Below are positions 1-64,000 of a stretch of DNA of 64,000 nucleotides, piece after piece. Source of the DNA: Tausonia pullulans (Eukaryota; Basidiomycota; Tremellomycetes; Cystofilobasidiales; Mrakiaceae); the NCBI GenBank assembly GCA_951802195.1, contig OX637628.1, positions 620,001-684,000 on the forward strand. The letters run 5' to 3'. Numbering within the stretch: position 1 is the stretch's first letter; each line of letters opens with the position of its first letter. The position numbers and the translations under genes are program-made. The notes below the pieces were generated by a model that had not been told where the DNA came from, ran no database searches, and was given only the letters and a program-made list of their open reading frames with translations.

Positions 1-560
1 GCGAAGGCAACAGAGGCATTACAGTAATGGTCACACTGCTGATACGACTCCTTCCCTTCCCCGCGCGCATGCACGAAAGGCGGGGAAAGGGATCGATGAA
101 GAATCATGCACTTGCTTCCAGGCCCTACCTCGCAGGGCCAAGGTATGGTGGCATTATGGGTGGGCAGTGAGACGCTTCTCGCTGTCTTTTCCTTCGCTTT
201 CAGTCTTGGCTGCTGCTCATCATCGTTGCCCGCCCAGCCTGAGAGAGGGGAATGATAGCGAGCGAGATAGACCACGCGGTCCCATTTGCGCCAAGGACAT
301 CTGTGGGGTTGAAACATTTGAGTGTGACCCGGCTGTCAACATTCTCGTTTGTCTTTTCAATTCACGATTGGGAGCGCTTGGCCGCGCGCCCTGCTAGGAA
401 AGTCCGATCAGGCCCAAATAAAGGCGAAACCCATCACTTCGCTTGTCCACCTCCATCATCACCGACGAGCCTACCTTTCGTCGAGGTTTCCTCATCCATC
501 CTTCCTCACTCTCCCCTCCTACTCCTCTCTCCCGCTCCTCAGCGCGAAATTCCTCCTACG
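1..560. other. 5' flank of the amino acid permease gene
   Basis: No gene is supported here. The last 150 bases before the permease start are rich in C and T, as is common just upstream of starts in this window. An ATG at 252 is in frame with the permease, but the 103 codons it would add are Ser/Pro/His-rich and read like translated leader, so this stretch is treated as promoter and 5' UTR. Confidence 0.5.
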
Positions 561-3333
561 ATGTCCATCGAGAAGGACTACAAGCCCGACTCCCACGCTG
601 AGCCCCGTGTCGTCGCAGCGAAGGCATCCGAATACGATGACCAGGTCTATGACCCATCGTTGGAGTCGAAATGGACCAGGCTCGGTCTTAACTTCGAGTC
701 TTACAAACGTGCCCCGGGTCACACCGCCCAGCAGGTCGTACATGGAGATAACGGTAAGTGGCTGTCTCGTCTTGCCTTCCTCCCGCCATGTCCGGGGGTA
801 GGGGTCGGTGTGGCACTTTCGCACTACAGCGCCTTCGCCCAAGCGATTGGGCCGTCGTTACCGTGTGCCTCTGAGATATGTCAAGTTGATCTCTCCCCTG
901 ATTGCTCTCTCTTTCAGGAGACCATATCGAGCAAGTACACAATCCGCTTCAGCAGACGATGAAGCCCCGGTGAGTGCTTCGCTCCGCCGTCTATCCTCGC
1001 TCCTTCATTCGATGACGGACGCGGCAGTTGCTGACCTTTACCCTTCCTCTTTTCTCCTTGGTGACGGCGTTTGGCAGGCATCTGCAGATGATTGTGGGTC
1101 CTCTCTGGTATTGATCCTCCCTTTTGACACGCCGCTGCTGACTCTCCTTCATCTGTCCTCTCCTAGGCCGTTGGTGGCTCGATCGGTACTGGACTCTTCG
1201 TCGGTTCGGGGTCGGCTCTCGGCAAGGGTGGACCTGCTGGAGTCCTTATTGCCTGGATTCTTATCGTATGTTTGGCGCCCCATTCTTTCCGCTCACTCAG
1301 GATACTGACACACATCTCTTTATATCACTTACTCCCAGGGTGCTATGTGCGCATCTCGCCTTTACCGCCGATTCCCAAATCTTTTGCTTCCATACACCCG
1401 ACTGACGTCGGAGTTCCCCTCCTTTCTTTAGGCTTATCAACGTCACTCAGGCCCTCGGAGAAATGGCCATCGTCTATCCCGTTTCTGGAGGTTTCTACAC
1501 CCTTGCTGAGCGCATGCTCGACCCTTCGTGAATAGAAAACCCGCGCCTCGTACGATCCACCAAGAACGTTCTCTGACTCTCATCCATTTTAGCTTCGCCT
1601 TCGCATTGGGATGGAATTACTGCTTCCAGTGGGCCGTCGTTCTCCCTCTCGAGATTTTCGTCGCGAGCACCACGGTTCAGTACTGGACGGGTGACTCTGT
1701 GCCCATCGCCGCCTGGATCACGGTCTTCTGGGTTGTCATCGTGAGTCGCTCACTCGCTTAATTGAAGCCCTCCAGTCCTTGATTTTGATGGGTGTCGACT
1801 CCAGATCATCTGCAGCATCTTCGGTACACTCGGTTTCGCCGAGGAGGAGTTTTGGTCGTCCATCCTTAAGCTCTTCATCGTCGGTAAGTGCTGCGGCTCA
1901 AGAAGCAATCCCCCTTATGCGCTAAATCTAACCCCTTGGTGTGCACGTGTAGTCCTCTTCATCACCATGGGCATCGTTCTCAATTGCGGAGGTGGGCCTG
2001 CCGACGGCGAGTACGCCAGCTATGTCGGCGGCAGATACTGGCAAAATCCAGGGGCTTTTGCGTGAGTTTATCCCCCCTCTCTTATCATCGTCGTCAAATG
2101 CCTGCGGAACCCTTATAATCGCGATTTTTCTCCTTGCATCGTGTTCAGAAACGGATTCAAGGGTGTATGCTCTGTGTTCGTCACCGCCGCCTTTTCCTTC
2201 GCCGGAACTGAGCTCGTTGGACTCGCTGCCTCCGAGACTCCCAACCCCCGTGCTTCGATGCCGACTGCCGTCAAAGGAACCTTCTGGCGTATCACCATCA
2301 TCTACGTCACCTCTCTCACCATGATCGGCCTCCTTGTCCCCTACGATCACCCGCGGCTCTTCGGATCGGGAGGAAGCGGCGCTAACCAGTCGCCCTTCGT
2401 CATTGTGCCTGACCTTGCCAAGATCCGAGGAATTAACCGTAAGCGAGCCTCCTAAACCAGTCTCATCAGGTTCTGTTTTTCACCCCCCGCTCCTTCCCTC
2501 CCCAGACCTCATCAACGCCACCATCTGCGTCGCCGTCATGTCAATCGGCCTCTCCTGCGTCTACGCCGGATCACGCACCCTCACCGCGCTCTCCCAGACC
2601 GGATATGCCCCTAAGATCTTCTCCTACATCGACAAGTCTGGTCGCCCCCTCTTCTCTGTCATCGCCATCCTCCTCTGTGGTCCGATCTCCTACATCAACG
2701 TCCTCGACGTCGGAACCACCGTCTTCGACTGGCTTCTTGCACTTTCGGGTCTTTCGACTCTCTTCACCTGGCTCGCTATCTGCCTCTGCCAGTGCGTTTT
2801 GGCTCAGGATGAACGAAAGCCTGAGTCAGCTGCTGACCCATGCCCTTCCTATCACCCCACAGCATCCGCTTCCGCAGGGCTTGGAAGGTCCAGGGCCACG
2901 ACCTTCGCGAGCTTCCTTACCTCGCCTACGGAGGCGTCTACGGCTCATGGTTCGGAGTTGGCCTCATCACGCTCGTCCTCATCGCCCAGTTCTACATTGC
3001 CATTTGGCCCATCGGCGGCATGGCCGAGACGGGCACTAAGGTCGCCGAAGAATTCTTCAAGGTCTATCTCGCCGCCCCCATCATGCTTGGATTCTGGGTC
3101 GCCGGATATAGTGAGGCCCTTGCCCCTCTCGCTGTTATGATCTGCCCCTTCTGATCATGTCTGCTTACGCTCGCACAGTCTGGAAGCGACGTCTGCCGCT
3201 CCGCTCGTACGAGATCGATTTGGATACTGGCCGAAAGTCGTGGCTCACCGTGGAGGAGATGGATGAGTGGCGCGCCGAGAGGAGCAGGGCTCCCATGCAC
3301 ATCAAGATCTACCGGATGCTCTTCACCCACTAG
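561..3333 (+). CDS. Amino acid permease, YAT/APC family (spliced)
   Basis: Plasma-membrane amino acid/proton symporter of the fungal YAT family (GAP1/LYP1/CAN1 type); the substrate cannot be read from the sequence. The hydrophilic N-terminus starts MSIEKDYK, followed by the family signature RHLQMIAVGGSIGTGLFVGS, then ALGEMAIVYPVSGGFYTLAE and a series of membrane segments. Further landmarks are FSFAGTELVGLAASETPNP and SCVYAGSRTLTALSQTGYAP. The gene ends with a hydrophilic tail finishing RMLFTH. About 560 residues, the usual length. The start at 561 is preferred over the in-frame ATG at 252 because the family N-terminus begins close to it. At least ten short introns interrupt the gene. Two exons are only 16 and 8 nt long (1078-1093 and 1339-1346), and both are needed to keep the signature in frame. 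Confidence 0.93.
1078..1093 (+). other. 16-nt exon of the permease (codes HLQMI)
   Basis: The preceding exon ends at 969 in phase 2 and the next begins at 1167 in phase 0. The 16 bases between cag and gtgggt complete Arg and encode His-Leu-Gln-Met-Ile, which is invariant in YAT permeases just before the AVGGSIGTG motif. Flanking introns are 108 and 73 nt. Confidence 0.85.
1339..1346 (+). other. 8-nt exon of the permease (Gly-Ala plus two bases of Met)
   Basis: Bases ggtgctat lie between cag and gtgcgc. They join the phase-0 end of the exon at 1265 to the exon at 1432 and give ILI-GAM-LINVTQALGEM, a continuous membrane segment. Introns on each side are 73 and 85 nt. No direct join of the two large exons keeps this frame. 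Confidence 0.75.
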
Positions 3334-4184
3334 AGGGCGTTTTTACTTCACTACTTCTTATTTGGTGGTTTTTCCTCGTTGTATCTCCTCATACTTGCTC
3401 CTTTTAACTTCTTTCTCCTCCCGCGCGTGTTGTCTTTCGATCACGGAAAGATTTGTATGGCGAATGATTGTGTCTGCCAGCGCTACTCCACGTGAGCCGC
3501 ACTGCCTGCCCTACATGCCGAGGCGTCTGGCGAGCGATGATGAGAGTCATCTACGAGATGAGAGAAGTGGGCATCGAGGCGAGGCGTCGGGCGCTCACCC
3601 CGACTGATCTGTGAGATTATTGCCATCTCAGGCTGAAGGCCTGGATGGACCAGGCCGAGGCGCCCTCCTCCCGCTCTCTCTGTCTTCTCACCGGAAAGGC
3701 CCCGACACGGGCGTTCTTGAGATACCACAGGACGGCTAGTCTGTTGGCCTGCTGTCCTCGTTCGTCATGCGCCTTGGTGTCGCCGACGGCGAGAGCAAGA
3801 GGGGGGAGCCCCCCGCTGCTTCGGCCCCCTCGGGCGAGAGGGGTCGAGCAATCACAGTGGGAGAAGAGGGGGAAGAATGACATTTGGGAGGGTGGTGCGC
3901 TTGCGGGTCGGGACCGGCGGGCTCTAAGGGGCGGACGCAACGGTGAAGGGTGAGCTCGACATTGGTCCTCCGCGCTCTCCACGACCAATCCTCTCACATT
4001 CTTCGCCCCCCCAGAGACAGCTGCCTCTCTCACCCTCAACCTCATCCAGCTAGACAGGTGCGTCGTACCAAGAGAGGCTTGACCTCGTTCGCAATTTAGT
4101 GCTCAACCAGTACCAACTCGCAACCAGTCACGCTCGTCATTTCGACCGCCCTCCTCCTCTCGATCCTCTCAGGCACGACAGAGC
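3334..4184. other. Intergenic region, permease to ammonium transporter
   Basis: Holds the 3' UTR of the permease and the promoter of the next gene. The open frames in it lack family matches and run in overlapping frames. A GC-rich stretch around 3800-3850 has short self-complementary runs (ggggggagcccccc) but no recognised RNA fold. Nothing else is seen. Confidence 0.5.
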
Positions 4185-7100
4185 ATGGTCAACCTCACCT
4201 ACGGCCAAATCCAGCAGCCGAGCGGCGAGATCAACACGGGCGGGACTGTTCGTACACATTGATAAGCCCACCACGGCTCTCCCTCGCCTTCTAGCGAGTC
4301 GTCCAGGCCATTGACGGAAAGCTCTCGTGCCCCTCTCGACATGTTCTGCTGGTGTCGGCTTTCCCGCTTGGCTCGTTGTGCCTCCATTCTTCGTCTTGTC
4401 TTCACTCCACAGGATCTTATCGTCAACAAGGACGGCCTTGTCGCTGCATACGACCCGGGAGACATCGCCTGGGTCCTCACCTGCTCGGCGCTCGTCTGGT
4501 TGATGATTCCAGGGTGAGTTGCGCTCTAGTGAGACTCCTTTTGCTGTGTCGGTCGGACGGGGTCGCCGACCAGCGGGGAGACGCGCGCAGAGTACAAAAC
4601 GCCCGCTCGTTCGCATGCCCTCTTTCTCCCCTCGAGAAGAGAAGCTGTCGACTCGCGGTCATTGTCTTCGCCCGAAAAGACAAAGGACAGAGGGAGAGTG
4701 GGCGAACGAATGTTGACCTGGATGCCTCCCCCTCCCCTCCTCTAGCCTGGGATTTCTCTACTCTGGACTGGTACGAAGGAAGAACGCTCTTTCCATGCTC
4801 TCCGTCACCATCTGTTGTGAGTCGCCTTGGCTGGGAGCCTGTACCTGGTTCCTGAGCCCTGACCCGCTCCGATGTCCCAGCGCTCGCTGTCACCTCCTTT
4901 CAGTGGTGAGTGAAGGGAAAATAGCGAGAGCGCCAATAAACCCTCGGGAGAGGACGGACAGGGGACGATCGGCGAGAGCCGAACGCTGACGTCGCTTGCT
5001 GCCCGCTGTCGTCGTTGTCCTCAAAGGTTCTTCTGGGGCTACTCGCTCACCTTCTCGAAGACCGGCGGCCTCTTCTGGGGCAATCTCCGCAATTTTGGGT
5101 CCGTATGGTGGATTTGACAGGACTCGCAGGTCGAAACGAAACTGACTGACGCAAGCGCTTTCCTGCCAGTTTCATGAACGTCCTTGAGCTCCCCGTACCT
5201 GAGGCCAATAACAAGATCCCCGAGGTCGTCTTTTCGCTTTACCAGTGCCTCTTCGCTGCGCTCGTTCCGGCCATAGTTCTTGGTGCTGCGGCCGAGAGGT
5301 CTCGCTTTCTTCCCGCGATGGTCTTCACCTTCTGCTGGACGACGCTCGTGTGAGTGCGGCTTACGGGGAACTCCTGGCTATCTAGGGAGTACCGCGTGCT
5401 TACATAGGGAATGCCCTACAGATATGATCCGCTCGCTCACTGGGTGTGGAGCGCGAACGGATGGGCGTTCAAGTGGGGAGTCCTCGATTACGCCGGTGGT
5501 ATTCCCATTGAGGTCGCTTCTGGAACCGGAGGACTCGCCTACTCCTAGTGAGTTGTGTCATCACCTTTTCCCGGCATATGAACATTCGCTAATATAATTT
5601 TGCAGTTTCATCGGCAAGCGCAAGGGCTACATGCAGCAGGAGACTCTCTTCAAGCCCCACAACATCTCGTCAGTTACAGTATTGCCCTATTGCCTTTTCG
5701 CCTTGACGCTAGCTGACCGTATCGACGCTCTCTTCCTATGCAGCCACGTTGTCCTTGGTACGGTCCTTCTCTGGGTCGGATGGATTGGATTCAAGTAAGC
5801 TGTCACGTGTGTGACGTTGTTCATGCACGTCTGCTTATGTCTTTCTCCCCTCAGCGGTGGCTCCACCTTCGCGGCCAATCTCCGTGCAGCCATGGCGATC
5901 TTGACCACAAACCTAGCGTGAGCACCTGACTCTGTCTTTTCCATGCCGACACAATTGCTGACAAGCTTATCTTTACAATACAGTGGCTCTTGCGGTGGCA
6001 TCACCTGGATGATCCTCGATTACCGTCTCGAGAAGAAGTGGAGGTGAGATACAGAGCTGACTCCTTTGGTTTGTACAAACCGATTCTGACGAAGCCCTCT
6101 CCCCAGTGTCATCGGTTTCTGCACCGGTGCCATCTGCGGTCTCGTCGCTATCACCCCGGCTGGTTCGTCGCGCCTCTCTGAATTATGTCCTCAGCGATGC
6201 TATGTGACCGGGAGGCTCACCGAGCGCTCTTCATCGTTTCGATGCAGCTGGATTCGTCGGTCTTCCCGCTGCCGTCCTCATCGGCGTCGCTGCCAGCGGT
6301 GTCTCCAACGCCGCCACTCGGCTCAAGAACGTTATGCGCGTTGACGACACCCTCGACATCTTTGCCTGTCACGCCCTCTCTGGTGTCGTCGGCACCATCC
6401 TCACTGGCATATTCGCCCAGGCCTCGGTCGCTAACAACGACGCATACACCACCATCGCCGGAGGATGGCTCGACGGCAACTTCCGCCAGCTCGGTATCCA
6501 GTAAGTCTCGCTCGCCGGAACGAACCCAATGCATGCAACCTTGCTGAGAATGGCGGTCTCTGCACCAGGATTGCCTGGGTCATGGTTGGACTTGGATGGA
6601 CCTTCACCGTCACCTACGCCGTACGTCCTTGGGCTCTCTGCCTGTATCAGCACGAGAGGCGATTCTGACGTATTCGCCCTACCACAGATCATGTTTGTCA
6701 TTGATAAGATCCCCGGCCTTCACTTCCGCGCGACGGAGGAGGCCGAGATCGTCGGCATGGACGTACGTCTGCTGCTGTCTCCTTCTTTTACCATCCCGCC
6801 AGCCTAACGCCAGCCTTCTTTCCGCCCTACTCTCTCTCATAGCAAGTCGAGCACTCCGAGTTTGTACAGGACTATGTCTCGCTCCGCCGCGATCTCGAGT
6901 CGACCTTCTCCCCGCAAGACCCGGCCCCTTACCGTGAGGGCCGCGGCGAGACCAAGCACGGCCTCGAGGATGAGATTGAGAAGGGCCGCGGTCGGTCGAG
7001 CGGCGGAGGCGATGCTCGCGCCTGGGCGAGGGAGCGACCAGCGAATGGGTCGTCGGACACCGAGGAGACGGGGGAGGACGGCGCCATCACGCCGAATGCT

Positions 7101-7280
7101 CAGCAGCAACAGTCGGCGGCGAGCATCCGGCTAAGGAGCCGATCGCGCGGACGCGGCTTTGGCGAGGACCACAGCGTGAGTGACAGTGTCAAACGCTTGT
7201 CGGATGGCCGGCCGTCGTTGATGATCTCTCTGGTCTCTCCTTTGCAGACTGACATTGAGCTCCAAGACCAGTCCCATTAA
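4185..7280 (+). CDS. Ammonium transporter, Mep/Amt family (spliced)
   Basis: Plasma-membrane ammonium channel/transporter of the Amt/Mep/Rh superfamily. Recognisable pieces in order are GDIAWVLTCSALVWLMIPG, GLGFLYSGLVRRKNALSML, FQWFFWGYSLTFSKTGG, WSANGWAFKWGVLDYAGG, VVLGTVLLWVGWIGFNGG, MRVDDTLDIFACHALSGVVG and a cytosolic C-terminal tail of about 100 residues rich in Arg, Gly and Ser, ending in TDIELQDQSH. The DxxxxHxxxG pore-histidine signature is complete. The start at 4185 (MVNLTYGQIQQ) resembles fungal Mep N-termini. At least eleven introns, all short. It could be a high-affinity (Mep2-like) or a low-affinity member; the sequence alone does not say whether it signals filamentation. Confidence 0.95.
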
Positions 7281-7518
7281 CTTCCTCACCGGATCAGCTC
7301 CCCCGTCTTCATTGCTCCATCTCGAATGTTTGTTCCTCCTCGATCTTTGTCCATTTTTGTATGCGATTGCATTCGCACCGTCTCCCCGCACTGTGTGGTT
7401 TCCGTCTTTACCCTTCCCTCAGTTAGAATGTGTAGAGAGGGCCGTCACCACTTTTCATCTTCGTCTCTCTCTCTCTCGCTCTGCAGTCAAAAATCCAGGC
7501 TCCTGGATGAATGGATAT

Positions 7519-7524
7519 AATAAA
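7519..7524 (+). terminator. Candidate poly(A) signal AATAAA for the ammonium transporter
   Basis: An exact AATAAA lies about 240 bases downstream of the stop at 7280 and just before the convergent stop of MTR4 at 7552, so the two 3' UTRs probably abut or overlap. Assignment rests on motif and position only. Confidence 0.4.
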
Positions 7525-7551
7525 GGCATCTTGAGCGATTGGTCTTGGCTT

Positions 7552-10500
7552 CTACAGATAGAGCGAAGGGTTGAAGACGACCGAGCCCGAGCGCTCGAGC
7601 ATCTCCAGCGTCTTGGTGAACTTGTCCTCGAGCTCGAGGTTGCCGATGGCCTTGGCCGCCTGCGTCATCTGCCGAATGAGCTCCTGAAGCCGACGGAAGA
7701 CGCGGATGAGGGAGCCCTCGAAGCTGTGGGAGGCAAGTCCGCCCAGTCAGATAGTGTGCACTTCCACAGAGAGACCGACGACACTCACACGTCGGTCATC
7801 TTGCAGACGTCGGAGAACTTGGCGCCCCGGCACCACTGCATGACGGCGTCCATGAGCTCAACCTTGAACGACTGGACGTACTCCTCCTCGACGAGCGGGA
7901 GCTTGGACTCGCGCGAGACCTTGGCTATCCGCCGTGCGTTCTCCTGCATCACCCGCAAGGGGGCAGCGAGGTCCTCCTTGAGCTTGACGACCTGCGTCGA
8001 CTGTGAGCTACTGTCAGCGTGAAGTCCTTCTGTACGAGCTCATGTGATTGACACGTTGATCGACGAACTTTCTCGTCAAAGACAAAGCAGGAGAGCAGTG
8101 CCGCGCAGTGCTCCGGCTCGAGGTCGTTGAAGACGCCGCCAAAGATCATCTCGGTGAGGAGGAGCTCATCACCAGTGCTGATCTCGCATGCGACACGGCC
8201 CTTCATCTCGATGACGTCGTCGGCGCTCGTGAAACCCAGTCGGCGGAGGACGCGCTTGCGGCACTTGAGCTCGTCGAGCTGGAGGACGTTGTGGACCTGG
8301 GAGATCTTCTTCTTGAGCGCCCGGATGTGCGTCGTCTTGTCCACTTTGGTCTGGTAGAGAGCGTAGACTTCATTGAGCTTCGGGGAGGAGTGGAGTGGCG
8401 AGGAGAAGAGGAGTTTCTCGAGCGTCCGGATTTTCTGCGAGAAGAGCGTGTAAGCGAATGAAGCTTCTCTGAAGGTGTGGAAGTGTGGCTCTGGTGCTCT
8501 GGTCACCCACCTTGACAAGCGACTTGAAGCTGTCGTCCTTGATGCCCATGTTCTCGATCGGGTCAAGAAGGGCGATGCCCTCCGGGAACCTCTTCTTGAC
8601 CTCACTGACGGCCTTGAAGACGGCTTTGCGACCTTCGAGTGGGCGGAGGTCTTTCGGGAGGAAGATGCGGATGTGGCTGAGCGAGCAGATGGTCGAGAGA
8701 AGGACGGGGACGACGAGCGGCTCGCTCTTCTCCCCGGGCACGGGAGGGAGGATGCTCGTGCCTCCAGAGCTGCGTTCCTTGGAGACGACGGATCCGACGG
8801 CGCAATCGAGGACGACGTCGACGATGTACTGGGCCTGAGGGCTCTCGTCCAAGGGCACGGGCGGGGCGTTCTTGCCCTGTCAAAAACAGAAACGTGCACG
8901 CGTCAGCCGAGAGACACCGCGAATGGCCAAGACAGCCGAAGCGCGCACCTTAGGAGCCTGACGCTTGGAAAAGTTGACGACGACACCCCAACCAAAGTCC
9001 ACACCGTTATGCTTGACCGTGACGAGCCGACCGGGCTGCAGGAACGGAAGACTGTACGTCGGGTGGGTGATGACGTCCTTGAAATCGCGTCCGAGGTCCT
9101 CGAGCTGCTTCTTGCGGTCGTAGTACTCGGCGACGACCTCCTCGTCCGGGATGATGATTTCAGCTCGCTCGGCCTCAGCGGTGCGAAGCTCTGTGCGAAA
9201 AAAGGAAGAAAGAAACAAGGGTCAATTGTTGGCACGGGAATCGCTCGAGTGACACATAGGACTCACCCTCCTCGAGCTTAGGCACACTCTGGGTGTTTTG
9301 GAACTGGAAGAAGCACCGCTCGAGCATGAACTCGGGACTGATACCCTCGACGCGGAGAAGGTTGAGAATCATGTTGTAGCCGAGGTGGAACGCCGAGTCA
9401 AGCCGGTCGGCCTCGCCCTTGACCATGTACTTGGCCGCCTCGGGCTCGAGCTTCTCGTCGACCATCATGACGACGATACCGCGGTCGTCGAGACCACGTC
9501 GACCGGCGCGGCCGGACATCTGGATGTACTCTCCGCCGGAGAGGTTGCGGAAGTCTTTGCCGTCGAACTTGCGAACGTTGTTGAAGACGACCGTCTTGGC
9601 CGGCATGTTGAGTCCGATTGAAAAGGTCTCGGTTGCGAAGAGGACCTTGATGAGGCCCTCTTGGAAGAGAATCTCGATGACCTCTTTGAGGATGGGCAGC
9701 AAGCCTCCGTGGTGAATTCCAATGCCGCGCTTGAGGAGTGGGAGAAGCGACTGGATCTGGGGGAGGTCCCGGTCGTCCTCCGAGAGGGCATTCATCGCGT
9801 TCTCGAAGACCGAGCCGACGAGGTCCCGCTCGTCGTCCGTGTTGAACTCGAGCTTGGACATCTGGAGCGCGAGCGCCTCGCACTCGCGCTTAGAGAAGGC
9901 GAAGACGATGACGGGGTTGAGATTCTTGACCATGATCATCTTTACGATCTTGTACATGTCGGTGACACCTGGGGAGGAAGCGTGCGAAGTGGGTGAGATC
10001 AGAGGAGAAGGACCGGGAGGAGATTGGGGGTGTAAAACGCACCGCCCTTCGGCCCGCCCTTCTTAGTCTGGCCCTTGCGGCCCTTTCCGGCAGTGGTGCT
10101 CGCGGGATCCTCACCCTCGAGAGCGTTGAGACCGCCCATGGCCTTCTGGAAGTTGTCCTCGCGGAACTGGCCCTTCTCGTCGACGACAAGATGGATGCCG
10201 TCTCCGCCAGCCGGGAAGAGGTAGTGCTGGAGTGGCGTCGGCCGGTAATCAGTGTAGACAACGTGGCATGGCTGCTCATGCGTCTTGGCGATCCACTCGG
10301 CAAACTCGAGTGAGTTGGGAATCGTGGCGGAGAGGAAAACGTAGTGGACCTTATGCGGGAGAAGGATGATGGTCTCCTCCCAGACGACACCGCGCTCTGC
10401 GAGGAGGTGGGCAGAAAGCGTCAGATCGAGTGGCGTTCGCGGACTGCAGAGGATAATACCACGGACCTTTGTCACGCATGTAATGGATTTCATCGTAGAC

Positions 10501-11523
10501 GACCCACGAGACCTCACGCATGATCTCAGATCCACGGTAGAGCATCGACCGCAGAATCTCGGTCGTCATAACGAGACAGGACGCCGTCGGGTTGATGGTG
10601 ACGTCTCCAGTCATGAGTCCGACGTCGCCAAACTCGGCGAGGATGTCTCGGTACTTCTGGTTCGAGAGCGCCTTAATGGGACTCGTGTAGATGACCCTCT
10701 CCTTGCGCTTGAGGCACTGGGCGATCGCATACTCGGCGACGACCGTCTTTCCGGCCGACGTGTGCGCCGAGACGAGGACCGACTCCTCGCGCTCGATGGA
10801 AGCGATGGCAACCTTCTGGAAGGGGTCGAGCTCGAAGGGATAGACACGCGCTGGGGGAACAGGCGCGACGTGCTGCGATATCGGGACGTAGGGGTAGGAC
10901 GGCGGGATGGCGACGCGGTGGCGGACCTGGCGAGAGAAATCAAAGCGAGTACAAAATAGCACGATTTAGCCGGGATGAAGCATTCCCTCCAAGCTGCTGC
11001 TACGTATCCGGATAGACGGCCAACGACGCACCTGATGTGTGAGCTTGAGACCGGCACTCTCAGCGGTGGGCGCTTCGAGTCCAGCGCTAGGCGCGACCTC
11101 TCGAGTCGCCTCCTCCTCGAACTCGTCCGCCACGACAGGCAGAGGGGCGTCCTCTTGCCCCTCCTTGGCCTTGCCCTCATCCTTGCCCTTCAACTTGGCC
11201 TCAGCCTCGGCCTCGGCGCGTGCCATAGGGTCGTCCTCCGCCGTCGCCGCGTCGTTGTCGTCGACCCGTTGCGCCTTCGTCGAGGCTGGTGCGGCCTCAG
11301 CTCCTGGCTCACTCGTCTTGACCCTCTTGGCCGGACTTTCTTCCGATCCGGATGCCGTCGTGGTCTCGAAGTCTCCCTCGGTGGCGACCGTAGTCGACGG
11401 CGACGCGAGGGCGGATGAGGCAGACTTCTTCTCCTTCTTGCGCTTGCGCTTCTCCTCCTTGCCGGCCTTGGACGATGAGGACGTGGATGGTCCAAGGAAC
11501 GAGAACAGGTCGTCGGGGTTCAT
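7552..11523 (-). CDS. Exosome RNA helicase Mtr4 (Ski2-like DExH)
   Basis: Nuclear 3'-5' RNA helicase that feeds RNA to the exosome as part of the TRAMP complex. The N-terminus ([13 protein letters not shown]) is followed by about 170 charged, low-complexity residues. The core then shows the Q-like region [17 protein letters not shown], Walker [18 protein letters not shown], motif Ia [23 protein letters not shown], the DEIH box in [40 protein letters not shown] and motif [17 protein letters not shown]. The arch/KOW region follows ([14 protein letters not shown]) and the protein ends in SLYL, as Mtr4 proteins do. This ending and the arch separate it from Ski2 and Brr2. Roughly 1,100 residues, full length. 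About seven short introns. Its 3' end converges on the ammonium transporter. Confidence 0.97.
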
Positions 11524-11806
11524 TGTGTGAGAGAGCCCCGAATGATAGAGTTGGTGGTTGCGGCTGGTTCAATGATGTCGCTCTTGCCGCCAAAGGTTTC
11601 TCGCGGCGAGAGGCGAACCGCGTTGAGTTCTCGTTCTCTCGCGCGCACGGACAGCTCCGGACGCCTGGCCTGTCATCTGTCCCCTTGCCTGTCTATCTGT
11701 CTCCCCCTCTGACGTTCACGCGAGCAAGATAATTGACTGTTACATGCTAATGTAGTGATGAAGCGCAGGCATGCCCCTCTCTCCTCTTTCCGTCCGCTCG
11801 CTCGCC

Positions 11807-13693
11807 TCACGCCAGGCCCGCCTTCCTCCGCTTCTTCTCCCGCCGACGACGCTCATCCTCCAGCTCAGCCTCACGGTCCTCCCTCCTGGCAATCGCTAGG
11901 GCCCGCCTCTCCTCCCGTTCGTACTCCTCCGCGCCGATCTCCATGTCGGAGCCGTCATCATCAGAGTAGACGTCCCGCTGGGCGTACCTGTTGTCGTTGC
12001 GTCGTCAATTATGAATGAAGTGGAATAGGAGGGAAATAGCGACCCACTTCTTAGGGTCATAGCCCATCGCTTGCCAGATGACCGACCGCATGTTGCCGCC
12101 GACGCCACCGTTGTCTCTGTCGTCGTCCGACTCGCCCTCATACTCGTCAGAGTCGAGCTCTGAAGACGCCTCCCGCCGCCGTCGAGACGACGACGTCCGA
12201 TCGGGCTTGCGATTATCATAATCGCGCGACGTTTTGGATTTGGAGGAGATGCTTTTGGAAGAGGGGGTTGCATGTTTAGAGCTGGAGCTCGGGCGAGAAG
12301 ACGAGGATGTAGCCTTCGACGACGAAGACGGCCGCGAGCGAACGTCGGGTTCTGGCGAGGACGATGACGCGCGACGCTTGCCGCCGCTCTTACTGCTGCT
12401 GGATGGCATTTTGGACAACGACGAGGAAGAGGCAGACGTCTGAGCTCCCCCAGCCTTGCGGTTCCCACTACCACTGCTGCTGCTCGCTCCGTTCATCGGC
12501 GGCGCCGCCTTGCCGAAGAAGTCGACGACGCCTTCCTTCCCCTCTGCCATCTTCTTGATCTTCAGCTGCCGCTCAATCTCGTCGATCGTCCGTAAGTCCC
12601 GCTTGTCTTTGTTGAGCGCACGCATGCCGTCCGCGGCGATCCCCTTGGTGAGCTGTCCTTTCGTTCCCATGGCCTTCGTCGAGGTAACCTTGTGGGCCTT
12701 CTTCAATCCGGATGAGGCCGATCCGACACTTCCTCTGCCAGAGGACGCGCTACGAGAGACAGGGCCATCGAAAGTCTGACGCAACTTGAGCGCTCGAAGC
12801 TCCTCCCGGGTGAGGACGTCCTTGGTCGCTCGGCCGGCGCCGTTTGGGAGCGCGAACGACCGGGACGACGAGGAGCCAGCCGTTGAGGAGGATGCTTTCG
12901 GCGTCCGAAGGGGGACCGCAGGCTTGACCATCTGAGGGTAAGCGACATATGCGAGAGTCAACCAGAGGTTATGAGCAGGGGAGCGAGCAGACAACTCCGA
13001 CTCTGACCCACCTTGGCTTCATTCTTCTCGCGCTCCGCCCGAGCAGCGAGTGCCTTCTCACGCCGCTCCTTCGCGTCCTTCTCGGCCTGCTCGCGTCGAA
13101 CTCGCTCCTCCCGCTCGAGCTGGGCAATCTCCTTCTGACGGAACTCCGCCTGAGGGTGAAGTGAAGCAAACAAGAAAGGGTAAGACACTGGTGTCGGGTG
13201 GATCTCAAAAGGTTCGCAAGTGTGACGTGGACTCGCGACCACGACGAGTCAGATCCTCGCGCGACAGCCACCCAGATGCAGAGGTGGAAACAGTCCCGCA
13301 AGTTCTTTTCCTCTCCCTGGGGCGAGCCAGCAAGACAGGCGTGCCTCAGCCTTTCCATAGTGTTGAGGGTGAATGTTGCTTGACGCTCGCGAGGCGAGGC
13401 ACAGGCCAGCGAGTGGGAGGGCACGCGTCCACATCATCGCTGTCGTCGCCCTCTCACCTCCGCGCCTCCGCACCACCTCAGATAGCCTAGCTACCCTCAA
13501 AATCCAGCCTAAGAGCTCGACATGAAAAGAGAGAGCGATCGAGCACGCTAGATCGAAAGTTTCACATCAACCGACTCACCTGCGCCTTCTCCGCCTTAAT
13601 CCTATCTTCCTTCTCCTTGACAGCCCGAGCGGCCGCCTCAACGGCGCCGGCCTGGGCTCGGGCGGCCTGCTCCTTCAGCCGTCTGTAGTCCAT
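11807..13693 (-). CDS. SPT2 chromatin protein (histone H3-H4 chaperone)
   Basis: Nuclear elongation-linked histone chaperone. The N-terminal exon begins MDYRRLKEQAARAQAG and is followed by a long charged helix rich in Glu, Arg and Lys. A Ser-rich disordered middle comes next, and then the C-terminal SPT2 domain: RSVIWQAMGYDPKKW, an acidic stretch with SDDDGSDMEIGAEE, REERRALAIARREDREAE and a basic end (EKKRRKAGLA). The domain at the extreme C-terminus, with a poorly conserved body, is typical of Spt2. The intron between the first two exons is about 430 nt, much longer than its neighbours. Shares the 757-bp upstream region with CCC2. Confidence 0.85.
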
Positions 13694-14450
13694 GGGTTGA
13701 TTCGTTGGAGAGTGAGAGAGTGAGAGCGAGCAGTAGAGATAGAGAGGGAGTGGGAGAAGGTAAGGGGGTGGGCCAGGTGGGAGGGAGGGGGAAAGCTCTG
13801 CTGCTAGGCGGCTGGGTGCCGTCTGCTGGCGTGTGGGGAGCGGCGCTCGATGGGAGGCTTTTCACTGAAGTTGAGGTACAAGCAAGGAGAGGGGAGGGAG
13901 GCTGTGAGAGTGCTTCGAGGAGACAGACAGGCGTATGCGGGGCGGTTGGGGTGGTGGTGATGTGTGGTGGAGGTCGAGGCGAGAGTGGCGAAGCGAGGGT
14001 CTAAAGAACAGCTGTCATGAGGGCGAGGAGGCGAGGCTCGCCTTGCTCATGCACCGACCGACTGAATGACTCCGGTCGTTAAGGGAAGGAATCACAATCT
14101 ATCAGTCAAGTCTCTGAGACAATTTGTCGGGCTTGATAATCCTCGTGATCGGACGCAGAACTCTGGGCGCGCGCAAGAAAAGCGAGCAGGATGCCGGCCA
14201 GGTCTATCCTAGTCTCCCTCCCCAACCGCAGGCAGGTCCACGTGGGCTAACGAGGATAGCCGAAAGAGGTCCTTTCTGAACGCGTTGCCGCCAAGATCGG
14301 ATGTCGGGCTGCGGGAAATCAGATGTGAGGGAATTCGAGAACGGCGGCGCCGGAGAAGGCCGCGGCAGACAAAGCACAACAGGTCGACTCCCCCCTTCCG
14401 AGAGAGAAGGGCTTACTCCAACCACCACTTTTCGTTTCCCCCTTGCCATC
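13694..14450. promoter_or_regulatory. Divergent upstream region between SPT2 and CCC2
   Basis: The two genes start outward from this stretch. It has GA-rich runs next to SPT2 (13704-13760, pyrimidine-rich on the SPT2 sense strand) and a CT-rich run just before the CCC2 start. No open frame here has a recognisable product, and no specific operator could be identified. Confidence 0.5.
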
Positions 14451-17400
14451 ATGAACGTGTCTCGTGTCCAGTCGCGTGCATCTTCCGCCTCCGATGAGAG
14501 GGATCAGGTCGTGCTCTTTGGTGCGTTCGCTCACATGCGCGTCTTCCGTGTCGCTCTCCTTCCACGGAGAACAGAGAACTAACTACCGCTCTCTGGCTCT
14601 CCAGTGCCCAATGCTCGTAAGAGACCTTTGTCTAGCTGAGTCTGAGGGTCTTATCTTGGATCACTGCTCATGTACCGGCTTGCATTATTTCTCAGACTGC
14701 CCATCCTGCGTCTCGGCCATCCGCTCTACCCTCGAACCCTTCACCTCGTCCGAATCCCCCAGGATCCTCGACCTCCAGATCTCCTACCTCGACCATATCG
14801 TCTCATTCCGCATCCCGGGCCTACTCTCATCTCGGAAGCTCCCTCTCCTCGTTCAGATCGAGAATCTCATACGGAGTCAAGGTTTTGATGTCGAACGGAC
14901 TACTCCTGTCCCCGCGGCTCTCCCAACTAAGAGGCACGTCATCCCTCGACTAATCGATGGCGACGGCAGCGGCAGTTTCTGGGCCCGGGTTGGATGGCCT
15001 GGAAAGAAGGAGAAGGAGGCTAATGAGCGGAGGAGGAGACACATGGAGAGCTGCGCGGAGTGTCGGAGGAACGAGGCCGCGCAAGTGGCTGCCTTGGATG
15101 GCGCTCATTCGGAGCTGACGAGTGCTCCTGAGGCATTGAGCGTTCATATTGACAAGCCGGCTCTTCCGAAGCTCGTCGAATCGAAGCTGAGCGTTGAGGG
15201 GATGTTCTGCGGGTGAGTTTCTCGATTCTTGGTGCGTCGTCTCGAGAGAGGAAGGAGGCTGACCACCCTCCCCTCCTGTCCCCCAGGAGCTGCACAGGAA
15301 CCATCGAGAGGGCTCTGACCGCTCACCCGGCCGTCCTCAGAGCCAAAGTCAACCTCTTGGCCAACTCGGCGACCGTCTCTTACGACTCGCTGCTTGTATC
15401 GACCAAGGATCTCGTCTCCATCATCGACGAGGCCGGCTACGAGGCTGCCGTCGTTGAGACCAAGCAACTGGAACCAGAATCGGCCGTTGCTGTAGGAACA
15501 TCGTCCCTCCTAGGGGGTGGTAGACTCGGGAACGTCAAGGAGAGCACTAAGGATGACAAGGTCGTCAGCCAGTTCTCCGTAGAGGGCATGACCTGCGCGT
15601 AAGTCTAGTAGCGCCATATATGTAGTCGTTCCACGCTAACCGCCCTGTTTTCTCCCTCTAAAGTGCCTGTTCAACGACCGTCACCCAGCTCTTGTCAAAG
15701 AACCCGTCCATCTTTACCTCGGACGTTTCTGTCCTCTCCTCTTCTGCCACAGTTACGCATCTCGCCTCGCTCGACCCAGCCCTCATCGCCGAGTCCATCG
15801 ACGACGCTGGCTACGACTGTGTTTTTATCGGCTCTGCGCCTCTCGTTCCAAGTTCCGCTGCGACTGGACCTTCCATTGACGGTAGCAGCAATAGCCGAAA
15901 CGTCACGCTTGCGGTTGATGGTGCGACTCCCCCTCAGTCTTCCTCTGCAGAAAAAGTCTGATTATGTCCTCCTCTCAGGCATGTACTGCAACTCTTGCGT
16001 CGCCAAAGTCAACTCTGCTTTGGCTTCGCTGCAGTCACACGGCCAGATCAACAGCTTCACTGCCCTCACGCTCTCTCAGCCCACCACAACAATCAACTAC
16101 CGTCCCTCGCCGCCCGCCTTCTCCATCCGCACCCTCCTCTTGACGCTCACCGAGCTTGATGAGGTCTTCTCGGCTTCCGTCGTCAAGGCGCCCTCGGTGA
16201 TCAGCCGTGCTCGTGAGATCCAGGCCCGCGAGGCGAGGATCCTCCTCTGGCATCTCGTCCTCGCCTTCGGCCTTGCGGTCCCCGTCTTCATCATCGGCAT
16301 CGTTGGGATGGTCCTCTCGAAGAAGGACAGCCCCTTCAGGCAGTACTGGGAGACGCCAGTCTGGGGCGGAGCCTCGAGGGGAACCGTCACGCTGTTCCCG
16401 CTCGCAACCATCGCCCAATTCGCAGTCGGCCGGTAATGCCGCCTCCTCTTTTCATTATCTCTGATTGCAGACACTGAGTCCTCCGCTTCGATTTACAGCA
16501 TCTTCTACGCCCGAGCCTTCCGATCCGTTCTCCCCCGTCTCATGCGCCGACGGCGCGGCCTGCCTACTCCGACGCGCTACAAGTCGTTCTCGTGGCGCTC
16601 GCTTGTCAGCTTTGGCTCAATGGATCTTCTCGTCGTTCTCTCCACGACCACGGCATACTTTGCTAGTCTGGCCATGCTCGCCGTCGATGTCTCGACTCCG
16701 CGGACGATGACGATGGGCATGAACGGTGGTGACATTGTCGAGGGACCGGAAAAGTGAGTTTTGTCGCCGAGTGTCGAGGGTGCAGTGAATTTGCTGACCT
16801 CTGACCTATTTGTTTCCTCTTCAGGATGATGACTCTATTTGACAGCTCGGTCTTCCTTATCTTCTTTATTCTTGCTGGCCGAGTACTTGAGGCCTATGCT
16901 AAGAGTCGCGTGAGTCCTGAAGCCCTGATGTTCTGCAGCTCTGATGACGAGTAGACCATTCTCACTTGATATTCCCTTCCCCCAGACTGGAGATGCTGTC
17001 GCTCTCCTTGGATCTCTTCGCCCGGACACCGCCCTCCTCCTTGAGCCTGGATCTTTCGCCGTCACCGCTCCGGCCCTCGTTCCCACAGCCGCCTCTCCTC
17101 CCTCTCCGGCGCTCACATCCATCTCCAGCATCGAGACGAAACACTCATCCTCGGCCATCAACACGAAGACCTTCGCCAGCGGCAACGTCGGGGACGTCAC
17201 GACATTGCTCGTTCCCGTTGAGGTCCTCGAGCTCGGCGATGAGATACTCGTTCAGGCGGGCTCCCTCCCTCCGACGGACGGTACCATCGTCAAGGGCGCG
17301 ACGACGCTCGATGAGTCGAGTCTCACGGGAGAGAGCAAGCCGATCAAGAAGACCGTCGGGGACGAGGTCCTCACGGGGACGGTCAATTTGGGAGCTGCCA

Positions 17401-19602
17401 TTGTCATGCGGGTTGACAAGCTTGGCGAAGAGACGATGATTGAATCGGTGGGTTGTCCCTCCGCTTTGTACCCCCTTTTCTGTCGACTGACAAGTGCTTC
17501 CCGCAGATTGTTCGAGCCGTCAGCGAGGCGCAAACACAGAAGAGTCCGATTGAGCTCCTGGCCGAACGAGTCACGGGCGGCTTTGTTCCGATCATCGTGA
17601 ATTCTGCCCTGTTGCTCCGTCGATGAGAGAACCGAGGCTGAATAAAATTCATTCATTGGTTTCTCGCTAGGTCTACTTTGCTCTCCTCACGCTCGCCGTC
17701 TGGCTCGCCCTCGCCATGTCCGGCGCGATTCCAGACTCGTACATTAAGGCAGGTGTTGTCTCCGTCGGCGACCGTGTCTTCTTCGCCTTCGAGTTTTTCA
17801 TTGCTGTCCTTGGTGAGCTTATGGGAACACCCTGAGTACTCTCATTCTCGATGCTGACCTCGCTCCTTGCTTCGTCTCAGTCGTCGCATGCCCCTGTGGT
17901 ATCGGGCTCGCCGCTCCCACAGCTGCAGGTCAGTCCATCTGTCTCCCCCCCCGCTCCAAGGTTTCTACGCTGAAATGTGAGGTCCTTCTCGATAGCTGTT
18001 GGTCTTGGTCTCGCTGCCAAGAGCGGAGTTCTTGCTCGAGGTGGAGGAGCCGCCTTCCAAGCGGCTACCCGAGTGGACACTCTTGCATTCGACGTTCGTC
18101 CCATATTCCGATTTTACACTCCCTGATGGATCGAACCGCTTACCGAATTGACATGAACACAGAAAACCGGAACTCTCACCACCGGAAGCCCATCCGTCAC
18201 TGACCACGACTTCTCCACCGCGAACCCTATCTCCTCCCACTTCCCGTCGTCGAAAGCCCAGACAGCCTTCATCCTCGCCGCAATCCGTCAGCTTGAGGAG
18301 CAGTCTTCCCATCCTCTTGCGACGTCGCTGCGGACGTTCGCCTCGGAGCTTGGCTTGACATACGAGAGTTGCCCCGAGGTGGTCGCTGGTTCGGCCGAAG
18401 AGATCGTGGGTCGCGGTCTCAAGGGTGTCGTTTCTCTTGTTGTCCCGTCCGGCCGGACGGAGCGCTTCGAGGGTCAGTCCACTGCTGTTCATGCTCTCTT
18501 ATGCATATAGTCTCTGAGAATTGACGACATTGCCCTCAAGTCGCGATCGGCAACGAGGTCTTCATGAAAGAACTCTCCGCGTCCAGCCCCGAAGGATTGG
18601 ATCCTGCTCTCATTACTCGATGGAAGCAGGAGGCGAAGTCGGTCGTCCTCGTCAGCGTCAAGAGTCTATCTGCGTCGACCGATGTACCGTCGTCGTCGTC
18701 GCCTCGCCAGATCGTTGCTCGGTTCGCCATTGCGGACCCGCCTCGCCCTGAGGCGGCCGAGACGATCGCTGCACTTCGGGCAAGTGGGAAGGAGGTCTGG
18801 ATGCTCTCAGGCGACAACATCATTACAGCCAAGGCTGTGGCTCGACAGGGTTCGTTCTCACAGACCAGAAACCTGTTCAAAATCACGCCTGACCTGACGT
18901 CTGTCTCCTCAGTCGGCATCGACGAGGCCTTCGTCGTTGCTGACTTGCTTCCCCAGCACAAGGCCGACCACATCCGCAAGCTCCAGGGCCTCCCATCTAT
19001 CTCGCCCAAGTCTGGTTCCAACGGCCACCGTTTCGTTCTCTTCGCCGGTGACGGACTGAACGATTCGGTCGCTCTCGCTGCCGCGGACGTTGGGTATGTC
19101 ATGCGCGCTCCCTCGAGACCCGTGCTGCCTCCGTTGACGTCACCGTTCCTCCTCCTCAGCGTCGCCATGGGTGGAGGCAGTCAAGTTTCTATCGTTTCAG
19201 CCGACTTTGTCCTCCTCAACTCGTCCCTCGATTCACTCTCCGCCCTCCTCGCCATCAGCCGACGTGTCTTCCGGCGGACCCAGCTCAATTTTGCTTGGGC
19301 TCTCGTCTTTAACGTCATCTGCCTTCGTGAGGAGGAGCCCAGCCATTAATACGACGCAGTCGCTTTTTCTAACCCCCCAAATATCTTTTTCCTCAGCTCT
19401 CGCTGCCGGAGTGTTTTACGCTGCGGGCAAGACCAAACTCAGTCCTGTTTGGAGGTGCGTCTCACCGGACACCTCTCGCCAACCAGACCGCACCGCGCTG
19501 AACTCTGTCCTTGCATTTCCATCTCTCAACAGCGCCCTCGCCATGGCGCTCAGCTCCGTCTCCGTCGTCACGAGTTCGCTTGCGCTTCGCTGGGGCTGGT
19601 AA
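14451..19602 (+). CDS. Copper-transporting P1B-type ATPase (Ccc2/ATP7 type)
   Basis: Golgi copper pump that loads cuproenzymes such as the multicopper ferroxidase. Four N-terminal HMA copper-binding repeats carry HCPSC, CGSC, CAAC and CNSC. Membrane helices follow, then the actuator motif SLTGESKP, the CPC ion site in VVACPCGIGLAAPTAA, the phosphorylation site FDKTGTLTTG (split by an intron after Asp), the SHPLA motif (QSSHPLATSL), GDNIITA and GDGLNDSVALAAADVG. The last helices show FNVICLPLAAG and MALSSVSVVTSS. The GDGxND loop reads DSVAL, where the family usually has DSPAL. About 20 introns. A 12-nt exon (14605-14616) links the first exon to HMA1. The gene ends LRWGW at 19602, facing PEX13. 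Confidence 0.93.
14605..14616 (+). other. 12-nt exon of CCC2 upstream of the first HMA motif
   Basis: Bases tgcccaatgctc lie between ccag and gtaag, with introns of 84 and 79 nt. Joined in phase they give VLF-VPNA-HCPSCVSAI, so the CxxC of HMA1 stays in frame with the ATG at 14451. Moderately supported, because the residues themselves are not highly conserved. Confidence 0.6.
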
Positions 19603-19725
19603 CGCGTGCCGGGGTCCTACATCGTTTGATTCGTTTCGTACCATTAAGATCATCACGCCCCCTTGAGATGCAACCCTCGCCCTCCTCATCTGCGACTCAA
19701 GTCGAGATCTTCTTCCCTCCCCACC

Positions 19726-21669
19726 TCAAGGGACCGCCTTGGATGGGGCCGAGGTTGGGGCAGCAGCAGGCTTGGGCAGCCTTAGAGAGAGAAAGAGAGA
19801 CGCCAAGTTCGTCAGCCATGTCCTCGAAGGGGGATCAAGGGGGAGAGGTCAACGACTCACGGCGTCACGAAAGTCCTCGGGAACCACCCGACCCTTCCAT
19901 CCCTCGTCCTGCCCCTCCACCACTGGCCCTCCGCCCCATCGGCCCCACCCTGCAGCTTCTCCAGCACAGCGACGATCTCCCCCTCGGCGAGCGCGAGCTC
20001 CATCGCGTCCTTGGGCTCGAAGCGATGCGTCGCCCGGACAAACGTCAAGTCGCTTGGGACGGCGGCTGGGGAGGCCCCAGGAGCACCAGCGAGACCCTGG
20101 GGGGGTGGGGCAACCATGTTTTGGGTGAGGAGACGGATGAGCTTGGCCATGGCGAAAGGGAGACCGACGGCCGTAAGGAGAAAGAAGAGCAGGGGCTTGC
20201 TGCTCGGTCGCTTCACGGGTCCAGCGCCGTTCCTGCTCTGACCCAGTGGCTGACCGAGCCCTTGACCAAGGGCGGCGAACTCCTGCCCCCAGTCTGTCAT
20301 CCCCCCCGATAGAGCACCACCCTGACCACCTCCCTTGATCCAAGCGAGGAACCCTTTCCCCCACCGGAGAACGGAGAAGACGCCCAAGATCTGGCCGAGG
20401 TAGAGCTTGGCCGATCCGAGTTGGTCCGCCACGCCCGCGAGGGCGAAGAATGACGAGTGGGTCGCCATGTAAGTAGATTCAAGGAGTTGAGCGAGGGAGG
20501 TGATGGAAGTGACGAAGCCTTCGAGGAGGGAGAACGCTGGCGAGGTTGATTGGGCGAGGGAGGAGGAGAAGGAAGGGGGCAGGCCCTTTGGAGAACGAAC
20601 GAATCGGGTCAGATGATGAATGAACGACAGAAGCACGAAGAATGTAGGCCTCACCTCCTGGCCAGGGTAGCCCATCCCACCATAACCTCCCATCGCGCCG
20701 CCATAGCCCCCCATACCCATCCCTCCGCCGTAGCCTCCGTACCCGCCGCCGTAACCACCCCCGTAGCTGCTGAGGCCGCTGTAGCCGCCTCCATATGTGC
20801 TTCCGTACCCGCCGCTGAGTCTTGAGTAAGCTGCGGGAAGGCAAGGTGGTCAGCGGCTTGAAGTACGTGGGAGGTGGAGTGACGAAATGATGCTGAAGAA
20901 GACGACCGGGTTTGTTCTCGAGTGTAAGAGATTAAGCCCATTTCCGACATGCGTGTATCATCTTGTCGTCTGAAGCTCATTCGCTCGCTCACGGTCCAAA
21001 GAGCGGGCGAGTAAAACGAGACGACTGTAACAACGAGGGACCGCCGGCCGAGACCGAGGACGGAAGGGCGAAGCGCGAGGGGGGCAGAGGGCTCACACCC
21101 TGCAGCCCCCGTGCCGGTTCAAATGTAATCCCTCCAGGTCTGCTTCCAGACACTATGCCCTGCCGAGAAGTAGAGCAGAGCAGAAGGGCCGGGATGTGAT
21201 TTAAGGCGTTGAACTCACGAGAGGAGTACGACGACGTGCCGCCGCCGTAAGGAGAAAGGGCTGAGCCGTATGGCGACGTCGAGTAGGGCGAGGAGGAGTA
21301 TGGGGAGAGGGCGGAGTTGGAGTGGAGAGGGACTGAGAAGAGAGCAAGTGGATGAAGAGTAAGGGTAAGTGTGTGTGTGTGCTGCTGATGCCAGGCTCGG
21401 ACATAGATAGAACGAGGAAACCGAGGTCCGCGACTGCTTGACCGTCATTGCTTCCTCCCGGACTCCACATCTAGCTTATAACTCCCAGCCTAAGAGGAGA
21501 GAAGAGAGAATGTGCGACAAGGCGACCCACCTACGGAGCTCCCGATCTCAGCGGGCCGAGTGGGGACCGAGGGACCCGTCGTCGCACCGGCGGCGGACGT
21601 AGAGGCGACGGGCTGCTGCTGCTGGTTCTCAGCCTGCTCCCAGGGTTTTGGCGGCGCGGCGGTGGCCAT
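19726..21669 (-). CDS. Peroxin 13 (Pex13), peroxisomal docking protein with SH3 domain
   Basis: Peroxisomal membrane protein of the import docking complex that binds Pex5/Pex14. The N-terminus MATAAPPKPWEQ begins with the PPKPWE motif usual for Pex13. Tyr/Gly/Ser-rich repeats follow (YGGGYGGGYGGYGGGMGMGG), then the conserved body SLAQLLESTYMATHSSFFAL and LRWGKGFLAWIKG, a membrane segment (LLFFLLTAVGLPFAMA) and the SH3 domain (VRATHRFEPKDAMELALAEG to GRVGWFPRTFV). The frame can stop at 19857. However, a gtgagt donor at 19860 and a ctaag acceptor before 19780 add 17 Pro/Ala-rich residues ending in SKAVP, and that version is given here. Convergent with CCC2, which ends 123 bp away. Confidence 0.92.
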
Positions 21670-23363
21670 AGAGAGGTGAGTCGATTGGTGAAGAGATGCA
21701 GTGGAGAATGGCCTGCTAGAAAGAGAGAGAAAGAGAGAAAGAGAGAAAGAGAGAAAGAGAGAGAGAGCAAGGGAGAAGACGGGTCCGGTGGCTCGTGGTC
21801 GTTGGCGGGCGGCAGTGGCGAAGGGCCGCCGGCAGCTTGAATGCCGGTGAGGCGAGAGGGAGGCGCGAAGCTGAGAACCAGGACGCTCATACTCGCTCTC
21901 TTGACTACGGAGTTCATGCTCTCTCGTCGTCCCTCTCCCGAAGAAGGCTGCATATATACACGTGAGAGAGGGTGGGCTCTAGCTCTCTCCCTGAACCGGC
22001 TTGCGCGGGTGGCGGGCCGCTGCGCAAACCAACCATGGGAGGACCGAACAGTAAGTTCCGGAGATAACTAATTCGGTTTATCACCAAGTCCAAAGTCGTC
22101 TAAACCCGCCCGTCGAGATCTGCCGGACTTGCAGGTGACGTTATGCTGGCTGGTGGAGATGTTTTCCACGTGCGGATGCCGTCGACGCCTTCACCATCTG
22201 CCTCCCTAGCTGAGACCTGAGTGGCCTCATCGGCGTCTGTGTTGGAGCAGGATGAGGCAGGAAACGGGAGGCGCTAAGGCGGGAAAGGGGAGAGGGAGGG
22301 AGCCCTGTGGGCCCTCCATTGGCGCCCGTCACGCGGAAGGCTGCCCCAGACACTTTGCATGCTGCGACCTGAAGTTTATATCTGAACATCTCGATGGCAT
22401 ACAAGTCCAACTTGGGGCCCAGCCGTGGTCGGTAGGGGCACGTAGGCCAAGCAAGCTGCACAGCGTATGGAGCTTCAGGCAGGACGAACGCTGGAAGGGA
22501 AGTGGTGGCACGAAGGCCCCTCCCCCTTGCCACCTACTCAATTTTCCCCTACCCGTTTCATCACCCTCTGGCCACGTTCTTCGCCAGGCGGGCCCTCGGA
22601 CGGTCCAAAACGCCGTCGATGAGCTGAGATGACTGTCTGGGCGAGCAAGACGAGCGAGGTGAGCGACGTGGAAAGAGCCCACGCGGCGACGCGAGATGGC
22701 GAAAGGGAATGATCGTTCCGTCGAGCCCGGAGGTGGCTGACTCGAGCGTGGCAAGATTTTCGAGGGGCAGAGAGGCGGATGGTCAGCAACAAAAGATCCA
22801 AGAGGGTGAATAGATGGGGGATCTTGATAGCCGATGGCGAGCTGATGATGATTCTCCTCGCACATTCCCTTGTTGAGGGCCGGTTTCAGCGTCGCGCGCC
22901 GCCCAGCAGAGGGAGAGCTTCCGCGCGGGAGAGGAGGATGCCTCTCGCTACCCCTTCGACCATCAGCTACACCCCCCTTGCGCTCCTTTCGACCGCCCCA
23001 TCCTCTCCCTCTCCTCCTCGAGTGAGCAGCGTCCGCGAGCTCTCCATCACTCTCCGACTTCCGTCTGATCCCAAGGCCACCCTCGGCACCAGCCGCTTTC
23101 TCCTCCCCCCTCCGCGGCTCTCGTCAGACCCTAGAGCGATTCACGTCCTTGTACGTCTCGTTCCCTCGCTCAACCCAGCCGCGCCGTCATTGCTCCCAGC
23201 CTGACGTCTTGCTGTCTTCCTCATCTCCCTCCGGCGTGTTCTTTCTCTTTGCTTGCTCGCCGTTCACTTCTCCCCCCATCCCCCTCCTCCACGTTGGCAC
23301 CCCGTCGCGCCGCCTGACTCTCAACCATCATCAGCCCCCCCTTACCCACTCTCTGCTCGCATC
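21670..23363. promoter_or_regulatory. Long divergent region between PEX13 and TPD3
   Basis: At 1.7 kb this is one of the two longest stretches without a supported gene. It holds a GA microsatellite just upstream of PEX13 and CT-rich sequence before TPD3. Open frames of up to 178 codons occur on both strands in mutually overlapping frames, none resembling a known family. An unrecognised small gene or noncoding RNA is possible but not shown. Confidence 0.4.
21718..21767. repeat. GA/GAAA microsatellite upstream of PEX13
   Basis: About 50 bases of alternating gagaaa and gaga units, which is pyrimidine-rich on the PEX13 sense strand. It lies about 50 bases before the PEX13 ATG, where a CT-rich leader or initiation region would be expected. 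Confidence 0.8.
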
Positions 23364-26036
23364 ATGTCCAACTCGGGCGACATCTTTCCCATTGCTGTCC
23401 TCATAGGTTCGTATCTTTGCTAGACAGGCCGACCAGGAGGGTGTGCGAGAGGAGAGAGGAGCGAGGGAGCGAGCTGGCTCGCCGCCGTATCCTTCTTCGC
23501 GTTGTCGGCGCTCTCCTTGCTTGCACGCGCTGGGGTGCGAGGCTCAGGTGCCGGTCGCGTCGACGCAGTGGTCGTCTGGTCCCTAGCTCACCACCAAGGG
23601 CGGCGATGCTGGCTGTATGCTTCGCGTCCGAGCCTTTGAAGGCGATGCGCGCATGACAGACAACCAACCCGCGTCGGACCACGCCTGGTCACCCATCTCG
23701 CTCGCTCTGCTTCCCTGTCTACACTTTGGATCGAGCTCTTCTGACACGCTGTCGCTCTCTCTCCTCCCTTTGGCTCTCCAACAGACGAACTCAAGTCGGA
23801 CGACGTCTCACTCCGCCTGACCTCCATCCGCCGGCTCTCGACGATCGCCCTCGCCCTCGGGCCCCAGCGGACGCGCGAGGAGCTCATCCCTTTCCTCCAG
23901 GACCAGCTCGACGACGAGGATGAGATCCTCCTCGCGCTCGCCGAGGAGCTCGGCGCGTTCGGCGAGTACGTTGGCGGTCGCGAATACGCCCATCTCGTGC
24001 TGGGGCCGCTGGAGAACCTGGCTGCCGTTGAGGAGACGCTCGTTCGGGAGAAGGTCCGGCCACACTCTCACTCCCTTCCTCCTTCCCTCTTAGTCCTCTT
24101 CCGCGCTCCTCCTCGCTTGCCCCTTCTCGCCCCTCGCTGACCTCTCCGTTTATTTCCATTCCTCTTAGGCCTCGGACTCGCTCACCCAGATCGGAGAGCA
24201 ACTCTCGCCCGCCCAGCTGACGGAGCACTACCTCCCGCTCCTCAAGAGGCTCTCAACCGGCGACTGGTTTACCTCTCGCACCTCGGCCTGTGCTCTCTTC
24301 GCGCCTGTCTACGCCAACGCTCCGGACGCCTCCAAGGAGGAGATGAGGAAGCTCTTCAATGGCCTCTGCAGCGACGACACGCCGATGGTACGCCGGGCGG
24401 CCGCTAAGGGTCTCGCGGTCAGTGCCTCCTCGCCTTCTCCCGGTTCTCCCATGCTTGCATCTCTCTTCCTCTGGACGTGACTGACGACGCACCCTGCCGT
24501 GTCCTTTCCTCCCATCAGCCCTTCGCCAAGAACTTTACGAACTCGCATGCTCTTCTTATCTCGGACGTGATCCCGATGTACCGCAAGCTCGCGTCGGACG
24601 ACCAGGATTCTGTCCGGCTCCTCACTGTCTCGGCGCTCATCGCGATCGCCCAGCAGCTCTCGCCCGAAGAGGTCAAGGACTACCTTCTCCCGACGCTCAA
24701 GGCGAGCTTCACCGACAAGAGCTGGCGAGTCCGCTACATGGTCGGCAACGAGTTTGTTGCGGTGAGTCCACGTCATCCGTCCATTGTGCTTTTCATACTT
24801 GAGGACTGAAGTGAGGTCTTGGTCTTTGTAGCTCGCATCTGCGGTCGGGGAGGATATTGTTCGGGACGAAATGGTCCAGGCGTTTGTGTCGCTACTGAAG
24901 GACAACGAGGCCGAGGTCCGGACTGCTGGCGCTGGCCAGATCCCTGGTAAGCCATAGCCGCTCCTTCGGTTTGTCGTCGCAATCACTCACTCGCGCCCTT
25001 GTCTCCCTCCCGCAAGGTTTTGCCAAGTTGGTCACCCGGGATGTCATTCTCGCCCGTCTTCTCCCTTGCGTTCGCGACCTTGCCGCCGACGCATCCCCGC
25101 ACGTCAAGGCCGCCCTCGGCGCCCAGATCAGTGGGCTCGCCCCGCTGCTTGGCAAGGAGGCGACCATCGAGCACCTCCTCCCGCTGTTCCTCCAGCTCCT
25201 CAAGGACGACCAGTCTGACGTCCGACTCCAGCTAATCGGCAAGCTCGAGATGGTTAACGACGTTATCGGCATCGACCTTCTTTCCCAGTCGCTCCTCCCG
25301 GCTATCATCGACCTCGCTGAGGACAAGCAGTGGCGAGTTCGGCAAGCCATCATCGAGTACATCCCGCTTCTCGCCACACAGCTGGGAGTGCAGTTCTTCG
25401 ACGACAAGCTCGGCAACCTCTGCATGTCGTGGCTCGGCGACAACGTCTTCTCCATCCGCGAGGCCGCCACCGTCAACCTTAAAAAGCTCACCGAAGTCTT
25501 TGGCGTTGAGTGGGCGAGCAACACTATCATTCCGCAGGTGCTCGCCATGGGCACGCACCCGAATTACCTCTATCGGATGACGACCGTCTTTGCTATCACG
25601 GTGAGTGGCATCACTTGCGTATATCTTGGTTAGTGCGCGACTGATTTTACTCCTGCCTTTCCTCCCAGACCATGACGCCTGTCCTCGATGTCGCCACCAT
25701 CCGAGACTCCGTCCTCGACGCGGCGCTCGCCCTTGTTGGCGACCCTATTCCCAACATCCGGTTCAACGTCGCCAAGGCGCTCGAGGTTCTCGCCGTCACG
25801 CTCGCCGCGAGCGACCCGGAGGGTCAGGAGCTTGCTGGTCGGAAGATTGTCCCGGCGCTGGAGAAGCTCTGTGGAGACTCGGACCCGGACGTCCGCTGTG
25901 CGTTGCCCTACTCTCTATTCCTCTCTCGGTTTGCGGTCGGCACTGGCTGACTTCTCTTCCTCCCTTCCGCTCGCTCACAGACTTTGCCAGCCGGGCACTG
26001 GAGAAGACGACGGGTGTCGAGCCCATGTCAGTTTGA
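23364..26036 (+). CDS. PP2A scaffold subunit A (PR65/Tpd3), HEAT-repeat protein
   Basis: Scaffold of protein phosphatase 2A that holds the catalytic and regulatory subunits. The start [21 protein letters not shown] matches the beginning of PR65. HEAT repeats run through the whole protein: [140 protein letters not shown] and [18 protein letters not shown]. The protein ends [18 protein letters not shown] and has roughly 600 residues, the full family length. Nine or so short introns. The final exon is joined through phase 1 after DPDVR. Confidence 0.95.
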
Positions 26037-26302
26037 GATGGACTTCTCCCCCTACGACTTTCTTTCGCAACTGCTGTACTGTCTTCTCTTTTCTGTTCCC
26101 TTTTTCTTTCCTTCTCGTCTTCGCCTCGCTCGTTCTCTCTCCTCTTTTCCAGCTTGTGTGCCCTTTCCTACCCCCCTTTTCGCGCGGCCCAGCCAATCCC
26201 TCAATCGAATCGAATCACATGACAATCAATCTATCAGGTCTCTCGCTTGTTGCCCTATCCAGAGTGATGAAGAGTTCGACATCGCATCGTGCACATCATC
26301 AG

Positions 26303-28202
26303 TCACATCCCCGTTCCGTCCCCCCAATCGCTCCCGCCCGGCATCTGCCTCACGCCGCCCCCGAGCCCCGTCGCCGTTATCGTCGGTGTCGTCGTCGTCA
26401 CCATCGTCATTCGGGCCGAAGCATAAGGCGCTGCTCCCGTTCCACCCGCCTTGGTCGGCGTCGGCTCCCCCCCGGTGGACACTCCGGCCGTTGACGACCT
26501 CCTCCTGACATCTCGCATACCGAGACCCTCCCCTTCCAGCATGCCCAGCACGCGGCCATTCCCTCCACCTTCTCCAGACGAGGACACCTGTTGCTGCGGC
26601 GGAGGGATGACCTCCCTCATGAGCTTGTCCCCGAACCCTCCACCACCGAGGATGTCCTGCTGCTGACGTCGCTGCCGTCCCTGGGCAGCGAATTTGGCGG
26701 CTGCCGCCCCGAGAGCAGCCTCCGATTTGCTCACAAAGACAAACTCGTCCTCCGTTTCGCCATCCACCCTCTCCTCCCCCTCAGCCGTCTCAGCTGCCTC
26801 AGTCTTGGCCTTCGCCCGCGTACCCACCCCCAAAGCCGGCAGACCCACAGCAAAGAACCTCGGTGTCACGATCCGCTCAGCAATCGCCTGTCTGAGCCTC
26901 CCGGAGACAAGCTGCTCAATCTTCGGGAGGTCTTGGAGCTTGGCACGGGAGCCGAGGAGGGAGGTCGTGGTAATGGAGAGGGCGAAATCGGGTTGAAGAG
27001 AGAGCTGGAGGGCTTGGCGGGGGGCGGCGGGTGGGGAGTGGGAGGTCGCGGTGGTGGGTTGGGAGGAGATGGGGAGGAGCTCGGTGGTTATCTGTTCGGA
27101 GAAGGGTGCAGAGAAGATCAGTCCCGTCAAGGGAAGGAAGGGTGAAGAAGAGCGAGTGGACAGACCGTCCCTGAGAACGCAGCGATCGTCACTCCCAGAC
27201 TGATGGGCAGGACGGCGAACCGCGGCATGGGGAAGTTGATGATGAGGCTCGTGCTGATACAGAGCGTCACAGAGTCCGAGTAGTCGAGCTCCGTCTCAGC
27301 TCGCTGTGTGGAGTGCGAAGAGGGAGGGAGAGAGGTCAGCGAACGAGAGAAGGGCAAAGATAAGAGACATCACGGGAACGGACCAGCCTGCCAGACGAGT
27401 CGGAGGGCCGGATCCGCGAATTGGAGAAGAGAGGATAGGAAGAGCCCAGAGAGAGAGAGGTGACCACAATAGGGTCCTGGAAAGAAAGAAGGGGCAAGGA
27501 CGGTGTGAGTTCGTGCGTGCATGTCGAAGTACAGACGACCTGTCTCCCATCGCGACGTCCTCTAATCTATGTTCGCGAAGGATGACACTAGGCGGGAGAT
27601 TCCCCCTCCTCTCACTCACGAGCCAAGGCACTCCTTCTCCCGGGTTCAGCCACTCCTCGACGATTTGCCGGGCTCCCTCTTCTCCGTTATGCGCCAGCAA
27701 CGAGGACCGGTAGCCTGCGATAGCCTGGGGAAGCAGCGTGAGGCGCGTCGTTCATCGTCAGCAGGAAGGAGCAACACCGGGCCGCGAGCGACGCAACCCT
27801 CACCTGTGCGAAAAGGACGTTGAGCCAGTCTGTTGACTCGGCTGGGTGGGTCGACTGATCGTAGTTCGTCTTGGAGAGGATATCATCCGTCGAGGGAGCT
27901 GGCGGTTGGCCGGACGCGAGTCTGGCGGAGAGCCTTCGTCGCCGCTGGGTTGTCGGGCATTCCATTCGTTTCATCAAATAGAGAGGGTAAGAAAGGGAGG
28001 GGGAGAGAGACAGGGACCAAGAGAGGCCGCCCACCTGATCGATGGCCTTGCCGGGAGCCTCGTCGGAGCCGTCGTGGAAGACGACGAACCGGACAAAGAG
28101 AGCAATGAGGAGGATTACCGAGCCCTGACCGACGAGGACGCCCGTGGTGAAGGAGTAGGCACTCGCGCCCGAAGCCGGCTCATGAGGCAGGGCCCGGGAC
28201 AT
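26303..28202 (-). CDS. Mmm1, ER anchor of the ERMES ER-mitochondria tether
   Basis: ER membrane subunit of ERMES that moves phospholipids between ER and mitochondria through its SMP domain. A short lumenal N-terminus is followed by one membrane helix (VGQGSVILLIALFVRFVVF). The SMP domain reads ESTDWLNVLFAQAIAGYR, ARQIVEEWLNP, DPIVVTSLSLGSSYPLFSNS, TELDYSDSVTLCISTSLIIN, FPMPRFAVLPISLGVTIAAF, FSGTITTELLPIS and FALSITTTSLLGSRAKLQDL, ending around VTPRFFAVGLPALG. A Gly/Thr-rich tail of about 130 residues follows, longer than in budding yeast. Five introns, all short. Transcribed in the same direction as the GCP gene 198 bp upstream; converges on TPD3. Confidence 0.92.
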
Positions 28203-28400
28203 GGGCGAGGGGGTTGAGAAGGGTGAGGAGTGGAGGGATTGCAGGAGGGGGTCGCTCGGTGGTAACCGTTGGGCTTCAAGGGCCGCGAGAGGCTGCCTGA
28301 CGAAGGAGGGCTCGCAGTTGCTTGCCTCTGGGTGACCATGCGTTCACTTGTCTGCCTCATCTCCAAACGTCATCCATCCGTCTGAAATACTCGAGATGCA

Positions 28401-31400
28401 TCAGATCCTTAAACTTTCAGGGGTATTCCAGCCTCCCAGCGTCCTTGTCCCTTGCATCTCGCTGCCACCATCGCGATCGCCGCCCAGGGACAGCTCGAGC
28501 CTCAGAAGCAGCTCCGACAACTGCTCGAGCCCGCCGCTACCAGCGCCATCTGCCCCATCCGAACGCAAAGATTCCGTCCACGTCGTCCTGGTTGTACTGG
28601 CACCGCCGGACTTGACACTGAGCTCGTGGACCTGAGGAGGAGCGGGAGGTCAGTTTGGAGCGAGAACGGAGAGAGGGAAATACACACAAGAGCTCGCGAT
28701 TCTCCCTGGTGGCATAGGACAGAGCTAAGCGTCAATTGAAGACCACGAAAGCGAGAAGACTGTAGGTTTTACCTCGAATGCCGATATCAAAGCTTGCAAC
28801 TCAACGCGAGCGTCCTCCTCCTCGACCAAACGAGCAGCGATGTCCTGGACGAGGCGACCAAAAGATAGTATCGTTCTGAGACATCCCAGGAGGCATGAGC
28901 GAAGCGATGCAGCTGGGAAGGTGACAAACGCTCAGATTCGGCTGCGTGCTGCTGTATTCCTGAGGGGAGTCGACTCACCTTCAGATTGCATGAAGCAGGC
29001 CTCGGCGATCCGGTCAAGTACTTGGTCATGGCACGCGACCAAAGAGGGAAAATCTCGAACTTTTGGGACGTGGAACGAGGCTCCCTCTGGTCGTCGACTG
29101 CCCCTGGCATCGTCTTTCTCGCCAGTGCTTGAGGCCGTCGACCGGAGTTCATCGCGCAGCTCCTCAAGTTGGTTGATGAAAGCCGTCCAAGGCCGAGACA
29201 GAGCGATCTCGAAGAGATAGCTCTTGACGGCTTTGACGAAGCTTGACGCCTTGAAGCGGAACGGTCGCATGAGCGAGAGGAGGGGGGCTGAGGTGACAAC
29301 GGCAAGTTCTCCAGGAGGGCCAGCGAGGTTCTTGTAGAGACCATCGACGACCGTCTCGACTGTGAGAGCAGGCCGTCAGGTCAACCATCGCTGCATGGGA
29401 AGGAAAAATGTCCTAACCTACCCCGCAGGACGCCAAATATGAGACGCTGAACCCTTGCGTGGCTAAAAGAAAACGCTTATACGTCGTTAGCAACGTTACG
29501 TCATGTTGCAGGGGCAGAGAAGACAGCTTCGCACATTTTCTCGTTCCCTGCAGAAGGTGGAAAGGCGGATCAGTAAGGCGGATCAGTAAGTGCCTTCCAC
29601 AGGACTCGGGATGACCTACGCTTTGTGAAAAGTGCTCGAAGATAAGCTGGAGGCTGGTAGACGAGCCTGGAGAAAATAAAAGCGAATCAGCACATGAACC
29701 GGCCCTTTGAAAAACAAAGAATAATGAGCAGACTTGATGAAATTGCAGGCTCTGGCACAGACAGGGTACGAGAGTAAGCGGACGGTTGGCGCTGCATCAG
29801 CGATACTGTAAATCTCACCTGATGTCTCCCGCATCCCTCTGATCAGCCATCTCCCCAACGTCAAATGAAATCCTTCGCTCGCTCTCCTCCCACGCCCGAT
29901 CTGACGCTCGCGTAGACGCCCGTCCGGCCCTCTCTGCGTCCTGCTCCCGCTCCCCCTGGAGCCGGTATAATCTCGCCTGAAGCGAAGCGTTGAGATCACT
30001 GAATATCTTGACGCCGACGTTAGGCCAAGCCCTTCTCAGCGTCGGGCTCAATCCCAAACCGCGTGACCAGGAGTCGTCCGGTGCTCGGCGGCCGAAGAGC
30101 TCATCTTTGAGGAGAGCAGCGAGTGGCTCGTCGAGGACGAGGATGAAACGTCGGATGATCTCGAAGTGCGAGAGGAGGCCGAGGTCAAAGAGGGCGGAGA
30201 GGAGGGTTCGGCCAATGAGACGGGAGTGGGCGGCGAGCGGATAGAGGAGTGTACTTGACGTGGTAGAGCTGAGGCTGGGACCGTGGAAGTTCGGTAGCAG
30301 GCTTGTCCGCGGCGGCGTGGCGCTCTCCGGGAAGAGTCGTTGAAGGAAAGACTCAAGACCATCTCGGTCATCAGGCGGCTTCTCGCTTGGAGCCGCCGCC
30401 GCTACAATCGTGGCAGTCCCAGGAGGGGCGGAAGAAAGGGCAACAAGCGCGGCCAGCTGAGCCGGCAGGTCTGGCTTAGTGAAGTCTGGGCCGGCGGAAA
30501 GAAAGGCTCGAGGAGGTGGGATTGCTGAGGGAAACGGCGAGGCATTGATGTTGGCGTCCGAGATGAGGCCAGGTGAGAATGCTTCCCCTCGAGGTCGATT
30601 GCACCAGGCCGCGATTATCCCAGAGAGGTCTTTTTCGAGCGAGGCGACCGACTGATGAAGCCTGGACTTGGTGTTAGCGGAGCGCGTGACAAAAGAAGAT
30701 TGTGCAAGCACTAGACGTACGACTTGATCTCGGCGTCATCCCAGAGCCACTGGGAGCAGTTTCTACGCTTGAGGGGCGAGCACAGTGGATGGTCAGGCTG
30801 GGCGGCGCGCAGTATGCGAACGGCCACGCCGGCATCGAACAGGAGCCGAGCGGTCTTGAGCGGCACAAAGGCCGGCACGCCGGCTGGATTGAACTATCCA
30901 ATGGGACAAGATAACAACGTCAGATTAGAGTCCAACTCATCCCAGCTGGGCAATCCTCTTGCCTTGTAGTCCTGCGAGCCTTGTATCCAGATGGCACCAA
31001 CGCATTCCCAGCTCCGCCAGTCTTCTTCGCTTTCAGCCTCTCGAACACCGAGCCACCCTTCCGCCTTATTAACCCAGTCTTGGCTAACCCGATCCAGGAT
31101 CCAGGCGCATGCGGCTTGGACGGGCAAAGGAGAGAGGGAGCGGATCTGAGTTTCAACTAGTCGGTAAATCCGGGAGAGTAACGCCGAGGTGTCGAAGAAG
31201 AAGGGAGGCAGGGGAGAAGTTGATGGATGGTCCTCCTGCACGTCAGAAGAACGGTTAGACGTGGTCGGACGAAGATTTCCATAGGAGATCAGGACCGCAC
31301 CATGTGCACATCGCACAGAGAGCTCAGCGCCTCAACGAGACAGTCAACCCCGATCCATCGGCTTGAAAGTGCGTACACTGGCGTGGCTGAGACCCCGGAT

Positions 31401-32507
31401 CCAGGGCTAGCAACCTCGGAGAGCAGTTTGATCTGGTCCTGGACGTAATTGACGCATGTATCAAGGGAGTGTGCACAAGCGTGGGCGGCTGGCGAGCGAC
31501 CGTGTCTGAGAGGCCCATGGCGCGATTGAACAGGTCAGCACTGTCTGCCGATATTCAGAAAATTCTGGTCGCACATGGAGATTCCCTTGATTATTTCGGT
31601 AATCCGAGACAGTTGGTTCCCCGTTTTGAGGAAGGGTGCGGCGTAACTGCAATTGCGACGAGCCGGAGTACAATGAGCTCTTTTGTAAAGCGCCTTAGAA
31701 GAAGGGACGAACCTCTTTGCTGCGACGTCAGAAAGGCCAGCGACATGTCCTATCCAAATGAGCGAGGAAATCGAAGCATCCTGCCGAACAAAGCCCGATG
31801 TTGGCGTTCCGAGGGCCGCACGAAGAAGGATGGGCGAGAGGTCTTCGAGAGCTACGAACGCGCTTCTCGGTAGAGCAGATCTGGGATTAAACTACGTCAG
31901 GTCTCGTGGTTCTACATCCTCCGCGAAAAGAGTTGACAGCGTACGGGCCCGGGTCTGCCCAAAAGAGGGGGTGAACATCCGAGGCTAACTGTGCCGATGG
32001 TTGTCGTTCGGCCTCCCATGAGGCGAGCCCATCATATTTCGCCTGAAATAAAACAGATGACCGTTGACTAGCTACTCGAGAGACAATGAGCCGGTTAAAC
32101 TCCACTGACCTTGCCGTTGTTCGCCCAGGGAAACTCCTCAGGCCAGCTGGGAACAGACCATGCGTCTGACGCGTCGAGGTCAGGCGCATCTGACCCCTTC
32201 TCCCCCGGCAGCCCGTCCTTCGCCACATATGATGTTGCTTCATCTATTGACTCCATGTCATCTTGTGACTGGAAACCTTCGAGCGCCGAGTTGGGTGGAA
32301 GTGGTGAGCCGAGACCTGGCAGGAGAGCAAAGGGGAACGGCTCGGTCTACAGTTCAGTTGAGACGAGGGATCGCATTCGATCACCTCGTCAGCGGGATCG
32401 CACTGACGCGAGATGGACAGGAGAGAGAGATCGGGTAGTCCAAGTTGGACTGCTAGGGTATTTGCCCCAAGAGAGAGAGGAAGATCCGGAGGTTGTCGCT
32501 GGAGCAT
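28401..32507 (-). CDS. Gamma-tubulin complex component (GCP/Spc97-Spc98 family), GCP5/6-like
   Basis: Likely subunit of the microtubule-nucleating gamma-tubulin complex. The N-terminus (MLQRQPPDLPLSLGANT) is poorly conserved. The GRIP1-like part shows FVALEDLSPILLRAALGTPT, CVNYVQDQIKLLSEV and VPAFVPLKTARLLFDAGVAV followed by QPDHPLCSP, recalling the motif in which GCPs bring a Phe/Leu-rich strand before a 'GKSLNLL' helix. The C-terminal GRIP2 part is clearer: MRPFRFKASSFVKAVKSYLF, EIALSRPWTAFINQLEEL and VRDFPSLVACHDQVLDRIAE match the 'LEPxWxxFxxxL...DFDELxxAHxxYLDxIL' region. The end is EVHELSVKSGG and a Ser/Gly-rich tail finishing ESLRI. Which GCP paralogue it is cannot be decided here, and not every exon boundary in 31.3-31.8 kb was resolved. 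Confidence 0.62.
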
Positions 32508-32832
32508 GACAACTGTTGACGCGCGCTGAGAAACGGGTGATGAGCCAGCCGCAGGAGATTTTGAGAAGCAATGACAGCCTAAGTTGACTGAAATGGACGG
32601 GCGAGGGGAGCCGAGGCCGTCGTCGTTGTGGGAGAAGAATAATGGTAACGTTGTTGTCCGGCGTCAGCCGATGGTGGTGGTTTGGGAACTTTATAAGGGT
32701 ATTAGTAACTTTGTATTGAGAGGTTGAGTTGGGTAAGGCTTTCGTTGGTCGCCTCTCGCTTCTCGCCGCCTCTCCCAAATCTCCCCCTCAACCTCCTCCT
32801 CGACCCGCGCCTCGACAGGTCCCCTCGACGTC
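32508..32832. promoter_or_regulatory. Divergent promoter between the GCP gene and NUP84
   Basis: Both genes start outward from these 325 bases. A CT-rich tract (about 32745-32830) precedes the NUP84 ATG. No specific binding site is recognised. Confidence 0.5.
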
Positions 32833-35800
32833 ATGAACGTCGCCTCGACCTCGTCCGTCGCCCACTTCGACGCCTTTGCGTCCATCCTTCAGTCGTTCGA
32901 CTCCTCAAGGCATCGCACCGACGGCCCCGCCAGCGACGAGGCCGCCTCGTTGGACGATCTCCTCGACGGCGACCAGGGCATTGCGCTCCGCTTCGCATCC
33001 GTCATCGAGGGCATGTAAGTCGCCGGCCGCTGCCAGCTTTCCATCTTGGGGTCCGGCCGGGATCTATCCCACGGATCTCAAGTAACCTGCGTACTTACGG
33101 TCTCTGTCCCTCTCCTCCCCAGCCTCGAGTCGCGCCTGTCTCCCTCGTCGTCCGAGCTGTCGACTGAGGACCAGCTCTCGTCACTCTCTCTCGAGCACTC
33201 GGCCTGGTCCCTTCTCCATTCCCTGTACTCGTAAGTCTCCAAACACTTACTTCTTGACTCACGCGTGCATGTGCTGAGCCCATCTTTCTGGTCTGACACA
33301 CCTTGCCTCAACAGCGACCGCCTCCTCCCTCCAGCGCCCCTCCCCTCCCCGGAGAGCCTCCTCGCCGCCAACCCGTACACGCCCCCTCTCACCCTCATCC
33401 AGCGTATCATCTCGTCAGACCCGGAACTGGCCGAGTGGCAGATCCTCCATTCGCATCTCATGCGGCCCGAGAAGGGCAGGTCGACGCCTTTCGGCCTGGT
33501 CGAGCGCAAGGAAGGCTACTGGGCCTTGACAGCCGGGTTCGTCCGGCGGGGAAAGATGGTTGGCGGCCAGAGTGAGTACTATTTCTTTCTCGTGCCCTGG
33601 GAGCTTAGGTCAAGGAGCAAAGCGGACGAAGAACGAAGGGGGAAGTCGCCGGCCGCATGCGAGCTCTGTCCTGGCTCGACGCGCCTAGTGCCGACGCCCT
33701 TGTTGCGTCTTAGGTCTTCCTTGATAACGCCTGTGCCCTTGACTTCTGGAAGATACTCTCCCATCTAGTCTAGCATATGTCTGATTTTTACACCTCGCTT
33801 TCTAGACCTCATGGGCAAGCCGCGGGACCTCGTGGAGTCGCTGGACCCTGACGCGCCGTTGCGGCCTGTTGGTGTTCGGGGCGGAGGTGTGCTTGGAGCC
33901 GAGGATGCTGTGAGTTTGCTGCTGATGACAATGCTCAACGGAGAAACAGTTCTGACTCTACACTTGAAACGATCAGAACCACACTTTGTCGCTCTTGCCC
34001 GCGCTCTTTACCTACCTTCGGTATGGACGCGTCGAAGATTGCGCCGAGCTGTGCCGGGCGAACGATCAGAGCTGGCGGGGTGCCAGTCTGCTTGGTGGTG
34101 GCTCGGGGTGGTGGATTGGTGGACTGTGTGAGTAGCTCTCCTTTTCATGCTTCGACAGCTCTGACAATAGCTGACTGAAGCTCGCTCTTCTCTCGTGTAT
34201 CCCAGCCGTCAAGGACGTTGACGACATGGACGACGACGAAGACGACTTTGAGCAGGAGATGACGGAGATTGGGAACCGGAACCGAGCACTCTGGAAGCAG
34301 ATCGGACGGAGCGTTGCGTCGAACGTAAGTGTCAGCGGGCGATGCGCCTCGGAGCTATTCTCACGCTGAACCTACACTCTTGCGCATCTCAAAGTCCAAA
34401 CTCCCTATCTACGAGCGCGCTCTCTACGGCACGCTCATCGGCCACCTCCCGTCGGTCCTGCCCGTCTGCAAATCGTGGGAAGACCACGTTTGGGCGCACG
34501 TCAACGCTCGTATCGAAGCTCGGTCAGTCTTGATTCGGGCCCGGCGCTCGTTTGCTTTGAGGCACGATACTGAAAAATCGTTCAACGACGCTTTGCAGCA
34601 TCGACCGAAAGCTCCGAGACCTTGGCGGCTTCTGGGCGGATGAGTTTGGCGTCGCTGACCCTGGGGAGGGCGAGGTTGATGACCGGGGAGGCCTCGCGGA
34701 CGTCTTCGCGCAGGTCCTCAAGACCGAGAGGGACGGGGTTGCTGCCGCTGCCCGCGATCCTTACCGGATGGCCATCACCCACGTCATCCTGGGCCGGACA
34801 GACGAACTCTTCAACCAATTTGCTGCTTCGCTGCCTGAGCTTCGCGACAACATCTCTGCCGAGTGGGTCTTAAACGCGGTCAACGATTGACGGCCCTGGG
34901 ATACTGACCTGTGTCGTGGCTCTAGGCTCTACCCGCCTCTCCTCCGCTTTTTTGCCCACCTCATCCTCTACCTCCGGCTCTTGCGGCAAGAGACTCCGAT
35001 CGAGGCTGCCAACGCCATCCTTCAAGCCTACCTCAACGTCCTCGAGGAGGAGGGCAAGAGCGAGCTTGTCGCCGTCTACGCCGCCAGCCTTGGCGAGCAG
35101 AACGGAGCGGAGAGCTATGCTCGCTTCCTTCGTGGTGAGTGCTCCTCCGCTCTCCATTTTGACCACGGTGAACCTGTCCGCTTAGTTGTTCCATTTTTCT
35201 CTTAGCGATGGACCCGAATGCCACCAAGGCGGAGCGTCGGCTGGCGCTTGTTCGAGCCAAGGAGCACGGCCTCGATCTCGTCGAAGTCGCTCGGCTCACT
35301 GTCCAGCTCGTCACCGCCGAAACATTCATGGTACGTCGACGGGTCTAACCCGTACTGAGCTCAGTTTGTTGACGAAGCCACCATTGCCTTAGTCAATGCC
35401 GAGCCTCGATGAGCCCGAACCGGACGTCACGGAGTTCACGACGACACTCGCCGAGGGCAGCCCAGACTGGGTACTCATCCGCTCGCTCGAATGGCTCACC
35501 GCCAGCGAGGAGACGTACCCGGACGCACTTGTTCAGGCAAACGCGCTCATCCGTTTCTTCCTTTGTGCGTCTCGCCTTCCAAGACTTCCCTTCCTTCCTT
35601 TGAGGTCTCCAGAAGCTTACGCCCGTCAACATCTTCCCTCCAGCCTCGGGGAAGGTCCATGCTGCCCAGGAGCTCCTCGCTGTCCTCCCCCGCCAGCTCA
35701 TCACGGCCGCCTCGCATGGCGGCGCTCGGGACAAAAGCCAGGCCGTCGAGTTCGTGCACCACAACCTTCTCTTCGACGCTCTCAACCTCTACGTCCGATG

Positions 35801-36401
35801 TGGCGAGTTCGCCTCGACGCGGCCCAAGCCTGGGCTCAAGATCGACATGCTTGAGTGGGGCAAAAACTATGCGGTGAGAATGGAGCGGGTTTCGACATGA
35901 TGATCGCCATTGGTCGTCGCTGACTCACTCACTCACCCCTCTTCTCAGATCAACATCGAGGAGGCCCGCGCTGCGACGCTCTCGATCTTCACCGAGTCGT
36001 GGCTCAAGTTCCCGCTCGAGTCCGAGTCGATGGAGGGTGGGTCTCGCGCGCACCCTCAGACCGATCGACTTCCTGCCGTCCCCAGCTGACTTCTCTCCTT
36101 CTTTCTGCACTCAGACGAGCGCCGCCAGCTCGAGCTCGACCGGATCCGCCACATCTTCATCCCCGAACTCGCCTTCCGTCTGCATCACCTTCTCTTCTCC
36201 ACCTGGGCTGACATCCCTGGCAACCTCGCCAAGGCGCTCGAGCTCCCCAACATCCTCGCCAACGAGAAGTACCAGCTGTTCGTCGAGTTCACCCAGAGCC
36301 GAAAGAACCGACTCCCGGCGTACCTTGCGCTTGTGAGGGAGACGGCCTTGGCATGCCTCGAATCGAAGACGGGGGATGGGAGGGACCCGTTCCAGGCCTA
36401 G
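32833..36401 (+). CDS. Nuclear pore Y-complex subunit Nup84/Nup107
   Basis: Alpha-helical scaffold nucleoporin of the Y complex (outer ring). The start is MNVASTSSVAHFDAFASILQ. The conserved region contains ESLDPDAPLRPVGVRGGG, TYLRYGRVEDCAELCRANDQ and SWRGASLLGGG, which is the Nup84/Nup107 'LDPDA...R...G...EA..LC...GQ.WRAA.L.G' signature. Later parts include YERALYGTLIGHLPSVLPVC, KSWEDHVWAHVNARIEARID, RFFAHLILYLRLL and FSTWADIPGNLAKALELPNI, ending GDGRDPFQA. Roughly 930 residues, normal for the family. About ten short introns. The 3' end converges on the MGA2-like gene. Confidence 0.9.
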
Positions 36402-36870
36402 CGAGATCCGGCTTGATCCTTGTCTTTCTACGCACGATAGATGAGAGTGTACTTTTTTCTCCCCCCACCCCCTTTTATCCGGAAGACACAATAATCTCAT
36501 TTGGAAAAAGAGACAAGATGGAGGGAACTGTAGACGTAGAGGGGGGAAAAGTAGCTGAGTCGGACAGGGCTACGTACACGGCAATGAGATGGAAAGGGGA
36601 AGAGAGCAAGGCACGGAGACAGAGATAGAGACAAAGCTAGGGTTATGGAAAGAAACCTAGTACAGAAAGAAATGGGCAGAGAGAGAGTGAGAGAGAAAGG
36701 CGGGAACAACGAGAAGAGTGCAGAACGATGGGAGGGGGAGGATAAAGGAGATCACAAGGGACGGAGATGAGAGAGAGGAGGAAAGGAGGAGGGGGAGAAG
36801 GAAGGAGATCGCAAAAGGACGGAGATGAGAGAGAGGAGATAGGGAAGTGAGAGGGAAGAGAGGTCAATCA
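36402..36870. other. Convergent 3' region, purine-rich on +
   Basis: From about 36500 to 36860 the + strand is almost entirely A and G, so the NUP84 3' end is purine-rich and the opposing gene's 3' end is pyrimidine-rich. Contains an imperfect tandem duplication (listed separately). No gene is seen. Confidence 0.6.
36746..36838. repeat. Imperfect tandem repeat, two copies of about 35 nt
   Basis: The sequence aggagatcacaagggacgga... (36746-36780) recurs as aggagatcgcaaaaggacgg... (36803-36838), with the shared tail gatgagagagaggag. The copies start 57 bases apart, separated by other purine-rich bases. Confidence 0.75.
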
Positions 36871-39800
36871 CTACTGGATAAGGCCCCGGAAGGGCAGCAG
36901 GCGGCCCGCAATCCGGCGGACGCCGCCAAAGACGAGCGGCAAGTTCGAGATAATCGTGTAGGAGCAAACCTGAGAGGAAAGGACAGCGTCAGTGTTAGTG
37001 GGACTCGTCTACGGCAGAAGGAGACGGATAAAGCTCACGAGGAGGAAAATAGGCAGCCAGAACATCCAGAGCATCCGGTCCTGCTTGGCCTTGCGCCGCT
37101 TGGCGGCGTGGTGGCCAAACTTGGCGATCTCGCGGTCGGTGAGCTCTTGGTTAGGCTCGTAGCCAAGCTGTCGACGAACCGACGCTCGGCTGACCGTCGG
37201 CTGGGTCGGCGTCGGCGTCGGCGGCGAGACGGTTGATGTCGAGGCGACCGGCCGCTGCTGCTGCGCTGAGAAGTTCTCGTATGACGGTGGAGGCGTGCCG
37301 GGCACGGCCTCAGCAGCGCGAGAGGTCTTCTTGCCCTTAGTCTTGCGGCCCGGGACACCCTTATCCCCCGAGGGCGAGAAAACGGGTGGCATGCTCGGTC
37401 CCATCTCCTTGATCCACTGGGCGAGCGCAAATGGCAGCCAAGGGTAGACGGCTGTGTAGTGCGCCCACGTCGGCTGCTGCTCATTCGGGTCGACGTCCTC
37501 CTTATCGGCTTGGAACGCCGCTCCCTTGTCCTCGCGCGACCAGGGCATGTACTGATGCAGCTGGGCCGGAAGAGAGGGCAGGTTGCCCGCGGCCATAGCC
37601 ATTGTCGTCGGGAAGGCGAGCGTCGGCATGTCAGAGAGCGTCGGGACCGAGGGTAGTTGAGGGAAGGGGAACTTCTGCTGCGTGTTGGAGAGAGTTCGTC
37701 GGAGCCACGACTCAACCTGATGGTTCGTCGTCGAACCGTTTTTGTCTTTCTCCGATACAGTTCGAATGTCAAGGGACTCCTCGGGGCTGTCCTTGGACGA
37801 GGGCATCTCGGAATGGTGTTGGTGGAGCGAGTGCCGAACCGAGCTGCCGTCTGAATGGTAGCCGTCGTCGAGCGGTCGAGCGGCGTAGAGTGTCGCTTCC
37901 GTCTGCTGCGAGTCGATGGATCCCCGTCTTCGGAGAGCCTTCGCGCCGCGACGTCCGCGGACCATGTAGGGCGCTGGCATAGACGATAGACTACCATTCG
38001 AGTGGGTGGTGATGGAGGGAACATCGTCAAGCCTCTCCTCATCCTCCTCATCCGAGCTCGGGTTGTCGGCGTCGATTGAATCCTCACTCGCGCTCGCCGA
38101 AACGCTCGCAGCCAAGTCGATGCTGGTCAGCTCGGAGGGCCGAGTGCGGGCGAGCAGAAGCTCGACGTCGATATGATCCTTCTCCCGAGCGAGCTCGGCA
38201 GGGGACTTGCCGTCGGCTGTGACGATCTCGTCTGAGGCGCCCGCGTCGAGGAGAAGCCGCGTGCAAGCGACCCGGCCGCAGAGGGCAGAGAGGGCGAGCG
38301 CCGTGTAGCCGTTCCGATCCCGAGAGTCGAGATCAGCGCCAAGGGCTATGAGGTGGGTGACGAGCCGGTGGAAGCCAAGCATGACGGCGAGGTGGAGGAG
38401 CGTCTGACCCTGTCGATTCTTGGTCGAGACGGCCGAGGCGACCTGGGGCGAGGGGAAAGCCGAGCCGGGGAGGTCCGATGTGTCGAGGTCGACGAGCGTG
38501 AGGAAGTTAAGGATGGTGTCCTGGAAATTGCCTCCACGAGAGCCCGTCCCCCAGGGGAGGGTCGCCATCGACGTCGCCGCACTGTTGCCGGTATCATCGG
38601 TCGAGCCCCGTCGGGAGTGCGACAGTGACGCCGAGGAACTATGGTACGCCGCGCGCGAATGCTGCGAATATCCGCCGTCGTTGTTGAAGTGACCTGAGCC
38701 GGTCGATGAGTTCTCGCCGGACGAGCCCTGTCCGACAATCCGGAGAGCGACGTTCTTGGCGTCCTCGATTCGGCCCGTCATCTTGAGACCGACGACCTGC
38801 AAAGCAAGCTCCATGCTGTGGCAGGAGAGTAACAAAGGTGGTCAGTGAATGGGCCCATGACGAACGATACAGTGAAGGAGTTCTCACAGAGCGCGGTCCG
38901 ACGTGTCGAGGTACGTGAAGAGCTGAAGGCCACCCTCAGGCCCGCCAGCGCCACCAGCGGCCCAGATGCCTGAGTCGGCCTTGAAGGTGACGACGACGGG
39001 ACCCGGGCATGAGCTCGGCGGGAGGAGACACACGATAGTGTTCTCACTCCAGATTTGCGTCGAGGTCGCGATCGAGTCGCCAAAGACGCAGGTCAGGCCC
39101 GGGACAAAGTTCTGGCCGAGGATGGTGACCTCGATGCCGCCGTGTACGGGGCCTTCGCCTGGGATGAGCCGAGTGATGCAGGGACGCTGGGGTGGAGCGA
39201 GAGGCGTCTCGCGCGAAGCGCTTGGACGAGGGGTGAGCAGCGCCGTTGAGAACTGGGGCCGACTGAGATTTGGCCACGAGGAGGCGTTCGCCATGAGCTC
39301 ATGCGGAGTGAAAGAGGCTGAGGACGTCGTCGACGTTGTCGACGCAACCGAGGCGTCGCGCGAGTTGTGGTGGTATTGTCGCTGGGAGAGGTCGCAGAGC
39401 GTCGGGGAGGGGATCGATGACGGAGGCGAGGCCGGGAGAGCGAAGAGCGTATCGAACTCAGCCTGTTGTTGCTGCTGCTGCTGTTGTTGCTGTTGTTGCT
39501 GCTGCTGGTTGGCCGCCATCGAGTGCTGCAAAGTAACATCCAGAGCGTACAGGTTGGAAAAGTCTGGAAAGCCCAAGTTCGACCGCTGCTGCTGGCGCGG
39601 CCGGCTGCTCTCGTTCGTCGAGGAGACACCATCATAATCGACGAGCGCATCAAAGGCCATCGCGGCCTCGTCCATCTCCGAGTCCTGGCCTCCCTGCATG
39701 CCGTTGCCGTCTTTAGTCTGGTGTTCGAGAAGCGCCGCCGTCGCCGGGTCGAGGCCGCCCGTGTGGTCAAAGTCCATGAAGCCCGGCTCGTCATACTGGC

Positions 39801-42429
39801 TGCCGGCCGAAGACGGATCATAGACGTTCTCACTCAAGGCCGCCGCCGAGGCTGCATCGCTCATGGCCCCAGCCATAGCGTTTTCTTGCGTCATCTCTCC
39901 CGATAGGATGTCCTTTGGGGTCATCTCGGGTTCCTGTGACGTGTGCCGGCTGATGAGATCGCCTGGGGTACATGTCTCCGGGGGCGGTTCCGAGTTGACG
40001 TTCTGAAGACCGAGGCTAAGAGCACCACCCTCATAGCCCGCCAGCGTCGGGCTCAAGTGGGCGGAACCCAGCCCGCCAGGTCCGAAGATGCCGAGAGGCT
40101 GATTCTGGGCTCCAGCCGGGGAGAGCGAGAGATGGCGGAAAAGCCCGTGGCCCGGGGACGACGCGGCTGACTTGGAAGCGATGGAGAGCGTGCGCGGGGT
40201 CGGCGCCGCGGACGAAGCTGCGGTCGAGGGCGACGGCTTGCGGTCGTACGGCTTCGCCGCCGTGAGCTTGCGGTCGTCGTCCGAGCTCGTCGGTTCGCGC
40301 TGCTTGACCGCTCTCCGAATGCGTGATGCCTTGGTGGCGGCAGCCGCAAGTGGGGAAGTAGCGGGCGGCGGAGGCGAGGGTTGGGAGGGGATGACGAGCG
40401 ACCGAGGGAGCGTCGGGCCGGCCGAGGCAGATTCGGGGCCGCTCTGGTTGGCGGCCGCCTTGTTGGACGTCTTGTGGTCGTCCGTGATCATGATGGGCGG
40501 GGTGAGACCCGAACCGATGACGTTGCCGAGGTGGTCCTTGAGGAGGAACTTGAGGAGGAAGCCCGACTTTTCCCTGTGGTGCCGGCAGTAACACGTCACT
40601 CGGGCGGGGAGCGTGCACTCGCCCTGGCTGAAGTCGATGAGGGCACCGCAGTTGAAGAGGACAATCTTGTGCCGCTCGTCCTGCCCGCCAGTGATGGGCG
40701 AGGCGCCCGGCTTGGCGACGGGGAAGGGGTAGTCGAGGTCCGAGTCGGACAGCGTTGGTCGGATGCGGGCAGCAAGCTTGCGCTGAGCTCGCTTGACCTG
40801 GAGAGGGACGGGAAAGGGTGTTGTCAGCACCTGACAGGAGCAGGACAGAGGCGAACCGGTGCGTTCTTCTCTGCCACACTAGAAGAGCGCGTGCGGGAGG
40901 AGCGAGGGGAAGGGAAAGGAAAAAGGGTGAACGAACCTCTCGTGTCCTGCAGCCCTGGCAGGCATAGACCCGTAGGCCCTCTTTTCGCTCTGCCGACCCA
41001 TCCTCGAATGCAGCGAGTTCCTCCGCCAACACACCCTCGGTCGCACAATAGACCTCGGTTTCGAGGTAGAGCGTCTGCTCTGGCTTGGGAAGACCCGACG
41101 AGTCGCCGGCCGCGCGGCGCGACTTGCGCTTCGTCGCGGTGCCTTTCTGAAGCTTGACGTGCGTGTACGTCGAGACGAATGCGAGGTGCAACTCGTCGTC
41201 TGCCGAGGCGTCCAAAGCTGCAGAAGAAGAAGGCGTCGGAAGCGAGTTGAGGAGGCCACCAGGAGGGTTAGGAAGGGCGAGGGCAAGCCGAATCTTGATC
41301 TGCGTCTCGACCCGGGACTTGGCTCCGGTCCGAGGCACGCCACCGACGATAAGTGGGAGGCTAGGTAGACGCCAGACGAGGAGCAGCGAACGGACAGAAC
41401 AGGGGGAAGGACTGTGGGTCAGACAGGAGAACGTGAAGATGAAGACAAGAGGGGGTTGAGAGGGTAGGAGGCTGGCGAGTGGGGAAGCGCCACATGGAAA
41501 CCCCACGGTGCGGCGAACGCGGGAGGAGACCGAGAGAAGGCAAGCAGGCAGGCCCACTCACTTGCGCGCGCCAGCGGGACCAACGTCGACGAACCGCCTG
41601 CCTGTCATGTTGTCCCGGGTAACCATGCCCACAGTCGGCGAGGAGGCGGCGACAGAGGCCTTGGAGAGGGTGGATGCTAAGAGCTGGCGGCCGTTGGCAG
41701 GCCTGGCGGGGGGGTGGGCTAGCGGATGGTGGAAGCTGGGAAATAGTCGCGAGCGACGAGAGAGCAGGCGAGTCCCGTGCGTCAGCAGCGACCTTGTCAG
41801 CACACAGGCAGGAGGGACGGATAGGAACAAGGACGTCGTCGAGAGACAAGGACAGGGTCCTAGAGGCAAGCGGACTTGAGGAAAGCTCCGCCGACCGACT
41901 AGGTCCGCGCGAAGCAGAGACGAGGCAAGGCAGCGCGCGCGCGCGGGACTCACGAGTCGTCTCCTACGACAGTGACATCGCCCGTCGGGGCAAGCTTCGC
42001 GGCGTCCTCAAAAGGCACGAAGGCAGAGAACGCCGAGGAGGGGGCGAGCGGGTCGTCCAGGTTGGAGAGCGAGGAGGGCGAGGAGTGGTCAGAAGACGAA
42101 GAGGACGCAGTCATCCTCCGGGACAGCAGCGCGAGCGGCGGCTGGTGGTCGCGGACGCGGCGAGCTCGGGCGTAGGTGTGGGAGGCAGGGGTGGTGGTGG
42201 CCGTGGAGAAGGAGGAGGAACACGTCGAGCCGGGAGAAGAGGGCTGAGGGTCGACGGAAGGGTCGTCGGGGGAGGCCTGGTGGTGTTGGATGGCGGGGAG
42301 AGGAGTGGATTGGTCGAATCCACCCAGCGCCTCTGTTGCCGAGGCCTCTCTCGTGGGCGCTGTCGCTGCGGGCGGGGAGATGAGACCAAAGGCCCGCATC
42401 AGGGCATCAAAGTCACTCAGCCCTAACAT
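36871..42429 (-). CDS. Mga2/Spt23-type membrane-tethered transcription factor (IPT + ankyrin + TM)
   Basis: Homologue of the ER-anchored activators that sense membrane lipid saturation and control fatty acid desaturase (OLE1). Order of parts: an N-terminal Ser-rich region starting MLGLSDFDALMRAFG; the conserved block LPLIVGGVPRTGAKSRVETQ with IKIRLALALPNP; HKIVLFNCGALIDFSQGEC; a 15-Gln run; the IPT/TIG domain (RPCITRLIPGEGPVHGGIEV, TILGQNFVPGLTCVFGD); two ankyrin repeats (GQTLLHLAVMLGFHRLVTHL, NGYTALALSALCGRVACTRL); and a C-terminal membrane helix (LWMFWLPIFLLVSFIRLLL) followed by a short tail ending FRGLIQ. About 1,500 residues. A PPPSY motif before the helix is a WW-domain (Rsp5-type) site; yeast Mga2/Spt23 are released by Rsp5-dependent processing. 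Start at 42429; few introns. Confidence 0.85.
39463..39507 (-). repeat. CAG/CAA repeat coding 15 glutamines
   Basis: Fifteen consecutive Gln codons, a mix of CAG and CAA, inside the MGA2-like gene upstream of its IPT domain. The mixed codons suggest a maintained poly-Gln tract rather than a recent slippage run. Confidence 0.9.
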
Positions 42430-44614
42430 CTGCGCAGATGCCTGTAAGGTTTCGCCGTTCGGGAGTGGCTTTCAATCTAAAGCAATGTGTTGGTGGCTGA
42501 TGCGAGCCAGCGCTCTCGTTCTCGTTGCCTCCCCCTCCCTTCCCTCCACCCTCCCCCCCAAAGCAAGTCGTCTCGGGCGCGCCCCAAGTGTTTGGCGGCT
42601 GGCTCCCCTCCCCCATCACATCACAGCTCGACCATGTCGACCACCCTCCTTGAGGAATACGAGTCCGTGAGCCCGGGGGGACGGCCCCGACCTTGCGTCT
42701 CGATGTTTCCTTCCCTAGAAGCCCGCGAACGGTCTCAATGTTAACCCTTGCGCCACCCTGCGACCTCCTGCCTTCCTTCTTGGTTGCGTGTGGCGCCACC
42801 CCACATTCAGTGGTCGTTCTCACTTCTTACCCTTCCGCCTCCCGGAACGCAATCTCGGAGGCTCATCTTCAACTGGCCACGAACGCCACTTGATGAAGCG
42901 CATCATCACCGGGGGGGGGTTCGTTTGAACGTGCAGACAAGGCCCACCCCACTCTGGCGCCAAGCTGAGCTGCCAGTCCTTGTCTACTCCCCGGCCAATC
43001 AGCAACGAGCACGAGCCCAGGCGCATTCTTCGGAGCCTGTAGCGCCGGACAAGGTAGCAGCCGCAGGGACAGGATACACAGGCCGGCCACCCGGAAGTTG
43101 AACCCAATCCTCTTTCGCACGTTTAGAGAATGTGGAGAAGGTTTGCTTCAGCTTATCCGAAACTGCGCCTATAAGGTTACCAAACTCTCGCCCCCGTCTT
43201 CGGAGAAACAGGGGCACGCCTGAGAGAGAGACTAGACCAACTGCACAAGGAAGGTGGCGTGCCTGCATACGTCGGATGCATCCCTCAAACCAACACGTTG
43301 GTGAATTGGGAAAGCAAACAGCTCATTCTTCTCTGAGACCACCAGTCAGACCTCTTCCAGGAAGAGTGCGCCAAAGTCCTCCAACCTGTGCGTGCACAAC
43401 TCAGGCCAGTCCGCGGCCGGTGCGCCAGAGGCCCAGCCGCCCAGCGCCTCTCGTCCCCCACTCCATCAGCGACCTCCAGCAATCTCCATGTCCAACCACC
43501 CCTGGGCAGAGCCCTTCTCCACCGATAAGCCTTGAATGTCAAAGTGGCCCTCTGTCCGTCCGGATGAGACCCCATCTCTTCGATGCGGTTCGCCGATCAC
43601 TTCAGATTCTAACCCGACTCCTTTCGAGCTGATGTTCTGATTTCAACATAGGCTCTTCCACTTTCGCAGTGCTGAATTCCATGAAGAGCCCTCTTTTGTA
43701 TTTGTCATGGATCAAGAATAGAGGTCTACTACATAACTTTATGAGAGACAGTGAGAGGGAGGAAGGGGAGGAAATCCAGCTAGGGGATGAGGGGATGTGA
43801 GGGGAATGTCCATAGTAGAAAGAGATGAGGAAGAGGAGTTAGGAGGTAGTATAGCACAACAAAGGGGAGGGAGAGGGGAGGGGGGATATGGAGCAATGGA
43901 TAGGAGGGCGAAGAAGATGGGGGAAGATAAGAAAAGACCAAAATCACATGCCGACCGACTGCCATCAATAACATCATTATCCCCTTCACCATCATCACCA
44001 TCACGCCAAGCTCCAGCGTAACAATCTTCCTACCGCCGCGTGCCTGTCGGCTGATGCTTGCGCTGGATGGGGAGTACAATCTTCTTTGAGAGTGAGCGTG
44101 TAGGCTGAATCTGTGACCAGGCTTGTCGCTTGATCCATGGTTTAGAGATCTGAATAGAGCAACGAGCTTGCAGAATCGTCGACTTCATCTCCTCTCCAGA
44201 AAAATTGACGGCGGAGCTCAAGCCCTGTGGAGTCTCAAAACACTGCCTCAAAGTTCGTCGGCGTGTGTGGCTCCCCTCATTCGAGCGGCCAGCGTCCACG
44301 CCGAGCGCGCGAGGGTCACGTGCGACGCATACGCAACCAACGACGTGTGGGAAAAGACGAGGATGCGTCTTCTTCCTTTTTGCCTTCAAGGTAGCTGGCC
44401 CATATCTCCATCCATTTGACGTCAGATCATCGTTTCTGTCTCGTTGAGCGAACCTGGCCTGTTCGGTCTTGTGTCTGGGCGCGATGAACGACGAAAGGTG
44501 TGTACGCCGAGTTGGGGAGACCATAAAAAAAGTGCAGAGACCATCGTGTTATACGCACTCATTATAATTGTATATGTATCGTTAACTCCTCACTCGCCCT
44601 CCTCCATCTGCCCC
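42430..44614. other. 2.2-kb stretch without a convincing gene
   Basis: Lies upstream of the MGA2-like start and downstream of the WSS1 stop. It includes a G9 run (42911-42919), a polypurine stretch on + (about 43745-43940) and a CRE-like palindrome TGACGTCA (44417-44424). A possible small spliced frame starts at 42634 (MSTTLLEEYES, then gtgagc...ccctag) but runs to a stop after about 75 unrecognisable residues. It may be a long promoter, may hold a noncoding RNA, or may be a decayed gene. Confidence 0.4.
44030..44524 (-). CDS. Hypothetical ORF, 164 codons, unrecognised
   Basis: An uninterrupted frame starting MVSPTRRTHLSSFIAP and ending KKIVLPIQRKHQPTGTRR, rich in Arg, Lys and Ser. No domain, signal peptide or membrane segment is seen. 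It starts only 90 bases after the WSS1 stop on the same strand and is followed by a pyrimidine-rich stretch on its sense strand, like the 3' ends of neighbouring genes; this is the only support. A multi-codon unspliced frame is unusual in this intron-dense window, so it may well be chance. Confidence 0.2.
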   Translation of the reverse strand: MVSPTRRTHLSSFIAPRHKTEQARFAQRDRNDDLTSNGWRYGPATLKAKRKKTHPRLFPHVVGCVCVARDPRALGVDAGRSNEGSHTRRRTLRQCFETPQGLSSAVNFSGEEMKSTILQARCSIQISKPWIKRQAWSQIQPTRSLSKKIVLPIQRKHQPTGTRR

Positions 44615-46208
44615 TCAGCTAGCGCCCTTCAGCTCCCCACACGTTACACACGTCCACCATTGCGCGTCGATGCCCGTCGTTGCGCACCGAGAACACACCC
44701 AGCCATCGCGTTCGATTTGCTCACGCGCTGGGGGAGAGTCACATATCTCGCATCGAGGGAGGAGCCGGGAATTGAGGAATGTGCAGATCGGGCAGGGCCA
44801 GGGGGCAACCGGGTCTGTTGAAGATGAGACAGCGACGCTTGACTTGGGACGAGGCGAGAGGCGCTTGGCGGAGATGGGGGAGGCGGCAGATCTGGAAGAG
44901 GAGGAAAGACCTGGGCGAGTCATTGCAGATGTTTTGGGCGGGAGAGAGACGGCTGAATCGGCGCGCTTTGATGGTGGCCGGGTAGAAGACGAAGGGCCAA
45001 CGTCTGTCAAAGGGGGTGGCACCTCCTCCTGCAGGTTCTTGATGGTTTCAAAGGACGTCCTAGGCGTGACCTGGCCAGGAACGCCGCCGGTGGAAGTGTT
45101 CGCCACATCGACGACCCCGTCCCGCTCGGCCTTGATGATCTCGGCTTGTTCTCCGTCGGCGTGTACCGAGCCGCACGTCTTGTCGTCACGCATCCGACGC
45201 TCGGCAGCCTGAATTGGTTGTGAAAGAAAGGGTTATCAATGATGTCATCCAATACTTGTGGAGAGGGGGGCGACATGGGCGCAGTCTGTCAGCCATCCGC
45301 TCAGTACGCACCTCCGCCGCCAGCTCCCTCGGCGTCTTGCCCGTGACTCGCGTTCCCCCAAGCTTTCCTCCAGGGCCCATGAGCCTCTGCTTCTTCGCCC
45401 GTTCCTCGGCTGCCGCGAGCGCTTTCGCCTTGGCGTAATGAGGAGGCAAGTCGTGCCCGACGCCCTGGCCAAGCCGCTTGCCGTCGGAGTGAAAGCCGTC
45501 GCCTAATCCAATAGGACATGTATTCGGTCAGAAGCGCAAGCCCGAGTGTCAGCGACTTAGTTGCTAACTGGGCAAGCAAGGAAGCGAAGGACCCCGTTGG
45601 ACGGACCCGAGTACCCAGACGCCCGAAGAGCGTCGTAATCGTCGTTTAGCACCTTCAAGAAGGCGTAGAACTTGTCGTCGTGTGGGCCGTGAACATTGTG
45701 CGTGAGCTTAGAATGTCGACTTGTGTCAGCGAAGTGCATTTCGATCTCGAGCCCATTTGTAAGCCCGAGAGGGGAAGGAGAAGGAGAAGGGAGACTGGTC
45801 ACCTCGTGCAGCTAGAGGTCATAGGCGTCAGGCCAGGGAAAGCTCGGGGTGAGATGACTCAGATCAGACCAACTCACCATCGTCCCAATAAGGTCGTCAA
45901 GTGGTAGGAATGAATCGGTGGCATGGTTCGGTCGCAGACGTATGAGAATCTTCTGGCCCCCACCAACATTGATCCCAAGGAGGTTGCTCTGGTCCGGAAG
46001 AAATTCTGACAGGAGGGGAAGGGTCCAGTTGTGCTTTTTCATAATGGGCTTGACCTGTATGGTGTCGTCAGCGGCTCGGCGCGACGTCCCGAGCGCTGCC
46101 CGCCACAAACGAGAACGGACGTACGAGGGAGGCGAGCTTCTCGAGGAGCCCGAGGGCCCGCTCTGCGTGAGGGAGCTTGGGGAGGTGTGAGAACTTGAGG
46201 ACGGCCAT
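44615..46208 (-). CDS. Wss1, DNA-protein crosslink metalloprotease (WLM domain)
   Basis: SUMO-linked, DNA-dependent zinc protease that works with Cdc48 to remove DNA-protein crosslinks. The N-terminus MAVLKFSHLPKLPHAERALG leads into the WLM domain: VKPIMKKHNWTLPLLSEFLP, NLLGINVGGGQKILIRLRP, then LHELTHNVHGPHDDKFYAFL with the HExxH zinc site and third ligand (HELTHxxxGPHD), and GDGFHSDGKRLGQG. A basic middle follows, then a Ser/Pro-rich linker and two C-terminal zinc fingers: a RanBP2 type (PCPICTFLNSRLLPRCEICD) and CSRCATTGIDAQWWTCVTC. The HExxH motif is built from three exons, one of them 9 nt. Divergent from SAR1, with starts 193 bp apart. Confidence 0.94.
45803..45811 (-). other. 9-nt exon of WSS1 coding Leu-His-Glu of the HExxH site
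   Basis: On the sense strand ctctag precedes and gtgacc follows the bases ctgcacgag. The upstream exon ends in phase 0 after Gly-Thr-Met at 45878 and the downstream exon begins in phase 0 with Leu-Thr-His at 45716, giving GTM-LHE-LTHNVHGPHD. Introns are 66 and 86 nt. The downstream intron ends in ctaag, an AAG acceptor. Confidence 0.88.
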
Positions 46209-46401
46209 AGCAGGTGGTGGTGGGGGTTCAGACGTCGATGCTTCGTCACCTCGGCCACTCCGCTCTCGATGGCCACCGGCGCCTCCACGCGCCTTCGCGA
46301 GCCCTCGCCCGCCCGCCCAAGGCCCGGGTCGCCAACCTCAGGGCGTCTCTGCCCTTTCAACCACCACCCGATCCTTCGCCGTCGTTCCTCAGTCGCCCGC
46401 T
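46209..46401. promoter_or_regulatory. Compact divergent promoter between WSS1 and SAR1
   Basis: Only 193 bases separate the two ATGs, which point away from each other. CT-rich sequence precedes the SAR1 ATG. Shared regulation is possible but not shown. Confidence 0.5.
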
Positions 46402-47915
46402 ATGTTCATCATCGTGCGTCCGGCACAGACGCCTTCGCCAGACATGCTTCCATGCTGACCCGCATCTCTACCTCTTCCAGAACTGGTTCTACGACATTCT
46501 CACCCAGCTTGGTCTGTAGCTTCCCTTGCTCTCCCTCGTCTCCGTCCTCGGGCCTCTCGTCGCGTCGCCCTCGCCAGGCCATCGGTCGCTGACCTTCGCT
46601 CCCGCTCACGCCAGGGCTGATGAACAAAAACGCCAAGATCCTCTTCCTTGGTCTGGACAACGCTGGAAAGACGGTCCGTCCCACCCCGCGGCCATCTTCG
46701 CGCTCGCGCTCGCTCTCTTCCCTTGGGTCGTGTCTTACCCCCCCACCTGGCCACGTGGCCTCATCCAGACTCTTCTCCACATGCTCAAGAACGACAGGCT
46801 CGCCACCCTCCAGCCGACTCTCCACCCGAGTGAGTGTCCGGCTTTGCCTTCGCGCGTCCGCTTGTTGAGCCCTCCTCACGTCAACTCGCTGCGCTGGCTG
46901 CTGGCCTTGGCCAGCCCCTCGCGTGCGCGTGTTCCTGACTGGGTCCTTCTGGAGCTGATGACTTTCTCTCTCCTCCCTCTCTTCCTTCTCCTCCTCTTCA
47001 GCCTCTGAGGAGCTCGCCATCGGAAACGTCAAGTTCACCACTTACGACCTCGGAGGTCACCAGCAGGGTGGGTCATCGGCTCTTCGCGACGGGTCTTCCT
47101 CTCGCATGACCTGGCGAGCTGACCTCTATCGCCTCGTTCTTCCTCCAGCTCGCCGTCTCTGGAGGGACTACTTCCCCGAGGTCGACGGAATCGTTTTCCT
47201 CGTCGACTCCGCCGACACCGACCGTCTCCCCGAGTCCAAAGCTGAGCTCGATGCTCTCCTCTCCATCGAGGAGCTCTCCAAGGTCCGTCGCTCGCTCGAC
47301 GGAAGGCTGACGTGTGGGGACCCCTCTTCCCTTCAGACGTTGATATGGGCTCCCTTCCTTCTCTCAGGTCCCTTTCCTCGTCCTTGGAAACAAGATTGAC
47401 GCTCCCGGAGCAGTCTCTGAGGATGAGCTTCGTGCGTGTCTTGCAGCCCGATCGCGTTGAGCAGTATGATTCGAGCGACACTGACGCCCGCTCGTGTCCC
47501 CTCCGCCGCATCTGCAGGCCACGCTCTCGGTAGGTTTCGCAGCAGCAGGAGTCAGCTGCTAATCTATCTGGCTTGCCGTCTGACCCCATCTATCTCGCGC
47601 TCCCCCAGGCATGTACCAGACCACCGGCAAGGGCATGAAGACCCCGCTCGGTGACATCCGGCCCATTGAGATGTTCATGTGCTCCGTTGTACGTCGCACT
47701 TTCGAGCTGGAGCTATTGACGCATAGCCTGATCGCGTCCATCTTTCTTCTCTGTCCTGAAAATAAAACAGGTCATGAGGCAGGGTTACGGAGAGGGCTTC
47801 CGATGGGTATGTTGTCCCCTCAGTCCCACTGCTGCCTGCCCGCTACCACTTTCGTCCCGCCCCTGACTTGGCTTCCGTCTTTCCCACCTCACAGATCTCG
47901 CAGTACATGAACTAA
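46402..47915 (+). CDS. Sar1, small GTPase of the COPII coat
   Basis: ER-exit GTPase that recruits Sec23/24. The first coding exon is only 12 nt (MFII), followed by [12 protein letters not shown], the amphipathic membrane helix. The P-loop [14 protein letters not shown] is split by an intron after GKT. Switch I has LQPTLHPTSEELAIG, switch II the Sar1-type DLGGHQQARRLW, and then [20 protein letters not shown], the guanine site [44 protein letters not shown] and the end ISQYMN. Full length, about 190 residues. Nine introns, including those around the 12-nt exon at 47518-47529. No odd residues are seen in the nucleotide-binding motifs. Confidence 0.98.
47518..47529 (+). other. 12-nt exon of SAR1 (codes HAL within RHALG)
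   Basis: Bases gccacgctctcg lie between tctgcag and gtaggt. The previous exon ends one base into Arg and the next begins two bases before Met, giving EDEL-RHALG-MYQTTG. This matches the family sequence ELRxALGLYQTTG. Confidence 0.85.
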
Positions 47916-48293
47916 AGCATGAGCAGGAGCTCGGGTCTCTACTCCTTTCTTTCCTCATCCCTTCCCACGATATCGACGTTCCGCGGGCAGCGGGACGGTC
48001 GCCACCACCACCGCATCATCCACTAGCTGCGTAGCTCTTCCTTCCTTTCCCCCCCCCCCCTCCCCCTTTCCATTTACCTACAATCCTTCTAGTCCTCCTT
48101 GCAGAATCGCATCCTGTGTCTTTCAATGGTCTCTCTCTCCCAAAATTTTCCGCTGCCACAGTTGGGACACAAAGTTCATCGTCCACATAAAAACAAACAG
48201 CAAGCCAGCGAGCGCTCTTTCGTTTCTCACCGCAACTAACTCTCCTCCTCGGCCTGAATGAACACCCTAAGCGAGGTATCGACGGCGCCCGCT
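47916..48293. other. Convergent 3' region between SAR1 and ESS1
   Basis: 3' UTRs of both genes. Contains a C12 run (48049-48060). No gene or recognised RNA is seen. Confidence 0.6.
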
Positions 48294-49501
48294 TTAGGCG
48301 GTCCGGAGGATGAGGTGGACGCCGGAGTCGGTTTCAACGATATCGGACATCTCGCCCACCTTGAGGCGGAACGTCGCGTCCTCGAAGGGCTTCTGCATCT
48401 GGCCTGTAGGCGGGAGGAGACAGAGATAAAAAGAGAGAAAGAGAAAGAGAGAGAGAGAGAGAGAGCGAGAGTGTAAGAGCAAGAAGCCAAGGGGGCTCGT
48501 CGATCGTGCGATGCCAGGGGCTCAGCATGAAGAGCGATAGATGATGGGAAGGAAACGGACCACGTGTGAAGAAGCCGAGGTCACCCTGGGCTGAGTGGGA
48601 TGAGCAGTGTGACTCGGTCGCAGCTGGATGGATGGATGAGCGAGGGGCGCGATCCATGGCGAGGCCCGGAACGACATGACCGCGACCAGATTGAGAATGA
48701 GAAGAGGGCAGAGTGGACAGAGATAGACGGAAGAAAGGACGCTAGTGAGTGAAGGAGCGCATGGGACGAGCGAGCGAGGGAGGCAAGCCAGCAACGCGAC
48801 CGGCGAGCTAAGCTAACAACCTACCGAGCTGTCCAAACAGGGCCGGGTTGGCGAGAAGGGTCTGCTGGAAGCCCTGGAGCCGCTCAATCGCCTGCGCCTT
48901 AGTCCGCGTGATCTTGGGCTGGCGAAACCAACGGAGTAGGTGGAGGGGTGGCCAGGAGTTCATGGATGTCAGTCCTCGGATCAGCCCAACGGCACGGCGC
49001 GACTGGGCGTCGTCGGTCGTGTCGATCGCTGCTGGCTGGGACTGCCGGCGCGAGACGAGCGACGGCAACGACGGTGACCTCTCTCGGACTAGCGGGCCGG
49101 CTACGGACCTCTTTCCAGCTGCTAGGCCGCCTGCTGCCCTCATGCTTGATGAGCAGGTGGCTCGCCCGCACCTTCTCGGGCCCGACTGAGCTCGAGGATC
49201 CCGAGGACGTACCCCCGGCGCCGGACTGGGCGCCGTTGAGATACTTGGAAGCTCCTGGAAGGGCCGCAATGGCCTCGGGCGTGAGACCCTCAGGCGGGGA
49301 CCACGTCGAGGTGCCTGTCGAGGCCGAGTAGAAGTACGGGAGCGACTTCGACGACGACCATCGGATCTCGAGGTCGGCGGGGATGGAGGACGGGGAAGCC
49401 TAGACGGGAGGCGAGGGAGGGACGGTCAAGCCACGGCGCGACAGACGATGGGCCACGACGAGGGAGCCAGGCAGGATAAGCTGTCGCTGAGCGCGCACCA
49501 T
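48294..49501 (-). CDS. Ess1/Pin1 phospho-specific prolyl isomerase (WW + parvulin)
   Basis: Isomerase of pSer/pThr-Pro bonds, acting on the RNA polymerase II tail and mitotic proteins. The first coding exon holds only the ATG (49499-49501); the next begins 99 bases on with [19 protein letters not shown]. The WW domain reads [27 protein letters not shown] Gly/Ser linker follows, then the parvulin domain: [74 protein letters not shown] and [20 protein letters not shown]. The basic phosphate-binding loop ([11 protein letters not shown]) and catalytic Cys ([12 protein letters not shown]) are present. About 175 residues. The (CT)n tract at 48424-48470 is the pyrimidine tract of its last intron. 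Confidence 0.95.
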
Positions 49502-49797
49502 GATGACTATGAGGTGAGTTGATGATCGGGGGTGTTTGGTGGGAGGATGGCGGTTGCAGGGGTCAAGAGGGGGTGGACGCCTCTTGCCGCCGCCGCCCTC
49601 TCTCGCGGTGAGCGGCGTCCGAGAGCCCCACGCGTCATCTTTCCTATGCATGACGATCAGCCGTGGATGGCGAACGTCATGCAAGTCCTATCATGAAAGA
49701 AGAAAACGCCATGTACGTCAAGAATAGAGAGAACAAGATAAGATTAACGACCATGCCCAACTCCCTCTCAGCTTCTTCGCCCATCGACAATCATCCC

Positions 49798-52700
49798 TCA
49801 CGACAGAACGGCGACGAGATGCGAAGACAGAACCTCGTGCTCCTCGGCCGTGACTGATCCGAGTCGATGATGGGTATCTGTCAGCTTACCTACGAGATCC
49901 GGGCACGCCAAAGCCCACTTACTTCGAAGAAGGATCTGTGTCAGAGCGCGAGCGGCATCGGGCTTCTCCTGCTCCATCTTCTCGAGATGCTGGACGTCCA
50001 GCTTCCAGAGAACGCTATCCGTCTCGGCGAAGGCCTTGGCGTTTCGATTGGTTCGCGACTAGTACGAGAGAGAGGCATAGGAGGTCACCGGACGTCAGCT
50101 AGGAGGAGTAAGGGCGGGTCGCCAGCGGAAGACCGCGAGCTCACCATGAATGATAGCTCTCCAGCGACGGATCCGGCAACCATGGACTCCGTGACCTAAG
50201 AGAAAGGATAAAGGTCAGTATTTTCAAGCAAAGAGCGCGCCGGCTGAGGAATGGCAGCATTACGCACAATCCGGGTGTGCTCGGCATACTGTGTGAGAGA
50301 GCAACCCAATAAGTCAGACCAGGGGGCTTTAGATACATGAAAGAGGTGGCATCACCTCATAAATAGCCTTGAGGACGCCGCTCTCGATGAGGTACATCCC
50401 ATCGGCCTCCTCATCGCGGTCCCAAATGAGCTCCCCTGTCTTGACATGGATCTGTTGGAAGTAGGGCGCCAGCCGGTGGAAGAGGTCGATCCCGCCGTCG
50501 GTGTAGGCCGAGAAGATGCGCGTGAGGATGGCCAGGGGAGGATCGAACGAAAGAGAGGCCGCGCGGTGGATGGCCGGCTCCATCGGGGAGCCAGGTGCGT
50601 CGGACGCCGTGACTTGTTCCTGATCGTCTGTAGCTGAGATGACGCCTCAGCTTTTGGAAGGAACCTAATCAACGAGATCGAGGAAGACTGACGATGCAGC
50701 AACATGGAAGAGCGGTTGCCGGCCTCGGCGAGGTGCATGGCGCGGGGCGTGTTGACTAAGGGCTTGCTGATTTGCACGGCTGGGCTACACTGAGGGGTCG
50801 GGAGGTCTAGTCCAATGGAGGATGTCAGATCAGTGGGCGATGCTCAAATGAGCAGGGCTCACCTCGGGGCTGCTCCTCGACCTTCTTTTTATGGGCCAAA
50901 TAGTAGGCAGACCTGGAAGAGCATGACTCGCGTTAAACACTCAACCATGACAGGTTACGACGACGATCGGCGCACAGATATTTGTTCTCAGTCCACTCGA
51001 GTGCTTCATTTAACTCGTCAAAGACCTCAACGCCCTCGTTCTGACCCGTCCAAAGATCGACGCCGCGGAGAGCGCGCCCAACCGTCCGGTTTGGATCACA
51101 ACCGCAAAAAATGAGGGTGACGCCCTTGGCGGCGAGGAGCCGCTGGATGCGGACAAATGCCTCGGCTGAGCTGAAGTCGATGCCGTTGACGAGCCACATG
51201 TCGACAATGAGGTACCGGATGGGATTGTTGTGCCAGGCCGCAACGTCAAGGAGCTACCGCAGGAATCCGTCAGGACGGCTCCGGGCCAGCGACCGAGGGA
51301 AAGTCATGAACAAGCGTACCCTGCGGATCTCATCTTCGACAGCCGAGATTGTTCCAAAGAAGAGGAAACCCTGGAGTTTGCTATAGGTGAACGCGTGGGC
51401 GGACGGGTGACATAAGCTAACGTCATAGGAAGGAAGAACAAAAGTGAACGCACATGACCTGGGTCTGCTGTCCGACATCCTTAATAAACGCCCGTTGCGA
51501 CTGGGGTCGTCGCACAGTCGATCTGGCATCGGATCCGCTGAAGACTGAAAGAATTGAGGCGCACGGTGAGACGGCGCTAAACAATGAAAGTCTCAACCTG
51601 GGCTCACCAGCACGAATAGCCTTGCGCCGACTGGATTGATAGACGAAGAAGATGGAGGCGAAGATGATTCCGATGCTAAGGGAGGAGACTGTCAGCTCCC
51701 AGTCTCTCATCTGATGCCCTTCGGAGGACGCACAAAAGACCAACGACAAAGTCCCAGATGACCATTCCGAGAGTGATGCTGGAGAATGCAGAAGTCAGAG
51801 AAGAGTCCTCTCAAGGTCGAAAAAAGGACTCACGCGACGATCGTCACATATTCCTGAAACGAAGCAGGCGTCAATAACCAGCCTTGCGATCTCCCCAAAA
51901 TGTCGAAATATAATAGTTCTCTCTACTCACGAGGCGGTTGACCTTTTTTCTCGTGTCCCAAACGGCCTGCAATAAGGCGTTCGCTACGTTAGAAACATTG
52001 CTTTGCTCGGGCTGAAGCGGAGTGGGTTTGCCTGCCAACTCACCTCCTTGGCAAGATCGATACCAAGCACAAATATGAGGGCGCCGACCACCATGACGGC
52101 TAAAGGAACGCCTATCAGCATGGTACTACAATGAGGACCTTGGATTCAATTGACGTACGAAGGTAGCCAATGATCGACGGACCAGCGAACATGACGCCGG
52201 CCGTCGCAGCTGCGAGCAAGAGACCCGAGAGACGGCTTCCACCACCGACACGGTAGAACTGAAGGGCGAGACAATACGTCAACAACTAGACCCTGCTCGT
52301 GTGCGGACTGAAGCGATAGCGCCTCACCAGGACAGAGTTCACGTAGCACATGTCTGCGTAGGGGAGGAGGCTCATCAGCAGTCTCCTCTCCGACCTCGAG
52401 CGATGTACTCACAGTTCGGGACTGTGCCTCCGAGACCGGCGAGAATGTTGGAGACACCGTGGGCGATGAGCTCGCGGTCAAGCTTGATGTTGTCTTCGTT
52501 GAGCGTGACACCCAGCGCAGGGACCTAGGAAGAGCAAAGGAAAGGTCTCTTAAGGCTTTGAGAATTGCCGCAGACGGAAGAAGCCGTGACGAACGTTGAG
52601 AGGGACATGAAGAATTCCGAAAAAGACCAGGGCGAGTTGAGTCTGTAACGAAACTTCAGTATGTTTTGTTTTGTGCATCGCTCTCTGTGAGTTCAACGCA

Positions 52701-55700
52701 CCGGCAGAGCAGCCCAGAAAGCGCCCCAATGGGTCTGGCGGAAGTCGTAAAGCCTGGAACGTCAGAGTCGAGTCAGTCTAATGTGACCCCACGAACCCTC
52801 GGATGTAAGAGTTGAGCGTACGTGTAGAACGTGTACCAGGGCTTGACGTTTTTCCTGGATCGAAGAGGGGTATGGCAAAGATCAGATGACGCAATGCACT
52901 ATCAGATGAAGAGGGCGAAACGCACCCGACATCAAAGACCCAACCACTCTCACGGAGCGTGGCAAAATCAACCCCGACGATGGCAATGACAGTGTAGAAG
53001 ATGCTGGGGATGATAAGGAAGTAGGCAGGGCTGTCCAAGGGTTTCCTACGGTTCAGCTTTGACCACACAGATGAACAGAGGCAAAAGCACAAGCGCACAA
53101 GATAAGCTCGTGGTGGAATTTGGCTGTAATAAGCCGCAGCAGGATGGCGAGAGACACTGAGTATGAAAGACAGATATCAGCTGAGACACGCTGGAGAATT
53201 ACTAGAGCAAACAATGAGTATGCACGCGGGATCAACCAGAGGGCAACGTTGTGCCAGTTGCCGAAAAGCGCTTCCTTCGTCGCGTGGTCGAGCTGGAGAC
53301 CCTCTCCTTCGATGCCCGCTGCGACCTCGAACCTGTTCCCAGGAAAAGCCGGTCGTTAGTTCGGTCTCTGGGAGATGTGCCAATCACTACAGCATTCACC
53401 CAGTCTGAATGAGGAAAGCTCCGACTCCTCCAATGGCTCCGACAAGAATGTGGCCTGGCGAGCGCGACGAAGCAAGGTCAGGCGAATATGACAAACCAGT
53501 GCGCAGAAAAGGAGCATCGTACGAGGAAAAAAGCCGACAAGAACGCCGAGGCGAAGAGTGCCCAGGAACATGAAGACGAAGCCTGAAGGAACCGGCCAGG
53601 TAAGCGTGATCGGTTCATAAAAGCAAAGCTGACCTGCGTAGCTCCTCACCGGTAAGGATGGCCGAGAAGGCAAAAGCGAGGATTGTCGTGGGAATGATGA
53701 TTTCCGGCTGTGCAGCACTTTGTTCAGTAAGGTCGCTGGGAGGGCGATGATGCATGCTCAAGGTCCCCTCGCACCTTGTCCTCTCCAACCTCAGCGGTAA
53801 TGATTCCGGCAATGATGTGGAAGAATGGGACGCATTCAATCATCATTGAGCCATTTCCGGCCCTGTTGGAGTGCGTCAGCCTTTGGTGGAGACGGGAATG
53901 GGCCAATGAAGGGGACTCACTTGAAGATGCTACCGCCGAGGGTGTATGTGAGCTGAGAGATAATGCAGGACATGAAGAACATCTGGTGGGCGGGCGGATG
54001 AGAAAGTAACACTATGACCGTCAGTCGAAATTACTTCCCCAGAGCAGACCACCGAAAGATTAATTATGAGGCGCACCGAGACTCCAATGGATCCGAAGTC
54101 GGTAAAGACGGCGTTGGCCGGGAAAGTAATCATGCGTGTAGACAGGAGGTACAGATAAGTGTTGGGTTCGAAGGGTGAGCTATAGACAGGTCGAAGGGCA
54201 GACTTATCATAAGACACTCCGTCCAGGACGTTCAGGAGAAGGCCGAGAATGACAGCCGGCAAGAGCGCGATAGGCTCCTTGACCGTCTTTTCCAACACCT
54301 TGGCCGCAGTCGGCCGCTCAAAGCGAGGTCGGTTCTTGATCCGACGGCGAATCGAAGACATCAGACTCGGCGTATTCTCCCGGGTCGAAATTTCGACCAA
54401 GTCGTGCGACCCGCGCCGAACGACCTTGACCGGCGTTGGAGACATGCGCTGAGCAAGCAAGGGCGTCCTCTCGTCCAGTTCAGCTCTCGCTTTATCGTCC
54501 TCGTTCTCGAGTGCAGAGGTCTTGGCGGCAACCGTCGGCGAAGAGCTGCTAGGGACCGCGGTCGCCTGGGAATGCGATGACGTTGAATCATCGTTGGCGC
54601 TGGCCGAGGCAGCGTCGTTCGCGGCAGCTGCCAGGCGAAGCCTTGAGGCCGTTGGTGTGATGGATCTCGAAATGGAGTCTTCGTCGTCCAGCTCGGCCTG
54701 GAACGCTCTGGGCGTCTTGTCACCGAGCGAGCTCTCTCGAGGGAAAGAGCTGCCCTCGCGGAACGAGCCGGGACCAGTGGCGCTCGGGCTTGTCTGACCC
54801 GACTCACTTTGAGCGAGCATCATCGAGAGACCTGATGGACCCATGCTTCCTGACTGGGCCGACGAGGGGGAGCCACCCTCCGGCTGGGTGGTAAGTGTCA
54901 GGATGCCGCTCGCCGAGTGGGCATGCGGCACGAGAGGCGGCGCGACCAGGAATCCGTCATTGGCTTGCAAGGAGCCCGGGGCAGCAATGGACGCCGAGCG
55001 AGTAGGCCCGGTGTGGGCCTGGGCGGGATCCAAGGGGCCAGGCGAACGGGACGCCAGGTCGGCGAGGCGCGCGGTCGATGACCGGATTGATGATGAAGTC
55101 GCAGAGAAGGAGGCGGGTGTGAAGATAGGATGGGGAGAGTTGGACGAGAAGCTAAGGGTTGCAAGGGGCGGGAGGGTGTTTCGTGTCAGTTTCTCGATGA
55201 TGCGATGTGGGGGCGTACAAAAGCCATCGGGCACGTCCTATCGCGATCTCAGCCGAGGGAGGCTGGCAGGCGCGAGAAGCAAGCGGTTGCAATTGGGCGC
55301 GCGTCTCCCTCTGCCCATACACTGTGCGCAGGTCATTCCCGCCGTCTGACGCCTCTCGACGCGAGAGGCGACCCCTTTGGTCATGCAATGCATGGGGGCG
55401 ACAAAAGCAAGCCATGCCAATAGCGCAAAAGAACCAGAGAGGAGAGAGGAGAGACTGACCGACGACTGCCAATGCCTCCTCCCTGCGGCATTGAGTAGTC
55501 CGTCGAATGACGGTCGGCACTCGAACCGCTGAGCCTGCTGAACTGGCTGCCGACCTCGGCCGTTTCCTCGCCATACTCGACGTGCCGGCTGCTCCACCCG
55601 CTGTCACCGTGCGAGCCCGAGCCACTGCCATCGCCGACATTGGAGCGCAGAAGCATCTCGGAGAACGACGCGAAGTCGCCGCGGGTGCCGCCGCCGCTCC

Positions 55701-55776
55701 CCGACGAGGCGGAGTCTATGCGCGGTCGCGAATAGGAGCTCGAGACGACGTTGGCGTTTGCGCCCCTGTCTGGCAT
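49798..55776 (-). CDS. SLC26-family transporter with STAS and cyclic-nucleotide-binding domains (Vsb1/YGR125W-like)
   Basis: Membrane transporter resembling yeast Vsb1, which is linked to vacuolar storage of basic amino acids; sulfate transport is the older family label and the substrate here is unknown. A long disordered Ser-rich N-terminus (from MPDRGANANVVSSSYS, about 480 residues) precedes the SLC26 core: AKVLEKTVKEPIALLPAVIL, FFMSCIISQLTYTLGGSIFK, FSAILTG, HILVGAIGGVGAFLIQTG, LIAHGVSNILAGLGGTVPNY and VIWDFVVGLFIGIIFASIFF. The STAS domain follows (LQGFLFFGTISAVEDEIRR, YLIVDMWLVNGIDFSSAEAF) and then a C-terminal cNMP-binding fold (ILTRIFSAYTDGGIDLFHRL, GMYLIESGVLKAIYEYAEHT, GSVAGELSFMSRTNRNAKAF). 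About 20 introns. The join between exon 1 and the exon containing DVPDGFCTPPHRIIEKL could not be fixed. Confidence 0.82.
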
Positions 55777-56357
55777 GGGGGATGAAGGAGGGTGCGGAAG
55801 CAGGAGGTGATGGTCGAGGGAAGAAAGAAGGGAGGGAGGAAGGAACAGACAGACGCTGACTTCCCCTGCCGCGCGTCAAGCGCCTCCTCGCCTGGCCTCG
55901 GCCGTAGGCAGCTGTCAGCCGCGTCACACGCCACTTCGCCTGGCGAGGTGCTTCGCTCGACTCACTGTCCTTCGGCCGCCGCTCTGCTCTCCGGTCTGAG
56001 CCTATCCCAAAGCACATCTGCAAACATAACATTCTCGTCCCAGGTATGGCTCTCGGGTGGGGTGGAGGGATATTGGTCCTGGGCAAGCCAGGCGGGAAGG
56101 GCCGGCTGGAGACCCCCGCATCTTGTTTTCACTGATAAGAGTACCCGCCCTGAGCCAGCCAGCGAGAATTGGCTCCCTGAAGGTGTGGCTGCCGAGGTTT
56201 CTACATTTTTACGGGCAGTCAACGTCCCTCAACAGAAAGCAGGGATTTGACGAGCCCAAAACTGCGCCAGCGTTCGTAATGCTACGACCCCCGAGAGAAG
56301 ACAGCTGTGCTAGATAGGAGGAAAAAAAAAGGAGAACTGGTACGCGACAGAAACTTT
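55777..56357. other. Intergenic region between SMT3 and the VSB1-like gene
   Basis: 3' end of SMT3 and promoter of the transporter, both on -. Several open frames on either strand overlap one another and none shows a known domain. No site is recognised. Confidence 0.5.
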
Positions 56358-57699
56358 CTAGCATCCACCGATCTGCTCGATCATGACTGATTGCGTGGGC
56401 GGCACAAGGGACATAGGTCAAACGGGGAACAGGAGTGGGATGTGGCGCGCCAGTCAAACTCACCCTCGATCTGGGGAACAAGTTATCGAGTGGAGTCGAA
56501 AGAGTTAGCATCGATCAGAAGGGGTTTTTGAGAAGAATAATTTGCTGACAGAGTCCTGAGGTCAAAATGGACAGATATAAAGTCAATTGGTGCGCTTGCC
56601 ACACAGATTGTATCTTCATCACCACGTACATTGTCCTCCATCGACATGCCCTCGGGCGTGTCATCATCGCCGATGGTCTCTCCATCGTAAAGGAATCTGG
56701 GCGATTCAAGGAGGGGGAAAACAACACGTTGTTAGCATGCCTGCTGGCGAGCAACGAGCAAGGCAAGCTCTCGACGGCTTTTGATCCAGTGCGAGAAGAC
56801 CGTTCATGCTTCTATACTTCACTCCTTTCTCTCGCCCTTTGAGAGATATCCAGCTCCTCTCTGGTTGGGAAAAGCGCCAGGGGAGGCGGACCCTTGCCTC
56901 CGGCACGACACGCGGAATGCCGCCAGTGTCGCGCCTTGCCGTCACACGCGCCTTAACGCTCGCCCGCTTCATGGGGAGAGGACAGGGGAGCGCCAGAGTG
57001 GATGGAAGAAGCTGGGGGATCGAGGGAGACAGCAACGTCGCCTGGGCCCTCTCATGCTGCTGCTGCCTCTCCCCCCACGAATTCGAAGTGAGAACGAGCC
57101 CAACGCGTCATCGGTCAACCCATCAACCACCCGATATCTGGGAGACTCCAGCAGCGCGTCCGGTCAAGCCGGCCAGCCCTGCGAACGCGACAACAAATGG
57201 GCCCTGGAGCCAGGAAATACCATGAGGAAGAGCTCGCGACTGACCGGATAGTAGCGACCTGCGAGATGGAGCAGGTGAGCGACGGCGGACGAGGAGAGAG
57301 ACAGACGTCAGCGTGGTGTGCACCATCGGGAGCACGATGCGAGATTGAAGGACACCGACCGTCTTTCCGACACGGTTGGCGTATGCGGCTTTGAGCTGTA
57401 AATGGCCACGAGACAAGACGGCGAAGGGGGAGCGCGATCAGACGGCGAGGGGCGTGAACGAGACGCTGGCGCAGGAATGGAGTGACCTTGGAGAACTTGG
57501 TGGACTTCTTGATCCGGAAGTTGACCTCCTGTCCATCGGACGAGACCACCTCTGTGGTGGAGGAGCATGGAAAGAGGACGAGGGGCGTGACTTCAGAGAC
57601 GCGTATGTTGTCTGCGGAAGGGAGCAGACGACGTGGGCTGAACTCACTGAGGTTGATAGTCTCTCCCTTCTCGGGCTTGGCCTCAGGCTGCTCAGACAT
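56358..57699 (-). CDS. SUMO (Smt3), eight exons including 14-, 6- and 7-nt microexons
   Basis: Ubiquitin-like modifier. The 91-residue product starts MSEQPEAKPEKGETINLKVV, continues SSDGQEVNFRIKKSTKFSKL, KAAYANRVGK-TVATI and RFLYDGETIGDDDTPEG, and ends MSMEDNDSIEVMIEQIGGC. The diglycine is followed by one Cys that a SUMO protease would remove. Exons on -: 57648-57699 (52 nt), 57487-57551 (65), 57360-57395 (36), 57245-57258 (14), 56630-56696 (67), 56550-56555 (6), 56464-56470 (7) and 56358-56386 (29), totalling 276 nt or 92 codons with stop. All introns have GT/AG ends and are 74-107 nt except the fourth, 548 nt. The spliced protein aligns without gaps to yeast Smt3 from the IKK motif to GG. 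Divergent from eRF1. Confidence 0.96.
56464..56470 (-). other. 7-nt exon of SMT3 (Ile-Glu plus one base of Val)
   Basis: Sense bases atcgagg lie between ttccccag and gtgagt. They join the preceding 6-nt exon and the last exon (tcatgatcgag...) to read DS-IEV-MIEQIGG. Introns of 79 nt (with a gctaac branch-like site) and 77 nt flank it. Confidence 0.9.
56550..56555 (-). other. 6-nt exon of SMT3 (Asp-Ser)
   Basis: Sense bases gactct lie between gacctcag and gtcagc, flanked by introns of 74 and 79 nt. They supply exactly the two residues missing between MEDN and IEV; SUMO proteins have Asp-x at this place (yeast MEDNDIIEA). Confidence 0.88.
57245..57258 (-). other. 14-nt exon of SMT3 (Val-Ala-Thr-Ile plus two bases of Arg)
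   Basis: Sense bases gtcgctactatccg lie between tctcgcag and gtcagt. They bridge RVGKT and FLYDG with the exact spacing seen in other SUMO proteins (yeast RQGKEMDSLRFLYDG). The intron downstream is 548 nt and has a ctaac branch-like site near its 3' end. Confidence 0.88.
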
Positions 57700-58059
57700 G
57701 GCGTGCGTGGACGGGTGGAGGAATACGGGTGGAGGTGGGAAGGTGGGGAGGTGGATAAGGGCCGACGACGGTTGACAGGAAGGAAGAGCGAGGGGGTTCA
57801 GCCGACGAGAGCCCTCGAGTTACCCCCGAGCCTCTCCTCCACGCTCTCTCTGCGTGCCCAACAGCGCGGACGAGGGAAGCAGGCTCACAGGGAGCAGGCA
57901 GCTGCAGGCACGACGCCACAAGCGAGCAGGCGCGCCAGGGGCAGCGACGCGGGCAGGCAACCCTCTGAGCCGAAAAGTCGTGCACATACTTCCCTCTCCG
58001 CTTGACCACCACTACGTGACCCCCCTCCCCCACCATCCCCCCAAAAGCCCTCGCCCAAC
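57700..58059. promoter_or_regulatory. Divergent promoter between SMT3 (SUMO) and SUP45 (eRF1)
   Basis: The two ATGs lie 360 bases apart and point outward, and nothing else is encoded between them. The stretch is C-rich near eRF1 (58019-58058). No named site is recognised. Confidence 0.55.
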
Positions 58060-60872
58060 ATGGAGCGCACTCCCGTCCAGAGCCAGTTCACGAGCGCCGC
58101 CTCGACCGTCGACCAGGCCGAGCAGAACATCGCTGTCAGTGTCAACGCTCTCCGCCCCGCCCGTCGGCCAGCAAGCAGCAGCCTTCTCTTCCCTCGACCC
58201 CTTCTTCCACAAAGGGGGCCGGGCCACCCGCCGCCGCTCAGCCTGGCCCGCACGCCTTGACAGGCTCGTACTGTCGTCGCGTTGGGCAGTTCAGAGGGCC
58301 AGCTGGCTTTGGCACAGCTTGGCTGGCGAGGAACCGCCCGGTGTAGAAATGTCTTGGGCGCGCGCGTGCCGAGAGTGGGGGGGGGGGGGGTCCACCACCA
58401 CGAAACTTCGAAGCGCGACCACCGTCATTGAACTCCCCCTGCAATCATTTGGGTGGCTCCAAGGATGCTAGGGATGCTCTTATACTCGTCGAGCCCCCTT
58501 TTTCCCAGTCCTCCGCTAGGATGTGTTCGGAGGGCGTAGGGCAGGTTGCGTCACAATCAGCGGATGTCCGCACTCGCGCCTTTCTCCGCTTGCGTTGTTG
58601 ATCTCGTTACTGTCGCGAGCTGTGCCTGTCTTCTCCATGTATCGCGATTCTGACTCTGGGGTTTGTTCTATTCTCGTTGTGCTCAACAGATGTGAGTACC
58701 TTGTGTTTGCCAGCGCCGCACCACTACCAGCGGTGGCCTTGCCGAAACACTGGGCTGATTCTCGGCACCTTGATTTTGATGTGCAAAATAGCTGGAAGAT
58801 GAAGAAACTCATCAAGAACCTCGACTCCGCCCGTGGCAACGGTACCTCGATGATTTCGCTCATCAAGCCCCCGGGGGTAAGGCCGAACCTCAGTCTCGGT
58901 GTTCTCGGCTCACTCGGCCGTACCTGACAGCTTGCCTCTGTCCCCTTCAGTCCATGATCTCGGATGCCCAGGCCATGTTGACGCATGAGTACGGAACTGC
59001 CAGCAACATCAAGTCGCGTGTCAACCGTCTCTCGGTCCTTTCCGCCATCTCGTCCGCCCAGGCCCGTCTCAAGCTCTACAACCGTGGTGCGTACAGGCCG
59101 ATGCACAGCGCCTACTCATGCATCATCTTGACCTGTCACCTCTACTATCATCCAGTCCCCCCGAACGGTCTTGTCCTCTACGTCGGAACTATTCTTACCG
59201 ACGAAGGCAAAGAGAAGAAGGTTTCGTTCGACTTCGAGCCCCACCGTCCCATCAACACGTGAGCCACAGATCGAGTTGTCAGCTGTCTTTTCTGCGTCTT
59301 ACCCGCTCCCGACGACAACGCCAGCACCCTCTATCGCTGCGACAACAAGTTCCAGACCGCTGCGCTCTCCGAGCTCCTCGACACCGACACCAAGTTCGGC
59401 TTCATCATCATGGATGGATCCGGAACCGTGAGAGCCCTTTGCTTCCTGCTCTCGTGGCAATGTGCCCAACCGACTGACTTTCTGTTGTCTGGTATCAGCT
59501 CTTCGGAACCCTTGCTGGAAACACCCGTCAGATCCTCCACAAGTTCTCCGTCGACCTCCCGAAGAAGCATGGACGTGGAGGACAATCCGCGCTGCGTTTC
59601 TCGCGTCTGCGCATGGAGGCTCGCCACAATTACGTCCGCAAGGTCGCCGAGCACTCGGTCCAACATTTCATCACGGATGACAAGGTCAATGTCCAGGGTA
59701 TCGTTCTTGCCGGTTCCGCAGACTTCAAGACTGAGTTGAACCTCAGCGACATGTTCGACCCTCGGCTTGTCGCTAAGGTTATCAATGTCGTCGATGTCTC
59801 ATACGGAGGTACGTCGTCCGCTTGTTTCCTACATTGCATACCCTGGACAGACAAAGTGTGCTTACTTATTCTCGCGCTTGCTCCTCTTTCGTCAATCGCA
59901 GGCGAGAACGGATTCAACCAGGCCATTGAACTCGCCGCCGACTCGCTCCAGAACGTTAAGTTCGTCCAGGAGAAGAAGCTCATCCAGAAGTACTTCGATG
60001 AGATCGCCCTCGACACGGGCAAGTTCGTCTTCGGCATCGACGACACCCTCAAGGCGCTCGAGATGGGAGCCGTTGAGACGCTCATCGTCTGGGAGAACCT
60101 CGACGTCACCCGCTACGTCCTCCGGAACGCTGCCAACGGTTTGTGGTCGTTGATGTGGCGATGGATTGTGGAGCTGAGCGCTGAACTTCGTCTGACCTGA
60201 CTGTTTTCAGAGGAGATTGTTATCCACGCCACCGAGGAGCAGGCCAAGGACCGCGAGAGGTTCATGGACAAGTCGACTGGACTTGAGATGGTGCGTTGCC
60301 TCCTTCTGCTGGGACTGCCGAGATCGGGCTGACGTGCATCGGCGCTTCCCGGATCTCTACCCCTTTCTTCTATCTCCCTTCCCTTTCCTTGCTACAGGAG
60401 AACGCCAAAGACCCTCAGCCGCTCCTTGAGTGGTTCACTGAGCGTTACAAGGACTTCGGAGCTGCTCTTGAGTAAGGCTAATTTCCCATAGCCGTCGTGT
60501 CTGTTACATCCTAACCTCCCTCCCCACTTCTTCATAAACCAGGTTCGTCACCAACCGGAGTCAGGAGGGTGCTCAGTTCGCTAAGGGCTTCGGAGGTATC
60601 GGAGGTATTCTCGTGAGTGCAGGTGACAAAGGAAGGACGCCCATTGCCAAATACGCGTCCGTAATGATCACGTGGCTTATTCGTCATTCTGCCTTTCCTT
60701 TTCAGCGATACCGTGTCAACTTCGAGCTTCTCGGAGACGGGTCCGAGGACGAGGACGAGTTTTACGACAGCGGTCAGTCACGTCACGCCCTGCAGCAGTG
60801 AGAATGACCAAATGGCTGACAGACACTCCTCCTATTCTATCATCAGACGCGAGTTCCGACGACGGCATCTAA
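58060..60872 (+). CDS. Translation termination factor eRF1 (Sup45)
   Basis: Recognises all three stop codons and triggers peptide release. The N domain starts [20 protein letters not shown], then [47 protein letters not shown] with the NIKS loop (about residues 73-76) and YRCDNKF (the YxCxxxF motif). The M domain has [20 protein letters not shown] with GGQ at about 195-197. The C domain runs through [59 protein letters not shown] and [20 protein letters not shown] to the acidic end DASSDDGI. Full length, about 440 residues. Eleven introns in the structure given. The first two flank a 2-nt exon at 58690-58691, and the first is 555 nt and contains a G14 run. Confidence 0.98.
58690..58691 (+). 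other. Probable 2-nt exon of SUP45 (first two bases of an Ile codon)
   Basis: Exon 1 ends at 58134 in phase 0 after Asn-Ile-Ala; the next large exon begins at 58792 with cTGGAAG, which needs two more bases before it. No phase-2 donor exists in the open part of exon 1. Within the intervening 657 bases, ctcaacag-at-gtgagtacc offers a good acceptor and a consensus donor around just two bases. Joining them gives Asn-Ile-Ala-Ile-Trp-Lys, matching the conserved ...VEIWKIKKLIKSLE... of eRF1. The flanking introns are 555 and 100 nt. Confidence 0.72.
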
Positions 60873-61977
60873 GGAGCTCGCCTTCCGCCGGACTCCTACC
60901 ATCGGTCGGTCAGGCTAGGGACGGGACGGCGTTCGGCTGGCTACTATAGAGTGGGGCGTATCCCCTGAGATCGGCGATCGTCAGGCAAGCATTCTCGCGG
61001 TGGCGACCACGCGTTCCCGCAAAATACTCCCCGCCGCCTGTCCGCTTTCGCACTGCCTGTGTGTCTCTCGTCTTTCTTACTTCTGTCACCCCCTACTACT
61101 CCTTTCCTTTGCATGGCCTCCCCCCTTCCTTTCTCCGCTTCTGTACGCTTGCTTGTGCCAAATCTATGCTTACGACTTCGAAACGCGTGGTGCATTGCGG
61201 ACCGAGATGGCAGGCGACTTGGTCCGGATGCAAGGGGAGCTATGAGCAATCTAGCTTATCATTGGAGAATGCGTTAGAAACAGCGTTGACCCAGAGACTG
61301 TTTTACGGCATTGAAGCTGTTGAGAGCGAGTCAGCCATAGCAAATTGAGTAAACTACGTGAGAGAACTCGGCTTTGAGAGGGGGTCGGGGGGGAGTGAGG
61401 TAGCGGGTAATGGCAGCGCCGATGGCTCGTTGCCGCTTGCATCCAGCAATCCAATCACGAGGAATCTGCTCGAGGTCCACTTTGGCCGATGAAGGATGAA
61501 AAGTCTGCGTAAGAGCTTCCAGCAAACAGCGAGGCCGACAGACTCAGGAACCTCTCTCGCCCGCTGTGGTTCTTGCATTTTTCACCTCCCTTTGTCTCAG
61601 AGTTGTTCGAACAAACCATCTTTTCTTTTCGAATCACCTCAATACATCAGTTTTCAACGCTTCGTGCCATCTGTCGCATGCCAATGAATGAATGACAATG
61701 AAGGTCCAGTGTGTGGTGAATGAGCAAATGAGTCGATGGATCGCTTCGGAATCGTTATCTTCCTCCGGCCGAAAGAGGTGAGAGGTACTTCCATTGCAAT
61801 TCCACCCTCGTGACACGGCGACGGGTCCGATTAGACACGCGAGTCAGGTTGATCCATAGAGGAGAGAGTCCGAGAAGGCGAGCCGCCGAAGAACCGTTTC
61901 GCCCTCGGCCGCCCGCCATTCACCCCTCGCGAGATAGTCCCCCCTCAACCATCATTCCGCTTAGCGCCCAACCCATC
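60873..61977. other. Intergenic region between SUP45 and the OCD-family gene
   Basis: 3' UTR of eRF1, then a more AT-rich stretch (about 61250-61800) and a promoter for the next gene. Short frames of 60-95 codons occur on both strands, for example 61331-61525 on -, with no recognisable family. No tRNA-like fold or box was seen. Confidence 0.45.
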
Positions 61978-63593
61978 ATGTCGCCCCCGCCGCCCATCGC
62001 AATATCAGATCTCGGTCAGGAAGACTGGGAGGAGGTATCCAATTTCCTCGTCGACCCGGCCTCGCCACCTCACGACTCGCTGCTCTCCAACTACGACCGC
62101 GTCCGGCGGGCCTCGCTCAGCCAGGCCGCCTCCGACATCTCATCACACTCTCAGCCGGAAGCCTCCACTATAGCCTCTCACATCATTGGGGGAGGAACAG
62201 GAGAACCGGTGTCCGGCAGGGCGCCGAACCTTTCGTCGCTCGACCCCGCCATCTCAGCAACGGCCTCGACCGACACGAGTGCCGACGTGATCCCCCAGGC
62301 GGCCAACAAGCAGGCCGCTCAGAAACCCTCGTCGACGTCTTCATCTTCTACCGTGCTCGTCCTATCCGGATCTGACGTCTCCAAGGTGCTCGACACGATC
62401 ACCCTTGACGAGCTGCTTGCCAACCAGGCCGATGCATTCCGTATCTTCGCCGGCCACTCCCCCGACAATCAGACGCCCAACCGGGTCGCTCTTCAGCTCC
62501 CTAATCACACGGCGCTCTTTATGCCCTCGTGTGCGAGCCAGGTCGGTGGAGCAGCCTGCAAGATTGTCTCCGTGCCTAGCGGGGACGGGGACGTCGCTGG
62601 TCTTCCCGGCGCCACGGTCGTGCTGGACGAGACGACTGGCCGGACTAAGGGATTCGTCAACTCGAGTCAACTCACTGGAGCGGTACGTGGTTCGGCTATC
62701 TTGCGGGAGCCAGGAGGGCATTCAACTGATTGTTGACATGACATGCACTTCCTTTCATTCGACTCGCAGCGTACCGCGGCTGGGAGCGCCGTCGCATCTC
62801 GGGCGCTGGTGCCAGCTCACTGCAAGACGCCCGAGAAGCTTATCGTCTTTGGTTCGGGAGTTCAGGCCTTCTGTAAGTCGTAGCTCGCACAAGGCAAGAA
62901 AGCCAGCTGGTCCGGCCTGAAAGTCTTGAATCTCAGGGCACACCAAGCTCCACCTCGATCTTTTCCCGTCCATCAACCACCTCGTCATTCTCGCTCGCCC
63001 GTCAAACTCACCGACCGAAAGGACGAAGAAGCTCGTTGAACGCCTCCAGCTGCTCTATCCCAACGTTCAGATCGAGCACTCATCTCAGGAGGGGTTCGAC
63101 CGCGGCCAGGCCGTTCACAACGCCGACATCATCCTATGCTGCACCCCTTCCACAGAGCCGCTCTTCCCCGCCACTCAACCACGCGCCGGCACTCACATCA
63201 GCCTAATCGGATCCTACAAACGTGAGTAACGCGGAATCAAGGTCCTCTTTCGAGATCCATCGCGCGCGCTCGGCTAAAACGTTGCCCCTCTAACTCAAAG
63301 CTCACATGATCGAGGTTGAGCCGGAGCTCGTCCGGACCCGCGTTGGCGTCCTCTTCGTTGACGGTGAGCAGGAATGCCGCGTTGAGGCTGGCGAGCTGCA
63401 AGGCTACGAGGGTATGGTCCGTGAGCTCGGATCGGTCCTGGACGAGGGGACCGCCGTCGGGGAATGGAAGAAGGCCGGGGGGGACCTCACAATCTTCAAG
63501 TCGGTCGGACTCGCCATCCAGGACGTCGCCATCACGTCCTTCATCCTCGAAAAGGGCAGGGCGATGGGCCTCGGTACCGAGGTTGATTTCTGA
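61978..63593 (+). CDS. Ornithine cyclodeaminase / mu-crystallin family protein with N-terminal extension
   Basis: NAD(P)-dependent Rossmann-fold family that includes ornithine cyclodeaminase, ketimine reductase and alanine dehydrogenase relatives; the substrate cannot be told. About 115 N-terminal residues (MSPPPPIAISDLGQEDWEEV onward) are Ser-rich and absent from usual members. The family fold begins near VLVLSGSDVSKVLDTITLDE. It continues RVALQLPNHTALFMPSC, GLPGATVVLDETTGRTKGFV, TAAGSAVASRALVPAHCKTP and the nucleotide-binding strand EKLIVFGSGVQAFWHTKL, then VHNADIILCCTPSTEPLFPA, HISLIGSYKPHMIEVEPELV and FKSVGLAIQDVAITSFILEK. Three introns. The start at 61978 follows a CT-rich leader; no later Met sits at the usual family start. 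Confidence 0.87.
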
Positions 63594-63612
63594 GGGCCGG
63601 AACGTGATGTCT

Positions 63613-63618
63613 AATAAA
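63613..63618 (+). terminator. Candidate poly(A) signal AATAAA for the OCD-family gene
   Basis: An exact AATAAA begins 20 bases after the stop at 63593. It is well placed to end this transcript before the next start at 63829. Confidence 0.5.
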
Positions 63619-63828
63619 GCCAGAGCTCTTGTTACATATAGCGGTAGGAAAGACCGATGATGATTTATGCGAGATGAGATGAGCAGACGGCGCTCGGCGG
63701 GAGAAACAGAGCGTCGGGGTGATCTTGGGCCGAAGCCGACGTCTCGTTTGCTTGCTTCTCTTGACGATTCGACAGCAAACGGCGTCTACTCTTGATCTCC
63801 CTCCCCATCTGCATCCTTCTCGCCTTCT

Positions 63829-64000
63829 ATGTCTTCTTTCGATAATCAGAACCCCGCTTTTCTCGCCAAGGCCGAGGCGGAGATGCCGACGCTGAAGCGG
63901 ACGGTTCAGGACCCTCTAGGCACGATTCGTGTCGTCGCCGACGAATCGCGCCCGCTTGGCTGGAGGAGCGAAGTCGACGAGGGAGGCTTTGAAAGGCTCC
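63829..64000 (+). CDS. Start of an unrecognised gene, cut by the window edge
   Basis: An open frame from MSSFDNQNPAFLAKAEAEMP through TLKRTVQDPLGTIRVVADES to GWRSEVDEGGFERL runs off the right end without a stop or intron. It follows a CT-rich stretch (63788-63828) like other gene starts here. The visible 57 residues are hydrophilic with no signal peptide, and no family is recognised. Confidence 0.55.
   Translation, partial: MSSFDNQNPAFLAKAEAEMPTLKRTVQDPLGTIRVVADESRPLGWRSEVDEGGFERL

Follow-up and report, generated by a model that had tools for sequence, protein, structure and literature searches.

Exons of only a few nucleotides are known in fungi, including Sirobasidium, a genus of the Tremellomycetes. 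In the bglA genes of basidiomycetes, microexons of 5 bp (Sirobasidium magnum) and 6 bp (Rhodotorula minuta) are tabulated (PMC9142197, Table 3). As far as that paper describes them, these basidiomycete genes resemble the SUMO gene analyzed here in having several exons of <30 bp per gene and short introns, although they belong to a different gene family. The P450 genes of Phanerochaete, likewise a basidiomycete but an Agaricomycete, are reported to have short introns and exons down to 6 bp, and a tie to alternative splicing was proposed for them (PMC1184071). In plants, microexons of ≤15 nt are described as coding, conserved, and commonly misannotated, and the adjacent 5- and 12-nt exons of rice Os08t0562700 were checked by RT-PCR (PMC8831610). 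Single-nucleotide exons have been reported for Arabidopsis APC11 (PMC4674806) and Fusarium CYP621A (PMC12940212). Analogous to the exons of the SUMO gene, these ultra-short exons are fixed by the reading frame; according to the two reports, they consist of one base, occur in single gene families, and are proven by transcripts, whereas the SUMO exons are those of a gene model. The neighboring microexons of human RPS24 (3, 18, and 22 bp) adjoin as in the SUMO gene, but their alternative splicing is described as tissue dependent (PMC11162997). In a paper on Trichoderma, functional microexons are said to have been previously undescribed in filamentous fungi (PMC11121469). The Phaffia genome paper gives 7.65 introns per gene for the Cystofilobasidiales, the most among the fungi compared there (PMC5103461). 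Such a number suits the repeated cutting of short genes. Neither microexons in a SUMO gene nor a microexon census of basidiomycetes appeared among the literature matches listed, as judged from titles and the starts of abstracts.

In the intron-dense Tremellomycete Tausonia pullulans, the introns of the single SUMO (SMT3) gene found, which is probably a working gene, very likely cut its 92-codon frame down to exons of 14, 6, and 7 nt, probably included in nearly every mRNA and spliced by intron definition. The gene lies on the minus strand of the window (the whole stretch of 64,000 nucleotides that was analyzed), from 57699 to 56358. It comprises eight exons of 52, 65, 36, 14, 67, 6, 7, and 29 nt, separated by introns of 96, 91, 101, 548, 74, 79, and 77 nt, all seven with GT-AG borders, and codes for 91 amino acids and a stop, 92 codons in all. 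Spliced profile alignment places exon 1 at 57648–57699, with the start codon at 57699; exon 2 at 57487–57551, where a six-frame match agrees; and exon 3 at 57360–57395. Exon 4 (57245–57258), found by the same alignment, is a 14-nt microexon that was missing from the original prediction. It is followed by intron 4 (56697–57244), much longer than any other in the gene; its 548 nt compare with a median intron of 80.5 nt in the survey of other genes described below. No Rfam family matched at the gathering threshold anywhere in the window, this intron included.

The C-terminal part of the protein, MEDNDSIEVMIEQIGGC, is assembled from the last four exons. Exon 5 (56630–56696, 67 nt, spliced profile alignment) encodes the stretch from RFLYDG to MEDN. 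Intron 5 (56556–56629, 74 nt, donor GTACGT, 8.46 bits) separates it from exon 6 (56550–56555), a 6-nt microexon, GACTCT, in phase 0 that encodes Asp79-Ser80. Intron 6 (56471–56549, 79 nt) begins with the weak donor GTCAGC (2.06 bits), carries a CTAAC 38 nt before its end, and closes with a good acceptor (8.06 bits). The 7-nt microexon that follows, exon 7 (56464–56470), reads ATCGAGG and supplies Ile81, Glu82, and the first base of Val83. Beyond intron 7 (56387–56463, 77 nt), with the strong donor GTGAGT (10.88 bits), exon 8 (56358–56386, 29 nt) encodes MIEQIGG-C and the stop. Taking a microexon as an internal exon of ≤15 nt with GT-AG introns on either side, the gene model thus contains three, of 14, 6, and 7 nt.

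The predicted protein is a SUMO. It is 71% identical to the SUMO of Phaffia rhodozyma (P0001) over its whole length, the best of 49 matches; its PDB matches are SMT3 chains; and it scores 77.7 bits with the Pfam family Rad60-SLD (cut-off 23.8), covering positions 1–72 of the 72 in the profile. The C-terminal Gly-Gly and short tail are present (EQIGG-C-stop), and glycine occupies both Gly-Gly columns in 158 of 159 relatives. Phaffia is also the source of the nearest named protein for PEX13, another gene of the window (52%), followed there, among named matches, by Kwoniella and Cryptococcus. Elsewhere in the window, minus-strand frames at 37012–41557 encode an SPT23/MGA2 DNA-binding domain, an IPT/TIG domain, and ankyrin repeats, and probably form one SPT23/MGA2-like gene. 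One scan of viral contigs found no gene of a relative by which the exons could be dated.

The family itself provides a test of the two smallest exons. A profile was made from 159 of 161 fetched SUMO proteins with the query left out and with P0048 and P0049 dropped by length; part of this set consists of the best 120 of 2957 matches, mostly from Agaricomycetes. Between RFLYDG and GG, 154 of the 159 proteins have a spacing of 33 residues, the value also obtained here when both microexons are included; the five exceptions are one protein with 30, one with 36, and three that do not have the motif or the GG. Asp79 and Ile81 are each present in 158 of the 159, and columns 79 and 80 are gapped in none. 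Spliced profile alignment, in which splice sites entered only as GT and AG, arrived at the identical eight exons when each intron cost 2, 4, 6, 8, 10, or 12 bits. Exhaustive enumeration with a minimum intron length of 40 nt and no more than three introns gave seven models compatible in length, of which six are free of stops and one has D79, I81, and E/D82; the model with D79, I81, and E82 leads by >40 bits after splice sites are added. The original prediction had proposed the last four exons of this structure, with their lengths, those of the three introns between them, GT/AG borders, phases, and the 92-codon total, and the re-derived gene model reproduces all of these exactly; the assignment to SUMO and the two consecutive microexons are likewise well supported. 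One listed protein of the family is cut short: in Peniophora sp. CBMAI 1063, the SUMO P0040, one of three Peniophora entries listed, ends two residues past MEDN. P0102 (99 aa), which bears the same name, is longer, and P0040 is possibly misannotated near the border that corresponds to the end of exon 5.

Protein fit by itself was examined with shuffled versions of the 243-nt stretch that separates exon 5 from exon 8. An equal fit arose in 1, 81, and 1831 of 20,000 such versions when the intron penalty was 2, 6, and 10 bits, and in 0, 19, and 1856 of 20,000 in a second set in which the outer 6 nt were kept. For microexons, a test by fit alone has little power, as shuffles equaled it in 313 of 1000 cases for a candidate exon of SAR1 and in 303 of 1000 for a UBC gene (L049); it was therefore combined with splice-site strength. 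In the second set, the two together were equaled in none of the 20,000 shuffles at any of the three settings. By a splice-site model trained on 114 introns that the same aligner had predicted, five of the six sites of introns 5–7 rank no lower than the 39th percentile of the training introns, and the donor of intron 6 ranks at the 4th, with a score that 24.7% of the window's GTs equal. Donors beside microexons score 7.91 bits compared with 7.24 for introns between large exons, and acceptors 6.71 compared with 6.34 (SUMO's five included in both comparisons); sites beside the surveyed microexons had been used in exon finding only as GT or AG. The means over all GTs and all AGs of the window are −0.25 and −1.35 bits. 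The textbook 5′ splice site has A at position +4. The commonest 5′ splice site in the survey is GTGCGT, with C at +4, in 23 of the 114 training introns; despite this C, a match to Pfam PF05971, presumably the METTL16-type family, is present on contig C14.

When the intron penalty is raised to 15 bits, the aligner favors a model without either microexon, in which exon 5 is extended as far as a donor at 56622 and spliced directly to exon 8; the product, MEDNVRVMIEQIGGC, lacks two residues. Such a gene would have two introns fewer. We consider it very improbable, since the near-invariant D79 and I81 are lost together with the 33-residue spacing, two good acceptors and the gene's best donor are left unused, and the model falls outside the seven that are compatible in length. 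The small exons might instead be real and be skipped. Without the 7-nt exon, or without both, the frame runs into a TGA in the opening codons of exon 8, and the Gly-Gly tail is lost. If only the 6-nt exon is skipped, the frame is maintained at the cost of Asp-Ser, and the shortened protein still reaches 65.9 bits with Rad60-SLD. The 6-nt exon would then be a cassette exon; in part or most of the mRNA, a 159-nt intron would be removed between exons 5 and 7, to give an in-frame SUMO that lacks Asp79-Ser80. The weak donor of intron 6, placed beside the good donor of intron 5 and the good acceptor of exon 7, points the same way. Donors of only 4.4 and 3.2 bits, however, also follow the predicted 6-nt exons of CDC42 and ARF1, and neither column of the dipeptide is gapped in any of the 159 SUMO proteins, with the aspartate missing from just one. 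A cassette exon is thus unlikely, and inclusion of both microexons is the preferred reading.

The odd structure of the gene, and nothing more, could suggest a decayed copy with the real SUMO gene elsewhere, which we find scarcely credible: the eight exons run without a stop, a frameshift, or a broken GT-AG border. Nor was a second SUMO gene found in the 23.9 Mb genome, where each of the three SUMO matches with an E value of ≤1 proved to be an exon of the gene at 57699–56358. A search of the genome with the Rad60-SLD profile gave seven other places and missed the SUMO gene itself, because its exons are too short. Six of the seven places lie in ubiquitin-coding loci (contigs C13, C5, and C7); the seventh, on C10, reaches only 26 bits against SUMO and has no Gly-Gly end in the matched stretch. 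The Ulp1-type SUMO protease family is also represented in the genome, by two adjoining exon matches to PF02902 on C7.

The SUMO gene is not alone in its small exons. Using human reference sequences, 84 loci (L001–L007 and L013–L089) were surveyed from five families: small GTPases, Arf proteins, E2 enzymes, PPP phosphatases, and ubiquitin. Twenty-eight loci with <50% identity or <120 bits were left out, and the other 56 were reduced to 30 genes by shared protein sequence. This sample, which is biased toward short and very conserved genes, contains 148 internal exons, of which 16, in 13 of the 30 genes, measure ≤15 nt and eight measure ≤9 nt; among genes aligned at ≥60% identity, 11 of 24 have an exon of ≤15 nt. 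The ubiquitin genes L006, with no exon of ≤15 nt, and L007, with one of 11 nt, lie on other contigs and were merged into L001 and so are uncounted. The 11-nt exon of L007 (contig C7) encodes IQK near the C-terminus. For comparison, a plant study cites 106 coding microexons for Arabidopsis (PMC8831610), against the 16 in 30 genes here. Outside the 30-gene count, no internal exon of ≤15 nt was found in the aligned parts of actin (one stretch left out) and beta-tubulin (without its N-terminus) or in PEX13, which aligned poorly at its N-terminus.

Likely microexons include a 6-nt exon in CDC42 (L013, MQTIKC-VV-VGDG), a 5-nt exon in RAB11 (L015), a 6-nt exon in ARF1 (L068), and a 7-nt exon in UBC13 (L051). 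In RAN (L017), two likely microexons of 14 and then 7 nt are adjacent. A 9-nt exon is predicted for RAC1, and exons of 15 and 11 nt for a UBC4-like gene. SAR1, at 46614–47809 on the plus strand of the window, has a possible 12-nt exon at 47518–47529. When each of the 16 exons was shuffled together with its two introns, protein score and splice sites were jointly equaled in none of 1000 shuffles; protein score alone was equaled in 0 to 313, the highest value being that of SAR1. The smallest candidate comes from an ARL1-like gene on the minus strand of locus L069 (contig C16); the best alignment there calls for an exon of just 2 nt, GC, at positions 1746–1747 of the locus. It is flanked by introns of 61 and 94 nt with an acceptor of 8.4 bits and a donor of 7.3 bits, and it yields an alanine that human ARL1 shares; protein score alone was equaled in 72 of 1000 shuffles, and the sequence suggests that this is possibly a true 2-nt exon. 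The rarity implied by the original prediction for the SUMO exons finds no support here, because other genes carry exons of 5–7 nt and RAN has two microexons in a row.

From the sequence, frame, family fit, and splice-site quality, and from the absence of a second copy among the matches, we infer that the SUMO microexons are included in the mRNA. Introns would have fragmented the conserved SUMO frame finely enough to leave exons of 14, 6, and 7 nt. Recognition would take place across each intron, with U1 at the 5′ site paired with U2/U2AF ∼75 nt downstream, at the branch point and 3′ site. After the removal of one intron, the microexon beside it would belong to a larger exon. Introns 5–7 (74–79 nt) are near the survey median, and exons of only 6–7 nt do not offer the length that exon-spanning pairing requires, so that intron definition is the simplest reading. 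The original prediction had further held that three introns in a row must be chosen by intron definition, and in order. Intron definition does appear likely; a required order does not follow from the sequence, since whichever intron is removed first, a microexon becomes joined to a larger exon. Intron 7 is probably removed first, because it has the strongest donor, and removal of intron 6, whose donor is the weakest, is probably a slow, leaky, or error-prone step. Recognition across each intron leaves unexplained the long introns beside microexons, namely the 548-nt intron that follows the 14-nt exon of SUMO and those of 610 and 714 nt that precede two surveyed microexons. Searches of the genome for SRRM_C, the domain of an animal microexon regulator, and for U1 snRNA gave no match, but the control genomes gave none either, so that these negatives carry no weight.

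With tiny exons published for basidiomycetes, plants, and Fusarium, the SUMO microexons are a well-supported further case of a known phenomenon, with parallels in basidiomycetes and plants. The density of microexons in this genome is a more interesting lead than the SUMO gene itself. Tentatively, and with a little less than even confidence, we suggest that this yeast lineage has on the order of at least 1000 constitutive exons of ≤15 nt, down to the 2 nt of ARL1 and often several in a row, which would place its genome among the most microexon-dense known, with intron definition as routine. If so, many core genes would be misannotated in its relatives; in this genome, standard annotation may truncate or frameshift core genes. 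The minimum size of an internal exon, and the splicing of several such exons in a row, is a mechanistic question that has mostly been studied gene by gene, and a yeast with many microexons in its core genes would let intron definition and the order of splicing be tested directly.
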